A DNA stretch of 64,000 nucleotides from Nitrosopumilus cobalaminigenes. Lineage in GTDB: Archaea > Thermoproteota > Nitrososphaeria > Nitrososphaerales > Nitrosopumilaceae. The stretch covers positions 1,200,590-1,264,589 of the forward strand of contig NZ_CP026993.1 of assembly GCF_013407145.1 (NCBI RefSeq), given 5' to 3'. The notes under the pieces are model-generated. The model saw only the letters and a program-made list of their open reading frames with translations. It did not search any database and was not told the origin of the DNA. This document shows, one piece after another, positions 1 through 64,000 of this stretch (position 1 is its first letter; every line of letters begins with the position of its first letter). The position numbers and the translations under genes are program-made.

Positions 1-116
1 AATAACAAAGATGCAGAGAAAAATATAGTAAAATTATATTTGTTAATCATACAAGGTCTGATAAATTTTATCATACTTAAAGAAATTGATGATGAGATAG
101 ACTGAGTCATGATTTA

Positions 117-1823
117 TTATTTAATTTTTACAATTCCTTGATTAATCAAATATTCAATTCCCTGAACATATTCTACATCAGATATTTTACCTTCAGCCCA
201 CCATCCAGCATTAGTTTTTACCCATTTAGGAATACTAAATTTTGGAGCATCTGGTGATTTTGGAATTACAGATACGGCACTTGATTCTTTTCCAGTTCCT
301 TCAGAATTAACAGCAGATACTTTGAAATTATAAGATGCATCATTTACCAATCCAGTAATTATCGCATTAGGAACTGTATCATATTTTTGAATAGTTGTAA
401 ATGAATTAGAGCCAGTCTTAGATTGAATGATTTTGTATCCAGTGATAGGGAATCCATTATCAAAAGGAGCACTCCATTCAAGTTTAATTTGGTTATTTCC
501 AGTAGTTGCTCTCAAATCACCAATCTGTGCAGGTATTTTTCCAACAGCAGATAATTGTGACATTGGAGTTACATATACTATGTTTGATTCAGGTCCAACT
601 CCTTGGGCATTAACTCCCAATACTCTAAATCCATAAGGAATACCATTAGTTAATCCATCAATAGTTATCCTTGTATCCTTTCCAACAATTGAATGAGATA
701 TAAAAGATGTAGAACCAGTTTGGAATTCTCTTACTCTATATCCAGTAATATCTTCTAACGAAGTAGATGATACAGACCAAGTTAATGTAACTTGGCCGTT
801 ACCAGGAGATGCTTTGAGATTAGTTATAGCTATTGGGACTTTATTAGTAGGAGTTACAGAAATTGCTGAAGAATCTTTTCCAACCCCAATTGAATTTACA
901 GCAGAGACTTTGAATTGATAAGAGACATTATTTTTTAAACCAAGAATAGTAGTTTTTGTCACATCTCCAATGTTAGGATAAGTTGTAGATACAGTAGAGT
1001 CTTTTTCATTTACTGTAACTCTATAGCTTGTGATTGCAGCTCCATTATCAGAAGGTTCAATCCAAGATAAAAATACCTGCCCATTACTTGGGATACCAAC
1101 TACTCCGCGTACTTGGTTTGGAACTGTAGCAATAGAAGATTTTGATGGAGTTGCAGAATCAACATTGGAATCAGGACTCTGTCCTAATGCATTGACGGCG
1201 TTAATTTTAAAAGCATAAGATGCATCATTTGTCAACCCAGTAATTTGACCAGAAGTAGCTTTTGCTTCAAGGGTTTTTTTCTTAAAATCATCTGTTCCAA
1301 TTTGCCAATATGTTATTTTATAACTTGTAATCGGAGAACCATTTTCATTAGGTTTTGTCCAAGTCATAGTTACTTTAGAGTCTCCTCTAGTTGCAATGAA
1401 ATCAGTTATAGCGTTTGGAACGTCAGTTAAAGGAGCAGTGCTTAATGGTTTTGCAGATGCAATATTCGAATCATTACTAGAACCAATAGAGTTTATCGCA
1501 ATCACCTTAAAACTATATGAAACATTATTTTTCAGACCCGTTGCTACAGCGGTGGTAGTAGTACTTAGATTAGGAAAGGTTGTAAAAACATCAGAGCCAG
1601 TTTCCCATCTAATGATCTTATAGGAAATTATTGGCGAACCATTATTATCAGGGGCACTCCAAGAAAGATGAATTTCCCCATTACCAGGAATTGCAATAAG
1701 ATCAGTAATAGTTTCAGGGACAGAGGGTGTTTGGGCAAATGCAAAATTATCATGTGAAACAATTAGTGAAAATGAAAATATAGTTAGGGAAATTGCAAGG
1801 AAATAAAATTTGTTAATAGTCAT
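117..1823 (-). CDS. Secreted protein with five fibronectin type III domains
   Basis: 568 aa. The N-terminal hydrophobic segment ends in a signal-peptidase-like site (FAFAQ, about residue 31). Five FN3 repeats follow at about 35-125, 135-225, 232-325, 328-420 and 428-523; each has the W near the second strand, an NGSPI/DNG-type turn and a final SAVS/V-TP motif. The last ~38 residues (WVKTNAGWWAEGKISD, then GIEYLINQGIVKI) form a short module I associate with extracellular thaumarchaeal proteins. Probably an S-layer-associated or adhesive protein outside the membrane; the ligand is unknown. A TATA-like GTTAAAC lies about 25 bases before the ATG (near 1848). Confidence 0.85.
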   Translation of the reverse strand: MTINKFYFLAISLTIFSFSLIVSHDNFAFAQTPSVPETITDLIAIPGNGEIHLSWSAPDNNGSPIISYKIIRWETGSDVFTTFPNLSTTTTAVATGLKNNVSYSFKVIAINSIGSSNDSNIASAKPLSTAPLTDVPNAITDFIATRGDSKVTMTWTKPNENGSPITSYKITYWQIGTDDFKKKTLEAKATSGQITGLTNDASYAFKINAVNALGQSPDSNVDSATPSKSSIATVPNQVRGVVGIPSNGQVFLSWIEPSDNGAAITSYRVTVNEKDSTVSTTYPNIGDVTKTTILGLKNNVSYQFKVSAVNSIGVGKDSSAISVTPTNKVPIAITNLKASPGNGQVTLTWSVSSTSLEDITGYRVREFQTGSTSFISHSIVGKDTRITIDGLTNGIPYGFRVLGVNAQGVGPESNIVYVTPMSQLSAVGKIPAQIGDLRATTGNNQIKLEWSAPFDNGFPITGYKIIQSKTGSNSFTTIQKYDTVPNAIITGLVNDASYNFKVSAVNSEGTGKESSAVSVIPKSPDAPKFSIPKWVKTNAGWWAEGKISDVEYVQGIEYLINQGIVKIK

Positions 1824-2015
1824 ATTTTTTTAATCCGTACATATGGTTTAACAATTGTGAAGGAATCGTATTAGTTGCAAACATCTAAGAATTTTATTTA
1901 TTAAAATAACATATTAAAACACAGATAGTTTTTGTCATTTGTGGCATCAGCAAACCTAAATTCCAAATATTTCAGAACTGCAACAAATGTAGTTATTATA
2001 AGAAAAATAAAAAAA

Positions 2016-3044
2016 TTATTTTGTAAGTACTAATGAGTAGCTTACAGTGAATGGTTCAGAATTGAACGTATGAAGTGCCAAAGCATTTCCTGAGAATTGT
2101 GTAGAGCCAGCTGCTTTTGTTGGAACCAAAGATAAGGCATAATATGTCTCACCGTCTGGAGTCCAATTTGTTAATCCTGTTACCTCACCTTTAGTGAGAG
2201 GTCCTATCAAAGTAACAATCTGTACTGGTTCAGATGCATCAAATGTAAGATGTCCTGAATATGCTTGTTCTCTAGGAGGTAGCAATAGAGCTAATTGATG
2301 TTCCTCATGTCCAATTCCTGGATCTTGCTGAGAAGTTATAGTTTTTCTAAATACCTTTTCACCATCAGTAATGTGCTCAGTATATGTTACAGAGTAACTT
2401 ACAGTGAATGGTTCAGAATTGGTTGTATGAATTGCAATAGCATTTCCTGAGAATTGCCATACGCCTGTAGAAGTTTCTTTATCTACAAATGTTAATCCAA
2501 ACTTTGTTTTTCCATCAGTACTCCAAATTTTTTGTCCTTTAACATTACTGTCTTTTAATGGTCCATGTAATGCTACAAGTTGGACATTCTCAGATGCAGT
2601 ATATGTGAGATATCCACGATATACTTTTTCAGAAGGAGGCAAAACTATAGCTAGTTGATGATTCTCATGTCCTTGACCTGGATCTTGAACAGATGTTAAG
2701 ACACCAGTTACGGTCTTTGGTACTTTGAGAGATGCAACTGCTTTAGCAGAAGTCATTGTTTCAGATTTTGCATCTTTTTTTGGTACTTCTTTTGCTTTTT
2801 CTGCAGATTCGGTCTTCTTTTCAGATTTTACCTGTTCTTTTTTCTTTTCCTCAACAGGTTTTTTTTCTGTTGCAGGTTCAGAACATAATCTATCACCACA
2901 GACTTTGTTTGAATTAATTGAGCTAGCTGAAGTTCCCTTACTCTTTAAAGCGTCAGCAGACTGAACTACTCCAATTGGTCCTGCAATAGTTCCTGTTAAA
3001 AGAACAGCAACTGCAAAAATTGCAATAAAAGTTGTTTTTGTCAT
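2016..3044 (-). CDS. Secreted protein with two copies of a ~110-residue domain
   Basis: 342 aa. A signal peptide (hydrophobic, ending near SADA, ~33) is followed by a Lys/Glu-rich linker (~60-100) and two homologous modules (~112-220 and ~235-340). Each module has a SQDPGxGHExHQLAxxLPP motif, then a YxGxLTxxASE strand and a closing FSGNAxAxHTxNSEPFTVSYS block. I do not recognise the fold; it looks like an all-beta extracellular domain. The duplication is clear in the protein and partly visible in the DNA. A TATA box (TGATATATC, 3067-3075) is 26 bases from the ATG, suggesting a leaderless single-gene transcript. Confidence 0.75.
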   Translation of the reverse strand: MTKTTFIAIFAVAVLLTGTIAGPIGVVQSADALKSKGTSASSINSNKVCGDRLCSEPATEKKPVEEKKKEQVKSEKKTESAEKAKEVPKKDAKSETMTSAKAVASLKVPKTVTGVLTSVQDPGQGHENHQLAIVLPPSEKVYRGYLTYTASENVQLVALHGPLKDSNVKGQKIWSTDGKTKFGLTFVDKETSTGVWQFSGNAIAIHTTNSEPFTVSYSVTYTEHITDGEKVFRKTITSQQDPGIGHEEHQLALLLPPREQAYSGHLTFDASEPVQIVTLIGPLTKGEVTGLTNWTPDGETYYALSLVPTKAAGSTQFSGNALALHTFNSEPFTVSYSLVLTK

Positions 3045-3227
3045 TAACGTTTAGCATGAATGTAATGATATATCTTTTTCTTAAAATTTGGAATCATTTT
3101 GGAAGGTATTAAAGGCTAAAATGAGATAATAAGGTCTTGTCCTGTAACAACAGAATAACTTTCAATAAATGGAACATATGGAAGCAATTTTTGATATAAT
3201 TTATTTATGATAAAATGAAATTAGATT

Positions 3228-3482
3228 ATGCAAGCATATGTTCTTGTCACATGTAATAGTGGAAGTGAATCATCCATAATATCAGAATTTAAAGAATTAC
3301 CAGAAGTAATTGAGATCAATGGAATTTGGGGCAAATATGACATATTTTTGAAAGTTTCCGACCCAGATCCCAGTAAAATGGATCAAGTGGTGCAAAGATT
3401 ACGAAATCATCCAGATATCACAGATAGTTATACCATGCATGTTCTTTATGGACAAGGTGGAACCATCGATGATGATGAATAA
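3228..3482 (+). CDS. Stand-alone Lrp/AsnC ligand-binding (RAM) domain protein
   Basis: 84 aa, about the size of a single RAM domain. It starts AYVLVTC and carries the typical pattern: E at the helix, a GIWGKYDIFLKV strand, then a helix and a final ITDSYTMHVL strand. There is no DNA-binding helix-turn-helix. Such proteins usually assemble as dimers or higher oligomers and bind amino acids or partner regulators. The acidic tail (DDDE) is unusual. TATA-like TTTATTTA at 3201-3208 supports this ATG. The next gene starts two bases after the stop, so the two are co-transcribed. Confidence 0.8.
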   Translation: MQAYVLVTCNSGSESSIISEFKELPEVIEINGIWGKYDIFLKVSDPDPSKMDQVVQRLRNHPDITDSYTMHVLYGQGGTIDDDE

Positions 3483-3484
3483 AT

Positions 3485-3901
3485 ATGGCAAAAATTACAA
3501 AAGAAATAATGTCAGATACAACAGTTGAAGATATAAAAAAATTAGATGTTGCTTGTAAGGAATTATCAAATGAAAATAAAATCAGACATGTTGGCGTGAT
3601 AAATAATCTTGGCAGATTAATTGCTGGAGGATTCAAAGTTGGGATATCGCCACTGTTAGATAGTGACAAAGTTGCAATGACTTACATGCAAATGCAATTA
3701 GATTTTAAGATGAGACAAGAGCTTGATGAAGTTTTAGGGCCAATTGATTACATAGCATCAAGAAGAACTAAACAATTAATCATCAGTGTTCCAATTAAAG
3801 ATAATTTAGTATTAATTTCTGCAGAACCTGATGCAGACGATAAACAAATAATAAAAAAAGCTGAGGAACTATTTGACGATATCATAATATCTACAATTTA
3901 A
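3485..3901 (+). CDS. DUF6659-like small alpha/beta protein
   Basis: 138 aa, cytoplasmic. From memory it resembles the thaumarchaeal DUF6659 type: KIRHVGVINNLGRLIAGG, then KVAMTYMQMQLDFKMRQELDEVLGP and a late LISAEPDAD motif. The beta-hairpin with G-RLIAGG recalls roadblock/profilin-like folds, but this is inference. It starts two bases after the RAM-domain gene, so the pair probably acts together, perhaps as sensor and effector. No catalytic residues stand out. Confidence 0.65.
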   Translation: MAKITKEIMSDTTVEDIKKLDVACKELSNENKIRHVGVINNLGRLIAGGFKVGISPLLDSDKVAMTYMQMQLDFKMRQELDEVLGPIDYIASRRTKQLIISVPIKDNLVLISAEPDADDKQIIKKAEELFDDIIISTI

Positions 3902-3936
3902 TTTAAAAATATACTTTAGATTTTTATTTAAAACAT

Positions 3937-4860
3937 CTATTTACTTTTCAAATCTTTGTTTGAATTAGAACTTCCATCATCCAATCTCTTTTCGATTTCA
4001 TCTGTTTCTTTTTCTATTTTCTTTTCGATTTCATCTGTTTCTTTTTCTATTTTCTTTTCGATTTCATTGTGTTTTTTTTCTATTTTTGTAACATGAACAT
4101 TTATTTTTTCATCAATTTGTTTTTCAATTTGTTCTTCTAATTTTTCTTCTGCAACAGGCAAAATTTTTCTTTTGATGAGAAATAAGATACGCAAGATGGC
4201 TTCAACAAATATAGCATACACAACAAATCCTATGATTTTCCCTATAAATGGAATAAAATCATCTAATCTGTCTAGTAATTGTTCAGTGGTAAAGAAAATA
4301 TTGCTTGTAAGAAATATACCTAAAAGAGCAAATGGAATTAATTTGGCAAAATCTTTAGCTAGATCTTCTTTGTAATATGCAGATATCCTTACAGTGACTA
4401 CAAGAGATATGACAACTAGAAAAACAATATCTCGTGGAAGATCTGGTGCCATAAAGAACAAGAATGTAGAATAAACTACAAACCAGACTAAGACTACTAA
4501 TGGGAAAATGAATACATATTTGATAATATATCCAAAAATGGATGTAATTTTTTTCCCATCAGTCTGATATTTTGTTAATGGCAAAGGGATCATTTCACGT
4601 CTAGCAAGAAATCTGTAAAAATTCCAAATGAAAATTCCATATACCACCATTCCAATTGAATAAAAAATTAAATCGGTGATAGATAATTCAATTCCTAAAT
4701 TATTACCAATCGTATCAAAATCAATAAATGAATTAATTGGACTCTCACCAGAAGTTAAATTTCCAAAGAATTCAAATTGATTTTCAAGGGTACTTTGTGC
4801 AAAGACAGAATTTACAGAAATTGTCAATATAACAATTAAAAAAAGAAATAATTTCATCAT
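3937..4860 (-). CDS. Membrane protein with C-terminal coiled coil
   Basis: 307 aa. N-terminal signal-like segment (to ~22), then about five hydrophobic helices (~55-80, 108-133, 138-158, 170-190, 200-228). A basic stretch (KRKILP) is followed by a highly charged coiled coil from ~235. The coil contains the repeat IEKETDEIEKK (11 residues, tandem), also visible as a 33-base repeat in DNA at about 3985-4050. Eleven-residue periodicity suggests a hendecad coiled coil. No known transporter motif; function unknown. It is on the opposite strand to the upstream pair and ends 35 bases from it. Confidence 0.65.
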   Translation of the reverse strand: MMKLFLFLIVILTISVNSVFAQSTLENQFEFFGNLTSGESPINSFIDFDTIGNNLGIELSITDLIFYSIGMVVYGIFIWNFYRFLARREMIPLPLTKYQTDGKKITSIFGYIIKYVFIFPLVVLVWFVVYSTFLFFMAPDLPRDIVFLVVISLVVTVRISAYYKEDLAKDFAKLIPFALLGIFLTSNIFFTTEQLLDRLDDFIPFIGKIIGFVVYAIFVEAILRILFLIKRKILPVAEEKLEEQIEKQIDEKINVHVTKIEKKHNEIEKKIEKETDEIEKKIEKETDEIEKRLDDGSSNSNKDLKSK

Positions 4861-4886
4861 TCTCTAATTATCAATTATTGTTGAAT

Positions 4887-6230
4887 TTATCTATAAACCT
4901 CTAAGAGAATTTTGTGTAGTTCTACTTTTACAGAGTTTAGTTCTTTACGTAATTCTATAGATTTGTCAGTGCCCTCAGAAATTGCTAATTGTCTTTCTTC
5001 TTTACTAATTGAACTTGAAGTAGAAGCTGAGTTGAGTTGTGCCTGTACAACCATCATCTCATCTTTTATAGATTCAATTCTCTTTTCTAATTCAATAATA
5101 GTTTCAGAGGATTGGGTTTGTCCTACAAGTTTGATAGCAATAGAATTTGGAGATAGGGCATTAATTTTTCCAGTTGAAACTTGGCATGTATTGTGAGCTA
5201 TTTTTTCAGCCATTTTAACAACTTTTGTGGCAATATCAGAAGACAACTCTACTACAGGAATTCTCAATGTGGTATTATCGGTACAAATTTCAAAAACTAC
5301 ATTATATGCCATAGAATTTTCAAGTCTATCATCAGGCTGAATAAGGGCTACATTGACTGAAATGATTTCAGACAAAACACCATCAACATCGATTCCAGTG
5401 ATAGATTTTCCTTTAACTACAGGCGGAATATTATTCGTAGCAGAATTAAGATTCAAAAACAACAGATATTTTTGTAATTCAGAGCGTGTATTTTTTAATT
5501 CATGTCTAATGTCAGATATTTTGTTGTGAATTGCAGAGACTTTTTTTGCTCTATCATTAGCAGGAGTTTCTTCATTAATTGCAGATAGTTTTTCTCTTTG
5601 AATAACAATATCAGACTTTAGACTAGAGATTTTATTTTCTAATTCAGTAATTGATTCAGAAATTCCCCCATGGTTTAACAATTTTGCAGAAATACTATTT
5701 GAATCAGAGGCTCTAACTTTAGTTGCAGTAGTATAGCATGAAGTCAATTCTACATCTCTAAGTTTTACTGATTTAGTTTCACTATCTGAAGTAATAATCA
5801 CTTCAGGAGAACGAATTTTTTCATCTATGGCACATATTTTAAAAACATAGTTATGAGTATCGATTTTTGGGAATGTTTCAACAGAACCAGGATTTTTGTA
5901 TTGTTTTGTAGTTGCCATATGAGTTAGTGTGCCAATAGGTTTTGATTGCAATTCTTTAGATTCAGTAGTATCCGCATCAAGTGGTAATGCGAATCCACGT
6001 TTAACTAGTAAATCAACTACATTAGGTGAAACACATGCAGCATCACCATTTGAAGTTCGAATAATTTTAACAAACTTTTCCTTACAGATAACTTCTTCAG
6101 GGGCAAAATTCAAGTCCATTTGATCCTTTGGAGCAATCACATCTGCAAATGCAAAGTTAGATGCAGTTACAGATGATGCAAGTAATGTAACCATCAAAAA
6201 CATTATGGAATAATATTTCATCAAAGCCAT
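4887..6230 (-). CDS. Secreted coiled-coil protein (paralogue of next gene)
   Basis: 447 aa. Signal peptide ends near ASNFAFA. Next comes a conserved block (APKDQMDLNFAPEEVICKE, then AACVSPNVVDLLVKRGF) of a type common in thaumarchaeal extracellular proteins. Two copies of a module follow, each a beta domain with a Cys pair (FKICAIDE...CYTT and FEICTDNT...CQVS) and a long coiled coil (~190-250 and ~375-440). Similar in order and motif to the next gene, 42 bases away, so the two arose by tandem duplication. Probably an envelope-associated structural or sensory protein. Confidence 0.7.
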   Translation of the reverse strand: MALMKYYSIMFLMVTLLASSVTASNFAFADVIAPKDQMDLNFAPEEVICKEKFVKIIRTSNGDAACVSPNVVDLLVKRGFALPLDADTTESKELQSKPIGTLTHMATTKQYKNPGSVETFPKIDTHNYVFKICAIDEKIRSPEVIITSDSETKSVKLRDVELTSCYTTATKVRASDSNSISAKLLNHGGISESITELENKISSLKSDIVIQREKLSAINEETPANDRAKKVSAIHNKISDIRHELKNTRSELQKYLLFLNLNSATNNIPPVVKGKSITGIDVDGVLSEIISVNVALIQPDDRLENSMAYNVVFEICTDNTTLRIPVVELSSDIATKVVKMAEKIAHNTCQVSTGKINALSPNSIAIKLVGQTQSSETIIELEKRIESIKDEMMVVQAQLNSASTSSSISKEERQLAISEGTDKSIELRKELNSVKVELHKILLEVYR

Positions 6231-6272
6231 TATTTCATATCAACCTCATTAAATTTGGTATGATTAACTAAA

Positions 6273-7586
6273 TCACTGAGCCTTAAGTAATAGAGAATTT
6301 AATTGAACCCTTTTTTCCAAGATATCAGTACGTAATTCACTAATATCTAAAGTAAGTTTTAGGACTTGTGGTTCTGTCTCAGAAGTTAGTTTTTTAGATA
6401 CAAAATCACCTAACATGCTTCTTTTATTTGCTAAAGACTCTTCCATTTCTTTTAACTGAGTTTCCAATGATTGGATTTGTGAAGATATTCCAGAATTACC
6501 TGAAATGGATGTTGCAATAGAGTCAGAATCTAATGCATTAATTCTCGTAATACCAACTTGGCAAGACTCTGGAATTATTCTATCAATTAATTTTACATCT
6601 ACTGAATCAGAATCAGAAGTTACTGTAATAATTGGCAATCTTACACTTTGTGTTCCAGCACAAGCTTCAAAAACGACATTAAATCTCTTGAGATCTGGAT
6701 TATTAGAACCAGTTGGAGATACACTATCAGTAACAGAGACTAGGTCAGAAGTCATTCCATCTAAAGGCTTTCCAGTAAGAGATTTTGGTAAATCAATTTT
6801 TGATGCTTTAACATTTGGAGGCACGTATAATACCATCTTATATCTTTGAAGTTGATTCTGTAGTTCTTTCAATTCTTTTTTCATAGATACGATTTCGCTA
6901 GTATTTTCAGGAATTATTGTTTTATCGTTTTTGTTTGGTAGTTTTTGTTTTGCTTCACTAATTTTACTTTTTAAATCTGCAATTTGAGTTTCAAGGGATG
7001 AGATTTTTTCTGTTACACCGCCTTTGTTAAGGAGTTTGGCAGAAATTGAATTAGGATCTGCAGCTTTGATTATTACAGAACTAGTATAACAAGATCCGGC
7101 TTTTAGAGGACTTCCCAATTTCACACTTTTTGTATCACTATCAGAAGTAACATAAATCTCAGGGGCTTTAACTAATTTGGTAGTTCCACAAGCTTCAAAG
7201 ATATAGGAATATCCACCAATGCTGGCTTTTGCTCCTGTGCTGGCTTGACCTTGTTGTTTCAAAGTTGCAATTTTTGTAATAGTTCCAGCAGATTCACCTT
7301 TCTTCAGTTTCTTATTTTTGATTTCCTCTAATTTTTTCTCAGAAAGTTGTTTTGCCCATCCATTTTCTGCAAGTTTTTCAGCAGTAGAAGGTTTTACGCA
7401 TGAGACTTTGTTTGAAGAGTTTTTAGTAATTTTTACAAAGCCTTCTGCACAAATTACTTGTTCTGCTGTAAAATCTAATTTCATTTGTTGTCTAGGACTA
7501 ATAACATCAGCAAATGATTGAGTAGGTAATGTTCCTGAAATTAATACTACGCCTAAAATTATTGCAAAAATGGAAGTTTTATTCAT
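6273..7586 (-). CDS. Secreted coiled-coil protein (tandem paralogue)
   Basis: 437 aa with signal peptide (to ~FADV). Same architecture as the neighbouring 447-aa protein: SPRQQMKLDFTAEQVICAEGFVK/ACVKPSTAEKLAENGW-type block, then two units of beta domain plus coiled coil. The beta units share the phrase TSDSDTKSVKLG / TSDSDSVDVKLI and a LxxxDxNSIxxKLLNxGG-like link. Conserved Cys pairs could form disulphides outside the cell. It is upstream of its paralogue on the same strand and may be co-transcribed. Function unknown. Confidence 0.7.
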   Translation of the reverse strand: MNKTSIFAIILGVVLISGTLPTQSFADVISPRQQMKLDFTAEQVICAEGFVKITKNSSNKVSCVKPSTAEKLAENGWAKQLSEKKLEEIKNKKLKKGESAGTITKIATLKQQGQASTGAKASIGGYSYIFEACGTTKLVKAPEIYVTSDSDTKSVKLGSPLKAGSCYTSSVIIKAADPNSISAKLLNKGGVTEKISSLETQIADLKSKISEAKQKLPNKNDKTIIPENTSEIVSMKKELKELQNQLQRYKMVLYVPPNVKASKIDLPKSLTGKPLDGMTSDLVSVTDSVSPTGSNNPDLKRFNVVFEACAGTQSVRLPIITVTSDSDSVDVKLIDRIIPESCQVGITRINALDSDSIATSISGNSGISSQIQSLETQLKEMEESLANKRSMLGDFVSKKLTSETEPQVLKLTLDISELRTDILEKRVQLNSLLLKAQ

Positions 7587-7651
7587 ATAGCATCTACCGT
7601 TTTTTCATCATTAAAAAACATTATCAGTGTACGATTTAATTCAGAATAAAA

Positions 7652-8959
7652 TCAATTTGACTCTTTTTGATCAAGTCCAATATTTTTTAGAAATTTATTG
7701 GATTCCATAAGAGCATGTTTTTTGATTTTTGTTCTATCTTCTTTTTTAATTGATTTTGAGGCTAAATGAAGCATCTCATCCATAAGGTGAATACCACCCT
7801 GAGCACCTTTTTTGAGTCCTAATTGGTACAATAGTGGCAATTTAGACATATCTGCAGTCACATTCATTTTGATTTCAGGCAAAGTGATTTTTTTATCAGG
7901 AGTCTCAATTTCGGTAAATTTGTCAACAACTTTGGAAAGTAATGATGCAAGATTTTCACTTAGATTTCTCTCAAGCTTTGTATTTTTTTCTTTTCTGGCA
8001 TTCATTACAATTCTTTTAATTTTTAGAATAGCTTGATTAGCATCTACAGAGTCAAAATCAGTTGAAGAAAGATCCAAGTTAAAATCATGCATGAATGCTT
8101 CTACAATAAATGAAATTGCTTCTTTTCTACATGATGCCTTTGTTGTTCCAAATGGGCAATTATCACAATTTGTTGTGAAATATCTAGTTCCTCTTTGACC
8201 AAAACTAGAAAGAACTATTTTATCTTGTTCACGTAGCTTTCCAATAGTTCTGGAAACAAGACCTTCATCAATTAATAATGCTTGAGAAATTTCCTGATTA
8301 GAATAAGAACCCTCATCAATTAATTCTAAAATTTCTTCTTCTAATTCCCCAGGGGAACGTCTAGATGGTTCATCAATAGCATCAGCTAAATAATGGGGTA
8401 CAACCTTATCATCTCTTTCATGATTAATTACAAATATTTTTCCATCATAATTTGCATTAAGTCCAGAGAGAGTTTCAGTTTTTAATATTTTTATAAGAAT
8501 TTTTTCAAGATTTTTAATTTTGAAATCTTGTAAAAGATCAGTTAATTTGTTAGTAGTAATTTTTAGATTATTTTTAGCAAAAATATGATACAATGCCCAT
8601 CTGATTTTTCTTTCATCACTTCTTTCAATTAATCTTAATAATCCACAAAAACTGTCAATTCTTTTCCATTTAATATCAGAAATTTCATCTTTGGAATTTT
8701 TGATGTACAGAACTGTATCCAATTCTTTTAAAAAAAGTTCAAACTGTTCAATCAATTCAGATTTTTTAATTTTTGAAACTTGTTTAATTTTTAAGCTTTT
8801 AGGGAGAAGAACAAACAGTTGTTCTTTTGATAATACTGTTTCATCTCGAAAAGACTTTGTTTCATATCTCATAAATTCAAAAAATTCCAGAGTTCTATTT
8901 TTGAGCGAAATAGGTGAAAATATTCTCAAACCAATCAGACTAGTAGGAGATAAGCCCAT
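7652..8959 (-). CDS. Winged-helix regulator with Cys-cluster sensor
   Basis: 435 aa. Helical N-terminal region (~1-190) of unknown family; a winged helix at ~206-262 (EEEILELIDEGSYSNQEISQALLIDEGLVSRTIGKL); then CDNCPFGTTKASC (~268-284), four cysteines in a spacing that could hold Zn or Fe-S; then a helical C-terminal part. It resembles MarR/ArsR-type regulators with a metal site, though I do not recognise a named family. A TATA box (TATATATG on the minus strand, 8980-8988) lies ~25 bases before this ATG and supports the long N-terminus. Role inferred: metal- or redox-responsive transcription factor. Confidence 0.7.
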   Translation of the reverse strand: MGLSPTSLIGLRIFSPISLKNRTLEFFEFMRYETKSFRDETVLSKEQLFVLLPKSLKIKQVSKIKKSELIEQFELFLKELDTVLYIKNSKDEISDIKWKRIDSFCGLLRLIERSDERKIRWALYHIFAKNNLKITTNKLTDLLQDFKIKNLEKILIKILKTETLSGLNANYDGKIFVINHERDDKVVPHYLADAIDEPSRRSPGELEEEILELIDEGSYSNQEISQALLIDEGLVSRTIGKLREQDKIVLSSFGQRGTRYFTTNCDNCPFGTTKASCRKEAISFIVEAFMHDFNLDLSSTDFDSVDANQAILKIKRIVMNARKEKNTKLERNLSENLASLLSKVVDKFTEIETPDKKITLPEIKMNVTADMSKLPLLYQLGLKKGAQGGIHLMDEMLHLASKSIKKEDRTKIKKHALMESNKFLKNIGLDQKESN

Positions 8960-8979
8960 AGTAGAATTAATCCAGTTGA

Positions 8980-8988
8980 CTATATATG
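8980..8988 (-). promoter_or_regulatory. TATA box of the Cys-cluster regulator gene
   Basis: Minus-strand CATATATAG is centred about 25 bases upstream of the ATG at 8959, the spacing expected for a leaderless archaeal transcript. Confidence 0.5.
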
Positions 8989-9094
8989 CCTGCTAAGGCA
9001 ACCAAATGACTAATTACACCATTAAAATAACTAGTTTATTTTAATTCAAATCTAATCAAAAATATTCTATTTTAATAACAAAATTCTATTTTAT

Positions 9095-9286
9095 TTGTTC
9101 ATGAACACAACTCAAATGCTCATCAGAGCAGAGAATAGGCAACCTGAGCCACAAAGTATCCTGGTTGAAAGCATACCAGTAAGAGAAAGGGAAAAACTTC
9201 CAAACAGAAGAAACAAATCAATTCAAGAGTATTCTTGGGAAGATTTCAGAGGATTGTCTCTCGGATTTGGTGAGGATTGGGATTGA
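9095..9286 (+). CDS. Small hypothetical protein, first of three overlapping ORFs
   Basis: 63 aa from a TTG at 9095, or 61 aa from the ATG at 9101. Charged and Arg/Glu-rich, ending in WEDFRGLSLGFGEDWD; no signal peptide or known motif. It fills a region of ~540 bases between two minus-strand genes that otherwise has no gene. The stop TGA (9284-9286) overlaps a possible TTG start of the next tiny ORF. Composition resembles the surrounding genes. Could be a real small protein or a remnant; I cannot decide from sequence alone. Confidence 0.4.
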   Translation: MFMNTTQMLIRAENRQPEPQSILVESIPVREREKLPNRRNKSIQEYSWEDFRGLSLGFGEDWD

Positions 9287-9369
9287 GAAAATTTCTTCTT
9301 GAAAATTTTTTCAAAAGGAAAAGAGCAGAATTACAATTTGAGCAAGAGTTACTGGACACATTCAAATGA
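9283..9369 (+). CDS. Possible 28-residue ORF, coupled to both neighbours
   Basis: TTG-initiated ORF of 28 codons (MRKFLLENFF..., ending LLDTFK). Its start overlaps the upstream stop and its own stop overlaps the next ATG in an ATGA. Basic and amphipathic. Very short, so it may be chance or the continuation of the upstream ORF after a frameshift. Confidence 0.2.
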   Translation: MRKFLLENFFKRKRAELQFEQELLDTFK

Positions 9370-9485
9370 TCAATACACCATCAAAGTTATTTGAATCTGA
9401 TTCATACTCAGATGTATCCAATAAGGAGTCACTATCGATTAAAAGAAAAAAATGTTTGGTGAAACAGAGGAATAATAAAATCTAA
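9366..9485 (+). CDS. Possible 39-residue ORF, third of the chain
   Basis: ATG start overlapping the preceding TGA (ATGA). 39 codons, Ser-rich then strongly basic (IKRKKCLVKQRNNKI). No known domain. It ends just before the convergent nitroreductase gene. Confidence 0.22.
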   Translation: MINTPSKLFESDSYSDVSNKESLSIKRKKCLVKQRNNKI

Positions 9486-9504
9486 TTCAACAATTATAAT
9501 TTTT

Positions 9505-10473
9505 TTATTCTATAACTTTGATTAGTTCTTTTAGTTTTCTTCTTGATTTAGGAGGTTTTTTCTTGTCAGGGTAACCAATACAGAGAATAGATGAGGGTTT
9601 AAGGTCTGTTCCTAAAATAGTTTTTACTTTTTCTTCATCAAACATTCCAATCCAAATTGTGCTTAGTCCAACACCAGATGCTGCAAGTAGTGAAAATGTA
9701 GCTGCAATAGTTGCATCTTGTAATGAAAATTTCTCCAAAATTTCTGGAGGAAACTTTAGTTTTACTCTAGAAGGATCTGTACAAAAAACTAAAACTATCG
9801 GGGCATTAACATACGGTTGTTTATTTGCAGCTTCTACCAGTGCTTGTTTTGTATCCTTATTTTTTATTAAAAATACTTGAAATCCTTGAAAATTTCCAGC
9901 AGTGGGAGCTACATCTGCTGCAGATAATATTTTATCAACTTTCCAATCTTCAACTTTAGTTTTTTCAAATTTTCGTGTTGAACGTCTAGTTGCAAAAACA
10001 CGAAATAAGTCAGTGGGTGAAAGGTCTTGGCGAATTTTTTCAGGCTCAGAAGATAAGATTGCTTGAATAAGAGAAACTTTTGGCGATTTACCAGGCACAT
10101 CTTTTAATGATTTTTCGTCATCACGAATCCATACAGAAGGATAGAATTCTTTGGTACCCACATACACGTATTGAGGTTCATGAGGAATCTTGGCAAAATC
10201 TAAGACTTTTTCTTGAAGATCATTTGTCTTAGCTTCAAGAAGGCGATGATTTGTTAATGTAAACTGAGTGACATCAGAATTTACTCGAATTATACTGGAT
10301 TGATCTTCTAGTTCAACATCACCAGTACTATTTTTTGCAAAAATATCAACAAGGTTTTCAAGTTCCTTCTTGTTTAGAATAACTACATCAGTATCATCTT
10401 CATCAACACCTTGCCAAACTAATCTACATCCATCTTTTGATGTATAGGATGGTTCTATCGTTTGAAATTTCAC
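9505..10473 (-). CDS. Nitroreductase-family protein with extra N-terminal domain
   Basis: 322 aa. The C-terminal half (~160-322) is a nitroreductase-type FMN domain: RRSTRKF at the phosphate-binding start, APTAGNFQGFQVFLI, and the glycine-rich GVGLSTIWIGMF before CIGYP. The first ~155 residues are a separate domain I do not recognise (KDGCRLVWQGVDEDDTDVVILNKK...). This makes the protein longer than the usual ~180-220 aa family member. Probably a cytoplasmic FMN-dependent oxidoreductase; substrate unknown. The C-terminus is Lys-rich (KKKPPKSRRK). Confidence 0.75.
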   Translation of the reverse strand: MKFQTIEPSYTSKDGCRLVWQGVDEDDTDVVILNKKELENLVDIFAKNSTGDVELEDQSSIIRVNSDVTQFTLTNHRLLEAKTNDLQEKVLDFAKIPHEPQYVYVGTKEFYPSVWIRDDEKSLKDVPGKSPKVSLIQAILSSEPEKIRQDLSPTDLFRVFATRRSTRKFEKTKVEDWKVDKILSAADVAPTAGNFQGFQVFLIKNKDTKQALVEAANKQPYVNAPIVLVFCTDPSRVKLKFPPEILEKFSLQDATIAATFSLLAASGVGLSTIWIGMFDEEKVKTILGTDLKPSSILCIGYPDKKKPPKSRRKLKELIKVIE

Positions 10474-10523
10474 ATTATCAATTTCATAGAAGGTTATAAA
10501 AAATTTTTATGATTTGAAATATT

Positions 10524-11342
10524 TTATTTCCCAACATAGGCATAAACAGGATATACCTTTCCAGTTGTTGCAGATTTATAATTCCACTGGGTTTCATCTA
10601 AATCTAAATGAATAAAATATTCTTGAATTGAAGGATGAATTTTTTTATAAATATCATTTCCTATCGTAATTTGATCAGGATTAGACAAATTTTGTATTTT
10701 AGCTGCCATGCTAACAGAGGCTCCTAAAATATCCACATGAGCATCTTGTAAATCATCACCGTATCGCACAATAGTATTTTCTCCATAATCTATTCCAATT
10801 TTTACTTTTAATTCAGGCAAAATATTATTTTTCAAAATAGGATTAATTCCAACTTTAAGAACTTTCAGCATAGATTCAGCACATGTAACTGCTCTGCTTG
10901 CAACAGAGACAGACAATTCTTCAGCAACAAAATAACCTATTACCGCATCACCTACAAATTTTAACACAAATCCATCATGACGTTTAATCACATAAGCCAT
11001 CTCCTGAGCAAAAGTAGTAAAGATAGTTGCTAGTTTTTCCTTGGGTAAATTTAGAATCATAGATGTTGAGCCTACAAGATCAATGAATATTACTGCCATA
11101 GGCAAGCTTTGCAATACTCTTTTTCTCAAAAATTGTTCAGAATCTTCTGTTACAGTAGAGTATGCAGAATCACCATTAAGAGATTTTGAAACTCGAACTT
11201 GAATTTCTTCAATTAATGTATCAGAGTCAATAATTTTCTCAGTTCCTCGCCCCATCATCATATCTACAATACTTGGAGTTTTAGGAGATAGGAGATTTGT
11301 TACACCTTGTTTTGCAATGTCTTTTACAGAATCGTTATCCAA
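10524..11342 (-). CDS. Class III adenylate/guanylate cyclase domain protein
   Basis: 272 aa. A cyclase homology domain spans ~75-265: VIFIDLVGST carries the first metal Asp and KFVGDAVIGYF the second; IGIDYGEN and GASVSMAAKIQNLSNPDQITIG follow as in the family. The N-terminal ~70 residues are helical with no membrane segment. It is predicted to make cAMP or cGMP, or may be a degenerate nucleotide sensor. It has its own short gap to each neighbour, so its partners are not obvious. Confidence 0.85.
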   Translation of the reverse strand: MDNDSVKDIAKQGVTNLLSPKTPSIVDMMMGRGTEKIIDSDTLIEEIQVRVSKSLNGDSAYSTVTEDSEQFLRKRVLQSLPMAVIFIDLVGSTSMILNLPKEKLATIFTTFAQEMAYVIKRHDGFVLKFVGDAVIGYFVAEELSVSVASRAVTCAESMLKVLKVGINPILKNNILPELKVKIGIDYGENTIVRYGDDLQDAHVDILGASVSMAAKIQNLSNPDQITIGNDIYKKIHPSIQEYFIHLDLDETQWNYKSATTGKVYPVYAYVGK

Positions 11343-11460
11343 ATTTTCCCCACAAATTTAATTTGGTATTAGAACCTGATAAATATTCTACTTGAAAAAT
11401 CAATTAAAAAGATAGTTGTATGAGTAATCATAGTAACACCAGTTTTAATTTAAAATTAAG

Positions 11461-12783
11461 TTATTTCTTTTCTATAGGTTCTTCAGTTTTTATTCTCTTG
11501 TCAAAGAATAAACATGCTGTAAGATCTCCCCCCACGTTAACCATTGTTCTAGTCATGTCTAAAATTCGATCTACTCCCAATAACAAAACAATTCCTATTA
11601 CAGGTACTCCAGATGCTAAGAGAATAGAAGAGAGAATTACAATACCTGCTCCAGGAGCTGAAGGGGCACCAACTGATGCCATAAGAGCAGTGACAGCAAT
11701 TAAAATGATTGTTGTCGGGGCCAGTTCTATATTGAATAATTGAGCAAGGAAGAATACTGCTACTATTTGATAAAGTGCAGTACCATTCATGTTAATAGTG
11801 GCACCAAGAGGGATTACAAATTGTGAAACTGCTGGTTTAATTTTCATCTTTTCTTCTGCTGTTTTTAAAGAAACTGGCATTACTGCTGCAGAACTAGAAG
11901 TTGAAAATGCAAGTAACAGAGGATCCTTCATCATTTTTAATGTAGAGATTAGAGGTTTGTTTGTAAATATTTTGATAATTATTATGTAAACTAACATCAT
12001 TATGAAAAGACCAATTACAACTGTGCCCATGTATGTGCCAAGTCCTACTAATGCATCAAGTCCTACTTTAGAAACAATATCTGCCATTAATCCAAACGCC
12101 GCAAAAGGTGCCAATCTCATTGCCCAAGATACAACCTTCATGGTTAATTCCTGAACAGATTCCAATATCTCCACTATCGGTTCAGATTTTTTCTTTGGTA
12201 GTGATATCATGGCAACTGCGATAAACAATGCAAAAATGATTATACTCAACATCTCTCCAGACATGAAAGAAGTTAGAGGATTACTTGGAATTATGCCAAT
12301 TATGTGTTCAGGAATATCTAGGAAATTAAATTCTACATTTTCCACTAAAGGTACAGTTGTATCAATTTCTAAACTCTCTAACATAGATTCACTGTCAACA
12401 AAACTTCCAGGTTCAATAGTAGAAGCTACAAAGACACCAATACACAATGCAATAATTGTAGTTACAACAAAAAATGCCGCAACAGAAATTCCCATAGTAC
12501 GAAGCTGCTCTACAGTACCTGCAGACAACAAACCTCTAATTATTGATGCAAAAATTAATGGAACTATAATCATCTGGATGATTTTGAGAAAAAGATGGGC
12601 AGGTATAGACAACCAAGTAGTAATAATTCCACTAGTATCTTTGTCTACAATTCCAATTTCAGGTCCTAGAAAAACTCCCAAAATCAATCCTAAAAATAAT
12701 GCAAATAGAACTTGAGCCCATAATTTTTTTTTAACTAGATAAGTTACTTGAGGAGTAGGAAATTTGAATGATTTTATCACCAT
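11461..12783 (-). CDS. Dicarboxylate/amino-acid:cation symporter (DAACS family)
   Basis: 440 aa with eight or more hydrophobic segments. Family signatures include IIQMIIVPLIFASIIRGL in the first half, the serine-rich hairpin AFSTSSSAAVMPVSL, the NMNGTALYQIVAVFFLAQ motif (cation/substrate site) and the GAPSAPGAGIVILSSIL hairpin. It belongs to the GltP/DctA group, importing acidic amino acids or C4-dicarboxylates with Na+ or H+. Uptake of organic acids suggests mixotrophic potential or osmolyte recovery. Length is typical for the family. Confidence 0.93.
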   Translation of the reverse strand: MVIKSFKFPTPQVTYLVKKKLWAQVLFALFLGLILGVFLGPEIGIVDKDTSGIITTWLSIPAHLFLKIIQMIIVPLIFASIIRGLLSAGTVEQLRTMGISVAAFFVVTTIIALCIGVFVASTIEPGSFVDSESMLESLEIDTTVPLVENVEFNFLDIPEHIIGIIPSNPLTSFMSGEMLSIIIFALFIAVAMISLPKKKSEPIVEILESVQELTMKVVSWAMRLAPFAAFGLMADIVSKVGLDALVGLGTYMGTVVIGLFIMMLVYIIIIKIFTNKPLISTLKMMKDPLLLAFSTSSSAAVMPVSLKTAEEKMKIKPAVSQFVIPLGATINMNGTALYQIVAVFFLAQLFNIELAPTTIILIAVTALMASVGAPSAPGAGIVILSSILLASGVPVIGIVLLLGVDRILDMTRTMVNVGGDLTACLFFDKRIKTEEPIEKK

Positions 12784-12946
12784 TGTTATTATTACATCAT
12801 TTTTGTCTTCTTTATTACAAAATCATGTAATAATCAATAATGAATATCATGTGTGATTTTTTAAGAGGTAATCACATTATTTGAAAAAGTTATGTTCATA
12901 ATTGAATCAGATTTTATAAAAACCACATATGAAAAATGACGAAACC

Positions 12947-12955
12947 GTTTATTTA
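12947..12955 (+). promoter_or_regulatory. TATA-like box for uspA gene
   Basis: GTTTATTTA centred ~28 bases upstream of the TTG start at 12979. It supports a leaderless transcript beginning at the TTG. Confidence 0.45.
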
Positions 12956-12978
12956 CAAATTTACAGGCATGATACGTA

Positions 12979-13449
12979 TTGTATAAGACCATACTTGTGC
13001 CTCATGGAGGTACACCAGCAGGAGATGAATCACTTCGTCATGCAATCCATTTAGCAAAAAGTTCTACTGCAAAAATTATTTTGCTTCATGTTATAGAAGA
13101 TATTCCAATCCCTCCAAGTTTTGCATTATCACAATCTGAACGAGAGAAGCTAGTTGATGATATTGGAAATGCAAATAAAACAATGAGAGAATCTTTTGAA
13201 AAAAATCTTATTGAAAAATTAGCAGAGTACAAAAATTCAGGCATAGTAATTGAGCATAATGTTGTATCTGGAGATGCAGCTGAAGAAATTCTTAAAACAA
13301 TTCAAGAAAAAAATATAGATCTTGTAGTCATGGCAAAACGTAGAAAACTCAAAGGGTTAAAAAAATTACTTAGTCTAGGAAGCGTCTCTAGAAAAATTGT
13401 AGAGCATGCCACTTGTCCAGTATATCTTATTGACATAGAAAATATCTAA
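12979..13449 (+). CDS. Universal stress protein, UspA family
   Basis: 156 aa. Begins YKTILVPHGGTPAGDESLRHAIHLA and ends in the ATP-binding type motif: VVMAKRRKLKGLKKLLSLGSVSRKIVEHATCPVYLI. The glycine motif is partly altered (normally GxxGxxxxxxGS), so ATP binding is uncertain. The start must be TTG: an in-frame stop lies three codons upstream and no ATG fits. Cytoplasmic stress-related role inferred from the family; the partner is unknown. Confidence 0.9.
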   Translation: MYKTILVPHGGTPAGDESLRHAIHLAKSSTAKIILLHVIEDIPIPPSFALSQSEREKLVDDIGNANKTMRESFEKNLIEKLAEYKNSGIVIEHNVVSGDAAEEILKTIQEKNIDLVVMAKRRKLKGLKKLLSLGSVSRKIVEHATCPVYLIDIENI

Positions 13450-13531
13450 TTTAAAAACGAACATATGAAAAATGTATTTGAGTCAATGTTGGATTTTATT
13501 ACATCCCTATCAGGATGATCAGATCCCTTCA

Positions 13532-14056
13532 TTATTTTTTAGATTTGAAATATTTTGCTTTAGATGTTGTTCCATCAGGAAAAGTATGTCCTGCTGAAAG
13601 CACAATACCTGTTGGGATATCTGCTCCATCCAATACAACAGTATCTTTCTCAAGCACAACATCATCGCCTATTTTAACAACATTTCCAATTACTGCTCCT
13701 CCTTCAACAACTACTTTATCGCCAAAAATACAATCATCTTCAATTTTGACTTTTTTTTCAATTACACAATGTTCTCCCATTTTGACATTATTACCCACCA
13801 TACACTTCTTTTCAATTACAGTATTGTTGCTTAAAATACAATTATTGCCAACAGTAGATTTTTTTTCAATTACACAACCATCTCCCAATGTTACTTTATT
13901 GCCAATTATGGATTTTTTTCCAATGAAAACTTTTTTTCCAAAAATACAATCATCGCTCACTTGGACTTCTTTTTCTATCTCAATTGAATCATCCATTTTG
14001 ACATTATTGCCAATGACTGCAGTAGAATGTATGTTAGCCATTACATAATTATCCAT
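13532..14056 (-). CDS. Left-handed beta-helix (hexapeptide-repeat) protein, long copy
   Basis: 174 aa built almost wholly of hexapeptide repeats ([IV]GxxVxx / VIEKK pattern, about 20 or more turn-strands), e.g. VIGNNVKMDD, CVIEKKSTVG, CIFGDKVVVEG. There is no N-terminal catalytic domain and no obvious metal-binding His triad of gamma-carbonic anhydrase. The end (IPTGIVLSAGHTFPDGTTSKAKYF) matches the neighbouring 131-aa paralogue. Probably a trimeric beta-helix; acyltransferase activity cannot be assumed. Confidence 0.8.
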   Translation of the reverse strand: MDNYVMANIHSTAVIGNNVKMDDSIEIEKEVQVSDDCIFGKKVFIGKKSIIGNKVTLGDGCVIEKKSTVGNNCILSNNTVIEKKCMVGNNVKMGEHCVIEKKVKIEDDCIFGDKVVVEGGAVIGNVVKIGDDVVLEKDTVVLDGADIPTGIVLSAGHTFPDGTTSKAKYFKSKK

Positions 14057-14151
14057 ATTGAATTATTTAACTCTAAAATATTCATTGTCTGAAAAAATTT
14101 ATCATCATCTAAGGATTCTGAATAAAAATAGAATGGGAAACATTTGTTTTG

Positions 14152-14547
14152 TCAGGATGGATGGTATTTTGCTTTAGATGTGATTCCATCTGGGAATGTC
14201 TTTCCTGCAGGTAAAACGGTTCCAGTTTCTATGATTGCATTATCTAATACAGTTGTGTCTTTTTCTAATATGATATCATCACCCATTTTGACATTATTGC
14301 CAATGACTGCATGACCCTCTACCACAACTTTGTTACCAAATTTACAATCGTTGCCTACATTGACTTTTCGTTCAATTACACAACCATCATCCATGGTAAC
14401 ACCATTACCAATAACTGCATGTTTTTCAATTACAACTTTGTTTCCCAATACACAGTTATCTCCTATTTTGGCACCACCTTCAATTACAGTACTTTCTTGC
14501 ATTTTAACGCCATTTCCTATAATTGCACTTGGATCTACATTTGTCAT
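14152..14547 (-). CDS. Left-handed beta-helix (hexapeptide-repeat) protein, short copy
   Basis: 131 aa, same hexapeptide pattern and same C-terminus (TVLPAGKTFPDGITSKAKYH) as the gene 95 bases downstream, but several coils shorter. The N-terminus (TNVDPSAIIGNGVKM) is also alike (ANIHSTAVIGNNVKM). The pair results from tandem duplication followed by gain or loss of coils. Function unknown; the simple repeat architecture suggests a structural or small-molecule-binding role. Confidence 0.8.
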   Translation of the reverse strand: MTNVDPSAIIGNGVKMQESTVIEGGAKIGDNCVLGNKVVIEKHAVIGNGVTMDDGCVIERKVNVGNDCKFGNKVVVEGHAVIGNNVKMGDDIILEKDTTVLDNAIIETGTVLPAGKTFPDGITSKAKYHPS

Positions 14548-14677
14548 ACAACAATTTCATTATTGAAGTATATGAAATAATTTGTAATTGTTCTAAATCT
14601 GAATTAAATCAACTACAATTTAGATAAGAGATTTGAATCAACATTGTAAATTTTTAACAAGATTTCTAATTTAGCAT

Positions 14678-15448
14678 TCAAAGTTTTGAAAAGAAAAGGT
14701 CAAGTGAATTTGCAAATTGCTTGTTTAGTTTTTGAAGATGATTAGGATCAACGGTAAGTGTATTTTCATCAAACCATGGAGATGACAAATACAAAGATCT
14801 ATTCATCTCAACTTGAATCCAAGGAAGAGGCTTATTTCCATATGTTTTCGTGATATGGCCACCATGAAATGGGTCATTTAGGGATATGTCATCTCTGTCA
14901 ATAAAATAGGATTTGGATATAGAATCAGCTAATAGTTCAATCATTTCTTGAGAAGATGTTTGTCCATCATTATTTGAGATACAAAACAATGGTCTTTTTG
15001 ATTGTGTTTTGTCAGGAGAAAAATAAGGTGCAGTTGCTGCCATGGAATGACAATCTAAACATAATTGTAAATCTAATTCATCTAGACTTTTTTGGATTGC
15101 CTGGTGATATGGGTTATAGTACAATTCAATAAGCATTGTTTTTAGTGAATCATCTGGTTCTTTTCCATTTGTGTAAATGGGTTTATCATAACACGTCTTA
15201 CTCTTAATTAATCCGTCAGGATTATTTGGAGGCATATCATCTATAGAACGATTAAGATCCACAAAGGCTCTTGCTATATTGGTTTTAATCACACGTTGAA
15301 CTTTATCTCCTAAATCATAAAGTTCAATTACAAAAGGATCAGAATCATCAAACAAATCTTTGTTTGTGATTGACAAATGTCCTTCAAGTTCAGAAGGTTT
15401 TCTTGTTCCTCCATGAGGTATTGATAACAATATTGGAAGTTTAGTCAA
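14678..15448 (-). CDS. N-formylglutamate amidohydrolase-family protein
   Basis: 256 aa. Family motifs: LLSIPHGGTRKP near the N-terminus (metal His), AFVDLNRS, LDLQLCLDCHSMAATAP (second His region), and HGGHITKTYG...WIQVEMNRSLYL at the end. Enzymes of this group hydrolyse N-formylglutamate or related N-acyl amino acids with a divalent metal. It overlaps the preceding gamma-glutamyltransferase gene by four bases (last gene of the operon), suggesting successive steps acting on glutamyl compounds. Confidence 0.82.
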   Translation of the reverse strand: MTKLPILLSIPHGGTRKPSELEGHLSITNKDLFDDSDPFVIELYDLGDKVQRVIKTNIARAFVDLNRSIDDMPPNNPDGLIKSKTCYDKPIYTNGKEPDDSLKTMLIELYYNPYHQAIQKSLDELDLQLCLDCHSMAATAPYFSPDKTQSKRPLFCISNNDGQTSSQEMIELLADSISKSYFIDRDDISLNDPFHGGHITKTYGNKPLPWIQVEMNRSLYLSSPWFDENTLTVDPNHLQKLNKQFANSLDLFFSKL

Positions 15449-17073
15449 TCTAATCCTTCTGCAGTTCCGTCACGACGAACTTCTGCAACTCCTTGAAATC
15501 CTTCACCTGTTTGACATTTCATGACAGCATGAATTGCCCCTAAAAAGAAAGAATATCTTTCCCGAAGATCTATTTTGTATCCCATTTTTTTAAGATGCTT
15601 AATAATTTCAACACCAGAAACGTCATCTTCTAAACTAATTGTGCCATCAACACCACAATGAAGCCTTGGCTTAGTCATGGCAAGGTCTATTGAATTATCT
15701 CTATCAACAATTCTTGAAATAAACTGGCTCAATACTGAAAATATACGTGCACTACCAGGAGTCCCCATAACAATCCATGGTTCATGATTATAAAATAAAA
15801 TTGATGGACATACAGATGTCCAAGGGATAGCATTTGGGCGTAAATAGTAAGGATGATTTGCATTTTTCAACTCAAATGCAGACATGTAATTGTTGTACAA
15901 AAATCCCAATCCATCAGCTGCGGCTTTTGAACCATAAACTAGTTCAATTGATTGAGTGATACCTACAGCATTTCCTTCATCATCCATTACTGAAAGATGT
16001 GTAGTGTCTTCAGTATCAAGTGATTCTCGTAATGGAAGTTCAGGATCAACAGAGTCTCGGATAGATTTTGAAAGAGATTTAGCAAAACTTCTACTGAGAT
16101 GTGTTTTATCATTAACTTGATGGTATGTCCTTGGATTAAATCGACGTTGTTCTCTATACAATAATGCTTTACGAAAGGATTCAGCTACAAAGTGAAATGA
16201 TTTTGGGGAACTAGCATTCAGAAATTTTTTTGTGAGATTGTTAAGCATCATTAATACCAATAACATCGTAGGACCAGCTGCAGGTGGAGGTACAGTCTCC
16301 ACACGAATTCCACGATATCTTTTACTAATCACTTTTCTTTCAATTGGGAGTGGAATGAATGAGAGATCTTCTTGTCTTAGATACCCATCATTTAGTCTCA
16401 TATCTTTATCAATTAATTTTGCAATCAATCCATGGTAAAATGAGCGATAGCCATATGTTGCCAATTCTTTCAAAGTATGAGCTAAGTCATCCTGAACGAA
16501 GTTATCTCCTACATCGTAAGGAACTACACCATCTTTAAGAAAATATTTTGCTCCAGATTTTGATGGAACTTTAAAGAAATTTTTAAGATGTTTTTCTTGT
16601 AATTCATGTTGTAATTTTGTAATTTTATATCCTCTCCTTGCAATACGAATAGAAGGTTTTACAATAGTTGACCAATCTAACCTACCATATCTTTCATTCA
16701 GATATCCCAAAGTTGCCACAGTACTTGGAACTGTGGTTGCCTTGTATCCTATCAGTCCATGCGATTTTCTTGCAAAATTTGAAATATGTGCAAATGAAGG
16801 AGCCCTACTAGAACCATCCACAGCCACTGTTTTTCCATCCACATGAACAATTGCCATAGATTGACCACCTATTCCTGAAGCTTGTGGTTCACACACACCC
16901 AAGGCTAAAGCAGTTGCACAAGCAGCATCTACAGCATTACCGCCTTTTTTGAGCATTTCAACTCCAGCTTTTGTAGCATTAGGAAACGCAGATGAAACCA
17001 TTCCTTTTTTTGAAACAGAACATTTTTTGTTTGAAGTTGGTTTAAATGAATTCTCTATTTTTTCAATGTCCAT
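15445..17073 (-). CDS. ggt: Gamma-glutamyltransferase
   Basis: 542 aa, near family length. GNAVDAACATALALGVCEPQASGIGG near the N-terminus and the nucleophile region TTHLSVMDDEGNAVGITQS match the family; Thr357 aligns with the catalytic Thr exposed by self-cleavage. There is no signal peptide, so unlike many bacterial homologues it should act in the cytoplasm. It transfers or hydrolyses gamma-glutamyl groups. Fifteen bases separate it from the K+ channel gene, and it overlaps the amidohydrolase gene by four. Confidence 0.92.
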   Translation of the reverse strand: MDIEKIENSFKPTSNKKCSVSKKGMVSSAFPNATKAGVEMLKKGGNAVDAACATALALGVCEPQASGIGGQSMAIVHVDGKTVAVDGSSRAPSFAHISNFARKSHGLIGYKATTVPSTVATLGYLNERYGRLDWSTIVKPSIRIARRGYKITKLQHELQEKHLKNFFKVPSKSGAKYFLKDGVVPYDVGDNFVQDDLAHTLKELATYGYRSFYHGLIAKLIDKDMRLNDGYLRQEDLSFIPLPIERKVISKRYRGIRVETVPPPAAGPTMLLVLMMLNNLTKKFLNASSPKSFHFVAESFRKALLYREQRRFNPRTYHQVNDKTHLSRSFAKSLSKSIRDSVDPELPLRESLDTEDTTHLSVMDDEGNAVGITQSIELVYGSKAAADGLGFLYNNYMSAFELKNANHPYYLRPNAIPWTSVCPSILFYNHEPWIVMGTPGSARIFSVLSQFISRIVDRDNSIDLAMTKPRLHCGVDGTISLEDDVSGVEIIKHLKKMGYKIDLRERYSFFLGAIHAVMKCQTGEGFQGVAEVRRDGTAEGLD

Positions 17074-17088
17074 TTTCTGATACCTCCC

Positions 17089-17892
17089 TTATTCGTGGGA
17101 TATATCCTTTCCACAATGAGGACATGTATTGTTAGTTTTTGCTTTCTTTTTTCTAAGTTCTTCAGTAAATGCAGATGCCATAATTCCTGTAGGAATTGCA
17201 TATACTGCAATTCCAATTACTGCAACTCCTGCAGCAATTAATTTCCCAGGGATCGTAATAGGATAAACATCACCATAACCTATTGTAGTAAGAGTAACTA
17301 TACCCCACCACATAGATGCAGGGATGCTAGAAAAAACTTCAGGTTGTGCTTCATGTTCTGCATGATACATCAAACTAGATGCAAAAATCAATACAATAAA
17401 TAAAATAAAAAATGCAACTGCCAAATCGCCTGCTTTTGATTTGAAGACTTGTCCCAATGTTTGCATTGGATCAGAATATCTTGCAAGTTTGAAGAGTCTA
17501 AACAATCTCAATAGTCGAATTATTCTGATAAAGCGAGTATCTGTAACTACAAATGGTAAGAAGAAGGGAAGTATTGCAGCTAAATCAACTAACATCATTG
17601 GAGTGAATATGAATCGGAGTATTCCAAACTTTGAATTGTTATATTTTGGGTTTAGTTTACAAACTATAATTCTTCCAATGTATTCACCTGTAAAAATAAT
17701 AATAGAAAACACTTCAAATGGCGTAAAGAGATAACCGTATTCATCTAAAACAGACTCTTCTGTTTCTATAATTACTACAATAACATTTACAGTAATCAAG
17801 CCGATAATGAAAAATTGAAAAGCTTTTGTAATTTTATCATTAGTTGTACCTTCAAGGATTTCATATGTTCTTTGCATTACCTTGTTGGTCAT
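17089..17892 (-). CDS. Voltage-gated potassium channel (Kv-type, six TM)
   Basis: 267 aa. Six hydrophobic segments; an S4-like helix with regularly spaced arginines (RFIRIIRLLRLFRLFKLARY) and the selectivity filter TLTTIGYGD (~residue 203). The C-terminus has CPHCGKD, which may bind zinc. Channels of this type set membrane potential or release K+ after osmotic change. Located in an operon with Mg2+/Co2+-type transporters, 60 bases from the upstream gene and 15 from ggt. Confidence 0.92.
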   Translation of the reverse strand: MTNKVMQRTYEILEGTTNDKITKAFQFFIIGLITVNVIVVIIETEESVLDEYGYLFTPFEVFSIIIFTGEYIGRIIVCKLNPKYNNSKFGILRFIFTPMMLVDLAAILPFFLPFVVTDTRFIRIIRLLRLFRLFKLARYSDPMQTLGQVFKSKAGDLAVAFFILFIVLIFASSLMYHAEHEAQPEVFSSIPASMWWGIVTLTTIGYGDVYPITIPGKLIAAGVAVIGIAVYAIPTGIMASAFTEELRKKKAKTNNTCPHCGKDISHE

Positions 17893-17952
17893 AATTTACC
17901 CTCAATTTGTTGAAAAATTTCAAAAAAATCCATGTTTTTTACAGCAAACAGA

Positions 17953-19599
17953 TTATAGCCATCTCTTTTTCTTAAACCAAGCAACCATCGCTCCAGATAT
18001 AATCGCCATTACAATTAACATAGCAAAATAACTGCCCTCCCATTCCAGTTCTGGCACATATGAAAAATTGGTTCCATAGAGACCAGCTATGAACGTAATA
18101 GGAATGAAAATTGCTGCAACTATAGTCAAAGTTTTCATGACCTCATTCATTCTATTACTCACACTGGATAGGTAAGTGTCAAGCATACCTCCAATCACAT
18201 CTCGTAATCCTTCAATAGAATCAGTTACCTGAATAGTATGATTGTATACATCACGAAGATACGTCCTAGTATTATCAGATATCAGTACTGTAGATTCCCT
18301 CTCCAACGAATTGATAATTTCTCGTCCAGGCCAAATTGCTTTTCTTAATGCAATCATTCTACGTTTTAGTGTTTGAATTGTTTGCATTGTTTCAGGTGTA
18401 GGATTTTGCATCAATACTTCTTCTAAATCCTCAGTAAGATCACCAATTTTCTCTAACACCAAGAAATAACTATCAATGATTGCATCAATAAGTGAATAAG
18501 CAAGATAATCACTTTTTAGTTTTCTAATACTACCAGCATTATCTCTTAATCGTTTTCTAATCTCATCAAAAAAGTCATCCTCAATTTCTTGGAAAGTCAA
18601 AAGATGGTTTTCTGCCAACACAATAGAAATTTGTTCTAAATCTAATTTTCCTGTTTGAGAATCATAGTGAGGCATTTTCAACATTATCAATATATGATCA
18701 TCAAATATTTCAACAGAAGGTCTTAGCTCGGTATTCATAATGTTTGATTGATGAAGTGAATGAATGCCAAAATTATCTCCAAAAGTTTTGATTACGTTTG
18801 GATCATGAACTCCAATTATATTTACCCATGAAACATTAGGTTTGTTTTTAGATTCTAAACATTCTTCAAATGAAGCATTGGTAATTTCATTAATTTTTTC
18901 AGAATCATATTCAATTAAATTTACAGTTACATTATCTACTTTTTGTTCTCCAACATGGATTAAAGCACCAGGGCGTTGACCAATTGTATCAGATATTGTA
19001 GTTTTCTGAGTTTTAGTTTTGTTTCTAATACCCATAATACCAGCAATATTTTGTAATCCTAAATCATCTGTTATTTCTTTAACTTTTGATGTCTTGCTTG
19101 CTACACCCACAATAATGAATCCAGCTATAATTGAGAAAATTATACTTACAATTAGCGGTGTGAAATCGCCAATAATTGCAGCTTGGTAAATTGCACTTAC
19201 ATCAGTTTTAGAACCAGTTTGAACAATCAAACCAATAATTGTATCAAGTAAGAAAAATAGAAAAGAGATAGAAGCGCCAATAATTATTGCAGTTACCGCC
19301 GTGATTTTTGGAGGAATTTCAATATTTTTTTCACCTTTGTATGGAGAGAGGTATTTTTTGTAGCGGATTATTAACAATGCCATCACGGTAATGATGATTG
19401 TGGATAGTATCCACCAAACTACAAGCCAAGGACCCTGTTGAGATTCAATTTGTTCAACTCCAGATATTAAATCTTGAATGTTTCCTGTCAAAGGTAAAGA
19501 AAGTAATGATGTAGCAATTCCAATAACAATTTGATACAAAAAAGCAAAAGTGAATCCATAGACGAGTCTATTGATAACTATTCCAACGGTGTCTCTCAA
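17953..19599 (-). CDS. CorA-like divalent cation transporter with N-terminal membrane extension
   Basis: 548 aa, far longer than the usual ~320. The C-terminal ~320 residues are CorA-like: acidic domain (VSWVNIIGVHDPNVIKTFGDNFGIH...), long helices, and two terminal TM helices with AGLYGTNFSYVPELEW. The canonical GMN filter is GTN here. The first ~190 residues add about four TM helices (~10-35, 60-80, 95-122, 145-168) and a linker. Five bases from the CNNM-type gene. Specificity (Mg2+, Co2+, other) cannot be stated. Confidence 0.85.
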   Translation of the reverse strand: MRDTVGIVINRLVYGFTFAFLYQIVIGIATSLLSLPLTGNIQDLISGVEQIESQQGPWLVVWWILSTIIITVMALLIIRYKKYLSPYKGEKNIEIPPKITAVTAIIIGASISFLFFLLDTIIGLIVQTGSKTDVSAIYQAAIIGDFTPLIVSIIFSIIAGFIIVGVASKTSKVKEITDDLGLQNIAGIMGIRNKTKTQKTTISDTIGQRPGALIHVGEQKVDNVTVNLIEYDSEKINEITNASFEECLESKNKPNVSWVNIIGVHDPNVIKTFGDNFGIHSLHQSNIMNTELRPSVEIFDDHILIMLKMPHYDSQTGKLDLEQISIVLAENHLLTFQEIEDDFFDEIRKRLRDNAGSIRKLKSDYLAYSLIDAIIDSYFLVLEKIGDLTEDLEEVLMQNPTPETMQTIQTLKRRMIALRKAIWPGREIINSLERESTVLISDNTRTYLRDVYNHTIQVTDSIEGLRDVIGGMLDTYLSSVSNRMNEVMKTLTIVAAIFIPITFIAGLYGTNFSYVPELEWEGSYFAMLIVMAIISGAMVAWFKKKRWL

Positions 19600-19604
19600 T
19601 TTAG

Positions 19605-20873
19605 TTACTCCTCATCTAAAATTCGCTGAATTTTAATAGATGTAGGCTTGTTTTTTTCTACTTGCTCGATTTTTATTGATAGAGAGCTAATTTTCACAAC
19701 ATCGCCAACTTTGGGGATATCATGGAGTTTTTCATGCAACAGGCCATTTAATGTGGAATAGTCATCAGAATACTGAATATTGGATTGGAATATTTTGTTA
19801 ATCTCATCTATCTCAATATCCCCATCAGTCATTATTGTATTCTCATCAATTTTTTTAAATAATTCAATATCAGGATCTGTCTCATCATGAATTTCACCTA
19901 CTATCTCTTCAATAAGATCTTCCATAGTTACGATTCCTTCTACACCATTAAATTCATCTACAACTATTGCCATGTGTGTATTTTTAAATTGCATTTCTTT
20001 GAGAAGAGTGCTCATTTTTTTCTCCTGTGAGACATAGATGGGCTCACGTACAAAATCTTTAATTTTCTTCTTGGATAATTCACTATCTTTTAGATGCTTT
20101 AGTAAATCTCTTACATGTAAAATTCCAATTATATCATCATAATTTTTTCCATAAATTGGAATTCTTGAATGTCCACTTTGATGAATTGTATCTGCAGCAT
20201 CAAATAATTCCACATCACCTTGTAAGCTAAACATCTTAGTTCGTGGAGTCATCACAGATCTTATTATGTTGTCATCAAATTCTAATGCACTGTGAAGCAT
20301 ATCTCGTTCAGATTTTTCTAATGCTTCATCTCTGTGACCTTGATCAATAATTCCTTTGATTTCCTCACCAGTTAATGCTGGTGGACGATAACCACTGCCA
20401 GTAAGTTTTATGATACCTCTAGTAATTCTTTCTAATACCCAAACTACTGGATAAAGTACATAGCTGAAAGTTAACAGTATGCCACTACATCTTAGCGCAA
20501 CTTTTGTAGCATTTGCATTACAATATGTTTTAGGAGTAACTTCACCAAAAATAATAATCAAAAATGTCATTATTCCTACTGCAATTCCTAATCCACTATC
20601 ACCAAATAGTTTTATTGCAACAACTGTAGCCAATGCAGAGGATCCAATATTTACTAAATTATTTCCAAGATTTACACTTGACATCATCCAACCAGGATTG
20701 GAATGTAATTTTTGAAGTGTCTTGGCACCTTTAACTTTCTCCTTTACTAATCGCTCTATTGTTGCTTGGCTAGTACCTACAAGTGCAACTTCTAAACCAC
20801 TAAAAAATCCTGAAAGACCGATTAATGCAGCAAGTGCGGCTAGTTCGTATTCTAAACTCATTTCTGAGCACAC
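19605..20873 (-). CDS. CNNM/CorC (DUF21-CBS-CorC_HlyC) membrane protein
   Basis: 422 aa. DUF21 membrane domain (~1-190; LIGLSGFFSGLEVALVGTS, then NPGWMMSSVNLGNNLVNIGSSALAT), two CBS motifs (~200-330; SVMTPRTKMFSL and MAIVVDEFNGVEGIVTMEDLIEEIVGEI) and a C-terminal CorC_HlyC domain. This family takes part in Mg2+ (or Co2+) efflux and ion homeostasis. It overlaps the stop of the ATP-grasp/peptidase gene by 16 bases, so translation may be coupled. Confidence 0.9.
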   Translation of the reverse strand: MCSEMSLEYELAALAALIGLSGFFSGLEVALVGTSQATIERLVKEKVKGAKTLQKLHSNPGWMMSSVNLGNNLVNIGSSALATVVAIKLFGDSGLGIAVGIMTFLIIIFGEVTPKTYCNANATKVALRCSGILLTFSYVLYPVVWVLERITRGIIKLTGSGYRPPALTGEEIKGIIDQGHRDEALEKSERDMLHSALEFDDNIIRSVMTPRTKMFSLQGDVELFDAADTIHQSGHSRIPIYGKNYDDIIGILHVRDLLKHLKDSELSKKKIKDFVREPIYVSQEKKMSTLLKEMQFKNTHMAIVVDEFNGVEGIVTMEDLIEEIVGEIHDETDPDIELFKKIDENTIMTDGDIEIDEINKIFQSNIQYSDDYSTLNGLLHEKLHDIPKVGDVVKISSLSIKIEQVEKNKPTSIKIQRILDEE

Positions 20874-23026
20874 CTAAAGATAACAGATGCCAGTAATGCA
20901 GATCGTTCTATGATGCTATCATGAAGAATGTATTCTTTAGATGTACGATAATGATTCCCTAGTGGTCCAAATCCATCCAATGCAGGAAGTCTAATTGGAA
21001 CATTACTTATGTCAGAAGATAGCAATTGAGAATGTTTTTTAATTTTGATTTCATGTTTTTTAGCTAAATCTTCTACTAATTTGTAGAATTTGGTATCAGA
21101 TGGTTCCTCCAATACAGGACGCCTAGTTTGAATTTTGTTTACTGCGACATCTAACTTTTTAGAATTACTTTCTCGTTTTTTCATAACAGTTTTAATTTTT
21201 GAATCTAGTAATGCTCCGAGCTTTTCTGTTTTGTAACTGCAAGTTAGTGAAATTGTGGCATAATTTGGAGTATGACCATGAGAACCTTGAGCTACAACAG
21301 CCGTGGTACTCAATCTATAGTTTTTTTCATCTCTTGAGATTTTATCAAGTGCAGCTAATTTTTTTGCTAACACAGGTATTATACCATGAATATTGGAATT
21401 TGATTCATCACCTGTAGAAGTAAATCTAACTTCATAATCACTTCTGCCATAACATGTTGTAATAATTCCGCCATCTACACTGCCAGATTTTAATCCAAGA
21501 ATGTATTTTGAATTTTTGGAAATTTCTTCAATCAAGGTGCTACTGTGTCGTCCACCCAAGCTATCATCAGTTGTAAGTAACACAGCACATTTTATTTTTT
21601 TGAGTTTTTTTGAAAATCTTAATGCGTGTAATGCACCCAACATTACTACTAATCCACCTTTACTTTCAGCAGTACCTGAACCTAGAATTTTATCACCAGT
21701 TTCAGAATAAGGTATCAAGTCATTTGGACCATAATGGGTATCAAGGTGAGAAATGAATAGAACATCATTATGAGAATCTGAATGGTTTTTAAAATAACGA
21801 AAGTCTCCAACGTCAGATTGTTTGTAAACTTGTTCACTGAAGCCAAGATGAGCAAATCGTTTAGACAATTTAGAGCCTAATTGATTAACATTTTCAAGAT
21901 TGTATACGTGTGTATTTAGATTCACATAATCTTTCAAAGTTTCTTTTAGACTCTGTAAATGGCTTCTCAAATAGGTTCTAGCAACAACACGTAATGGTTG
22001 CGTCAAATCAACTTCATCTGTTTGAGGTTGATTAGTAGAGCCAAAGTATCGAATTACTGCAACATCTAAAATTTTATTGACTAGAGATTCATACGTATAG
22101 CCGGCAGTTTTTCCAGCATGAAAAAAGGAACCACCTGTTCCAAGACTAGCCATTGAATTTAATTCAAGAATGTAAAGATTCTCATCTTTATCCATTCGAA
22201 AATCTACTCTAGTGTAATCATTTAATCCTAAAGCTGAAAATGCATCTATGCACATTTGTTTCATCTCAGCTTCTTTTTCTTTGGATAATTTTGCAGGACA
22301 TGTTTTTTCGACTCCACCTTTTTTCTTTTTATCAGTAATAGTTTGTATTTGATCAGGATGATCCAGATTAATTTCGACTATTGGAAGAACTTCTATGTTA
22401 GGTTTATTTCCCAACAACCCTACAGCAAATTCTCGTCCAGAAATGAATTGTTCTACTAAAATATCTTGTTGAAATTTTTCAATTTGAACTTTAACTGCAG
22501 CCCTTAGATCATCCCAATTATCTACAACTTCCATTCCCATGGATGTAGATTCCAGTTTAGGCTTTACAATTACAGGGAATATCAAATCATCATGTTTATC
22601 TTCAGGAGTTCTAAATACCCAAAAACCAGGAGTAGGAATTTTATTTTTCTGCAAAACAATTTTTGTCATCACTTTATCTTGAACAATTGCGTGACCGGCG
22701 GGACCTGAACCAATGTATGGAATTCCAAGCATCTCCATCATTGCAGGAATGTGTGTGTATCTATTCTGACCTTGAATACCATATGCCATGTTAAAGACCA
22801 TTCCAGGATTTTCACCAGCAACTACTTTTGGCATGAATTCTTTTAATTCATCAGCAAGATGAATATCTCCTTCAACTACTTTGACAGAATGCCCACCTTT
22901 TTCTAATGCTCTAGCAACTCTTTCAACAGCTTTTGCACTGTAATGTTCTTTTGTGGTCATTCCAAAAACATTGATTACATCATTTGGATCTATCTTATTT
23001 TCATTATAGATTAAAGCAACTTTCAT
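20858..23026 (-). CDS. ATP-grasp ligase (D-Ala-D-Ala ligase-like) fused to M20 peptidase-like domain
   Basis: 722 aa. Residues ~1-335 are a D-Ala-D-Ala-ligase-type ATP-grasp enzyme (GIPYIGSGPAGHAIVQDKVMTK, FPVIVKPKLESTSMGMEVV, VEQFISGREFAVGLLG, YTRVDFRMDKDENLYILELN). Residues ~355-722 are an M20 domain (FISHLDTHYGP ~427; GTAESKGG ~453; TTDDSLGGRHS ~485; GNHYRTSKEYI ~692). Positions normally D-x-K-G and D-E-E are changed to E-S-K and D-D-S, so peptidase activity is doubtful. First gene of the operon; TATA-like GTATAAAC at 23051-23059 is ~29 bases upstream. Confidence 0.88.
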   Translation of the reverse strand: MKVALIYNENKIDPNDVINVFGMTTKEHYSAKAVERVARALEKGGHSVKVVEGDIHLADELKEFMPKVVAGENPGMVFNMAYGIQGQNRYTHIPAMMEMLGIPYIGSGPAGHAIVQDKVMTKIVLQKNKIPTPGFWVFRTPEDKHDDLIFPVIVKPKLESTSMGMEVVDNWDDLRAAVKVQIEKFQQDILVEQFISGREFAVGLLGNKPNIEVLPIVEINLDHPDQIQTITDKKKKGGVEKTCPAKLSKEKEAEMKQMCIDAFSALGLNDYTRVDFRMDKDENLYILELNSMASLGTGGSFFHAGKTAGYTYESLVNKILDVAVIRYFGSTNQPQTDEVDLTQPLRVVARTYLRSHLQSLKETLKDYVNLNTHVYNLENVNQLGSKLSKRFAHLGFSEQVYKQSDVGDFRYFKNHSDSHNDVLFISHLDTHYGPNDLIPYSETGDKILGSGTAESKGGLVVMLGALHALRFSKKLKKIKCAVLLTTDDSLGGRHSSTLIEEISKNSKYILGLKSGSVDGGIITTCYGRSDYEVRFTSTGDESNSNIHGIIPVLAKKLAALDKISRDEKNYRLSTTAVVAQGSHGHTPNYATISLTCSYKTEKLGALLDSKIKTVMKKRESNSKKLDVAVNKIQTRRPVLEEPSDTKFYKLVEDLAKKHEIKIKKHSQLLSSDISNVPIRLPALDGFGPLGNHYRTSKEYILHDSIIERSALLASVIFRCAQK

Positions 23027-23066
23027 AATATTTTCCTATATTTTTTCTAGGGTTTATACTATTACA

Positions 23067-23231
23067 TCAAGACTGGGCAGATTTTTTCTGATTCCAAGCC
23101 TGTTCATTAATCTCATGGCATTTGCAGTCAGAAGCTTTACCCTTGCAATTTTTTTGGTGTAGTGTGTAATCACATTTGTTGCAGTCAGGATCTCTCCAAC
23201 TTGCTTGATTTCCACAGTTTGGACATCTCAT
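23067..23231 (-). CDS. Small zinc-binding protein (54 aa)
   Basis: 54 codons from ATG at 23231. Contains CPNCGNQASW near the N-terminus, then CNKC, and a second group NCKGKASDCKCH: eight cysteines and histidines, enough for two small zinc sites. No catalytic domain. It lies between the ATP-grasp operon (start 41 bases beyond its stop) and the HD-domain gene, on the same strand, and could be transcribed with the operon. Reading frame, start and stop are clean; function unknown. Confidence 0.7.
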   Translation of the reverse strand: MRCPNCGNQASWRDPDCNKCDYTLHQKNCKGKASDCKCHEINEQAWNQKKSAQS

Positions 23232-23379
23232 AACATTACTTGTCGATTTATTATTTAAAGAGTAATGATTTTGTGAATAATCAGAAATTCAATAACTAGT
23301 TGACTTTATTTTCATTCAAGTCAATAATTAAGAAAGTTTAGAAAATTTTCCAGTTACAAAATCATGTATGTTTAATTTT

Positions 23380-24699
23380 TTAAAGAGTTACTCTATAGTA
23401 GTCTAGTTTTTCAGGATCTAATTGCTGAACAAATTCAATTTTGTCTTCACGATTAATTCTATTTTGAATAACTTCACGTAATTGCAATCCTGTCAAATAG
23501 ACATATTTTTTCTCTTTTGCAAATTTTCTAAACACTTTTCTCATTTTAGAGCCACCACCATGACCCCAATAACCTGCCTTGATTGCCAAAGGTTCTAAAA
23601 ATACAGAGTTATTTTTGCCAATGTTTTCGTCTTTGATATCTTTGGGGAGAGAATATTCTTCAAGTGGCGCACCTTTAGCAAACCCGATAATTTCTCCTGT
23701 ATCTGAACCTACTCTCAAAGTCACAAGAATTGTTTTTGGGTTGTTTAGTGATTCAAAAAATGTTGTTTTTTTGAACTGTAAAGGATCTGGCAATTCATCA
23801 AATATATCAAAAAGAATTTCTCCAAATTGACGATCATCTGTTATGTTTTCGATATTTGCTACAAGCTCAATTTGCTCGTAAGATATTGCTGCCTTTACTT
23901 CAAGTTCTTTTTGACGTAATTTGTAAAACATCATAACATTTTCCATGAATTTTTTTCTCATACTTTTTGGTATGGAACGCATGACTTTGTCTGCCATTTC
24001 ATGTTCGTCATTTAGTAATGTTTCAAAAAAGAGAACACTACGTCTAATCAAATATTCAGGATCCCATCCTAAAGAATGAGAATTTTTCTTTGCAAGTTCA
24101 ATGGCGTCAAGAAAATCTCCTAAAGCATAAGCTCCCATTCTGTCTGCGACAGACATGAACCATCCTAAATACAAATAATGTTTCTGCTTTTCTTCATCAT
24201 CAGAATATTTTGATTGGGAGAAATGATTTCGAAGCAAGGGTTCTAATTCACGTCGTTTTAATTTCCACGGATAAGTGGTTCTCAATATCAGTAAAGCAAC
24301 TAAATGAGGATCAATTTCTGCTTTCTTGAATAACATTTGAAGTTTATTATCAGATACTACAAATTCAGATGCTTCAATTTCACGAGGTTTATCTTGTTCT
24401 TTGTCAGGATCATAATCGTGAAATAATGCAGCTACAAACAAATGTTTGAAATCCTCAGATGAGATAAGTTCTTTGAATTCTGAGCCTCTTGCTGCAAGTA
24501 ATGTGTTGTTTGTAACTACCAGTTCATGACTCAAATTATGGTATCCGTAATAATTTCTATTCAGATTTAATTCTCCAAATTTTTCTAAACAATAATCTAA
24601 AAGTTCAACATAATGAGAATCTTCAAGTTTTTCTTTTCGTAGTAACTCTAGGATAATATCTCGTAATTCTGCAATGTTTGGGATTTTAGTACTAGACAA
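23380..24699 (-). CDS. HD-domain protein with C-terminal GNAT-like domain
   Basis: 439 aa. Residues ~35-260 hold an HD-type metal-dependent phosphohydrolase region: YYGYHNLSHELVV, then AALFHDYDP (the HD pair) and a later FMSVADRMGAY with Asp. Residues ~310-430 look like a GNAT acetyltransferase core (LVTLRVGSDTGEIIGFAKG, EPLAIKAGYWGHGGGSKMRKVF). The GHGGGSKM stretch fits an acetyl-CoA pyrophosphate loop. The pairing is unusual; substrates are unknown. An alternative is a second, non-catalytic sensor domain. Confidence 0.7.
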   Translation of the reverse strand: MSSTKIPNIAELRDIILELLRKEKLEDSHYVELLDYCLEKFGELNLNRNYYGYHNLSHELVVTNNTLLAARGSEFKELISSEDFKHLFVAALFHDYDPDKEQDKPREIEASEFVVSDNKLQMLFKKAEIDPHLVALLILRTTYPWKLKRRELEPLLRNHFSQSKYSDDEEKQKHYLYLGWFMSVADRMGAYALGDFLDAIELAKKNSHSLGWDPEYLIRRSVLFFETLLNDEHEMADKVMRSIPKSMRKKFMENVMMFYKLRQKELEVKAAISYEQIELVANIENITDDRQFGEILFDIFDELPDPLQFKKTTFFESLNNPKTILVTLRVGSDTGEIIGFAKGAPLEEYSLPKDIKDENIGKNNSVFLEPLAIKAGYWGHGGGSKMRKVFRKFAKEKKYVYLTGLQLREVIQNRINREDKIEFVQQLDPEKLDYYRVTL

Positions 24700-24851
24700 T
24701 GTTCTACTGTAATTATTTTCCTATATAGCATATGCTGGATATATTTTCCTGATTTGCACTTATAACGAAATGAGATTAAAACCCAGAATACAATCAAATA
24801 ATTTGTTTTTAAGTGGTTTAATATTATCAAAAGAGTACGAAATAGAGCATT

Positions 24852-25118
24852 ATGACCTACATCAAAAGCATGTGTCCTTACTGTGATAACTCAAAACAAA
24901 TTACTGCCACTAGGACATCATGGCAAATTCATCTTGCAGGTCACCGAGAAGAAATCATCAAACATCTTACAGACATCTCAGAATCTTGTGAATTATGTGC
25001 CTATGCAGAAATGTCTGCAAACAAAAAACATGCTGCATCTCATTATAGATGGTCACATCAAAAACATGAGATAATTGAATGGGCATTAAGCAAACTTGAC
25101 AGAGAAATTATTGTATAA
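24852..25118 (+). CDS. Small protein with two C2H2-type zinc fingers
   Basis: 88 aa. First finger CPYCDNSKQITATRTSWQIHLAGH and second CELCAYAEM...HAASHYRWSH both give C-x2-C...H-x3-4-H spacing. The basic/aromatic content between ligands resembles eukaryotic-type nucleic-acid-binding fingers. It is alone on the plus strand with a TATA-like TTTAATATTA at 24818-24827, about 29 bases from the ATG. Probably a DNA- or RNA-binding regulator; this is inference from fold only. Confidence 0.75.
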   Translation: MTYIKSMCPYCDNSKQITATRTSWQIHLAGHREEIIKHLTDISESCELCAYAEMSANKKHAASHYRWSHQKHEIIEWALSKLDREIIV

Positions 25119-25306
25119 TTTAAGATTCAAATTTATTTTTACTTTAGATTACCAACATAGAATATTTTTTAGAAATGTAGTTTTTGAATTTATTTTGCAT
25201 GTGACTTCTTTGATCTCTCTATATGATTGCAAGGCTAATTTGTCAATCTTTACTTAAAAATAGTTAATCTACACAGTATTTAGAATTCAATTTTTTTCTA
25301 TGCCTC

Positions 25307-25567
25307 ATGGCAACAAAAAAACGTGCTGTAAGACGAACTGCTAAAAAAACTACTGCAAAAGCCAAGAAAACTGTAAGAAGATCAAAACCAGCTAGTAAGG
25401 CAAAGCGTAGAGCAACTCTAGTAGCAAACAAAAGAAAAAGAGAACTACTAAAGGCAAACACCAAGATCAAAAGTTTGAAGAAAGCACTAAGAACCGCTGA
25501 AAAAGCTGCCAATAAGAAAAAATCAGTTTATCAGCAAGCCGTAAAACGAGCATCTCAAACTCAGTAG
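25307..25567 (+). CDS. Lysine/arginine-rich histone H1-like protein
   Basis: 86 aa, about 40 percent Lys plus Arg. N-terminal tail of KKT/KRA-type repeats (AKKTTAKAKKTVRRSKPASK) and a C-terminal amphipathic helix (~45-83) that could dimerise. No core histone fold. Small basic proteins of this kind coat nucleic acid; a chromatin role is inferred. ATG at 25307 is preferred; an ATG at 25300 is in another frame. TATA-like CTTAAAAATA lies at 25253-25262, giving a short leader. Confidence 0.7.
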   Translation: MATKKRAVRRTAKKTTAKAKKTVRRSKPASKAKRRATLVANKRKRELLKANTKIKSLKKALRTAEKAANKKKSVYQQAVKRASQTQ

Positions 25568-25580
25568 ATCGAGTTTGGTT

Positions 25581-26015
25581 CTATTTTTTATTTGATTTGT
25601 TAAATTGTGACAATGTCTTGGCGTATGATTCCATCACAGTATGCATAAAATTATCGTATGATTTTATTGCAGAATTTCTCATTTTAAAATAATCTTCCAT
25701 GAACCTTGCATTCATGTCTATGAATTCTAGAAAGTTGTTTGTATATACCTCTGAGTTTTCTTTGATTTGTTTTAGAATTACAGGATCAATGTTGAGCTTG
25801 TCAAAAAATTCTTTTTCTGATATATAGCATGTTCCAAATAGATCATCCCACATGTGCAAATACTGCGTATATAGATTTGAATAGTTTTGAAATATTGCAG
25901 GTGTCTGTGACTCTAATTTTTTTATTATTCTCGAGGTATCTATTTTTAATACATCACAAACTGAAATGTCATTATCTTTTTGATTTATGTCATTTGACTT
26001 GGAATTGTCACTCAT
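25581..26015 (-). CDS. Helical hypothetical protein
   Basis: 144 aa, polar N-terminus then mostly alpha-helical (~40-140: KLESQTPAIFQNYSNLYTQYLHMWDD, ENSEVYTNNFLEFIDMNARFMEDYFKM). No TM segment or signal. Helical pattern and aromatic residues recall phasin/PhaE-like proteins, but no motif proves that and no PHA synthase is nearby. It converges with the H1-like gene, 13 bases apart. Confidence 0.55.
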   Translation of the reverse strand: MSDNSKSNDINQKDNDISVCDVLKIDTSRIIKKLESQTPAIFQNYSNLYTQYLHMWDDLFGTCYISEKEFFDKLNIDPVILKQIKENSEVYTNNFLEFIDMNARFMEDYFKMRNSAIKSYDNFMHTVMESYAKTLSQFNKSNKK

Positions 26016-26141
26016 GATACCATTGCCTCTTCATATCATTTAAGATCTTGCCGTTTTGATATCTACAAATCTAGAATGGGTGATTCAGTTATGGCTTGAA
26101 TCTTCTCTACTATTCAGCAGTTTCCCATGCCATAGACCTCA

Positions 26142-26276
26142 TTACTTGTACCATTCCAGTATTTCTTTGTCAAACTCATAATTTCTATGTGCTTGTCTTG
26201 GTCTTTTCATCTTAGTCAATATACCATATGCAGCATATTCTGCAAAATGATATAGTGGAAATATCCATTCAATCAT
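26142..26276 (-). CDS. Possible small ORF or gene remnant (44 aa)
   Basis: In the 26016-26437 gap the minus strand has an open frame, 44 codons from an ATG at 26276 (MIEWIFPLYHFAEYAAYGIL...ILEWYK). The frame is open ~20 codons further upstream without a good start (to a TGA near 26335). Aromatic-rich composition looks protein-like. It may be a real small membrane-associated peptide or the tail of a decayed gene. The rest of the gap shows nothing I can name. Confidence 0.3.
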   Translation of the reverse strand: MIEWIFPLYHFAEYAAYGILTKMKRPRQAHRNYEFDKEILEWYK

Positions 26277-26437
26277 GACGTATCTAGTGTTGATTTCCTT
26301 ATCAACTAGTTCTAAATTGACTCTGTTCTTTTTTCAAATAACTAGCTGATTTGATTTAGAATCAACTCAACTTGAATTTCCATCGATAGATTTGTGAAAC
26401 AGCCACTTGGCACATAGACTATCCAAAAAAGAGGACT

Positions 26438-26863
26438 CTATGAATAATATTCCTTAAACCCTTTATCAGTAGGATATAATTCTGTTTTAGGACCAAACAA
26501 TCCTTGTTTCTGAACTACTTTTAGTAATCCATTTTTTTCTAAATCTTCTAAGATTGAATCAAGATCTTGACTATCCAATCCAGTATTCTTTTGAATTTTT
26601 TCAAAGGAATGTGATCCTCGATTTAATGCTCCTAAAACAAGTTCATTTTTAGATTGAGGTTTTGAAGTATCCATTCTAGATTCAAATGATTCTGCTTGTT
26701 GTTCGGGAATAGAGTCTGAAGAAGCAGATTCAAATTGTTTTTGTTGTTGTGGAATGAAACTTTTCCCTATTCCTTTTTTTGCTAAAAGGCGAGGAATAAT
26801 TCTTGCTAGTGGAATTGCTAAGAAAATTACGATGTATATCCAAGAAAAATTAGGATCTGCCAT
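26438..26863 (-). CDS. Membrane-anchored winged-helix protein
   Basis: 141 aa. One N-terminal TM helix (WIYIVIFLAIPLARIIP), a Gln/Ser-rich linker (~35-65), and a C-terminal winged helix (~70-140: ELVLGALNRGSHSFEKIQKNTGLDSQDLDSILEDLEKNGLL...YPTDKGFKEYY). It could be a membrane-bound transcription regulator or a protein-protein adaptor. It is divergent from the SPFH gene (103 bases apart), so the two may share a control region. Confidence 0.7.
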   Translation of the reverse strand: MADPNFSWIYIVIFLAIPLARIIPRLLAKKGIGKSFIPQQQKQFESASSDSIPEQQAESFESRMDTSKPQSKNELVLGALNRGSHSFEKIQKNTGLDSQDLDSILEDLEKNGLLKVVQKQGLFGPKTELYPTDKGFKEYYS

Positions 26864-26934
26864 TAGTTATCTCATGCATGAATAGCATAAATTTGTTAAG
26901 AGTAAACTTAGTACGGACTAACCCTCAGTAGATT

Positions 26935-26943
26935 GGTATAATA
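26935..26943 (+). promoter_or_regulatory. TATA box for SPFH-protein gene
   Basis: GGTATAATA centred ~27 bases before the GTG at 26967, the expected leaderless spacing. Confidence 0.5.
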
Positions 26944-26966
26944 GTAGAAGATAGGTACTAGAAATA

Positions 26967-27830
26967 GTGTCGAAGTATCAATCTCCTAAAGTTAATGTAA
27001 ACATGGGCCCAATGAAGGCAGTTCTAATTGCAATTCTTCTTTTAATTATTATCGGTGTTGTGGCATCAGCTTCTGTAAAAATAGTTGATGCAGGTCATAG
27101 AGGAGTGCTACTACATTGGAATGCAGTTGATCTTACTAAACCACCACTTGAAGAAGGAATACATTTTGTAATTCCTTTCCAAGATGAAGTAATTAACATC
27201 GAGGTTCGTACTCTCAAATATGCAAGTGAAGCTAGAAGTGCATCAAGAGATTTGCAAACAGTAGAAACTACAGTTACAGTCAACTATCATCCAGATAAAG
27301 AACAAGTCCACAATTTATACAAAAATCTAGGACTTGATTATGAAAATAGAGTAATTCAGCCAGCTATAGAAGAAACTGTAAAACAAGTCACTGCAAATTA
27401 TAATGCTGAAGAATTAATTACAAAAAGACCCCTAGTGAAACAAGATATAGAATTTTCAATTAGAGAGAGATTAAATCAATTTAATGTTGTAACAGAAGTA
27501 ATTTCAATTACAGATTTTGAATTCTCGGCATTATTTGCATCTGCAATTGAATCTAAAGTAGAGGCAGAACAAAATGCACTTAGAGCAGAAAATGACTTGA
27601 AAAGGATTGAAGTTGAAGCTAGACAAGCAGAAGCAAACGCCATAGGTTTAGCAAACGCAAACATTGCAGAAGCCAGAGGTGAGGCTGAAGCAATTGCCAT
27701 AATCAACAAAGCATTAGCAGAGAATCCAAATTATCTTGATTGGTTAAAGACTCAAGCATGGGATGGAAAACTTCCTCTAGTCGTAGGCGAGGGGGGAACA
27801 CCATTTATACAAATTCCAGTAAAGCCTTAG
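26967..27830 (+). CDS. SPFH/prohibitin-family membrane protein
   Basis: 287 aa, GTG start. One N-terminal TM helix (~18-38), then the SPFH domain (GHRGVLLHWNAVD...LEEGIHFVIPFQDEVINIEVRTLKY), and a coiled coil (~185-245; ESKVEAEQNALRAENDLKRIEVEARQAEANAIGLA). Prohibitin-like proteins form large membrane rings that organise microdomains and proteases. The next gene begins four bases after its stop; all three genes to 28683 may be one unit. Confidence 0.9.
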   Translation: MSKYQSPKVNVNMGPMKAVLIAILLLIIIGVVASASVKIVDAGHRGVLLHWNAVDLTKPPLEEGIHFVIPFQDEVINIEVRTLKYASEARSASRDLQTVETTVTVNYHPDKEQVHNLYKNLGLDYENRVIQPAIEETVKQVTANYNAEELITKRPLVKQDIEFSIRERLNQFNVVTEVISITDFEFSALFASAIESKVEAEQNALRAENDLKRIEVEARQAEANAIGLANANIAEARGEAEAIAIINKALAENPNYLDWLKTQAWDGKLPLVVGEGGTPFIQIPVKP

Positions 27831-27834
27831 TCAG

Positions 27835-28143
27835 ATGGCAGCAATTATCATAATACCAATTCTTATAGTTACAATTGTCGGATTATCTTCTTATCTAATT
27901 CACAAATTTGTGCTACGAGACATACTTGCAAAAAGATCTGTTAATCAGACACTTCAAAAATACAACATCAAAAAAACACCTTCAGAAATAATCAAAGAAT
28001 ATTATGATTTCAAAGGGGAGAGATTAACTCATAAAGAAATTCAAAGTCTTGAAAAAAATTATAGACAAAATGAACCTGAACAATTCCTTGCAATGTATGA
28101 TTCAATTAGAGATAATACAAAAAATAAAGAAAGAAACGACTAG
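27835..28143 (+). CDS. Small single-TM protein downstream of SPFH gene
   Basis: 102 aa. One TM helix at the N-terminus (AAIIIIPILIVTIVGLSSYLIHKFVL) and a charged cytoplasmic tail with KTPSEIIKEYYDFKGERLTHKEIQSLEKNY. No known family recognised. Its close spacing (4 bases) to the SPFH gene suggests a partner of that membrane complex. Confidence 0.65.
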   Translation: MAAIIIIPILIVTIVGLSSYLIHKFVLRDILAKRSVNQTLQKYNIKKTPSEIIKEYYDFKGERLTHKEIQSLEKNYRQNEPEQFLAMYDSIRDNTKNKERND

Positions 28144-28206
28144 ATTCTCAATACTGCAAAATCTCATCTATTTCTTAAAGGAGAAAATACATGTCATAGT
28201 ATAGAA

Positions 28207-28683
28207 TTGAAGTCAAATGACAAAATTTTGGTAATTTCAGCCATGATAGCAGGCATGATAGGATTAGCTGCCATGGTAGGATTTGTAGGGCAGGGAAATG
28301 TAAGACATGTTGAAATTTTTTGGGCAGAAACAGTAGAACAAACAATAGTTTTTGAAGACATTGACGGAGAAACTCAAGTCAGAGGAATTAAAGGAGTGAA
28401 AGGAGACACAAATCCAACTTTATTATCACGTACATCATTTGCGTATATTCTAACTGTAATTAATAATGGAACAACATTTCATAGACTTTACATTGATGGA
28501 TTTAACGTTCAAACCGAATTATTAGAACCAGGTCAACAAGATACTATAACCATCTATCCAGATAAAGAAGGTGAATTCACATACTATGACAAGAAACAAA
28601 ATCTAATCCCATTGGGGAAAATCAAAATTGTTTCGGTAGTGCCAAGTGATGGTTTTCAAGGAATTTGGAAAGATCTGATTTAG
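28207..28683 (+). CDS. Membrane-anchored cupredoxin-like protein lacking copper ligands
   Basis: 158 aa, TTG start. One N-terminal TM anchor (~7-28), then a beta-sandwich resembling a cupredoxin or Cox2 domain: FAYILTVINNGTTFHRLYIDGF...LEPGQQDTITIYPDKEGEFTYYD. The first His of a copper site may be FHR, but the usual C-x3-4-H-x2-4-M loop is absent (YYDKKQNLIPLGKIKIV). So it is predicted not to bind type 1 copper. Located outside the membrane; possibly a structural relative of electron-transfer proteins abundant in this phylum. Confidence 0.6.
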   Translation: MKSNDKILVISAMIAGMIGLAAMVGFVGQGNVRHVEIFWAETVEQTIVFEDIDGETQVRGIKGVKGDTNPTLLSRTSFAYILTVINNGTTFHRLYIDGFNVQTELLEPGQQDTITIYPDKEGEFTYYDKKQNLIPLGKIKIVSVVPSDGFQGIWKDLI

Positions 28684-28763
28684 AATAAACTGTTTGTTGA
28701 AGTAAAACAAGACAATTTCTTAAATAGATTCCAAAGCAAGTCCTGAAAAAGGTATGTAGGGTT

Positions 28764-28892
28764 ATGGATACGGATTCAAAAAAAGAGCTAAAAGATACAG
28801 AGCAAGAAATCATGATAGAGTTAAAACTCAAAACTAATGAATTTCTCAAGAAATTAAAAGAACAATCAAAAAATACCAAAGTAGAAATGTGA
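28764..28892 (+). CDS. Small charged helical protein (42 aa)
   Basis: 42 codons, ATG at 28764 (MDTDSKKELKDTEQEIMIEL..., ending NTKVEM). Strongly charged and helix-forming, like a short coiled coil. An upstream ATG at 28754 is closed by TAG at once. It sits between the cupredoxin-like gene and a convergent methyltransferase. Size makes the call tentative. Confidence 0.45.
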   Translation: MDTDSKKELKDTEQEIMIELKLKTNEFLKKLKEQSKNTKVEM

Positions 28893-28909
28893 TTTTATGA
28901 GTGGCATTT

Positions 28910-29782
28910 CTATTTTTTACAAATTATCAAGTCTACATCATAGTTCAATTTGGCACGTGGATTGAGTTTCAATTCCCATGTAATATGAGAAGGAGATTTA
29001 GTTTTAGATGCAATTTTAAATCCAAATTTTTCAAGATTTGTACGTAAAGATTTTTCATTAAGGGGATTTTTGACAGAGTTAATACCTCGATCAAAATCAT
29101 ATGGGTCAGTTATAATGAAATGTCCAGTATCAATCTGTTTTGAAATATAATTTAATAATTTCAAAGGTTCCACCAATTCTAAAACATTCAAAGCTAAAAC
29201 AAGATCAAATTTAGATTTACCAAACACGGGCGATAAAAAATCAGCAACAACATAATCAAGATTATTTTTGTATAATTTTTTTGCAATTCTTAATGCTGTA
29301 AAGGATCTATCAATTCCAAATACCATATCATGCGATTGAGCTAAAAATGAAGTCATGATTCCAATTGAACAGCCATATTCTAAAACAAGATTTGATTTTT
29401 TAACAAAATCAATGCTTTTTTTCATATGAGAGTAAAATTTTGAAGATTTACTGTTTTGATAGATTTTAGACCATCGTTCTTCTAGATCAGTTCTATCATC
29501 GTCAATTTTTTTAACATTTGATAAGGATATTTTACAAAATTGCTTTAGTGTGGAATTTTCAATTAATCCATAAATTTGTCCACCCAATTTTTTTCGTAAA
29601 GAAAGGTATTTTGAAAAATTATCCCACATGATGGGAATTTTTTCAATTATTGGATATTTTGAATTACATTTTTTGCATTCCAGCATCCCCTCTAAGATTT
29701 CTCTTTCAGACTTGAATACAATTAATTCTAATTTTGAGCAACATCTAACACACCTTAAAAATTCAAGACTGGATTCTAACAT
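28910..29782 (-). CDS. SAM-dependent methyltransferase with N-terminal Trm112-like zinc domain
   Basis: 290 aa. N-terminal ~55 residues are Trm112/YbaR-like (CVRCCSKLELI...LECKKCNSKYPIIEKIPIMW) with two CxxC-type pairs for zinc. A linker is followed by a class I methyltransferase core (~150-250): VLEYGCSIGIMTSFLA, VFGIDRSFTALRIA, FDLVLALNVLEL. The substrate is unknown; such fusions often act on small molecules or envelope components. Single gene on this strand. Confidence 0.8.
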   Translation of the reverse strand: MLESSLEFLRCVRCCSKLELIVFKSEREILEGMLECKKCNSKYPIIEKIPIMWDNFSKYLSLRKKLGGQIYGLIENSTLKQFCKISLSNVKKIDDDRTDLEERWSKIYQNSKSSKFYSHMKKSIDFVKKSNLVLEYGCSIGIMTSFLAQSHDMVFGIDRSFTALRIAKKLYKNNLDYVVADFLSPVFGKSKFDLVLALNVLELVEPLKLLNYISKQIDTGHFIITDPYDFDRGINSVKNPLNEKSLRTNLEKFGFKIASKTKSPSHITWELKLNPRAKLNYDVDLIICKK

Positions 29783-29877
29783 TTTCAGATATCATAACAG
29801 TAATTTTTGAATTAATAATTTATTGGATAAGAAAAACAAGTTAATCTTAAATGGAGTATTCCTAGATTTTATGCAAA

Positions 29878-31074
29878 TTGGGAGAATTTCAAGAGTTTGC
29901 AGAGGCACTATTTGGGCAATTATCAGTAGAATTAGATGAAGAAAAAGAAATTATCGAATTAGCTGTAAAAGCTAATGACGACATTGCAAACAAAGTACAA
30001 TTCAAAGAGTTAGATGAAATTGCAAATTCAGTATTGCCGGATTTTAAAAATAAAGTTGAAGAGTTTCTTGGAGTCAAAGTCCCAGAAGATATTGTATTAA
30101 AATTCCCAGAATTAAGTGAGTTAAAAAAAATTAAAGGCAACAAAGTGTTTGCAGATAGTGAATCAAAAGAATTTGTTACTGAATTATTTAATGCAGTTGC
30201 AAAAGAAGATCTTACAAAAATTGCACAGTTAATGCAACAAGATACTGCAAAATATTTAGTGTATTCAACATATGCAATTCAATACATTTCTAAAATTACA
30301 ACAACGTATGGCGATTATCTTGATTCAGTTATTTATTTAAACAAATTCATTTTATCGAGATATCCGCAAATTATTTTGCATAAACAAGGAGAACCCTATG
30401 AATCAAGATTTGAAAATGTAAATTCAGGATATCTTGGTGCAGTAAAAATGACTGTTCTAGAAGAATTGATTCATTCTGCACAAAAGAATCTCCAACAAGT
30501 AAACAAAAATGCTGCAACAGAAGTAAACAAAATAAATGAAGAATTGGCAAAAATAATCTTATCTCTAGATACTGAAACAGTAAACAAATTATCAGAATAT
30601 TGTCAATTACAAGCAGTTCCAGATGATTTTCCATTTGCAAAAAAAGCAAATTTATTTTTCTTTTTGAACCCAGATCATTTCCTAATTGAGCAAATCGGTC
30701 CTGACGTCATGACATTTACTCATGTAGAGATAGACCCAAAAATAGGAGAATCAATTCCAGAGCTTTTAGAAATTTACAAGAAATGGCTTGTTCCTATTCA
30801 ACAGCACCATGCAGCATTTACTGCAATGGAAGGAATGGCAGCATTTGCAATTGAAAATATCTTGAAAGATGATCAAGATTTCCAAAATTATCTTTCTACG
30901 TTTATGGGAACTGATTTTTCAGCATATCAAGTCAGGAAGAGTATGGGCAAAGACTTTACAAAAATAGTATATGAAAAACTTGGCAAAGACACCTTCAAAA
31001 AAATGATAGAAATTCCTCCAAATACTAGAGAACTTAAAGATCCTCAATTATATCTCAAAAAACTGAGTTTGTAA
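29878..31074 (+). CDS. Conserved-looking hypothetical protein (398 aa)
   Basis: TTG start at 29878 (an ATG at 29871 is in another frame). Cytoplasmic and mostly helical. I do not recognise a domain. Points of note: EELIHSAQKNLQ, TFTHVEIDPKIGES, and QHHAAFTAMEGMAAFAIENIL. An HxxxE-like metal site is possible but speculative. It is followed after three bases by the SirB1-type gene, so the two are an operon. Confidence 0.7.
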   Translation: MGEFQEFAEALFGQLSVELDEEKEIIELAVKANDDIANKVQFKELDEIANSVLPDFKNKVEEFLGVKVPEDIVLKFPELSELKKIKGNKVFADSESKEFVTELFNAVAKEDLTKIAQLMQQDTAKYLVYSTYAIQYISKITTTYGDYLDSVIYLNKFILSRYPQIILHKQGEPYESRFENVNSGYLGAVKMTVLEELIHSAQKNLQQVNKNAATEVNKINEELAKIILSLDTETVNKLSEYCQLQAVPDDFPFAKKANLFFFLNPDHFLIEQIGPDVMTFTHVEIDPKIGESIPELLEIYKKWLVPIQQHHAAFTAMEGMAAFAIENILKDDQDFQNYLSTFMGTDFSAYQVRKSMGKDFTKIVYEKLGKDTFKKMIEIPPNTRELKDPQLYLKKLSL

Positions 31075-31077
31075 TAA

Positions 31078-31896
31078 TTGGAAGAAAAATTTGATCCGCT
31101 AGTTGCAGAATGGCTTTCATTTGTAAATAATCCAAATTTTAACTTGGTAGAGAAATGTCTAAAATTTGCACAGATTTTAGAATATCCAGATCTTGATGTA
31201 GATGAATATGTTAAAAAAATTAATCGAATAGGGAAATCTCTTAAAGAATCAATCAGCGATGTCAAAAATCCAACATATTTGATTTCAATGTTAAATGAAC
31301 ATCTTTTTGAAAATTTAGGTTTTAGTGGGGATGATGATGATTACTATAATCCAAAAAATAATTTCCTAAATGAAGTGATTGACAAAAAAACAGGACTCCC
31401 CATCACCATTTCAATTCTTTATGCAGAGATTGCAAAATTTGTAGGATTAGATCTAAAGATTGTTGGGTTCCCTAGCCATATCTTGGTAAAATATAATGAA
31501 GAAATGATTTTAGATCCATTTTATGATGGACGTTTACTTGATGTTGATGACTTGCAAGATATTCTGGATGCAAATTATGGAGGCCAATTGGAATTTCAAC
31601 CAGAATTTCTAGACGAAGTAAAATCAGAGCAAATTCTAATTCGTCTGACGCGGAATTTAAAAAATTCATATGTACAATCATTTGTTTATGACAAAGCACT
31701 ACGCTGTGTAAACATGGTTCTAGCAATTGAACCAGAATCTCCTGAAGACATAAGAGATAAAGGAATCATAGAAGAGAGATTACAAAATTCTGAAACTGCT
31801 TTAAAATATTTGAATAAATATTTAGAAATTAATCCAAATGCAGAAGATGTGGATTTTATTTTAGAATTGATTAGAAGTATAAAGACAAAAAATTAA
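31078..31896 (+). CDS. SirB1/transglutaminase-like protein with TPR-like tail
   Basis: 272 aa, TTG start. The core block DKKTGLPITISILYAEIAKFVGLDLKIVGFPSHILVKY and ILDPFYDGRLLD match the SirB1/transglut_core2 family. A cysteine expected of an active transglutaminase is missing in the PSHILV area, as in most SirB1 proteins, so it is probably non-catalytic. The C-terminal ~80 residues look like TPR helices (ALRCVNMVLAIEPESPEDI, ALKYLNKYLEINPN). Its stop shares TTAA with the convergent small gene. Confidence 0.82.
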   Translation: MEEKFDPLVAEWLSFVNNPNFNLVEKCLKFAQILEYPDLDVDEYVKKINRIGKSLKESISDVKNPTYLISMLNEHLFENLGFSGDDDDYYNPKNNFLNEVIDKKTGLPITISILYAEIAKFVGLDLKIVGFPSHILVKYNEEMILDPFYDGRLLDVDDLQDILDANYGGQLEFQPEFLDEVKSEQILIRLTRNLKNSYVQSFVYDKALRCVNMVLAIEPESPEDIRDKGIIEERLQNSETALKYLNKYLEINPNAEDVDFILELIRSIKTKN

Positions 31897-32063
31897 TCAA
31901 TGATAGAATCTACATCTGTTCCTTTCTTGATCATAGATATTTCATGACGAGCAATTTTGTTTCTTAATGCTTGTTTTAGAATATCGACTTCACTTCTGAG
32001 CAATGCAATTTCATCTTCAAGTTTTGCAACTCTCTCATAGATGGTTTCAGCTTCTGAACTCAT
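31893..32063 (-). CDS. Small coiled-coil protein (56 aa)
   Basis: 56 codons from ATG at 32063 (SSEAETIYERVAKLEDEIALL...VDILKQALRNKIARHE). A clear leucine-type heptad pattern over ~30 residues indicates a dimerising coiled coil. It shares TTAA with the stop of the plus-strand SirB1-like gene. Function unknown; downstream of the zinc-ribbon gene on the same strand, 74 bases away. Confidence 0.7.
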   Translation of the reverse strand: MSSEAETIYERVAKLEDEIALLRSEVDILKQALRNKIARHEISMIKKGTDVDSIID

Positions 32064-32136
32064 AATTATCTATCAGCAAAAATTTGTCTTAAAAAGTTAT
32101 GGGTAAAAATCTTGATGGGCAGGTTAGCTTTTTGAA

Positions 32137-32298
32137 CTATAATTCAAATTCTTGTCTGCATTTCTCACATTTTGCTCGCTCTTCACCAGGTGAGCCAAGA
32201 ATGAAAATTTTACCAATTGTCTTACAAACAGGACACATTCCAGTAGTGGCATTTTTTGGACCAGTACGAATAATTTTTTGTGTTTTTCTTCGTCCCAT
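32137..32298 (-). CDS. Small zinc-ribbon protein, Elf1-like
   Basis: 53 codons from ATG at 32298. Starts GRRKTQKIIRT and has a four-Cys ribbon (CPVC...KCEKC, spacing ~21). The basic MGRRK start plus a C-x2-C/C-x2-C ribbon recalls the elongation factor Elf1, found in eukaryotes and some archaea. The ribbon is shorter than in Elf1, so this is a suggestion only. Downstream of the tRNA-Ser gene on the same strand. Confidence 0.65.
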   Translation of the reverse strand: MGRRKTQKIIRTGPKNATTGMCPVCKTIGKIFILGSPGEERAKCEKCRQEFEL

Positions 32299-32336
32299 GA
32301 AAAAACTTCTTGAATCGGTCTATTAAGTTTTAATGG

Positions 32337-32420
32337 CGCGGGGAGGGGGATTTGAACCCCCGTGTCCTTGCGGACATAGGATTAGCAATCCTACGCCCTA
32401 CCAGGCTAGGCGACCCCCGC
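32337..32420 (-). tRNA. tRNA-Ser (anticodon GCT)
   Basis: Folds as a type II tRNA with 7-bp acceptor (GCGGGGG/TCCCCGC, last pair G-U), D arm, anticodon stem GGATT-GCTA-ATCC with anticodon GCT, long variable arm (GTCCGCAAGGAC) and a T arm GGGGG-TTCAAAT-CCCCC. The discriminator base is G, as expected for serine. CCA appears to be encoded next to it (32334-32336). No intron is seen. Confidence 0.95.
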
Positions 32421-32453
32421 ATAAAGAGCCCTAGAAGTTATCTGTAAATAAAT

Positions 32454-33200
32454 TCACTCGTCGGCAAATTGACTGTAATTATTCACAATTTCATCAATTG
32501 GTAGTCTTTTTCCACCAACAATTTTGAGATCAACCTGAACTTTTTTGTTAGAAATTGTAAGAATATTGTAAGTATTTTCAAAAAATCCTCTCACCCGTTC
32601 AGAGGTAGCTGTTCCAGCATTCACAACAGTGAGAGATCTAAAATTCCAAGCCCATGGTCTATGCTTATGTCCACATAGTACTACATCAACTTTAGAATCC
32701 AAAACTGTTCGAAGTACATCACCTGCATCAACAACGGTTAGTTGATCAGAACCAGTGTCAGGAATGGCAATCAAATGATGATGCATTGCAACAATCTTTA
32801 CCTTGTCTTTGTATTTTTTCATAGTTCTCTCCAACCACAAGTTTTGCCGATATCCAACTTCTCCTTCATTTCTATCAGGTCTAGCAGTTCCAACTGTAAC
32901 TAGTACAACATCATCACCTAACTCATTTACAGTTTCAAATGGAAAAAATTTTTTGAATAACAGATAACCTGTGTTTCTATAATCATGATTTCCACTAATA
33001 GTGATAATTTTTTTTGTGTTGAATTTTGCTAAAAGGGATTTACATTTTTCATATTCTTTCATCAACCCTTCATTTGTCAAGTCACCAGTAACTATAATGA
33101 CATCTGGATTTAGTTCATTTATTTCATCAACTAAAATATCAAATTTTTCTTGTAAAAATTGAGAACCAACATGTAGATCAGAGATTTGAACAATCTGCAT
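32454..33200 (-). CDS. Metallophosphoesterase (calcineurin-like)
   Basis: 248 aa. Motifs in order: QISDLHVGS (D-x-H), VTGDLTNEG (G-D), TISGNHDYR (GNHD), VAMHHH and LCGHKHRPWAW (GHxH). These bind the two metals of the active site. Cytoplasmic. Length and order fit small cyclic-nucleotide or nucleotide phosphodiesterases; substrate unproven. A class III cyclase exists in the window (10524-11342), so a link to cyclic nucleotides is conceivable but unsupported. Confidence 0.88.
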   Translation of the reverse strand: MQIVQISDLHVGSQFLQEKFDILVDEINELNPDVIIVTGDLTNEGLMKEYEKCKSLLAKFNTKKIITISGNHDYRNTGYLLFKKFFPFETVNELGDDVVLVTVGTARPDRNEGEVGYRQNLWLERTMKKYKDKVKIVAMHHHLIAIPDTGSDQLTVVDAGDVLRTVLDSKVDVVLCGHKHRPWAWNFRSLTVVNAGTATSERVRGFFENTYNILTISNKKVQVDLKIVGGKRLPIDEIVNNYSQFADE

Positions 33201-33312
33201 TAAATATTATTTATTAAATTAGGTATTTAATCATCGCCATATGAAATATCTAGAAAATATTTCTCAATGACAAGGTAGAATTAAATAATAAACACCTCAA
33301 AAATCTGCAGTT

Positions 33313-34344
33313 TTGAGTAAAAAAGCCGCTGTAATGAAAGGGGATGGTATTGGACCTGAAGTTGTAGATTCAATGCTTAGAGTTCTAAAGGAATGTAACT
33401 TTCAATCAGAGCTAATTCTATGCGAAGCAGGCTCAGAACAATGGGATAAAAATGGCAGAAAAGATGCATCATACATTCCTGATTCAACCATGAAAACATT
33501 GGAAGAAGCAGACTGTTGTTTTAAAGGTCCAACTACGACAATTCCAGTTCCAGGTGCACCTAGAAGCGTTGCAGTTACACTACGTCAAAAATTTGATCTT
33601 TATGCAAATATTAGACCAACTAAAACTTATGATAGATTAACTCCTAATAGAAAACTGGATTGTGTTTGTTTCAGAGAAGCTACTGAAGGATTGTACACAG
33701 GAGTTGAAGCAAAAATTACAGATGATGCAGCAATTGCAATTAGAAAGATTACAAGACAAGGAAGTAGAAGATTAGTTAATTCTGCAGTGGATTGGGCAAA
33801 TAGATTCAATATGAAAAAAATGGTTGCAATTACAAAAAGAAATATTCTAAAACAAACAGATGGGATTTTTTGGGATGAAACACAAAAAGCAGTAGAAGGA
33901 ACAGGAATTGAATTATCTGAAATTTACATAGACAACATGGCACAACAAATGGTGATAGCAACTGAACAATTTGATGGTGCAGTATTAGTCAGTACCAATT
34001 TATTTATGGATATTATTTCAGAATTGGCATCAGCCCTTGTAGGATCAATTGGATTAATTTATTCTGCAAATATCGGAGATAATTATGCAATGTTTGAAGC
34101 AGCACATGGAAGTGCCCCACAATTTGCAGGACAAAATAAAGTAAATCCAACTGCTACTGTTTTATCAGGTGCATGGATGGCAGATTATATGGGTGAAAGA
34201 GAAGTAAGAGATGCTATTTTTGCTGCAACTGAACAAGTAATCAATGAAGGAAAAGCAGTAACATGGGATATCGGTGGTGATGCATCCACTACTCAAATGA
34301 CTGATGCAATTATCACATATGCCAAAGAAAAACTAAGAAAGTAA
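33313..34344 (+). CDS. Isocitrate/isopropylmalate-type dehydrogenase
   Basis: 343 aa, TTG start. Family motifs: GDGIGPEVV at the N-terminus, CFREATEGLYTGVE (substrate-binding loop), VSTNLFMDIISELASALVGSIGL, and GDNYAMFEAAHGSAPQFAGQNKVNPTA (dinucleotide site). Oxidative decarboxylation of isocitrate or 3-isopropylmalate is expected; the motif set does not decide which one. It abuts the convergent HemK-type gene without a spacer. Confidence 0.9.
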   Translation: MSKKAAVMKGDGIGPEVVDSMLRVLKECNFQSELILCEAGSEQWDKNGRKDASYIPDSTMKTLEEADCCFKGPTTTIPVPGAPRSVAVTLRQKFDLYANIRPTKTYDRLTPNRKLDCVCFREATEGLYTGVEAKITDDAAIAIRKITRQGSRRLVNSAVDWANRFNMKKMVAITKRNILKQTDGIFWDETQKAVEGTGIELSEIYIDNMAQQMVIATEQFDGAVLVSTNLFMDIISELASALVGSIGLIYSANIGDNYAMFEAAHGSAPQFAGQNKVNPTATVLSGAWMADYMGEREVRDAIFAATEQVINEGKAVTWDIGGDASTTQMTDAIITYAKEKLRK

Positions 34345-34878
34345 TCACCAAGTAGTTTCTACAAGAATTAATTCTTCAAAAAATAATTTCTTTTTTGCCA
34401 TAATTCGTGTTTTCAAGCCTAATTTTTGAGCATAATCTATTAGTTTTTGGTAATTAGATAACGATGATGTCACAAATACAAATTTTCCATTTTCAGCCAT
34501 ATTGCAAACTACAGAGTCAAATATTTTTTTAGGAATTTCAAATCCTTCTGCACCACCGTCTGTTGCAACATCTATGATTTTGTCAGTAGCAAGATATGGT
34601 AAATTACATACAATAAAATTAAATTTTATTTTTAACGCTTCTGATCCACTGCAACAAACCAAATTTTCTGTTTTGTATGTTTGGTTTTTTAATACATCAA
34701 AATTAATATCGGTTCCAACTACAAAAGAAAAATTTTCAGCAAGTAATTTTGTCAAATATCCAGAACCACTCCCAACATCTAACGCATAATTTCCTTTTTC
34801 ATTTTCAATATTCTCTACAATGAAAAAGGTATCCTCAGAAGGAGGATATTCATCATTTTTCAAGGATTTTGTTTGCAA
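34345..34878 (-). CDS. HemK2/Mtq2-type N5-glutamine methyltransferase
   Basis: 177 aa. PPSEDTFFIVENIE start, SAM site ALDVGSGSGYLTKLLA, and the catalytic (N/D)xPY-type motif CNLPYLAT. This short form, without the N-terminal helical domain of bacterial PrmC, resembles archaeal/eukaryotic Mtq2, which modifies the GGQ glutamine of release factor 1. It overlaps rsmA by 26 bases in the L21e-rpoF operon. Confidence 0.85.
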   Translation of the reverse strand: MQTKSLKNDEYPPSEDTFFIVENIENEKGNYALDVGSGSGYLTKLLAENFSFVVGTDINFDVLKNQTYKTENLVCCSGSEALKIKFNFIVCNLPYLATDKIIDVATDGGAEGFEIPKKIFDSVVCNMAENGKFVFVTSSLSNYQKLIDYAQKLGLKTRIMAKKKLFFEELILVETTW

Positions 34879-35560
34879 GATTAATTATTTCATCTCCAGA
34901 AAGATCGTCTACTCGTTTATCTATTACACTTTCGATATTGAATTGTTTTAAAATATTTTTCACAGTTTTCCTTCTATATGAAAATATTTTATTTATTGTT
35001 TGAATAAGATCTTTTGACATTTTATTTTTTTTCACTATTTTAAGAATTACAGAATCAATTTTTGGAGGAGGTGAAAAATTATTTTTTCCTACTTTGGATA
35101 AAAGTGTGATTTTAAACGCATGATTTGCAATTATACTAATAGCTTTTCTGTTCTTTGAAGACTTTGCCAAGAGTTTTTCTGCAAATTCTTTTTGAACCAT
35201 TATTACACCATGTGAAAAAGATGTTTTTGCCAACCATTCTATTGCATCTTTACTTCTAGAATATGGAAGATTTGAGACAAAAATAGTGAAAACGTCTTTT
35301 TTTTTAAAACCATCACCAGATTTTAGTACAAGATTCTCAAGGGTAGAAAATTTAGATTTCGCATTTTTAACTAATGTTTCATCTACATCAACAGAAATTA
35401 CTTTTTTAGCATTTTCACATAAAAGCGGAGTTAAAATTCCCTGTCCAGTCCCAACCTCAAAGACAATATCATTTTTTGTAATTTGTGCTTCAACAACTAT
35501 TGATTTGGCTATAGAATTAGAGTTTAGAAAGTGTTGTCCGAATCGTTTTCGCTTTATCAT
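34853..35560 (-). CDS. rsmA: 16S rRNA dimethyladenosine transferase (RsmA/KsgA/Dim1)
   Basis: 235 aa, slightly shorter than typical (~260-280). N-terminus FGQHFLNSNSIAKSIV, SAM motif VFEVGTGQGILTPLL, and the NLPYSRSKDAIEWL motif. Dimethylates two adjacent adenines near the 3' end of small-subunit rRNA. The C-terminal domain is short. Overlaps upstream DUF655 by four bases and downstream HemK2 by 26; the operon order is common in archaea. Confidence 0.93.
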   Translation of the reverse strand: MIKRKRFGQHFLNSNSIAKSIVVEAQITKNDIVFEVGTGQGILTPLLCENAKKVISVDVDETLVKNAKSKFSTLENLVLKSGDGFKKKDVFTIFVSNLPYSRSKDAIEWLAKTSFSHGVIMVQKEFAEKLLAKSSKNRKAISIIANHAFKITLLSKVGKNNFSPPPKIDSVILKIVKKNKMSKDLIQTINKIFSYRRKTVKNILKQFNIESVIDKRVDDLSGDEIINLANKILEK

Positions 35561-36123
35561 CTCTTTACAAAGAGATTCATTCTACTTTCACCAGTTATTT
35601 CATCCATAATACGCTCTGAAATATGCTTAATTGGTTCCTTGAACCCTACACGTTCTTGTAAATCCTGATAACTTGCAAACTTTTCTTTTTCTCTTTCTTC
35701 AAGCATTGTTTTCATGTATGTTTTTCCAATACCAGGAATTAATTCAAGAGCATGAATTCGAGGGGTTAATGGTTGTGCATTGTTCAAATATGTAACAAAT
35801 TTTTCTTCATTATTTGTGACAATGTTTTCTACAACACTCTCTAGTTCACTTTGAGCAACGGAAGATATTTTATCATAATCCATTTTTCCTAATACCGACA
35901 AAACTTTTGTGCGTCCTTCTTTTCCTATGTAGATTTTCTCACCAATCTCAAATGTAGAATTTGGAATTCCAAGAATCTCTAAGATAGTTAACCTATCTTC
36001 TCCAATAGCAGTAATGATAATTCCATCACGTCCTCTTACTGTAGAAGATTTTCCTCTAGGATTGAAATCTAAAACATATGCATGCTCTTCATATCTTCTA
36101 GGTGGGGATTGTGCCCGAGACAA
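35557..36123 (-). CDS. DUF655 nucleic-acid-binding protein (OB fold plus HhH)
   Basis: 188 aa. N-terminal half: EEHAYVLDFNPRG...GIIITAIGEDRLTILEI, beta-rich OB-like. C-terminal half: LELIPGIGKTYMKTMLEEREKEKF, a helix-hairpin-helix motif. Typical DUF655 composition and genomic place (between rpoF and rsmA). Probably RNA- or DNA-binding; exact role unknown. Confidence 0.9.
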   Translation of the reverse strand: MSRAQSPPRRYEEHAYVLDFNPRGKSSTVRGRDGIIITAIGEDRLTILEILGIPNSTFEIGEKIYIGKEGRTKVLSVLGKMDYDKISSVAQSELESVVENIVTNNEEKFVTYLNNAQPLTPRIHALELIPGIGKTYMKTMLEEREKEKFASYQDLQERVGFKEPIKHISERIMDEITGESRMNLFVKR

Positions 36124-36143
36124 AATTGAATAGTCCTAAAAAC

Positions 36144-36479
36144 TTACGAATGCTCCTTAATTATTTTGAGCATTTTTTCTAGGGTTTCAGCAAGAATTAG
36201 TTTTTTCCAACCAAATGTGAAGGAACGTAATTCAGCTAAACTTGTAGGTCTAATGTTAACTATTTCAACAGCTTCATCTTCAGTTAATTCACATTCTTTG
36301 ATGAGTTGTTTTTTCATTTCTTTTGCATCTTTGGATTCAGTTGTTACAAATTTTGAAACATAATCATATGTCCAACGTTGAATTTGATCCATTTCTTCAA
36401 CATCGACTTTACCTAAAATTTCTTTAACTTCTGAAAGAGAAATTGCTTGTTTCTTTTTTACTTCTTCCATGTTATACAC
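36144..36479 (-). CDS. rpoF: RNA polymerase subunit Rpb4/RpoF
   Basis: 111 aa. Helical throughout, with ISLSEVKEILGKV and the later ECELTEDEAVEIVNIRPTSLAELRSFTFG characteristic of Rpb4. It forms the polymerase stalk with RpoE (not in window). Overlaps L21e by eight bases. Confidence 0.93.
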   Translation of the reverse strand: MYNMEEVKKKQAISLSEVKEILGKVDVEEMDQIQRWTYDYVSKFVTTESKDAKEMKKQLIKECELTEDEAVEIVNIRPTSLAELRSFTFGWKKLILAETLEKMLKIIKEHS

Positions 36480-36771
36480 CGAATGGTTTTATGTGATCCA
36501 ATCTAGTGATTAAGGTTTTTGATTTTTCACCTAGTTTTACATCTAAAGTAATAGCACGTCTACCGACTTTTGTAATCGTACCTACTTTACCATGATATCG
36601 TCTATGTGGTAATCCTTTATGCTGTCTTGAATCAATAATGACAAGTGCCTGTTGACCTTCTTGGTATTCACGTAACAAAAATGAGACTCCTCTAGGGGCC
36701 TTTTTCTTCATTACTGATCTTGATTTATGTTTAAATCCATGGGAACGACCAGAAGATTTCTTAGTTGCCAT
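36472..36771 (-). CDS. rpl21e: Large-subunit ribosomal protein L21e
   Basis: 99 aa. RSHGFKHKSRSVMKKK at the N-terminus and QQALVIIDSRQHKGLPHRRYHGKVGTI match the eukaryote-like L21e. Overlaps rpoF by eight bases, the classical archaeal order. First gene of the operon L21e-rpoF-DUF655-rsmA-hemK2. Confidence 0.97.
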   Translation of the reverse strand: MATKKSSGRSHGFKHKSRSVMKKKAPRGVSFLLREYQEGQQALVIIDSRQHKGLPHRRYHGKVGTITKVGRRAITLDVKLGEKSKTLITRLDHIKPFGV

Positions 36772-36827
36772 GAGTGTAAAACCTCCGAAAGCCCTATTTT
36801 AAGACTTAGAACAAGATACAGTGAAAA

Positions 36828-37883
36828 TTAGCCTATAAGATCGGTTCTAAGCTGACCACAAGCAGCTGAAATTTCCGCACCTTTTTCAATTCTGATTGTG
36901 CAATTTACTCCTGCCTTTGATAATATTCGCTCAAATTCAAGCACATTTTCTTCTGATGGACGTTGAAAATCTCCAGCAGTTGGATTGATTGGGATTAGAT
37001 TGACATGGGAACCGTTACCTTTCAAAAGATCTGCTAATTCTTTTGCAATTTCAGGAGAATCATTAATTCCAGCCATTAATGCATACTCAAAGGTTACACG
37101 ACGTCCAGTTTTTTTGAAATAATTCCTACCCATTTCAATTATTTCTTCTACTGAATTAGGAGTTGCTGTTGGAACCAAATCTTTTCTTAATTTGTTGTTT
37201 GGAGCATGAAGTGAAATTGCAAGACCAATTTGCAGATTTTCTTCTGCTAGTTTTTCTATTCCAGATTTAATTCCAATGGTGGAAATTGTAATGTGTCTTT
37301 GGCCTAAACCAAATCCTCTATCATGTGTTAAAATTCTCACAGCTCTAATCATTTCATCATAGTTTGCCATAGGTTCTCCCATACCCATAAAAACCAAATT
37401 TGTTACATGTTCTCCTCGCTGTTGTAAGATTTCTGCAAAATGAATTACTTGTGATACAATATGTTCCGCCTTTAGATTGGTTTCAAAACCCATTTGACCA
37501 GTTGCACAAAATACACATCCCATTGCACATCCAATTTGAGTTGAAACACAGATAGTTGACCGTGGGTGACCACCTATCTTTGTTGGATCATATTGCATCA
37601 AAACAGTTTCAACAGAATTATCATTTGTTAAATTGAGTAATAATTTTGTTGTATCTCCATCTTCACTTACGACACGATGAGTTTCTTTTGCAGAGCCAAT
37701 TGTATATCCTGCAGCAGTTAGTTCTTCTCGTAGTTTTTTTGGAAGCTGTGGAATGTCATTAAGATCTTTTGGAAATTTGTAATATAGTGGAAGTAAAATT
37801 TGATCTGCTCTATATCTAGGATAACCCATATCAATTACAAGTTGTTCCATTTCCTCTGGAAGTAATCGATAAAGATCTGTCAT
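36828..37883 (-). CDS. rlmN: 23S rRNA adenine-2503 methyltransferase RlmN
   Basis: 351 aa. Radical SAM Cys motif CAMGCVFC (~116-123) and GEPMANYDE; second half with the mechanistic Cys in AACGQL (~343). Two SAM molecules and two Cys are used to methylate C2 of A2503 in 23S rRNA. Length equals bacterial RlmN. RlmN is mostly bacterial, so lateral acquisition is plausible. Confidence 0.92.
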   Translation of the reverse strand: MTDLYRLLPEEMEQLVIDMGYPRYRADQILLPLYYKFPKDLNDIPQLPKKLREELTAAGYTIGSAKETHRVVSEDGDTTKLLLNLTNDNSVETVLMQYDPTKIGGHPRSTICVSTQIGCAMGCVFCATGQMGFETNLKAEHIVSQVIHFAEILQQRGEHVTNLVFMGMGEPMANYDEMIRAVRILTHDRGFGLGQRHITISTIGIKSGIEKLAEENLQIGLAISLHAPNNKLRKDLVPTATPNSVEEIIEMGRNYFKKTGRRVTFEYALMAGINDSPEIAKELADLLKGNGSHVNLIPINPTAGDFQRPSEENVLEFERILSKAGVNCTIRIEKGAEISAACGQLRTDLIG

Positions 37884-37969
37884 GATGTATTTACAGAATC
37901 AAAACAGTATATTTTATGATTTCACATTAATGAAATCATAAAGGATGAAAAAGTAGGAAAAAGAGTAGG

Positions 37970-39226
37970 TTACTCTTCTACTGGATCGAAATCATCAGAT
38001 TCGATTTCTACCTTGGCCTTTACCTCAGGTGTCTCTACTGTAGCCTCTACCTCAGGTGTCTCTACTGTAGCCTCTACCTCAGGTGTCTCTACTGTAGCCT
38101 CTACCTCAGGTGTCTCTACTGTAGCCTCTACCTCAGGTGTCTCTACTGTAGCCTCTACCTCAGGTGTCTCTACTGTAGCCTCTACCTCAGCCTCCTTGGC
38201 TTTTTTGGTAGTTGTTTTTTTAGTAGTTGCTTTTTTAGTAGTCTTTTTTGTCTTTTTCTCAACTTCCTCAGGGTCTATGATACCTGCTTCACCTAGAGCA
38301 AAGATTACTTCCTCTTCAGGATGATGAGGACTATCTACCATTCTAGCAATTCGTTTCTTACCAGATTTCTTAAAGTAAATTCTGTATGTACTTGTATGTG
38401 CAACTACATTTCCACCAATTGGACGAGTTGGATCTCCAAAAAAGACATCAGGTGATGCCATGACTTGGTTTGTTGCAATTGCAGCACAGTTGTATGTTTC
38501 TGCAATTCTTGACAACAAATGAACAAAATGATTTAGTTTTTGTTGTCTTACAGATAATGTTCCTCTTCCAAGGTATTCAGCACGGAATAATCCAACTGCA
38601 GAATCTGCAACAATTAGTTTAACATTGTTTTCTTCAATTACAGGTCCAGCTTCTTCAAGAATTAGTACTTGATGTGCACTGTTATATGCACGAGCCACTA
38701 TGATATTATCTAAAACTTTTTCAGGATCCATATCATGTGCTTGAGCAATGGAAACAATTCTTTCAGGTCTAAAAGTATTTTCTGTATCAATGTACAAAAC
38801 AGAGCCTTCAAGACCACCTTCTTCTTTACTTTTTTGAACCATCACAGACATGGTATGTGCAAACTGTGTTTTACCACAACCAAACTCTCCATAAACTTCT
38901 GTCAAAGCTTGAGTTTCTATACCACCATCAAATAGGGTGTCAAGACAATTTGTACCAGTTGTAATTTTACCAATACTTTGTCTATACTTGTAAATTTCAC
39001 TTGCACTGACAAAGTCTTTAGCAATTAATCCGCCTTCAACTAAATGTTGTCTGGCTTTATTGACAATTTTCTCAGCAGTATCCTTTTCCATTCCAGTAAT
39101 ATCTGCAATTTCAACAGGACCTCTAACGATGAGATCCATGACGTTGTGGACACCTGCATCGGATAATTTTCTTGTAGTTACAGGACCTACGCCCTCTAAA
39201 CTATCTAATCTTAAATCTTCTACCAT
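37970..39226 (-). CDS. radA: DNA recombinase RadA with low-complexity C-terminal tail
   Basis: 418 aa. Helix-hairpin-helix N-terminal domain, Walker A GEFGCGKTQF (~110), Walker B KLIVADSA, and the ATNQVMASPD loop match archaeal RadA (usually ~320-350 aa). The C-terminal ~90 residues are an extra tail: Lys/Thr-rich then six exact copies of VEATVETPE, then acidic. RadA forms filaments for strand exchange. A TATA box and perfect palindrome precede the ATG. Confidence 0.95.
   Translation of the reverse strand: MVEDLRLDSLEGVGPVTTRKLSDAGVHNVMDLIVRGPVEIADITGMEKDTAEKIVNKARQHLVEGGLIAKDFVSASEIYKYRQSIGKITTGTNCLDTLFDGGIETQALTEVYGEFGCGKTQFAHTMSVMVQKSKEEGGLEGSVLYIDTENTFRPERIVSIAQAHDMDPEKVLDNIIVARAYNSAHQVLILEEAGPVIEENNVKLIVADSAVGLFRAEYLGRGTLSVRQQKLNHFVHLLSRIAETYNCAAIATNQVMASPDVFFGDPTRPIGGNVVAHTSTYRIYFKKSGKKRIARMVDSPHHPEEEVIFALGEAGIIDPEEVEKKTKKTTKKATTKKTTTKKAKEAEVEATVETPEVEATVETPEVEATVETPEVEATVETPEVEATVETPEVEATVETPEVKAKVEIESDDFDPVEE
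38028..38189 (-). repeat. Six 27-base in-frame tandem repeats in radA
   Basis: The unit, read on the plus strand, is GGTGTCTCTACTGTAGCC followed by TCTACCTCA; six apparently identical copies span 162 bases. Each encodes nine residues, so copy number can vary without frameshift. Not a CRISPR: no spacers. Confidence 0.93.
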
Positions 39227-39257
39227 ACCGTATAGTACGGTACCAGTACTTTATAAG
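39226..39257 (-). promoter_or_regulatory. radA promoter with operator-like palindrome
   Basis: TATA element CTTATAAAG (39249-39257) is ~27 bases before the ATG (39226). Between them a perfect inverted repeat TACCGTA-TAG-TACGGTA (39226-39242) covers the expected start site of transcription. Its position suits a repressor or a regulator blocking polymerase; no binding protein is identified. Confidence 0.55.
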
Positions 39258-39308
39258 AGTATTGTTTTAGAAAATGATCGTAAGATAATTAAATTTAGTA
39301 AAAGTTGA

Positions 39309-39491
39309 CTAGCGTCTCTTTCTTCTTTGTCCAGGCTTATTTTGACCAGGGAATCTACCTAGAACAAATCGTTTCTTGAAGTTACTTTTGTTACCAACAC
39401 TAGAACTAGTGCCTACAATTTTTCTACCTTCAACTTTTGGTGTTTGACCTCTTACTTTGCCTGCTTTAGTAAGTGAACCGTGTGTTGCCAT
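39309..39491 (-). CDS. rps30e: Ribosomal protein S30e
   Basis: 60 aa. THGSLTKAGKVRGQTPKVE and the basic tail GRFPGQNKPGQRRKRR are S30e signatures. A eukaryote-type small-subunit protein, found in only part of the archaea. Strongly basic throughout; full length. Confidence 0.92.
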   Translation of the reverse strand: MATHGSLTKAGKVRGQTPKVEGRKIVGTSSSVGNKSNFKKRFVLGRFPGQNKPGQRRKRR

Positions 39492-39531
39492 GTTTTAAAA
39501 TATGAATTAGTGAATTTATGTATTTGGATGA

Positions 39532-41265
39532 CTACCAGTACTTTGCCTTTACAGTCTCAATGACTTTTTCATGTTCCTTACTCTTTCTACGAGCATATTT
39601 CTCCATAGCACCAAGAGGAACACCACCAAGAGATCTTGCAATTGCATTAAAGAAGTATCTCTGAGGACCCTTAGAGCCAGTTTTAGTCATGAATTTTTGA
39701 ATACCATATTTGAAATTATGTTGCCATGTCTTGTAAAGAACTCCAAGTTGTGCAGGAGTCATCTCATTTCCAATGTGGAAGAAATCAGATTTTTCTAGCA
39801 ATCCAATTGGAACAAATGTTAACGCAGTAGCAGTAAACATGGAATCAGGTTGCTCACGTTCTAGTTCACTAAGTAATTGAATGGTTTCCCAAGAATCTTC
39901 AGGAGTTTCATCATTATCAAGGCCCATAATTAGTGTAAATGCAGGAATCCAATAATCTTGGTTCAAAGTTTTAACACCTTCTTTTACAACCCAGTGCCAT
40001 TCAGATGGATCATATGGTGCAAGTTTTCTATCAGCATATTTACCGATTAATCTAAGACTTCCTGTTTCAAATCCTGCCTGAATACCAATCATATTGTCAG
40101 GACCTGCTTTCATAATTTTTGAAAGATTTGGAATTAATTTTTCATCTGCTATTGCACCTGCTAATGTACCATGCGTTGGATTTGTGTGTTCAACGCCAGT
40201 AGACATGATTGCAGTAAATAATTCTTCCAAGGCTTCTCTATTTGGTTCCATTCCTTTTGCAGTTCTTGGATCCATACCATAAACGAAAATATCATCACTG
40301 TGAATCCATGCAGACTTGGAGCCACCTTTCTTTATGTTAACTTCAATTTCTTTTTTGACTTTTTCTGGAGAATAGTATCTTAATGATCTTAATGTAACAT
40401 CACAAAATTTACAACCTCTACCACATCCACGCATTACCTCAACCATACCATGCATACTTGGTTCAACAATATCAGGAATCTCTTCCAACTCTGGTCTATC
40501 CCAGAAATTAACAAATCTTCCATGTAGTTTCTTACCATTTCTTTCAAATTCTTTAATGTTAACTTTGAAATCACTTCTCTTTCTGAAAGGATCCATGTTT
40601 TCGAAATCACCATTAATCAAATAGTTAAAGAATCGACCTGCATGCCCATCAATTTCAGGAGCAATACCACCAAGCTCTCCTTCTAAAATTGCATAAATTC
40701 CAAATTCTTCAATTTTTTCAGGATCATAATTGTATTGCCAAGTACCAGATGCACCAGAAATTACTTTTGCCTTGCTACCAGTTCTTGCTTTTGCAGCTTT
40801 AATTCTACGATGTAATTCAGCATTGTAAAATTCATCATAAGATGTTTGTTTTCTACCATAAGTAAATGTCATAGTAACTGGACCCATACCAAGTGGATCC
40901 ATTTCATAAGTTCCAATAACCTCAGTTTCAGGACCAATGAATTTTTCAATAAAATTTGGATGAGCAACTACAACATCTTTTCTACTAAAACCATCACGAA
41001 GTAAACCAGCTTCTAATTTTCTTAATCCATAAGGAGCATATTTTGCAACACCATCAATATCAGGGGACCAATTACAAATGAAATCAAATAGAACTTTTGG
41101 TGTTACTTGATTTTTCAGAATTTTATACCAAAAACTGCTTTTATCTCTATTAGGGTCAAGTGCTGGAGCACATCCGAAAAATGTTGCAAGTGATAATCCC
41201 CTATATGGTGACATTAAAGTTCTATCAGCAGTTAATACGATTTTTGGAGTACCCATACCCTTCAA
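39532..41265 (-). CDS. B12-type radical SAM enzyme
   Basis: 577 aa. N-terminal Rossmann-like region (LTADRTLMSPYRGLSLATFFG), then the radical SAM Cys motif MRGCGRGCKFCDVT (~279-286), with GGSKSAWIHSDDIFVYG, IGIQAGFETGS and a C-terminal region ending in basic helices. The overall layout recalls cobalamin-binding radical SAM proteins of archaea, among them GDGT ring synthases (Grs). I cannot prove that link; alternatives are Fe-S methylthio-type or unknown lipid or cofactor enzymes. It lies alone on the strand between S30e and pyrK. Confidence 0.8.
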   Translation of the reverse strand: MKGMGTPKIVLTADRTLMSPYRGLSLATFFGCAPALDPNRDKSSFWYKILKNQVTPKVLFDFICNWSPDIDGVAKYAPYGLRKLEAGLLRDGFSRKDVVVAHPNFIEKFIGPETEVIGTYEMDPLGMGPVTMTFTYGRKQTSYDEFYNAELHRRIKAAKARTGSKAKVISGASGTWQYNYDPEKIEEFGIYAILEGELGGIAPEIDGHAGRFFNYLINGDFENMDPFRKRSDFKVNIKEFERNGKKLHGRFVNFWDRPELEEIPDIVEPSMHGMVEVMRGCGRGCKFCDVTLRSLRYYSPEKVKKEIEVNIKKGGSKSAWIHSDDIFVYGMDPRTAKGMEPNREALEELFTAIMSTGVEHTNPTHGTLAGAIADEKLIPNLSKIMKAGPDNMIGIQAGFETGSLRLIGKYADRKLAPYDPSEWHWVVKEGVKTLNQDYWIPAFTLIMGLDNDETPEDSWETIQLLSELEREQPDSMFTATALTFVPIGLLEKSDFFHIGNEMTPAQLGVLYKTWQHNFKYGIQKFMTKTGSKGPQRYFFNAIARSLGGVPLGAMEKYARRKSKEHEKVIETVKAKYW

Positions 41266-41307
41266 GGAAATAATTTTCTGATTTATTTTAAACCTTGCTA
41301 GTCAAAT

Positions 41308-42120
41308 CTAATATTTTTCTAAAATTCCAGCCTTGTTTCTATGTAAATGACCAAATTCTTTATTCGTAGACAAATGGTCTCCATCAAAAACAGTTCCATC
41401 TCTACAAGCAAGATCCTCACCAACACAACAACTACCACAAATTCCAACACCACATTTCATCATTCTCTCAAGACTGGCTTGAACGAAAATATTTCTAGAA
41501 TGTGCAGACTGGACAGTTTTGTACATCATAATTTCAGGACCACAAACATAAACTGCATCAAACTTAGTTTCATTAACTAATTTCTCAACCATGTCAGTGA
41601 CAAATCCTTTTTCACCATAACTTCCATCATCAGTTGAAACAATAACTTTGTGAGGATTATTTTTCAATAATTCATTTGATAAATCTTCAAAGAATACTTC
41701 ATCTTTAGATTTTGCACCCATTAATACAGTAACATCATCAGTAGGTTTTACAAAAGTAAGCAACCTCATCATCGGAACAAGACCTGTACCGCCACCAACA
41801 AGCAAAAGTTTTCCTTCTTTAACATCAAATGAATTTCCATAAGGACCTCTAATTCCTATTTGTCCTCCAACTGGTACATTGAATAATCCAGTAGAGGAAG
41901 GACCATGTTTTCTAACGGTAAATGCAGCTTTGCCAGATTCTTTTGAAATCATTACACTCATTGGTAATTCATTTACACCAGGTATCCAAACCATAGCAAA
42001 CTGTCCAGGTAAAACAGTAGGCATAACATCATCAGAGAAAACTAAAGTTCTGACAGTTGGTGTTTCATCAATTACTTTTTCAATTGTGACAATTGTAGGA
42101 TGATTAAGATTTCTTTGCAA
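41308..42120 (-). CDS. pyrK: Dihydroorotate dehydrogenase electron-transfer subunit PyrK
   Basis: 270 aa. FAD-binding region (PGQFAMVWIPG), NAD region (GKLLLVGGGTGLVPM), and the [2Fe-2S] ligand set MMKCGVGICGSCCVGEDLAC. Couples NAD+ to PyrD in class 1B dihydroorotate dehydrogenase. Overlaps the pyrD stop by 17 bases, so the subunits are co-translated. Confidence 0.92.
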   Translation of the reverse strand: MQRNLNHPTIVTIEKVIDETPTVRTLVFSDDVMPTVLPGQFAMVWIPGVNELPMSVMISKESGKAAFTVRKHGPSSTGLFNVPVGGQIGIRGPYGNSFDVKEGKLLLVGGGTGLVPMMRLLTFVKPTDDVTVLMGAKSKDEVFFEDLSNELLKNNPHKVIVSTDDGSYGEKGFVTDMVEKLVNETKFDAVYVCGPEIMMYKTVQSAHSRNIFVQASLERMMKCGVGICGSCCVGEDLACRDGTVFDGDHLSTNKEFGHLHRNKAGILEKY

Positions 42121-43015
42121 GACCTACCATCTCCTTTATTGTAGAATAATTATTTCTCTTCATGTAATCTAAAATTCCTTTGTTAATATCATCAAACACA
42201 CCAACCCAATTATCTCCAATAGCACTTCCAAGTTGTACCCCAGAAGCCCCTGCCAAGAAAAATTCAACGGCATCTTCCCAAGAAGAAATTCCCCCACATC
42301 CAATTATCGGTATGTCATATTTTGAAGAAATCTCATAAACACATCTTAACGCAATTGGTTTTATCGGAGTTCCAGATAGTCCTCCAAATTTGTTACTTAA
42401 GATGGGTCGTTTAGTTTCGACATCAATTGCCATTGCACGTACAGTGTTAATTGCTGTAATAGCATCAATACCAGAATCTACTGCAGTGCCAACAGTATTG
42501 AGATAATTACTTGTACCTAAACCCACTTTGGCAATAACTGGTACATCTGTTGCTTTTTTTACAGTAGAGACAATTTCTTTTACTAATCCAGGATCATCTC
42601 CAACCTCCAAGCCGACTCGGGCCACATGAGGACATGACATATTTAGCTCATATGCTTTAACTTTGCAATTTTTGAATTCTTTTATCATCATTTCAAAATC
42701 TTCAGGAATAGAACCTACCAAACTTACAATTATTGGGACATCCTGATTTGGTTCAATCATTTTAGCAAAATATGATGCACCTGGATTTGAGAGACCAACT
42801 GCGTTAATCCATCCACCGCCTTTTACACTAAAGATTGTAGGATTTGGATATCCTTCCCATGCAGCAGTACTGAGGGACTTAGTTACAACTGCACCTGCAC
42901 CTGATGCATAAAGGCGATTAAACACATCTAATGATATGCCTAAAATTCCGGATGCCAGCATTACAGGTTTATCTAAATGAATTTGACCTATGGAAGTTGC
43001 AATACTAGGTTCCAC
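42104..43015 (-). CDS. pyrD: Dihydroorotate dehydrogenase catalytic subunit PyrD
   Basis: 303 aa, GTG start. IHLDKPVMLASGILG at the N-terminus; ELNMSCPHV with the catalytic Cys; VIAKVGLGTSNYL; IIGCGGISSWEDAVEFFLAGASGVQLGSA as FMN phosphate site. Class 1B-type, partner of PyrK. Its TATA box lies in the divergent gap to nop5. Confidence 0.95.
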   Translation of the reverse strand: MEPSIATSIGQIHLDKPVMLASGILGISLDVFNRLYASGAGAVVTKSLSTAAWEGYPNPTIFSVKGGGWINAVGLSNPGASYFAKMIEPNQDVPIIVSLVGSIPEDFEMMIKEFKNCKVKAYELNMSCPHVARVGLEVGDDPGLVKEIVSTVKKATDVPVIAKVGLGTSNYLNTVGTAVDSGIDAITAINTVRAMAIDVETKRPILSNKFGGLSGTPIKPIALRCVYEISSKYDIPIIGCGGISSWEDAVEFFLAGASGVQLGSAIGDNWVGVFDDINKGILDYMKRNNYSTIKEMVGLAKKS

Positions 43016-43037
43016 TTTGATTAATGAGTTTAGTTTC

Positions 43038-43046
43038 GAATATAAC
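43038..43046 (-). promoter_or_regulatory. pyrD TATA box
   Basis: Minus-strand GTTATATTC is centred ~27 bases from the GTG at 43015, giving a leaderless start. Confidence 0.5.
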
Positions 43047-43069
43047 AGTTGATTCTTGATTCTGGTACC

Positions 43070-43079
43070 TTTTTTAAAG
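43070..43079 (+). promoter_or_regulatory. nop5 TATA box
   Basis: TTTTTTAAAG, centred ~25 bases from the ATG at 43101; divergent from the pyrD promoter in the same 85-base gap. Confidence 0.5.
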
Positions 43080-43100
43080 GTGATTTAGGATCAACTAGTC

Positions 43101-44618
43101 ATGTATTCTGTAGTTTTAACAGAATTGGGAATCTCAGTTTTCAATGATGGAAAACTTGACAAAGCATTTCCTTTCTCAAATGCTGTTAAAGAGTATCTTT
43201 TAGTAAAAAACAAAGAATCAAAATTAAACGAGCTTGTGAATTATCTAGCAGGTACTCAAAGAGGATTTGCTGTTAGTGATGAATCATTACTTGCAATTCT
43301 AAAAAAATTCTCTATTGATTGTCATCTTATGGAATCTTCAGAATTAGATACAATTCAAGCTACAAAACCTCAAATTATTGTTGATTCAGGTTTTGCGTCA
43401 AACTTACAAGATACACTTGGAAAATTAAGAGAGTTCGCTCTAGGATTATCATCTTCAAAAGTTACAGAAGTTTCACAAAGTCCAGATTTGCATATTATTC
43501 AAGCAATTAATTCACTTGATGAAATTGACAAAATTGCTAATGGATTAAGTTCCAGACTTAGAGAATGGTATGGATTACATTTTCCAGAATTAGACAACAT
43601 TATTGATAGTATTAACGGATATGCACAAATTGTAATGGCAGGAAAAAGAGAATCACTAACTAAACAAATTTTTGAAGAAGCAGGTTTTCCTGAATCAAAA
43701 GTTGAAATGCTATCATTGATTTCATCAAAAAGTAGAGGGGGAGATATTTCAGATATCAATTTAGCAATTGTTCAGTCAATTGCAAAACAAGTTTTAGACT
43801 TTCATGAATTACGTAAACAACTCGAAGAACATGTTGAAGCAGAAATGCAAGAAATTGCACCAAATCTATCAGCAATTCTTGGAACTGCAGTAGGTGCAAG
43901 GATTTTAGGAAGAGCTGGAAGTCTCAAAAAAATGGCATCACTTCCTGCTAGTACAATACAAGTTCTAGGAGCTGAAAAAGCATTATTTAGATCATTGAAG
44001 ACAGGCTCTCAACCACCAAAACACGGATTGTTATTCCAACATGCAATGGTTCATGCAGCCCCAAGATGGCAAAGAGGGAAAATTGCACGTGCAGTAGCTG
44101 CAAAGGCAGTCATCGCTGCAAGAGTCGATGTTTATGGAGAAGGACTAAACCAAACTTTACTTGAAAAACTCAACATCAGAGTTGATGAAATAGGTAAGAA
44201 ATATGAGAATCCTACTGAAAAAGACATGAGACCACCTCCATCATTTAGAAGAGAAGGTGGATTTGGAGACAAACCAAGAAGAGGTGGAGATAGAAGAAGA
44301 GGTGACCGCAGAGAAGGTGGAGATAGAAGAAGAGGTGACCGCAGAGAAGGTGGAGATAGAAGAAGAGGTGACCGCAGAGAAGGTGGAGATAGAAGAGAAG
44401 GTGGCTATAGAGATAATCCAAGAAGAGAAGGTGGAGATAGAAGAGAAGGTGGCTATAGAGATAATCCAAGAAGAGAAGGTGGAGATAGAAGAGAAGGTGG
44501 CTATAGAGATAATCCAAGAAGAGAAGGTGGAGATAGAAGAGAAGGTGGCTATAGAGATAATCCAAGAAGAGAAGATCAAAATTCAAATAAAAAGAGAAAG
44601 AAGTTTGGAAGAAGATAA
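43101..44618 (+). CDS. Nop5/Nop56/58 box C/D snoRNP protein with RGG-type tail
   Basis: 505 aa, longer than most archaeal Nop5 (~380-420). Residues ~1-130 N-terminal domain, ~135-265 coiled coil (LRKQLEEHVEAEMQEIAPNLS), and the NOP domain with GAEKALFRSLKTGSQPPKHGLLFQHAMVH. The last ~120 residues are repeats rich in Gly, Arg, Asp and Glu, ending KKRKKFGRR. Assembles box C/D RNPs with L7Ae and fibrillarin for 2'-O-methylation. Followed, with a 14-base overlap, by fibrillarin. Confidence 0.95.
   Translation: MYSVVLTELGISVFNDGKLDKAFPFSNAVKEYLLVKNKESKLNELVNYLAGTQRGFAVSDESLLAILKKFSIDCHLMESSELDTIQATKPQIIVDSGFASNLQDTLGKLREFALGLSSSKVTEVSQSPDLHIIQAINSLDEIDKIANGLSSRLREWYGLHFPELDNIIDSINGYAQIVMAGKRESLTKQIFEEAGFPESKVEMLSLISSKSRGGDISDINLAIVQSIAKQVLDFHELRKQLEEHVEAEMQEIAPNLSAILGTAVGARILGRAGSLKKMASLPASTIQVLGAEKALFRSLKTGSQPPKHGLLFQHAMVHAAPRWQRGKIARAVAAKAVIAARVDVYGEGLNQTLLEKLNIRVDEIGKKYENPTEKDMRPPPSFRREGGFGDKPRRGGDRRRGDRREGGDRRRGDRREGGDRRRGDRREGGDRREGGYRDNPRREGGDRREGGYRDNPRREGGDRREGGYRDNPRREGGDRREGGYRDNPRREDQNSNKKRKKFGRR
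44283..44381 (+). repeat. Three 33-base tandem repeats in nop5
   Basis: Unit GGTGGAGATAGAAGAAGAGG continuing TGACCGCAGAGAA, three copies in frame, each encoding GGDRRRGDRRE. Confidence 0.9.
44400..44575 (+). repeat. 48-base tandem repeats in nop5 (three full, one partial)
   Basis: Unit begins GGTGGCTATAGAGATAATCC and ends GATAGAAGAGAA; full copies at 44400, 44448 and 44496, partial at 44544. Each encodes GGYRDNPRREGGDRRE. Repeat bias creates long open frames on the other frames and strand, which are artefacts. Confidence 0.9.
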
Positions 44619-45279
44619 TCAGTCATTTTTTTGGATTAAATCAGAAGGCCAAAACAAACTAGCCACAGAAAATATGGTTCCAGGAAATCAAGTTTACAAA
44701 GAAAAATTAATTATTAAAAAAAATATTGAATACAGGTTATGGGATCCATTTAGAAGCAAATTAGCTGCTGCAGTTATGAATGATCTTGATTATTTTCCTT
44801 TTGAGAATAAAAGTACAGTTCTGTATTTAGGAGCATCTACAGGAACCACAGTAAGTCACATTTCAGATATTGTAGGACCAAGTGGAATAGTTTACGGAGT
44901 AGAACATGCAAGTAGAGTCGCAAGGGATTTTTTAGATAGAGTTGCAACATATAGAAAAAATATTGTTCCAATTCTACAAGATGCAAGAAAACCAAAAGAG
45001 TATTTTTCAGTGTTTGGAAAAGTAGATGTTGTGTATGTAGATATTGCACAACCAGATCAAACACAAATTGCAATTGATAACTGTGAGATGTTTCTAAAAA
45101 AAGGAGGATACTTCTTTTTAGTAATCAAAACTAGAAGTATTGATGTTACCAAAGCTCCAAAAAGAATTGTTGAAGAAGAAATAGAAAAATTAAAACCAAG
45201 ATTTGATGTTTTGCAGACAATTGATCTACATCCTTATGATAAAGATCATGCAATGGTAGTTTCAAAATATAATCATTAG
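44605..45279 (+). CDS. flpA: Fibrillarin, rRNA/tRNA 2'-O-methyltransferase
   Basis: 224 aa from the TTG at 44605 (MEEDNQSFFWIK...), overlapping the nop5 end by 14 bases. The SAM site VLYLGASTGTTVSHISDIVG, FGKVDVVYVDIAQPDQTQIAIDNC and IKTRSIDVTK match archaeal fibrillarin. The TTG gives the usual family length and retains the N-terminal beta strand; ATG 44674 would lose it. The longer open frame that reaches back to 44257 is just repeat sequence. Stop shares TTAG with rnhB. Confidence 0.93.
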   Translation: MEEDNQSFFWIKSEGQNKLATENMVPGNQVYKEKLIIKKNIEYRLWDPFRSKLAAAVMNDLDYFPFENKSTVLYLGASTGTTVSHISDIVGPSGIVYGVEHASRVARDFLDRVATYRKNIVPILQDARKPKEYFSVFGKVDVVYVDIAQPDQTQIAIDNCEMFLKKGGYFFLVIKTRSIDVTKAPKRIVEEEIEKLKPRFDVLQTIDLHPYDKDHAMVVSKYNH

Positions 45280-45917
45280 TTATTTTCAATTATTCTTTGG
45301 ACAGGTTTCCAACTTTTACGCACAAAATTAGGCATTTCATGATTTTTTTTATAGTATTTCGTAACAAATTTCACAGTTACAGAGTCAGACGGATACCCAC
45401 TACCCAAATTGTGATCTTTTTTCAATTTTGTAATGGCTCGATCTCTAGTAACCTTAGCAAGAATAGATGCTGCAGAGACTACAACAAATCTACTATCTGC
45501 ACGATGGTAGGATTTAATCTTGTGGTTATCAGACAGTTTAGAAATTTCTTTTCCAAATCTAGTTGGATTGACATCACATGAATCAACATATGAAACATCA
45601 GGATTTAATTTTGAAACAACTTTTGCCATATATTTTGCCTCCAAACCATTTAGACAATGTTTTTTTACACTAGCATCAATTGACCTTGGTGAAATTTTTG
45701 CAATATAGTAATCATCTACAATTTCAATGATTTTTTTGTATAGATGTTCACGTAATTTAGGAGTGAGTTTTTTGGAGTCTTTAACACCCAATGCATTCAG
45801 TTTTTTTAAATTTTTTTTGTCTAATGAAATTCCAGCTATTATCATTGGTCCCAACATAGGACCACGCCCTGCATCATCGATACCACAAATTTGCACGAAT
45901 TGTCTCGTAAAACACAA
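45276..45917 (-). CDS. rnhB: Ribonuclease HII
   Basis: 213 aa from ATG 45917; GTG at 45896 (VQICGIDDAGRG) is an equally likely start and would avoid most of the overlap with the trm1 gene. Core motifs GIDDAGRGPMLGPMIIAG, YVDSCDVNP and ADSRFVVVSAASILAKVTRD. The usual DEAGRG is DDAGRG here, a conservative change at an acidic metal ligand. Removes ribonucleotides from DNA and RNA-DNA hybrids. Confidence 0.9.
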   Translation of the reverse strand: MCFTRQFVQICGIDDAGRGPMLGPMIIAGISLDKKNLKKLNALGVKDSKKLTPKLREHLYKKIIEIVDDYYIAKISPRSIDASVKKHCLNGLEAKYMAKVVSKLNPDVSYVDSCDVNPTRFGKEISKLSDNHKIKSYHRADSRFVVVSAASILAKVTRDRAITKLKKDHNLGSGYPSDSVTVKFVTKYYKKNHEMPNFVRKSWKPVQRIIENN

Positions 45918-47105
45918 GTATTAAACCGTTATACGTTTAGAAAAATTGAAACCCAATTGGAATTTCCAGATGATATTTTTCAAGAAATAATTGAAGGGAA
46001 AACAAAACTTCTAGTCCCTAAAAAATCAATTACAGATAAAGTTCCTCCAATGAAACCAGCATTTTTTAATCCAAAAGCAAAACTAAACAGAGATTTTTCC
46101 ATAATTGCATACTCTGCATTTCTCAACAAGTTTGAAGGCCCAAAAATTTTCTTAGAAAGTATGTCAGGAGTGGGTTCAAGAGGATTGCGTGTTGCAAATG
46201 AATTAGAAGTTGAAAAGATTGTAATCAATGATCTTAATCCATCTGCTCTAAAAATGGCAGAATATTCTGCTAACCTAAATCAGACAAAAAATGTAGAATT
46301 TTCTGAAAAAGAAGTATGTAGATTTTTTAGTAATTATTCAAAAAAAGGAGAACGAGGCTCAATTGTAGATATAGATCCTTTTGGTTCGCCTGCAGCATTT
46401 TTTGATTGTGGTATTAGAGCAACTATGCATGGTGGCATACTCTCAGTTGCAGCCACAGATCTTCAAGTGTTAAATGGCCTCTTTCAATCAGCATGTAAAA
46501 GAAAGTATGGAGGAGTACCAGTTAGAACTGAATACGGAAATGAAATTGCAATTAGGTTGATTTTAGGATCACTTAGAGCAGTGGCAGGAAGATTAGGAGT
46601 TACTGTCATTCCCATGTTTGTAGAAAGTGAAATGCATTACTATAGAACATATGTCAAAGTTCTCAATAGACCAGATCAGCAAGAGAATTTAGGATATATT
46701 TTACACTGTAAAAATTGTGGTCATAGAAAAATTTCTCTCGAACAAGAACAAGAATGTGAATTATGTAAATTAAAAATCAGCATAGCAGGACCATTATGGA
46801 TTGGAAATATTTTCAATAAAGAATTTGTTCAAAATATGTTAGATGAAAATCCTAAATTAGAGACAGATAAAAATTGTGAAAAAATACTTCTAAAATGCTT
46901 AGAAGAATCTGAAATGCCTGGCACTTATTTTACAATAGATGAAATTGCATCCATTATGAAATCATCTCCACCAAAATTAGAAAAAGCAGTTTCAAGTTTA
47001 AAAGAGAATGGATTTCTATCTAGTGTTACAGCATTTAATCCCACAGGATTTAGAACTAATGCAAACGTAAATGAAATAATTGGAATTTTTAAAACTATCC
47101 AGTAA
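45891..47105 (+). CDS. trm1: tRNA (guanine26-N2)-dimethyltransferase Trm1
   Basis: 404 aa from a TTG at 45891; TTG 45900 (MSRKTQVLNRYTF...) is an alternative. Methyltransferase core with FLESMSGVGSRGLRVANEL, VDIDPFGSPAAFFDCGIRA and MHGGILSVAATDLQVL; C-terminal zinc-type CKNCGHRKI...CELC. Makes m2,2G26 in tRNA. The C-terminal part is a helical domain that includes FTIDEIASIM. Converges with rlmE with an 11-base overlap. Confidence 0.92.
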   Translation: MHELSRKTQVLNRYTFRKIETQLEFPDDIFQEIIEGKTKLLVPKKSITDKVPPMKPAFFNPKAKLNRDFSIIAYSAFLNKFEGPKIFLESMSGVGSRGLRVANELEVEKIVINDLNPSALKMAEYSANLNQTKNVEFSEKEVCRFFSNYSKKGERGSIVDIDPFGSPAAFFDCGIRATMHGGILSVAATDLQVLNGLFQSACKRKYGGVPVRTEYGNEIAIRLILGSLRAVAGRLGVTVIPMFVESEMHYYRTYVKVLNRPDQQENLGYILHCKNCGHRKISLEQEQECELCKLKISIAGPLWIGNIFNKEFVQNMLDENPKLETDKNCEKILLKCLEESEMPGTYFTIDEIASIMKSSPPKLEKAVSSLKENGFLSSVTAFNPTGFRTNANVNEIIGIFKTIQ

Positions 47106-47688
47106 AACCTAAACAAACAAGATATAGTTCACTACTTTGTTTTCTACTGGCATCAGGTTTTGTAAGATTGATTCGAGCAAATTTTTTCTTGATATAATCT
47201 CTAAATTCCATGGAAAATTCACCATCAAAAACTTTGAAGACAGCATTTCCTTTGTGTGCCAAAACTTTATCCATGATTTTTGAGCAATCATAATTTAGCG
47301 AAATTTGTTTAGCATGATCAACTGACCAATTTCCACTTACTTTCGGAGAAAGATCACATATTACAGCATTAACTTTACGCCCAAAATATGATAATACTTC
47401 ATCAACAACATGTTCGTCTTCAATATTTTCTCGGACAATGTGGGCTCCAGGAATTTCTTCGACATATGACAAATCAATTCCCATAACTTTGCCTTGATTT
47501 CCAACTAATTTCATAGCCATTTGAGTCCAACCTCCAGGAGCACATCCAAGATCCAGCACATTAAAACCAGGACCGATGAGACGATATGATTTGTTTAATT
47601 CTTGTAGTTTGAAAGCAGCTCTACTTCGATATCCTTGTTCGTGAGCTAGTCTACGATAATGATCCTTACGTGCATCTGCTAATTTCAT
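47095..47688 (-). CDS. rlmE: RlmE/FtsJ-type 2'-O-methyltransferase
   Basis: 197 aa. RSRAAFKLQELNKSY with a catalytic Lys, SAM site VLDLGCAPGGWTQMA, VICDLSPKVSGNWSVDHA (Asp), FKVFDGEF (Lys) and SSELYLVC complete the K-D-K-E set. Methylates 23S rRNA (or tRNA wobble/loop sites in relatives). Overlaps the TFE-beta gene stop by four bases. Confidence 0.93.
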   Translation of the reverse strand: MKLADARKDHYRRLAHEQGYRSRAAFKLQELNKSYRLIGPGFNVLDLGCAPGGWTQMAMKLVGNQGKVMGIDLSYVEEIPGAHIVRENIEDEHVVDEVLSYFGRKVNAVICDLSPKVSGNWSVDHAKQISLNYDCSKIMDKVLAHKGNAVFKVFDGEFSMEFRDYIKKKFARINLTKPDASRKQSSELYLVCLGFTG

Positions 47689-48503
47689 TTAGCCTTCACA
47701 GGTTTTTTTAATTCAGCAATTACCCAGTCCTCAATGAATTGACAGTTTCTTGGACTAATCTCACCTTCAAGAGAACATTTCTGTTCTACAGGACAAACTA
47801 AACAGGGTGCATTTTCAATTGATTGTGTACTGATTGGAGTTTTCTTTAAAATTAACTTGTAAGTCCAACGATTGTTTTCAAGAAGTTTTTCTCTTGTAAT
47901 GGTACCCATTCTTTCAAGTTTTAATGCCAATCTAGAACCAATTTGATTTGTAAGCTTTAGCTTTTTCCATAATTCTCCTTGGAACATTCCATCAGATTCT
48001 TTTTCTGCTAAAATATCACAGACTTTGTTTGTCAATCTTTCCATGTCAACTTTTTCAATTTGGAAGTTTTCAATTTCTTCATCGGTGAGTTGCTCTTCTA
48101 ATTCTTCCTCAAGAGTTAATTCCTCTATTCTTTTTGCCTCTTCTAATTCTTTTTTAGTTAATTTTTTTACTTTAACAGGTTTCTCCACTACTTTCTTTGC
48201 TGTTTTCTTTGCAGGTTTAGCTTCTGCTTTCTTTGCTGTTTTCTTTGCAGGTTTCTTTGCAGGTTTCTTTGCAGGTTTAGCTTCTGCTTTCTTTGCTGTT
48301 TTCTTTGCAGGTTTAGCTTCTCCTTTCTTTGCTGTTTTCTTTGCAGGTTTATCTTCTCCTTTCTTTGCTGTTTTCTTTGCAGGTTTAGCTTCTGCTTTCT
48401 TTGCAGATGAAGAATCTAATACCTTCTTTTTCTTTTTTAATTCATCCAGATCAGCTTTAATTTTTTCAGCTTCTTCAATTAGAGTATCTTTTTTCTTTGC
48501 CAT
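47685..48503 (-). CDS. TFE-beta/RPC34-like transcription factor with Lys-rich tail
   Basis: 272 aa. Residues ~30-118 are Lys-Ala-Pro repeats (KPAKKTAKKGEA). Residues ~150-215 form a winged helix (KVCDILAEKESDGMFQGELWKKLKLTNQIGSRLALKLERMG), and the end has the Fe-S Cys pattern CLVCPVEQKC...GEISPRNCQFIEDW, the signature of human RPC39/yeast C34 and archaeal TFE-beta. It should partner TFE-alpha in promoter opening. The Lys-rich extension is histone-H1-like and suggests extra DNA affinity. Confidence 0.85.
   Translation of the reverse strand: MAKKKDTLIEEAEKIKADLDELKKKKKVLDSSSAKKAEAKPAKKTAKKGEDKPAKKTAKKGEAKPAKKTAKKAEAKPAKKPAKKPAKKTAKKAEAKPAKKTAKKVVEKPVKVKKLTKKELEEAKRIEELTLEEELEEQLTDEEIENFQIEKVDMERLTNKVCDILAEKESDGMFQGELWKKLKLTNQIGSRLALKLERMGTITREKLLENNRWTYKLILKKTPISTQSIENAPCLVCPVEQKCSLEGEISPRNCQFIEDWVIAELKKPVKAK
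48190..48410 (-). repeat. Imperfect repeats coding for KPAKKTAKK in TFE-beta gene
   Basis: About six imperfect copies of a 24-36-base element (plus strand TTTCTTTGCAGGTTTAGCTT) with in-frame length variation. Encodes the Lys-rich N-terminal extension. Confidence 0.75.
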
Positions 48504-48558
48504 TAAATCACCATATTTTTTAAATTCAATTTCTTATTTATCAATCAATATTTCATTC

Positions 48559-49032
48559 CTATTTAACAGTAAATGTTCCTTTAGTAGAGATATTCTTTAG
48601 TTGTTTTGAGACCATTTCTGCAACTATATCATATGAGCCGGGAGTATCTATAATTTCAGAGAATTGATCATCAATAGGAATAATTGAATTACCAGATTCA
48701 AAGCATTGTTCTAAAAATCCTCCCTGTGTAACTGGAATATCCTTTCCGGCAGGGAATATAGTCACATAAAGATCCCCACAACCAAATGAAGAATCATTAA
48801 CCTGCACTTGAATTTTAACAGGTGTAGAAGTAGTATATTCTCCTGCTAATCCAATAATTTCAATGGGAGAATTAGAAGTATTATGAGATGTGCTAGTTTC
48901 AAAATTGGCAGAGGGCATCATATTCAACTCTCTACCAGGTTTTTGAAGAATGTCAGCCAATACTGCACCACCGAAGATTAATGATAAAACTACAGGTAAA
49001 ACAAATACAAATAAAACTCGTTTACTAGCCAT
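48559..49032 (-). CDS. Secreted hypothetical protein (beta-sandwich type)
   Basis: 157 aa. N-terminal signal or anchor (VLFVFVLPVVLSLIFGGAVLA), then an Ig-like beta domain (~50-157) with PVKIQVQVNDSSFGCGDLYVTIFPAG...QCFESGNS and a final GSYDIVAEMV strand. Two Cys may pair. No enzyme motif; an extracellular accessory of unknown role. Confidence 0.65.
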   Translation of the reverse strand: MASKRVLFVFVLPVVLSLIFGGAVLADILQKPGRELNMMPSANFETSTSHNTSNSPIEIIGLAGEYTTSTPVKIQVQVNDSSFGCGDLYVTIFPAGKDIPVTQGGFLEQCFESGNSIIPIDDQFSEIIDTPGSYDIVAEMVSKQLKNISTKGTFTVK

Positions 49033-49106
49033 TTTGTTTTAAGATCTAGATTTCCCTTATATCTATTTAGCAAAATTTCTCAAGTCAAGATCAATTTGAC
49101 GAATGA

Positions 49107-49114
49107 GTTAAATC
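49107..49114 (+). promoter_or_regulatory. Weak TATA-like element before OLD-type gene
   Basis: GTTAAATC centred ~27 bases from ATG 49137; weaker than other boxes in the window. Confidence 0.3.
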
Positions 49115-49136
49115 GTAGCCAACTAAATATCGCTAG

Positions 49137-51230
49137 ATGCGACTTAGAAAATTTAGAGCTAGAGCATATCGTTGCATACATGATTCTGGCGAAATTACCG
49201 TTGGGGATTTAGCAGCTTTTGTGGGAAGAAATGAAAGTGGAAAAACCACGATTCTTCAAGCATTAACCCTATTGAATAGAGACGAACAAGTCTCAGAATT
49301 AGATCTTTGTGACGAAATGAATGAGGAATTAAAAGAAGAGATAAGATTAGCAGAAGGAGAATTTGAGCTCAGTCAACATGAAATCAGCATAATCAAAGAA
49401 AGGTTTCCAGGATTACCTGAAATTAAAAAAATTAGATTATTTAGAACTAATCAAAATCCAAATGTACAGTATGAATTTGAAGATATCGAACTTAGTGAAG
49501 AGGAGAGTAAAGGACTAAATTCCTGGGAGAATTTTTCAAGACAGATTTTTGGATTTTTAGATACCATTCCAAATCATTTACGAATACAAATTGATACTAA
49601 ATTCTTTGAAGAAGATGTTCCAAAAAATCAAGAAACATTTGATAGTGGAATGGCTGAATTTAGTAACCAATTTCACGTCATTGCCATACAAGAACCCAAA
49701 GTTATTGAAGAGTGGGAAAAAATCTATGAAAGTCCTGAAAACCAATTCTCAAATCTTCTAAGTGGTGAAAGTGAAAAATCCGCATTGATGAATTTCATTG
49801 CCGCAGAATTACATCCAAGATTCGTTTATTTTTCAGACTACAAGAAAATTTATGGCAATATCAATCTAAATGAATATCTCAGAGAAGAAAAAGGAGAACG
49901 ACAAGACTCTATAGAATTTGTTGAAGAATTTGATAAAGCAGAGACAGTAAGAAATCTATTCTACCTAGCAGAGCTAGATATCAAAGAATTAGATGAAGTT
50001 AAAGAAAGTCCTTCAAAATGTATCAAACTTCTAAATGCTGCAAGTAACAGATTGACAAAGAGATTAAATCCTGCATGGAAAGGAGATCCCATTCATGTTG
50101 ACTTGAGATATAATCCTGGAAATATTATGAGTGTTGTAATTTCAGACGTTCATAAAGATGGAACAATTACAAACACAGGATTACTAAATAGAAGAGCAGA
50201 AGGTTTCAAGTGGACATTTTCTTTTATTGTAAACTTTGCAGCTGAAACACAAAGGGCAGAATTAAAAGAAGCAATATTACTATTAGATGAGCCTGCAAGA
50301 AATCTTCATCCAACTCAACAAATGGGAATTTCAGATTTGTTGAAAAATTTAGCTGGATCAAATCAAGTTTTGTATGCAACACACTCCCCATTTATGATAT
50401 TTGATTATACTCCAGGTAACTTGCTTGTAGTTGAATTAGACAAGAGAAAACATCTTAGTAGAATATTTTATGATTATTGGAATGCAGATGATAAAACATT
50501 AACGCCAATTTTGTATGGATTATGTAGAGGACAAGTAGAATCCATTGTAGATAGAGAAATTGGAACAAATTCTAGACCAATTATCATAGTTGAGACAATG
50601 TCTGATGCCATGTATCTTAATGCATTTGACAAATTTTTACAAGATCCTAATATTTCCATGAACCCTCTAAACGTAATTGCGGCATACAACAAAAACTCTG
50701 TATTACCTTTGGCCATATTTTATAGAAATCACGGATATAGAACGTTTGTTCTGCTAGATAATTCTGAAGAATCAAAGCAAATCTCTGCCCAACTTGTTTC
50801 AAATGAGTTTTCATCTATTCAGACTATTTTCTTTGAAAGAGAAGGAAAGAAACTTGAATCAATTGAAGACTATATAGCCTTGGAGGACTATTTACATCCA
50901 GTTAACCAAACTTATGAAATCAAACTCAGACAAGAAGGATTCTCAAATCTAACTCCACAAGATGTGGCATCAAAAGAAGGTAATGGAATTTTAGCAAAAT
51001 TGAAGAAAATTTGGCAAGAACATAGAGATGACGATTGGGAAGAATTTGACAATGAAGAAATTACCAGATACATTTGTGAGAAAATTACACTAGAAGAGGC
51101 AAGCTTCCTTTCAGATAAGACAAAAGATCAATTTAGAACATTATACAGACTAATTGCTGAACGAATCAGACAATATCAAAACGTAGTAACAAAACCAGAC
51201 TTGGACAAGTTCCAAAAGGCCAAGCCTTAA
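49137..51230 (+). CDS. OLD-type ATPase with TOPRIM domain
   Basis: 697 aa. N-terminal ABC/RecF-like ATPase: LAAFVGRNESGKTTIL (Walker A, ~27-42), NRRAEGFKW signature-like, AILLLDEPARNLHP (Walker B), VLYATHSPFMI (H-loop). After ~460, a TOPRIM-like part with IIIVETMSDAMYLNAF (Glu) and TFVLLDNSEES (Asp). OLD family enzymes are nucleases, some acting in phage defence (class 1 is stand-alone). No partner gene is nearby, so repair is also possible. Cytoplasmic. Confidence 0.8.
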   Translation: MRLRKFRARAYRCIHDSGEITVGDLAAFVGRNESGKTTILQALTLLNRDEQVSELDLCDEMNEELKEEIRLAEGEFELSQHEISIIKERFPGLPEIKKIRLFRTNQNPNVQYEFEDIELSEEESKGLNSWENFSRQIFGFLDTIPNHLRIQIDTKFFEEDVPKNQETFDSGMAEFSNQFHVIAIQEPKVIEEWEKIYESPENQFSNLLSGESEKSALMNFIAAELHPRFVYFSDYKKIYGNINLNEYLREEKGERQDSIEFVEEFDKAETVRNLFYLAELDIKELDEVKESPSKCIKLLNAASNRLTKRLNPAWKGDPIHVDLRYNPGNIMSVVISDVHKDGTITNTGLLNRRAEGFKWTFSFIVNFAAETQRAELKEAILLLDEPARNLHPTQQMGISDLLKNLAGSNQVLYATHSPFMIFDYTPGNLLVVELDKRKHLSRIFYDYWNADDKTLTPILYGLCRGQVESIVDREIGTNSRPIIIVETMSDAMYLNAFDKFLQDPNISMNPLNVIAAYNKNSVLPLAIFYRNHGYRTFVLLDNSEESKQISAQLVSNEFSSIQTIFFEREGKKLESIEDYIALEDYLHPVNQTYEIKLRQEGFSNLTPQDVASKEGNGILAKLKKIWQEHRDDDWEEFDNEEITRYICEKITLEEASFLSDKTKDQFRTLYRLIAERIRQYQNVVTKPDLDKFQKAKP

Positions 51231-51328
51231 GATTTAAGAAGTTTGCTCATGAAGAACACTAAACTAAGAAATAGAAAAACGGGGAAAATTCTTTAAGGTT
51301 TAAGTGAGAGAAATTGGGTTTGACATAC

Positions 51329-53470
51329 ATGAATAAATCCTCTACCAGAGGAATTTTCCTTTCAATTGCATTTTTATTTTCTATCACATTACTAGCATTT
51401 CCATCAAATGTATACGGTGAAGAAGTATCAGTTTCAAGTATTGCATTAGAAGAAACCTCAGTATTAGAATTAAAAAATGATTCAAATGAAGAAGTTAATA
51501 CATTAAGAATTTGGTTAGGAAGTGATTTTAATTTTAAATCATTTAAAACTGAAAAAGGATGGACAGGAGAGAAAAATTCTCAAGGAGTAATTATCTTTAC
51601 ATCATCTGAATCAATCAAACCAGGTGAATCAGTAAAATTCGGTGTGAAAACGGATAAACCAAATCCAGGAATTAATTGGAAAGCATTAGATAAAAAAGAT
51701 ACTCAAGTTGATACTGGAATAACAATAGCAAAAGGATTACCAACAGTTGTTAAAAATTCAGAACCAAGTCAAACATCAGAGAATACTGGTGAAAGTATGA
51801 CAGAAGATTCAATTTTTAGAATTGTTCCAGAAAAACCAAATGTAGGTTCATCAATTAGAGTGACAGGAGATAATTTTGGTTCTTCCCAAGAATTTGATTT
51901 TTACATTGATACAAAAAAACTAGGTAGTTTCACAACCGATAACAATGGTCATTTTATGACTACTATGAAAATTCCTGATGATCAAAAAGCAGATAGAGTA
52001 GATTTTAAAGTTAAAGACAAAGAAGGTGAAGAAAAGAAACTTAGTCTCAGAATAGGAGAGGTAGATAATAGAATTCCAGAATCACAAAATATTCCACTTA
52101 CAATTAAAGGCATTCCAGATATTGTGTATAGAGGAGACTTTTTAGAAATCTTTGGAACTGGTGAACCAGGAAGTGCAATCACTGCAGATATCAACACACC
52201 TGAAGGAAATGTCATTAACACTAGAACTGCAGAAGTAGATAGTAAAGGAGATTGGAAGTTAGATGAACCAGTCATCGTAGCATTAGACTCACCATTTGGA
52301 AAATATAGTGCAACAATTTCTGATGGCAGAGACAGTAAATTGATTTATTGGACAATTGAATCAGATAAAAAAATCATCATTGCCCCAACTAGTTTAAAAT
52401 TTGAACCAGGTGAAATAATGAAATTTAATGGAACTGCTTTACCAAATATTCCAATAGAATTAGTATTAGAAGATCCTCTTGGGAAAGAAGTAGTTTCAGA
52501 CATTCTTCAAATAGATGAATCAGGAAATGTGTACTATGAATATCAGACTACTCAAATTACACCTGAAGGTACCTATACTTTAGTTGCATCTCAAGAAAAA
52601 GACAAAGAGTTTATTTTTGCAGGAGTAGGACAATTACCTACAATTCCAGTCAACTTAGAATTTGACAAACTAAATTACAAAGCAGGAGATACTGCAATCA
52701 TTTCGTTATCAGGCAAAGCATCTGAAATTATTAGTTTGTTAATTATTAATCCATCAGACAAACCAACAGGAGACGCAGTATCAATTACTTTACAACCTGA
52801 TGGAAGAGGAACCCATTCATTAAATCTTGATGGATTTGCTTCTGGCGTATATACAGCAGTTATCAGTAAAGGCAGTACTCAAAGTACTGAAATTTTCACT
52901 GTAGGTCTAGTGACAGGTTCAGGAGATATTGATATCAATACTACAAAAATTGAATACCATCCAGGAGATTCAATACTAATTTTAGGTGATACAGGAGATA
53001 ACGTACTTCTAACCATCACATTAACAGATCCAGATGGAAATGAGATTAAAACAAAAGAAACATTTTCAGATAAAAATGGAAAAATCTCAGAGGGATCATT
53101 TAGAATTCCATCTGATGGAAAATCAGGTGTTTGGAATATCAATGCAAAAAGCGGATCAAACTTTGACAATGTTGAAATCGATGTAGTTACAACAGTTTCT
53201 GAAGGAATGGTTGTATCTGTAGAACAGGGGGCAAACATACCAGGGTTAGGAGATACAATAATCATCAAAGTCTTTGGTGCAGAACAAAATGTCACGATTG
53301 AAATTGTATCTGACGAGGGAGAAATCATTGGAAGTCTCGAAGGAATCATAACAAGTGCAGGCATTATAGACCAACTATGGGCAATTCCTGCTGAAACAGA
53401 ACCCGGAACATATACTATCATAGTAACAAATCCATCTGATTCAGCAGAAACTACTTATGAATTACAATAA
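51329..53470 (+). CDS. Large secreted surface protein with repeated Ig-like domains
   Basis: 713 aa from ATG 51329 (TTG 51314 is in frame; the ATG gives a standard signal peptide, cleavage near SNVYG). After a first domain (~30-135) come repeated beta domains, about five copies, each with a strand pattern like [FIY]xPGDxxxxxG (e.g. KFEPGEIMKFNGTA, NYKAGDTAIISLSGKA, EYHPGDSILILGDTG). The domain type resembles surface or S-layer-associated proteins of this phylum. Function: adhesion or envelope, not proven. Confidence 0.75.
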   Translation: MNKSSTRGIFLSIAFLFSITLLAFPSNVYGEEVSVSSIALEETSVLELKNDSNEEVNTLRIWLGSDFNFKSFKTEKGWTGEKNSQGVIIFTSSESIKPGESVKFGVKTDKPNPGINWKALDKKDTQVDTGITIAKGLPTVVKNSEPSQTSENTGESMTEDSIFRIVPEKPNVGSSIRVTGDNFGSSQEFDFYIDTKKLGSFTTDNNGHFMTTMKIPDDQKADRVDFKVKDKEGEEKKLSLRIGEVDNRIPESQNIPLTIKGIPDIVYRGDFLEIFGTGEPGSAITADINTPEGNVINTRTAEVDSKGDWKLDEPVIVALDSPFGKYSATISDGRDSKLIYWTIESDKKIIIAPTSLKFEPGEIMKFNGTALPNIPIELVLEDPLGKEVVSDILQIDESGNVYYEYQTTQITPEGTYTLVASQEKDKEFIFAGVGQLPTIPVNLEFDKLNYKAGDTAIISLSGKASEIISLLIINPSDKPTGDAVSITLQPDGRGTHSLNLDGFASGVYTAVISKGSTQSTEIFTVGLVTGSGDIDINTTKIEYHPGDSILILGDTGDNVLLTITLTDPDGNEIKTKETFSDKNGKISEGSFRIPSDGKSGVWNINAKSGSNFDNVEIDVVTTVSEGMVVSVEQGANIPGLGDTIIIKVFGAEQNVTIEIVSDEGEIIGSLEGIITSAGIIDQLWAIPAETEPGTYTIIVTNPSDSAETTYELQ

Positions 53471-53508
53471 GTTCAAACAATTTTATTTCACCTAAATTTT
53501 TGAAGATT

Positions 53509-54021
53509 ATGAATTTAAAAGACAAAATAGTAGATTATCCTAATTTTCCTAAAAAAGGGATTTTATTTAGAGACTTTAGTCCAATTTTGAAAGACCCTTC
53601 TGCATTATCATATGTGGCAGATGAATTTTCAAAGATTTTCCATACAAAAGATATAGATGTATTTGCAGGAATTGAGTCAAGAGGATTCATTCTAGCCTCA
53701 ATTTTGGCTTCAAGATACAACAAAGGAATGATTATGATTAGAAAAGCAGGAAAACTACCTGGAAAAACTTCAAAATTAGCATACACTATAGAATATGGAA
53801 AAGACACCATTGAGATACAAAAAGACATCATCAAAGAAGGAGAAAGAGTTCTAATTTGCGATGATTTACTTGCTACAGGAGGAACAGCAAAGGCTTCTGC
53901 AAAACTAATTGAAAAGGTTGGAGGGAATATTGTTGGTTTTGCATTCATTATTGAATTAGTAGATCTTAATGGAATTAAGGGAATCAGTAAATACAACTGT
54001 AAATCATTGGTGAAATACTAA
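53509..54021 (+). CDS. apt: Adenine phosphoribosyltransferase
   Basis: 170 aa from ATG 53509 (a TTG at 53500 would add three residues). [34 protein letters not shown] and the PRPP motif [17 protein letters not shown] define Apt. Salvages adenine to AMP. Its stop overlaps the next start (TAATG), so it is translationally coupled to MTA phosphorylase, which supplies adenine. Confidence 0.93.
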
Positions 54022-54812
54022 TGGAAAAAGATGTTGAAATAGGAATTTTTGGAGGTACTGGAATTTACGATTCAGGTTTACTTGAAAATGCCCAAGAAAT
54101 TGACATAGATACACCATATGGAAAACCTTCAGATACAATTACAGTAGGAGTTTTCAAAGGACGAAAAATAGCTTTTCTACCAAGACACGGTAAAAAACAT
54201 ACAATTCCACCTCACAAAATAAATTTCAAAGCAAATATTTGGGCATTCAAAGAATTAGGAGTTACAAGAATTATTGCACCTTCAGCTGTTGGAAGTCTAA
54301 AAGAAGAATTAGAACCTGGACACTTTGCTTTACCAACACAATTCATAGATTTTACAAAATCAAGAGATGGGACATTTTCAGATAATGGTAGAGTTATTCA
54401 TATTTCAGTAGCTGATCCATTTTGTCCAGAATTACAATCATCAATTCTTCAAGTAACTGATAACCAAGATCTCAATATGCATAAAGATTGCACCTATGTT
54501 TGTATAGAAGGTCCACGATTTTCAACAAAAGCTGAATCAAAATTCTATAGAACAACAGGAGCAGACATTATTGGAATGACATTAGTTCCAGAATGTCAAT
54601 TAGCAAGAGAAGCACAGATGTGTTACGCTTCAATTTCAACTGTTACAGACTATGATGTTTGGGCAGACAAACCAGTGACTGCTAAAGAAGTTATTGAAAC
54701 ACTTTCAAAAAATGTAGAAAAAACAAAAAAAGTTTTAACAGAATTAATTGATAAAATTCCTACAACAAGAAGTTGTTCTTGTGCAAAGGCATTAGAAGAA
54801 GCAGAATTTTAG
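54021..54812 (+). CDS. mtnP: S-methyl-5'-thioadenosine phosphorylase
   Basis: 263 aa. [35 protein letters not shown], and [29 protein letters not shown] are the family hallmarks. Splits MTA into adenine and 5-methylthioribose-1-P; the adenine goes to Apt, encoded just upstream. Ends in CSCAKALEE. Stop shares TTAG with the convergent gene. Confidence 0.95.
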
Positions 54813-55093
54813 TCATCTACAAAGGATTCTTTTTTGAGTCCTTCTGGAAGAGTCAAATCACCTTGCAATAGATTTCTCTGAAGTAAATCTATTACTTCAT
54901 CGACATTATATCCTAATTTTTCTAATTCTTTTTCAGTAGTTTGAGAAAGTTTTGCACCAATGTTTTGGCCACCTATTCTACCAAAGGCAATAGCGGTAAA
55001 ACGAAATTCATTTTCATCAATTATAAAATTACCAGTAATTTTTGCAGCCATTTGGCTTCCATGAATATTATTAATGTGAACTTTAAGATCCAT
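54809..55093 (-). CDS. Hypothetical protein, 94 aa
   Basis: Alpha/beta: [30 protein letters not shown], then [32 protein letters not shown]. No TM or metal motif and no family I can name. Convergent with mtnP, and nine bases from the upstream zinc-type gene, so those two are probably co-transcribed. Confidence 0.6.
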
Positions 55094-55101
55094 TATAGAG
55101 A

Positions 55102-55500
55102 TTAAATTTCTACAGCTTTGTTAACATTGTCATCAACTAGGAAACTCCAATGTTGATCATCTTCAATTTTAAAGTCGTTAACCTTTAGAGGAATAACTTT
55201 TTCATCCATACACTCGTGTTTGATTTCCCCATTTTCTTTTAATTTTACTAATTTCCATTTGTATTTTCCTTGTTGCAATTTACATACTGAAACTCCCCAT
55301 TTTGCATCAGGATCAATTTTTGGCATTCCAACTAAATCTGCAAGCTCTTCAATTCCAAGTTGTTTTTCTTCACAGAATTTTTTCTTACAAACACCACATC
55401 TCCAAACATCAACAGATCCTATGGTTCTTTCATCAATGTTGATGTTTATTACACCAAAATAGACGGGCTGATGTTTACAGGTCTCAGTATCTATGCTCAA
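55102..55500 (-). CDS. Zinc-type hypothetical protein, 132 aa
   Basis: N-terminal CKHQPVYFGVINI...VDVWRCGVCKKKFCEE places several Cys/His in a zinc-ribbon-like arrangement; the rest is beta-rich (GVSVCKLQQGKYKWKLVKLKENGE). Not recognised. Position between a small hypothetical and a TrmB-like gene suggests a regulatory unit. Confidence 0.6.
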   Translation of the reverse strand: MSIDTETCKHQPVYFGVININIDERTIGSVDVWRCGVCKKKFCEEKQLGIEELADLVGMPKIDPDAKWGVSVCKLQQGKYKWKLVKLKENGEIKHECMDEKVIPLKVNDFKIEDDQHWSFLVDDNVNKAVEI

Positions 55501-55522
55501 TGTTGTTCACCCAGTTTTAGTA

Positions 55523-55876
55523 TTATTTAGTTCTTGCATCATCATAGGGTTTTTCCAAGATCACACCAATATTATCAACAATTTTGTTTCGTTTAAATTC
55601 AATATTTTCTCTTTCACACATTTTTCTATACATGTTAACTGCAGTAAACCTAGGATGCATAGCCTCAAATTCAGTTGGACTAATATCAATAAAGGCCCCA
55701 AGAGACATCAGATCTTTGGATGCCTTTTTAGCATCATCAATTGAAAGATGTAATTTTTCAGCAATTTTTTCAGATGACATTTTTCCATTACATGTTACTA
55801 ACAAATAGATTCTTGCTTGAATTTGATCTAAATGTATTTCAGATACAAGATCATTTTCAATTTCTAAATAAGACAT
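55523..55876 (-). CDS. TrmB-like winged-helix regulator
   Basis: 117 aa. HTH region ~15-75: LDQIQARIYLLVTCNGKMSSEKIAEKLHLSIDDAKKASKDLMSLGAF, followed by a short C-terminal helix with KMCERENIEFKRNKIVDN. Size and pattern match short TrmB-type proteins without a sugar-binding domain. Transcription factor; target unknown. Confidence 0.75.
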   Translation of the reverse strand: MSYLEIENDLVSEIHLDQIQARIYLLVTCNGKMSSEKIAEKLHLSIDDAKKASKDLMSLGAFIDISPTEFEAMHPRFTAVNMYRKMCERENIEFKRNKIVDNIGVILEKPYDDARTK

Positions 55877-55921
55877 TATTTTTTAATTAAATCATTACTG
55901 CATAAAACATGTTCCATAATG

Positions 55922-56155
55922 TTATTTTTTAACAAGGATTTTTTTAGAAATTTTCAAAGAAAACCCCATGGCAATAAAGTGTACAATCCCTCCAACAACT
56001 GCTGCATAAATCAAATTATTCAAAATAGTCCATGAAATAACAAATGCCACGATAGAAGGGATTGTGATGATGGCTGCAATGATAGTACCTTTGAGTATAA
56101 TTTGGCTCAGTGGAAGTTTGTTTTGTTTGCTATCAGACAATAGCTCAAATTTCAA
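55922..56155 (-). CDS. Small two-TM membrane protein (77 aa)
   Basis: Two hydrophobic helices (~23-45 and 48-70), basic ends, no family recognised. Head to head with the CS-domain protein gene 56 bases away when the TTG start of that gene is used. Confidence 0.6.
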   Translation of the reverse strand: MKFELLSDSKQNKLPLSQIILKGTIIAAIITIPSIVAFVISWTILNNLIYAAVVGGIVHFIAMGFSLKISKKILVKK

Positions 56156-56180
56156 AAATGGTAATAAAAACCAAAGATAC

Positions 56181-56189
56181 TTTATATTT
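56181..56189 (+). promoter_or_regulatory. TATA box fixing the start of the CS-domain gene
   Basis: TTTATATTT is centred ~27 bases before TTG 56212, supporting that codon rather than the ATG at 56110, which lies inside the divergent gene. Confidence 0.5.
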
Positions 56190-56211
56190 GGTAGACCTTA
56201 ATTTTTACTGT

Positions 56212-56670
56212 TTGGCAAGTTACAAAGGAGCATATTCAAATGATCAATCATTAAATTTTGTAATTCCCATTATTGTAATTTTATTTTTAGGGATTATCTA
56301 CATAATGACACAAAGAGCAGATTCGGGATTCGTAAGCTTTATTCTAATTGGTGCAGCTGCACTCACAATGTTTTATTGGGTTAGAGTTCTAAAAAAGATG
56401 GCAAAAGATCAAAAACCTGCTTATACTCAAGCTAGAGAGCAAGAGACAAAGAATTGGGTTTATGATTTAATCAAAGGAGAAGAAGAATTTGTTTTTGTTG
56501 CAGAAGTGCCAGGACCTGAAGATAAAATTGCAGTAAGATTGGTAGACGGTATTTTGTACATTCGTGGAACAGGTGGGTTTTCAAAAGAAGTACCAATAGA
56601 AGGCGTCAATGAAATGCAAATTTTTGATTTCAAATATAGAAATGGCGTATTAACACTACGAATAAAATAA
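56212..56670 (+). CDS. Membrane protein with Hsp20/CS-like domain
   Basis: 152 aa from TTG 56212 (MASYKGAYSNDQ...). Two TM helices (~17-35, 43-60), then a cytoplasmic alpha-crystallin-like fold: EEEFVFVAEVPGPEDKIAVRLVDGILYIRG...FDFKYRNGVLTLRIK. The NGVLTLRI end is typical of small heat-shock proteins. Perhaps a membrane-tethered chaperone. Abuts top6A convergently with no gap. Confidence 0.7.
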   Translation: MASYKGAYSNDQSLNFVIPIIVILFLGIIYIMTQRADSGFVSFILIGAAALTMFYWVRVLKKMAKDQKPAYTQAREQETKNWVYDLIKGEEEFVFVAEVPGPEDKIAVRLVDGILYIRGTGGFSKEVPIEGVNEMQIFDFKYRNGVLTLRIK

Positions 56671-57792
56671 CTAGAGACTTTTTGCTAATTCTAATTTTTG
56701 TGGTAAATACTTGTCAGTAATGTTAGTTAAACCATATTTTGAGAAAGCCTCAAGTTCTGCTTTTCTTTTCAATCTAAGGAACACATCAAGTTCTTTTTTC
56801 CAAATTCCATCTTGATATCTAGGATCTTTTTGAAGATCATAACATCTCTTAATATCAGATTCAGTCATTGGAATTGTTGGCAACTTGTATTTTTCAATAT
56901 CAGTAGCCCAGACTCCAACCCATTTTGCATCAGGTACTGTAAGTTCTCTAAGATGAGCAGCATTAGCTGAACCAGATTTTATTACCATTGCAATATGTTC
57001 TCCATAGACATCTCCATCTGTAAGAACAATTACAGGTAATCCCATTTCATCATGGAGTCTTTTCAACAGTGTACGAGTTGAACGTGGTGCTTGTCCACCA
57101 GTATTGATAATAATAGATTTGAATTTTTTGTCAATTTGTTCTTCAACAAATCTTGTAAACAAACCACCTTTCTCTATGGCAATAACAATTTCTGCACTAG
57201 TGTCTACTAATTCAGCAGTAGTCAAACTTGGACCAATTGAATAACCATCAGGATGATTTGACAAATTCATGGTTTTTCCCTCATATCCAGGAATAGTATA
57301 TTCTATGTTTAGATCACCAAAGATAGAACTTCTCTCTTCAGGAAAAATATGGAAATCTTCTCTAGGTTTAGAAGTTACAGCCTCTAAATCGACAATAATA
57401 TTATCGGATTCAGATTGATCTTCAAATTCTATAGCGAAAGCTTGTGATGAATAGTAAACATCTCTTAATGTGGATGATTTTTTTTCATGAGTTAATCTAT
57501 TTGCGAAAAATGCTAACCACATTAATTGTGTAAAAGATCTTAACTGTGCAGAATTTCTTGAACTTCTAACAGCAGCATTGGTTCCTAAAATATACTGTCT
57601 AAGTTTTTTATCATAAACAATGTTACTTACTGATCTACTAGGTATTGAGAATTTTGGAAATTGACCATTATCTAAGTCATCATAAATCGTTGCACCATGA
57701 CTTTTGAGCATCTCAAGAATATTCTTTTGTTTTTCATCTGCTTTTCTACTTCGTTCTTTAATTTTGGTTTGTTCTTTTTTACTTGTTTTCAA
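56671..57792 (-). CDS. top6A: DNA topoisomerase VI subunit A
   Basis: 373 aa. RDVYYSSQAFAIEF contains the catalytic Tyr for DNA cleavage (CAP domain), and TOPRIM VIVLTDGDVYGEHI gives the metal acids. Also GGQAPRSTRTLLKRLHDEMGLP. Homologue of Spo11. Overlaps top6B by 14 bases. Starts with a Lys-rich stretch (KTSKKEQTKIKERSRK). Confidence 0.95.
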   Translation of the reverse strand: MKTSKKEQTKIKERSRKADEKQKNILEMLKSHGATIYDDLDNGQFPKFSIPSRSVSNIVYDKKLRQYILGTNAAVRSSRNSAQLRSFTQLMWLAFFANRLTHEKKSSTLRDVYYSSQAFAIEFEDQSESDNIIVDLEAVTSKPREDFHIFPEERSSIFGDLNIEYTIPGYEGKTMNLSNHPDGYSIGPSLTTAELVDTSAEIVIAIEKGGLFTRFVEEQIDKKFKSIIINTGGQAPRSTRTLLKRLHDEMGLPVIVLTDGDVYGEHIAMVIKSGSANAAHLRELTVPDAKWVGVWATDIEKYKLPTIPMTESDIKRCYDLQKDPRYQDGIWKKELDVFLRLKRKAELEAFSKYGLTNITDKYLPQKLELAKSL

Positions 57793-59650
57793 TTTCTTTT
57801 TCCTCCTCTACTGTTTTTTTAGACTCGACTGCATTTTCATCCAATATTTTCTGATAATTAGGTTCCTTTTTCTTACCAGCAAGTTCTGTACAAAATTCTG
57901 CAATTAATGGAATATATTTTGCATAAAGATTTGCTCTCTTTTTTGCCATATCAGCTTGTCCTCTTTTTGACATGTAAGCAGCCAATTTTCTTGACAAAAA
58001 CTGGAGTCCCAATCGTAATTCTCTTTCAATTTCTTGTCTGTCAGCAACATTTTCTTTTCCAGCAGTTTTGTATGGAATTCTAGTTGAACAAATATGAGAA
58101 ACTATGATGAATGGCGGATCACCTTTTACCTTGTATCTACCCCAATCAGTATCATTAACCACTTTTAGAACAACATCACTTCCTTCATCATATAGTAAAG
58201 GAATCCTGTTAGCATATCTGTAAACATGAGGTCCGCCAGATTTGATATCTCCCCCATAAGCGATTCCCATCTCAATAATGAATGGAAATCCAGAATAAGC
58301 TGATGGTGGTCGCTGAACTACAGCAGTGAAATCAGGGTTAAAGAATTTCTTGATTCCTTTTTCCAAGGGTTCTTCACCTAATGGAGCCAAGCAACTAGAA
58401 TCAGGAGCCATAAAGTCTTCAAATTTTTGAAGTGAATCACTAAGTTGAACTAATTCTTGATTTGTTAAAGTGCCCATTCGTTTTTCAGGTTTGAATTTTG
58501 CAAATTCTGCAAATTTTACTGCAGTTGTAGGACCTACTCGTTGGAATCTTTTAGTCAAAAATGTAGTTAATGGTTCACCTTGAACAGTATTGGTTAGTTG
58601 TTTGTAATACTGACTTTCAGGATCCATATCAACTGATTTTGATTGTGAATCTCCAAAATCCCAATAAAATAATTTTTTGTTTGGAATGTCTAAATCTTCA
58701 ATTTTTATTTTATTTAGTTTTTCAAAATCCATTTTGAGAAAAGACATCAATGCAATTACAACTCTAACTTGACGTGAAAGTGTTTTCCATTTTTTCTTTG
58801 CTTTATCCATTATAGCTGTAAAGCTAAGACTTTTCTTTGATAATCCTAAATCCTTTCTTACTTTTTCAATCATTGCATCATCAATTGTAGGAATCTCAAA
58901 CTGTGATTCAACAATCATTCTTCTAATTCGTTCTACATCAATACCATGTGGATGAGGTCGAATAATTGTTGGGGGTGGAGGAATATCTTTTACAAATCTT
59001 GCATGTGCAAATTTTTGTCCCTTTGGATCATCAAAAGTTATTGAAGCATATGGAGTGATCAAAGAAGTTTCATAAACATAATCACGAATTTTGTTTCCTG
59101 CTTTTGAGTAATCACCTTCTAAACAAATACTAACAGATAGTCCTTTTTTTGAAACTTCTTTAGTGGTATGTTTAACAATTACTGGTTTGTTTTTTTGAAT
59201 ATCTAATAATATTTCAAATTGATTTTGAGTGGCACCGTCAGAACAACTTTTTACAATTACAGGTTTGTTGGTGGTAATTTGTCCATAAAGAATAGCCATT
59301 GTTGCCCCAAGGCCAAACATTCCTCTTGCTTGTTTTAATCCAAATTTTGAACCATAAAGAACAGTTCCAAAAGCGAGAGGAATATGTTCAGCATCAATTC
59401 CAGGTCCATTGTCTTTGACTGTCAAAATATACGGCTTTGGATCTGGCTTATCAGGCTCAACTGCCTTAATTGTCAGATGAACGTCAGGCAGTATTCCTTT
59501 TTGATCACATGCATCTAATGCATTTTCAACAAATTCTCTTACAGCGGTATATAGAGATCTAGTAGGATTGCTAAATCCGGCCAAATCTCGATTACTGTAA
59601 AAGAACTCACTTGGAGAAATTTGATTGAATTTTTCTTTAATAGAAGACAT
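57779..59650 (-). CDS. top6B: DNA topoisomerase VI subunit B
   Basis: 623 aa. GHKL ATPase motifs: REFVENALDACD, VKDNGPGIDAEHIPLAFG, ARGMFGLGATMAIL; then an H2TH-type domain and transducer with the switch Lys region. Couples ATP to strand passage by subunit A. Overlaps the KH-domain gene stop by 14 bases. C-terminus is Glu/Lys-rich (KTVEEEKEIENK). Confidence 0.96.
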   Translation of the reverse strand: MSSIKEKFNQISPSEFFYSNRDLAGFSNPTRSLYTAVREFVENALDACDQKGILPDVHLTIKAVEPDKPDPKPYILTVKDNGPGIDAEHIPLAFGTVLYGSKFGLKQARGMFGLGATMAILYGQITTNKPVIVKSCSDGATQNQFEILLDIQKNKPVIVKHTTKEVSKKGLSVSICLEGDYSKAGNKIRDYVYETSLITPYASITFDDPKGQKFAHARFVKDIPPPPTIIRPHPHGIDVERIRRMIVESQFEIPTIDDAMIEKVRKDLGLSKKSLSFTAIMDKAKKKWKTLSRQVRVVIALMSFLKMDFEKLNKIKIEDLDIPNKKLFYWDFGDSQSKSVDMDPESQYYKQLTNTVQGEPLTTFLTKRFQRVGPTTAVKFAEFAKFKPEKRMGTLTNQELVQLSDSLQKFEDFMAPDSSCLAPLGEEPLEKGIKKFFNPDFTAVVQRPPSAYSGFPFIIEMGIAYGGDIKSGGPHVYRYANRIPLLYDEGSDVVLKVVNDTDWGRYKVKGDPPFIIVSHICSTRIPYKTAGKENVADRQEIERELRLGLQFLSRKLAAYMSKRGQADMAKKRANLYAKYIPLIAEFCTELAGKKKEPNYQKILDENAVESKKTVEEEKEIENK

Positions 59651-60209
59651 CTTGATCTTCCCATAATTTCATTTTTTCTTGTTTTTCTTTTCTATTTGCA
59701 GCTTCTAATTTATTGTAAACTGGACCATGATTACTTCCACTGGAAATTGAAGAGATTGCATCAACTGCTAAACGTAATTTGCTTGAATCACCAATAATTG
59801 AAACAGTCTTTCCATAAACTGAGATATGAGTACCGCTAAGATTTTCCATATTTCGTCTTGCTCTACCACCTTCTCCAATAATCCTCCCTTTTATCCTTTC
59901 AACATTAGCATTAGATTTTCCTGCAAATTCTCTAAGATCTATAACATGTAATGCATTCTCACCTTTTAGTAAAGTCATTGCATTTTCAGGTGAAAACCCT
60001 CTACCAATTGCAGTAACTATTTCCATAGCTTTGAATGGTTGAATTTTTTCAACATCTCCTTGAGTTTTTATAAAAACTTCACCAGTATCTCCATCAATAT
60101 CCAAAGTTACATGACAAGATTCTTCAATTTTTGATTTAACACTTCCAGATTTACCGATTAAAACTGCAATTCGATCATTTGGAATACGAATTAATTTTTC
60201 AAAGCTCAT
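59637..60209 (-). CDS. KH-domain protein, Pno1/Dim2-like ribosome biogenesis factor
   Basis: 190 aa. Two KH domains: first with IPNDRIAVLIGKSGSVKSKIEE, second with RIKGRIIGEGGRARRNMENLSGTHISVYG. The order GKSGS / GEGGRARRN fits Pno1, which helps the final 18S/16S cleavage and dimethylation. Next to Rio1, as in many archaea; overlap of four bases. Confidence 0.9.
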   Translation of the reverse strand: MSFEKLIRIPNDRIAVLIGKSGSVKSKIEESCHVTLDIDGDTGEVFIKTQGDVEKIQPFKAMEIVTAIGRGFSPENAMTLLKGENALHVIDLREFAGKSNANVERIKGRIIGEGGRARRNMENLSGTHISVYGKTVSIIGDSSKLRLAVDAISSISSGSNHGPVYNKLEAANRKEKQEKMKLWEDQDVFY

Positions 60210-60985
60210 TTTACAATATCCTCAAATATTTTATCTGAATCTTCAACAAGAATTCCTCGTTTTTTAAAGAATCTTCCAATGTTATTAATATCTCGTTTAA
60301 GAAATTCTTGAGCGTTTGGATGTCTAAGATCAACGCCAGAACCCAAATCAAAAACAACTAATCCTTTTTCTGTTTTGAAAATATTGTATTCTGAAAAATC
60401 ACCATGTACCAATTTTGCTTTTTTGTAAAGATCTCCTAGAATGGATATGGCTTGAGCATAATCATTTTCATCAACTTCTGAAGTTAGTAATGATTTTGCA
60501 GGGGCTCCGCCATCACCAATAAATTCCATAGCCAAAACATTGTTTGTTACATAAAGTGGTCTCGGGACTGGAATTCCAGCCTCATAGCATTGAGTTAAAT
60601 TCCTATATTCTTTTTTTGCCCATAAATAAACAAGATTTTTTGTACCTTTTTTCAGATGAGAAAATCTTGGATCACCAAGTATGTATGGTTCACGTTTTTT
60701 GAAATTTGCAGTACTGACTAAATAGATTTTCAAAGCAACATTAGCATCATGTTCATCAACACCCCAAAATAGAACAGATTCTTTTCCAGCACTTACAGAG
60801 CCATTAACATAAGCAATTACATGATCTGTAATCATTTTGTATAATGTCATTACAGTTGGTTTGTCCAAAACTTCATTGACAACTTTGCCTTTTTTGAAAC
60901 CATCTTCCAATTTTGTTCGTTTTCGTTTAGAAATTAATTTATTATCTATTTTAGATTCTAATTTTTTACTAAGAATATCAGTCAA
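60206..60985 (-). CDS. rio1: RIO1-type serine protein kinase
   Basis: 259 aa. VSAGKESVLFWGVDEHDANVALKIYLV (ATP loop and Lys), hinge LAMEFIG, catalytic LVHGDFSEYNIF, and DLGSGVDLRHPNA. Acts in maturation of the small ribosomal subunit. First gene of the Rio1-Pno1-Top6B-Top6A unit. Confidence 0.95.
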   Translation of the reverse strand: MTDILSKKLESKIDNKLISKRKRTKLEDGFKKGKVVNEVLDKPTVMTLYKMITDHVIAYVNGSVSAGKESVLFWGVDEHDANVALKIYLVSTANFKKREPYILGDPRFSHLKKGTKNLVYLWAKKEYRNLTQCYEAGIPVPRPLYVTNNVLAMEFIGDGGAPAKSLLTSEVDENDYAQAISILGDLYKKAKLVHGDFSEYNIFKTEKGLVVFDLGSGVDLRHPNAQEFLKRDINNIGRFFKKRGILVEDSDKIFEDIVK

Positions 60986-61068
60986 TGGATAGAAATGCTC
61001 CTACTAGATAAAAGGGATTACTATTACAAACAAACAAAATTTGTGAGTTAAAATCAATTCAAACAACT

Positions 61069-61365
61069 TTACATATGAAATACTATTAAAAATGGAACAT
61101 CAGAAACTGTCTTAATAGCATTTTCAGCTCCTATACCAAGACTTAGAGATAAAGCAATAGTTTCTTTTCCTGCCATGTTGATAATAGAAGAGCTTTTCAG
61201 TAAAGATTCAGCTTCATCTTTTTCAACAAATCTTTCACCATAGTAACCTTCACTAATATGCATAGTTAATTCACCTTCAGTAATTTTTTTCCCCAACAGC
61301 TCAGCATCACAAATATTTAGCATTGATTGGTTTTGGTAGTTAGTAGATCGTATTGCGAATTGCAT
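61069..61365 (-). CDS. DUF424 family protein
   Basis: 98 aa. Pattern LNICDAELLGKKITEGELTMHISEGYYGERFVEKDEAESLL and a later GIGAENAIKTVS fit DUF424, often found beside aIF2-beta in archaea. Overlaps the aIF2-beta stop by one base. Function unknown, possibly translation. Confidence 0.85.
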   Translation of the reverse strand: MQFAIRSTNYQNQSMLNICDAELLGKKITEGELTMHISEGYYGERFVEKDEAESLLKSSSIINMAGKETIALSLSLGIGAENAIKTVSDVPFLIVFHM

Positions 61366-61802
61366 TACGCATATTTACCTTTCAAAGTAGATTTTGCACC
61401 ACATGCTTCACAAATCAAAAAAGATATTCTGTTTTCTTTGAGGATTTTTGTATCAGGACTTTTACATGTTGGACATTCAAGATAGTCTTTCACATAAATT
61501 TGGAATAATCTTGTAAAATCATCAGGGGCTCTTCTTCCTACAAACATTGCTTTATCTCCTAGTCTCTCTGCAGGAACTGCAAATTCTTTTGAAAGGTATT
61601 GCAAAACTTTGTCAGGATCTCTACGTAAAACCTTTGGAAATTCTGAGAAATTTCGTAAAAATGTCTTCTGTCCTTCCCACATTACATCAACTACAGGAAG
61701 TTCAAATCTAGTTTGGGATTCTTTATCAGTATCACCTAGTTTATCTTGAATACGTTTTAGCAAGTTTTCGTAATCGGATTTAGTCACTGAAAAATAGTGC
61801 AT
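61365..61802 (-). CDS. Translation initiation factor aIF2 beta subunit
   Basis: 145 aa. LPVVDVMWEGQKTFLRNFSEFPKVLRRDPDKVLQYLSKEFAVPAERLG and zinc ribbon CPTCKSPDTKILKENRISFLICEACGA are diagnostic. Part of the ternary complex delivering Met-tRNAi. Preceded by the DUF5679 gene 54 bases away on the same strand. Confidence 0.96.
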   Translation of the reverse strand: MHYFSVTKSDYENLLKRIQDKLGDTDKESQTRFELPVVDVMWEGQKTFLRNFSEFPKVLRRDPDKVLQYLSKEFAVPAERLGDKAMFVGRRAPDDFTRLFQIYVKDYLECPTCKSPDTKILKENRISFLICEACGAKSTLKGKYA

Positions 61803-61856
61803 GGTAGACCCTATATGGGTTTTGAAAAAGAGAAATCGTGTGGACCTTGTTTGAGG

Positions 61857-62003
61857 TTATTCCATCTTTCCTATTCGGAAGACGTTTGTACCACATGTTG
61901 GACATGTACCTTTTACAGCAGGACGTCCGTTTTTCAGTGTAGTTTCTTTGGGATCTTTGATATCCCTTTTTGCTCTGCATTTTACGCAATATGCTTGAAC
62001 CAT
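61857..62003 (-). CDS. DUF5679-like zinc ribbon protein (48 aa)
   Basis: 48 codons from ATG at 62003: AYCVKCRAKRDIKDPKETTLKNGRPAVKG followed by CPTCG. The CxxC...CxxC ribbon and the TTLKNGRPAVKG core match DUF5679, seen alone or at ends of nucleic-acid enzymes. The six-frame neighbour frame in this region is spurious. Likely RNA- or DNA-binding, or a translation accessory. Confidence 0.8.
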   Translation of the reverse strand: MVQAYCVKCRAKRDIKDPKETTLKNGRPAVKGTCPTCGTNVFRIGKME

Positions 62004-62224
62004 TATGAAATTTGTCAAACTTTGTGGTATTTAGGCAGAGGCTGTGAAAATTATTTCACTATAGACTAGATGTGCGTAAATTTTTTTAGGCATCAAAAAA
62101 GTGATTTTGCCAATATTTCTAAAAAATAAGAGTATTTTTTAAAAAATCTTGTACAAGAGTTTAAAAAAGCAATTTTTTCCCAACATTTGTTTAGAAATTC
62201 AGGATTTTATCAAGTATTATCAAT

Positions 62225-62230
62225 TATAAA
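62225..62230 (+). promoter_or_regulatory. TATA box of 62254 gene
   Basis: TATAAA centred ~27 bases before the ATG; a clear archaeal TATA and leaderless start. Confidence 0.55.
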
Positions 62231-62253
62231 CTCCTTAATAGTAAAATTACAAA

Positions 62254-62754
62254 ATGGCATCAAAAAAAGGAATAGCTGTAACTGCAATTATTTTGGCTGC
62301 AATTACAGGTGCAAGTTTTTTGTTGTGGATTGTTCCACAGGATGTCGAGACAACTTTTGTTGTAACAGATTATGAAAATTATTTGGATGGAGTAAAAAAC
62401 ATCCATGAAGTCTTAGAAGAATCAATAGATTTGGAATATCAAAATCTACAAACAGGCAAAATTTCTCCACAAGATTACATTGCAGTAACTGAGGTGACAT
62501 CATCTCAAGTAACTACACAGATAAGCGAATTTGTAACTTCAAAACCATCAGAAGAATGGCAAGTAAGTTACATCAATTACATGGAAGCCATGAAGTCCTT
62601 TAATTCATACATTATAGAGACAAAAGTCTTAGCCAATATGATTGAAAATGAAAGCACTGAAGAGAAAATGAATGAAGTCATTGAGAGGATTCAATCATTA
62701 AAGAGCGAATCTGGAGAATTCGTAAAAATCTCTGATCAGTCAAGACCAGGCTAG
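62254..62754 (+). CDS. Membrane-anchored extracellular hypothetical protein
   Basis: 166 aa. One N-terminal TM anchor (AVTAIILAAITGASFLLWI), the rest helical (~30-160) and exposed outside: NYLDGVKNIHEVLEESIDLEYQNLQTGKISPQDY. No domain recognised. The preceding ~250 bases (62004-62253) hold no gene that I can support apart from this promoter. Confidence 0.65.
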   Translation: MASKKGIAVTAIILAAITGASFLLWIVPQDVETTFVVTDYENYLDGVKNIHEVLEESIDLEYQNLQTGKISPQDYIAVTEVTSSQVTTQISEFVTSKPSEEWQVSYINYMEAMKSFNSYIIETKVLANMIENESTEEKMNEVIERIQSLKSESGEFVKISDQSRPG

Positions 62755-62825
62755 CCTCAAAACCGAATTTTACTATTGATATTTGTTGGAAATCGTTAAA
62801 AACCAATTTTGTATAAAAAATTAGA

Positions 62826-63971
62826 ATGTCTCAACATACAGGTAAAGTTGAAAAAGATGTCAACGCATCTACAGCCAACAAATTACTAGTAATTTGCATT
62901 GATAGAGATAACGATGTGGGCGAAAAAGCAGGAATCATAACCCCAGTAATAGGAAGAGATGCATGTATTGAGGCAGCCCAAAGATTAGCTTTGGAAGATC
63001 CAGAAGATGCGGATTCAAATTCAATTTTTGCAGCAATCAAAACGTATGAGGATTTAATCAGTAAAGGATACCAAGTAGAAGTTGTTACTGTTGCAGGAGT
63101 TAAAAATAGAGGCGTTCAAGCAGATGAAAAAATTCTATCTGAAACAAGAACAGTTTTAGAAAAATTTTCTGCAAATGGTGCAGTTATTGTTTCAGATGGT
63201 GAAGATGACGAGAGTGTTATTCCAGTTATCCAAAATGTACTTCCAGTTGTATCAGTTCAACGTGTGGTAATGAAAGTTAGTAGAAGTGTAGAATATTCGT
63301 ATGCAGTATTTGGTAAATATCTAAAAATGCTTGCATATGATTCAAAATATTCAAAATTCTTTTTAGGAGTTCCAGGTATTCTTTTGTTAATTGGTGGTGT
63401 TGCAACAGTATTTGGTTATACTGCAGAAATATTTGCAGTACTTGTAAGTATTCTAGGTGGAGCATTTTTGATTAGAGCATTTGATATTGATAGAGTATGG
63501 TCAAGCTGGTCAAAACCAACGCCGATGGGTTTTATCAGAATGTTTACTATGGTTGCAGGAGTATTACTAATTTTGTCATCAGTACCAGCTGGAGTAAGTG
63601 CTGTTGATTCAGAATTAATAAAATCTGATTCACCATTCATTTCAATAATTACAGACAAAGTAATTGTAGGACAGTTTGTATCTGGCGCAATACCAATTTT
63701 ATGGATTGGTATGGGTTCCATATTTGCTGGAACATTACTAAGTAATTGGATTGGAGGAATTCCAAGACAAATTAGTGATATTTTAAGAATAATTGTTTTA
63801 GGTGCCCTATACCCAACAGTTTTGCAATTTACCAAAATAATGATTAACGATGAACCTTCATTTACCTTAATTCCTCCTCTACTAGGAGGATTAGCAGCCA
63901 CATTGATTTCAGCCACAATTCTATTCAAAAAATACAGAAAACATAAAGATCAAGAAATGATATCAGACTAA
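62826..63971 (+). CDS. DUF373 family membrane protein
   Basis: 381 aa. Cytoplasmic N-terminal half with KLLVICIDRDNDVGEKAGIITPVIGRDACIEAAQRLALEDPEDADSNSIFAA and VIVSDGEDDESVIPVIQNVLPVVSVQRVVMKVS, the DUF373 signature; then about six TM helices (~180-370). Widespread in archaea, function unknown. Typical length. The window ends just after the stop. Confidence 0.9.
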   Translation: MSQHTGKVEKDVNASTANKLLVICIDRDNDVGEKAGIITPVIGRDACIEAAQRLALEDPEDADSNSIFAAIKTYEDLISKGYQVEVVTVAGVKNRGVQADEKILSETRTVLEKFSANGAVIVSDGEDDESVIPVIQNVLPVVSVQRVVMKVSRSVEYSYAVFGKYLKMLAYDSKYSKFFLGVPGILLLIGGVATVFGYTAEIFAVLVSILGGAFLIRAFDIDRVWSSWSKPTPMGFIRMFTMVAGVLLILSSVPAGVSAVDSELIKSDSPFISIITDKVIVGQFVSGAIPILWIGMGSIFAGTLLSNWIGGIPRQISDILRIIVLGALYPTVLQFTKIMINDEPSFTLIPPLLGGLAATLISATILFKKYRKHKDQEMISD

Positions 63972-64000
63972 ACCCATTTCAGCATACATCAATTGGACTA

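Follow-up and report, generated by a model that had tools for sequence, protein, structure and literature searches.

Which process could bring six genes of such different biochemistry together in an archaeal chromosome? On the minus strand of the window, the 64,000 nucleotides of Nitrosopumilus cobalaminigenes DNA analysed here, positions 14678–23026 hold six ORFs with gaps of -16, 5, 60, 15 and -4 nt (Table 1). A sequence-only reading of the window had described these genes and their spacing, and had proposed that they serve one process, namely the synthesis, trimming and recycling of a gamma-glutamyl or dipeptide osmolyte together with K+ and Mg2+ balance. The coordinates and gene families were confirmed by a Pfam search, in which all six proteins exceeded the curated cut-offs. 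From the first gene to the last, the families are Dala_Dala_lig_C with Peptidase_M20; CNNM with CBS and CorC_HlyC; CorA; Ion_trans; G_glu_transpept; and FGase. Judging from the spacing and a TATA-like motif upstream, the six genes are probably co-transcribed. The three enzymes among them (AG-M20, the GGT-like protein and the FGase protein) are here called the trio.

Table 1. Features of the six-gene locus and its upstream region (positions in the window)
Feature	Position	Strand	Basis
AG-M20, Ddl-like ATP-grasp amide ligase (putative) with degenerate M20 domain	20858..23026	-	Pfam/NCBIfam, AlphaFold/Foldseek, motif conservation
CNNM cation transport protein: cyclin M transmembrane domain, two CBS, CorC_HlyC	19605..20873	-	Pfam; same position in G105, G093 and the fragments L056, L057
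CorA-superfamily channel, extra N-terminal domain, GTN for GMN	17953..19599	-	Pfam/NCBIfam, AlphaFold helices
Voltage-gated-type K+ channel, six helices	17089..17892	-	Pfam Ion_trans, motifs
GGT-family Ntn hydrolase, catalytic Thr357	15445..17073	-	Pfam, alignment to E. coli GGT, subfamily motif
FGase-family (PF05013) amidohydrolase	14678..15448	-	Pfam
Zinc-ribbon-like ORF, 54 aa, possible accessory	23067..23231	-	Translation; upstream of AG-M20 in many Nitrosopumilus
TATA-like element, candidate operon promoter	23053..23058	-	26 nt before AG-M20 start codon

A predicted ligase fused to a degenerate peptidase domain

AG-M20 consists of an ATP-grasp domain (approximately residues 1–330) followed by an M20/carboxypeptidase G2-like domain (approximately residues 345–722). 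Its AlphaFold model (pLDDT 84.9) matched carboxypeptidase G2 (CPG2; rank 1) and DdlA/DdlB in Foldseek. The ATP-grasp domain exceeds the cut-offs of PF07478 and PF13535 and shares with the Ddl family the fold, the ATP-grasp core, an acidic residue near the N-terminus and the R/D/E/N motifs. The Mg-ATP residues R273, D275, E288 and N290 are invariant among homologues, and these conserved motifs suggest that AG-M20 is a functional ligase. However, it is unlike the Ddl family in lacking the GGxSxEhxVS motif, in having Lys in place of the omega-loop Tyr (by inspection) and in being fused to a degenerate M20 domain, and its archaeal hosts have no murein. Against the best Ddl model it scored 170.1 bits (cut-off 243), and it falls below every curated Ddl cut-off listed.

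The second domain has the overall fold of the M20 peptidases and CPG2, but the zinc ligands and the catalytic acid have been lost. The only metal or catalytic residue kept is His427, which corresponds to CPG2 H112, while D141, E175, E176, E200 and H385 of CPG2 are replaced by E454, D488, S489, K513 and R694, the intact M20 of L117 having served to assign the last position. In that locus an intact M20 gene adjoins AG, providing a built-in control for the residue loss. The pattern of metal-site loss was conserved or more advanced in 76/76 homologues inspected, and trimming by an M20 peptidase, as previously proposed for this locus, was rejected.

Two members of hydrolase families

The GGT-like protein shares with gamma-glutamyltransferases (GGT; PF01019) the fold family, the Thr at the Ntn position, which aligns with the catalytic T391 of E. 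coli GGT and is conserved in the subfamily, and an S-S-like oxyanion region. It differs in the substrate pocket. In E. coli GGT, R114, N411, Q430 and D433 bind the alpha-amino and alpha-carboxyl groups of the glutamyl moiety. The corresponding residues are S88, E377, Y396 and A399 in the GGT-like protein, and Ser, Glu, Tyr and Ala/Ser across its subfamily, in which the signature DGSSR.PS / TQSIE / YNNYM is near-universal. A canonical GGT that adjoins the trio in L086 is without this motif and keeps the R, N and D. The GGT-like protein scored 345.9 bits against TIGR00066, below the equivalog cut-off of 357.85, and has no obvious signal peptide by eye. As the glutamyl-binding residues are gone, a gamma-glutamyl cycle was abandoned as the default reading, and the recycling of gamma-glutamyl compounds suggested for this gene fell with it.

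The last gene, earlier called simply an amidohydrolase, does encode a member of a hydrolase family, more precisely the N-formylglutamate amidohydrolase (FGase) family. The protein scored 157.4 bits against PF05013 (gathering score 28.9) and is the sole PF05013 protein in the genome. It shares the PHGG, DLNR and DCHSM motifs with HutG, the N-formylglutamate deformylase of the same family, but its 104.6 bits against TIGR02017 are far below the HutG equivalog cut-off of 278.75. Because the M20 domain is conserved in an inactive form and the GGT pocket is altered, the names that automatic annotation supplies here (gamma-glutamyltransferase, D-Ala-D-Ala ligase, peptidase and N-formylglutamate deformylase) are misleading.

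Three of the four domains of the trio belong to families that hydrolyse glutamate amides (M20/CPG2, GGT and FGase), as might be expected if the trio salvaged or detoxified amino acids or peptides bearing N-acyl or other modifications, yielding amino acids and ammonium, with the channels as neighbours by chance or through a shared promoter. The GNAT and Amidohydro_2 genes in the cluster of some Nitrosopumilaceae and the many nitrifiers among trio carriers would suit such a role. We nevertheless consider it unlikely, as pure salvage has no need of the ATP-grasp ligase, which is the most conserved component, the M20 peptidase is inactive, and the repeated association with non-homologous Mg2+ and mechanosensitive transporters in several phyla, described below, would be left unexplained.

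Distribution and gene order in archaea

When all six proteins were used to search 121 genomes of the order, AG-M20, this GGT subfamily and FGase were found in exactly the same 11/121 genomes, all from one family (hypergeometric P of approximately 8e-16 on the assumption of independent genomes, which they are not). The CorA-like and K+ channel genes also occur without the trio, in G080 and G084, and CNNM homologues are widespread. In a 398-genome sample of the phylum, the GGT subfamily was again found only in this family, and in 14/28 genomes of the same genus. With the trio absent from approximately half of the sampled same-genus genomes, it is dispensable. Ectoine synthase was found in 4/11 trio genomes, and a weak 28-bit partial match was the only one in the genome studied here; with no one-to-one co-occurrence, a tie between the trio and ectoine synthesis was rejected.

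Comparing gene order in relatives, a check that the sequence-only reading had suggested, revealed a conserved neighbourhood. The six-gene order is present in G000, G105 and G093, the last two representing other species, and a five-gene order without CNNM is present in at least six further loci, including G120, G114, G099 and G051. In G024, which belongs to another genus, the order is AG-GGT-FGase-CNNM-CorA. In G108 and G117 the genes share one strand but extend over 26–30 kb, and in G090 they are dispersed. In several Nitrosopumilus, the enzyme and ion-transport modules lie 5–40 kb apart, and in L049 and L054 CNNM-CorA-K+ channel forms a separate cassette some kilobases from the trio, indicating modularity. 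We conclude that the neighbourhood is real, kept together and dispensable.

The trio in bacteria

Two peptide patterns, drawn from an alignment of the fusions, were used to scan 84,980 genomes; this search, incomplete by design, returned at least 78 AG-M20 loci, and nearly all of the archaeal matches were titled Nitrosopumilaceae. Outside Nitrosopumilus, full-length fusions were 36–55% identical and were found in deeper Nitrosopumilaceae, Nitrospinota, marine Nitrosomonas (N. marina, N. aestuarii and Nm51), Binatota and Gemmatimonadota, as well as in Latescibacterota, Chloroflexota, Fibrobacterota, Myxococcota and Coatesbacteria. Among bacteria, the carriers in culture are marine or brackish Nitrosomonas. 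GGT lies directly 3' of AG in 35/37 bacterial loci with enough downstream sequence, FGase is present too in 33/37, and the gaps within the bacterial trio are mostly -4 to +3 nt. This tight arrangement identifies the trio as the core unit. In the window, the ion genes follow its first gene and precede its second, and are most simply read as an insertion between AG and GGT. The primitive unit is thus the older three-enzyme operon, and the six-gene operon arose when an ion-transport cassette was inserted into it.

In a tree of the fusions, the Nitrosomonas rows are split over three positions among Nitrospinota, as would be seen if marine nitrifiers had exchanged the gene. A few rows (those with Woeseiaceae and Planctomycetota titles beside Nitrospinaceae L105) probably stem from contaminated bins, and phyla were therefore counted conservatively. 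The mixing of Nitrospinota, Nitrosomonas and others in this tree, the patchy presence of the trio even within a genus, the separation and rejoining of the modules and the Usp, NhaP and SDF genes in the region are also what a mobile stress island might look like, in which enzymes and channels are inherited together because of habitat and have no biochemical link. Such an island would not account for the many species in which the insertion between AG and GGT keeps its order and co-direction, nor for the way in which five bacterial phyla have convergently paired the trio genes with unrelated transporters, and we judge it to be quite improbable.

Association with ion transport genes

The CNNM protein exceeds the cut-offs of PF01595, PF00571 and PF03471, and also matches the models of the polyamine exporter PaeA and of CorC, both below cut-off. 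The CorA-like protein scored 303.8 bits against TIGR00383 (cut-off 200.75) and its extra N-terminal domain comprises approximately four helices in the AlphaFold model, in which that domain is of low confidence. Its signature reads GTN in place of GMN in the window and in almost every full-length copy from archaea (L038 has GMN), so that Mg2+ transport is not assured. The K+ channel has the filter TIGYGD and an S4 pattern RxxRxxRxxRxxR (RFIRIIRLLRLFR); both the TxGYG filter and the S4 arginines are intact.

In bacteria, genes for MgtE, a soluble MgtE_N/CBS protein, MscS-type channels, CDF, CNNM, CorA and NhaP recur beside the trio. In an unbiased Pfam census covering 141 genes close to the trio at 16 dereplicated non-archaeal loci, 206 families were recorded: CBS (8) came first, MgtE_N (7) second and MgtE (4) next, and the MscS domains (3+3) stood within the top 25. 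From the whole-genome background of MgtE_N (41 matches in 56.5 Mb), approximately 0.1 would be expected in the census, compared with seven observed, though these seven come from approximately five loci, some of them related, and a Poisson value overstates their independence. The arrangements are co-directional: FGase is followed by MscS, MgtE_N, MgtE and CNNM in Binatota, by MgtE in Nitrospinota (L079 and L087) and by CorA in Gemmatimonadota (L090), while AG is preceded by MscS in Nitrosomonas (L092, L095 and L096) and by MgtE in Chloroflexota (L118). In all, co-directional transporter genes within approximately 210 nt were found in five bacterial phyla and in archaea. No observation argues more strongly for a process shared by the enzymes and ion transport than the filling of one position by different transporter families; together with the conserved neighbourhood, it gives good support to the idea of a single process that the spacing had first prompted. 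Counting against the link, 18/33 bacterial loci of at least 12 kb, including those of Nitrosomonas marina and N. aestuarii, have no matching transporter in the available flank.

Since families of Mg2+ transporters (MgtE, CorA and CNNM) dominate these neighbours, the transporters might have the ligase product as their ligand or cargo. It could be a conjugate of amide or polyamine type that a PaeA-like CNNM exports, or a compound that binds Mg2+, and the locus would then act in metal or polyamine homeostasis rather than in osmotic balance. The sub-threshold PaeA and CorC matches of CNNM and the CDF cation efflux genes nearby point the same way. This seems to us a poor prospect, as CNNM is absent from most of the merged operons, and MscS channels and the K+ channel recur and are a better fit to turgor.

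A two-module model

Our preferred reading, to which we give a probability of roughly one half, is that of a two-module operon in which an amide-type solute is made at the expense of ATP and turned over, with both steps coupled to Mg2+/K+ and osmotic balance. The first module, the trio, would be an old and mobile system of amide metabolism. Its ATP-grasp domain would spend ATP to link an amine to a carboxylate, probably that of an amino acid, and the most likely role of the degenerate M20 domain is in binding the substrate or product or in holding the dimer together. Acyl groups on the ligase product would then be cleaved or transferred by the two hydrolases, the GGT-like Ntn enzyme and the FGase protein, so that the cell could both make and dismantle this compound. 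The second module (CNNM, the CorA-like protein and the voltage-gated K+ channel) would move Mg2+ or other divalent cations and K+. With both in one transcript, a marine cell could adjust an amide or dipeptide-type solute along with its main cations when salt or turgor changes. We infer that the product is a solute and that its role is osmotic. The model draws on the co-occurrence of the trio genes, their tight spacing in bacteria, the recurrent transporter neighbours, the conserved ATP-grasp motifs, the habitats of the cultured bacterial carriers and the SDF symporter near the trio. The distance of 5–40 kb between the modules in several Nitrosopumilus counts against this model, as does the lack of the trio in approximately half of the genomes of the same genus. 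The neighbourhood and the link to Mg2+, K+ and osmotic transport are thus carried over from the sequence-only reading, M20 trimming and gamma-glutamyl recycling are not, and the osmolyte is kept as a putative product.

Known osmolyte systems provide a working analogy. Operons for N-acetylglutaminylglutamine amide (NAGGN) combine an amide ligase with a peptidase-type partner and are linked to osmotic stress. The trio may resemble them in logic only, as it is made up of different enzyme families and has no amidotransferase; neither the asparagine-synthetase-like amidotransferase nor the acetyltransferase/ATP-grasp synthetase of NAGGN operons was found among the six genes and their close neighbours. 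In Pseudomonas, the RimK/RimB and Rlo operons pair an ATP-grasp ligase with a hydrolase, and Rlo is tied to tolerance of hypo-osmotic stress (PMC12239564). The pairing of ligase and hydrolase is the same in the trio, but the Pseudomonas hydrolases are retropepsin-like rather than of the GGT or FGase families. RimK and Zn_protease genes do occur near the trio in some Nitrospinota loci, as separate genes. No description of the gene combination reported here was found in the openly licensed literature, and its novelty is provisional. A bolder and less likely reading is that the trio is a horizontally mobile amide-solute system, not described before, in marine microbes that include ammonia-oxidising archaea, Nitrospinota and marine Nitrosomonas. 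In it, an ATP-grasp/pseudo-peptidase ligase, a repurposed GGT and an FGase would build and break down a new compatible solute under joint control with Mg2+, K+ or mechanosensitive channels.

Marine nitrifiers drive nitrogen cycling in the ocean, and not all of them have a recognisable osmolyte pathway. The trio, which is common to archaeal and bacterial ammonia oxidisers and to nitrite oxidisers, is a testable lead to a metabolite and to the coupling of organic solutes with ions.

Upstream region and near neighbours

Two features ahead of the first gene, the conserved zinc-ribbon ORF and the TATA-like element, had been overlooked in the sequence-only reading. The ORF lies upstream of AG in the window and in L032–L036, L049, L051, L055 and L056. 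As it has no LysW-type C-terminus by eye and is conserved in only part of the archaeal loci, it was rejected as a LysW-like carrier. Elements of the TATAAA/TATAAATA type also precede AG in L032, L035, L036 and L051, and in the compared loci no such element was evident immediately upstream of GGT or FGase. Scans for sigma-70 promoters, the wrong type for archaea, and for terminators gave results at chance level.

Further upstream, a gene for a 439 aa GNAT-like protein (23380–24699) has no relative in other loci and is not a member of the system. GNAT and Amidohydro_2 genes lie beside the trio in L034, L038, L051 and L055; this pair has no match in the genome studied here and was classed as accessory rather than core. 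Usp and NhaP genes are also carried in this region, and a glutamate/dicarboxylate (SDF) symporter lies near the trio in the window and in five other archaeal loci.

CorA-superfamily protein of the operon

The CorA-superfamily protein encoded within the six-gene operon (17953-19599, minus strand) and its relatives share a conserved N-terminal helical domain of approximately 200 aa. In nearly all full-length archaeal copies, the GMN pore signature of CorA is replaced by GTN, and it is possible that their ion selectivity has changed.

Genes surrounding the trio

Further genes lie close to the trio, which comprises AG (an ATP-grasp ligase with a degenerate M20 domain), a GGT-family Ntn hydrolase and an FGase-family amidohydrolase (Table). 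Hexapeptide (LbH) repeats occupy nearly the entire length of both short proteins downstream of the operon, and one to three tandem copies of this family adjoin the trio or second GGT copies in comparison loci L032, L042, L047, L048 and L054. The NCBIfam domain WING-49 was found in two of the three 4887-8959 proteins, and the remaining one matched no family; many Nitrosopumilaceae have relatives of these proteins (families F10 and F11) in the vicinity of their trio loci. SDF symporter family members are also close to the trio in L034, L038, L040, L042 and L074. The cyclase-domain protein has no relatives in the neighbouring loci.

Table. Features in the window and in comparison loci
Feature	Position	Strand	Location
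Two short LbH-repeat proteins	14152-14547 and 13532-14056	minus	window
Three proteins, ~435-447 aa	4887-8959	minus	window
Glutamate/dicarboxylate (SDF) symporter	11461-12783	minus	window, a few kb downstream of operon
Adenylate/guanylate cyclase catalytic domain protein	10524-11342		window, archaeal host
GNAT + Amidohydro_2 pair	L034:12698-14154; L038:11935-13382		also L039, L041, L051, L055
Two GGT-copy regions	L041:14469-16101; L042:15677-17302		genome G117

In some Nitrosopumilaceae, a GNAT and Amidohydro_2 gene pair immediately precedes AG or GGT; this pair has no match within the N. cobalaminigenes genome. In one genome of the same order, G117, the GGT copy adjoining FGase has an in-frame stop or frame break and a second, intact GGT is located after AG. 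This pair of broken and intact copies apparently reflects gene replacement inside the cluster.

Genes adjoining the bacterial trio

In four loci from Nitrospinota and Nitrosomonas (L101, L102, L103 and L105), the trio has as neighbours circularly permuted ATP-grasp and Alpha-E genes, in some cases accompanied by proteasome-like genes. This set is a peptide-type system separate from the trio. Genes for RimK, a RimB-like Zn_protease and AstE/AspA are close to the MgtE/MscS transporter genes of the trio loci L100, L101, L092 and L094.
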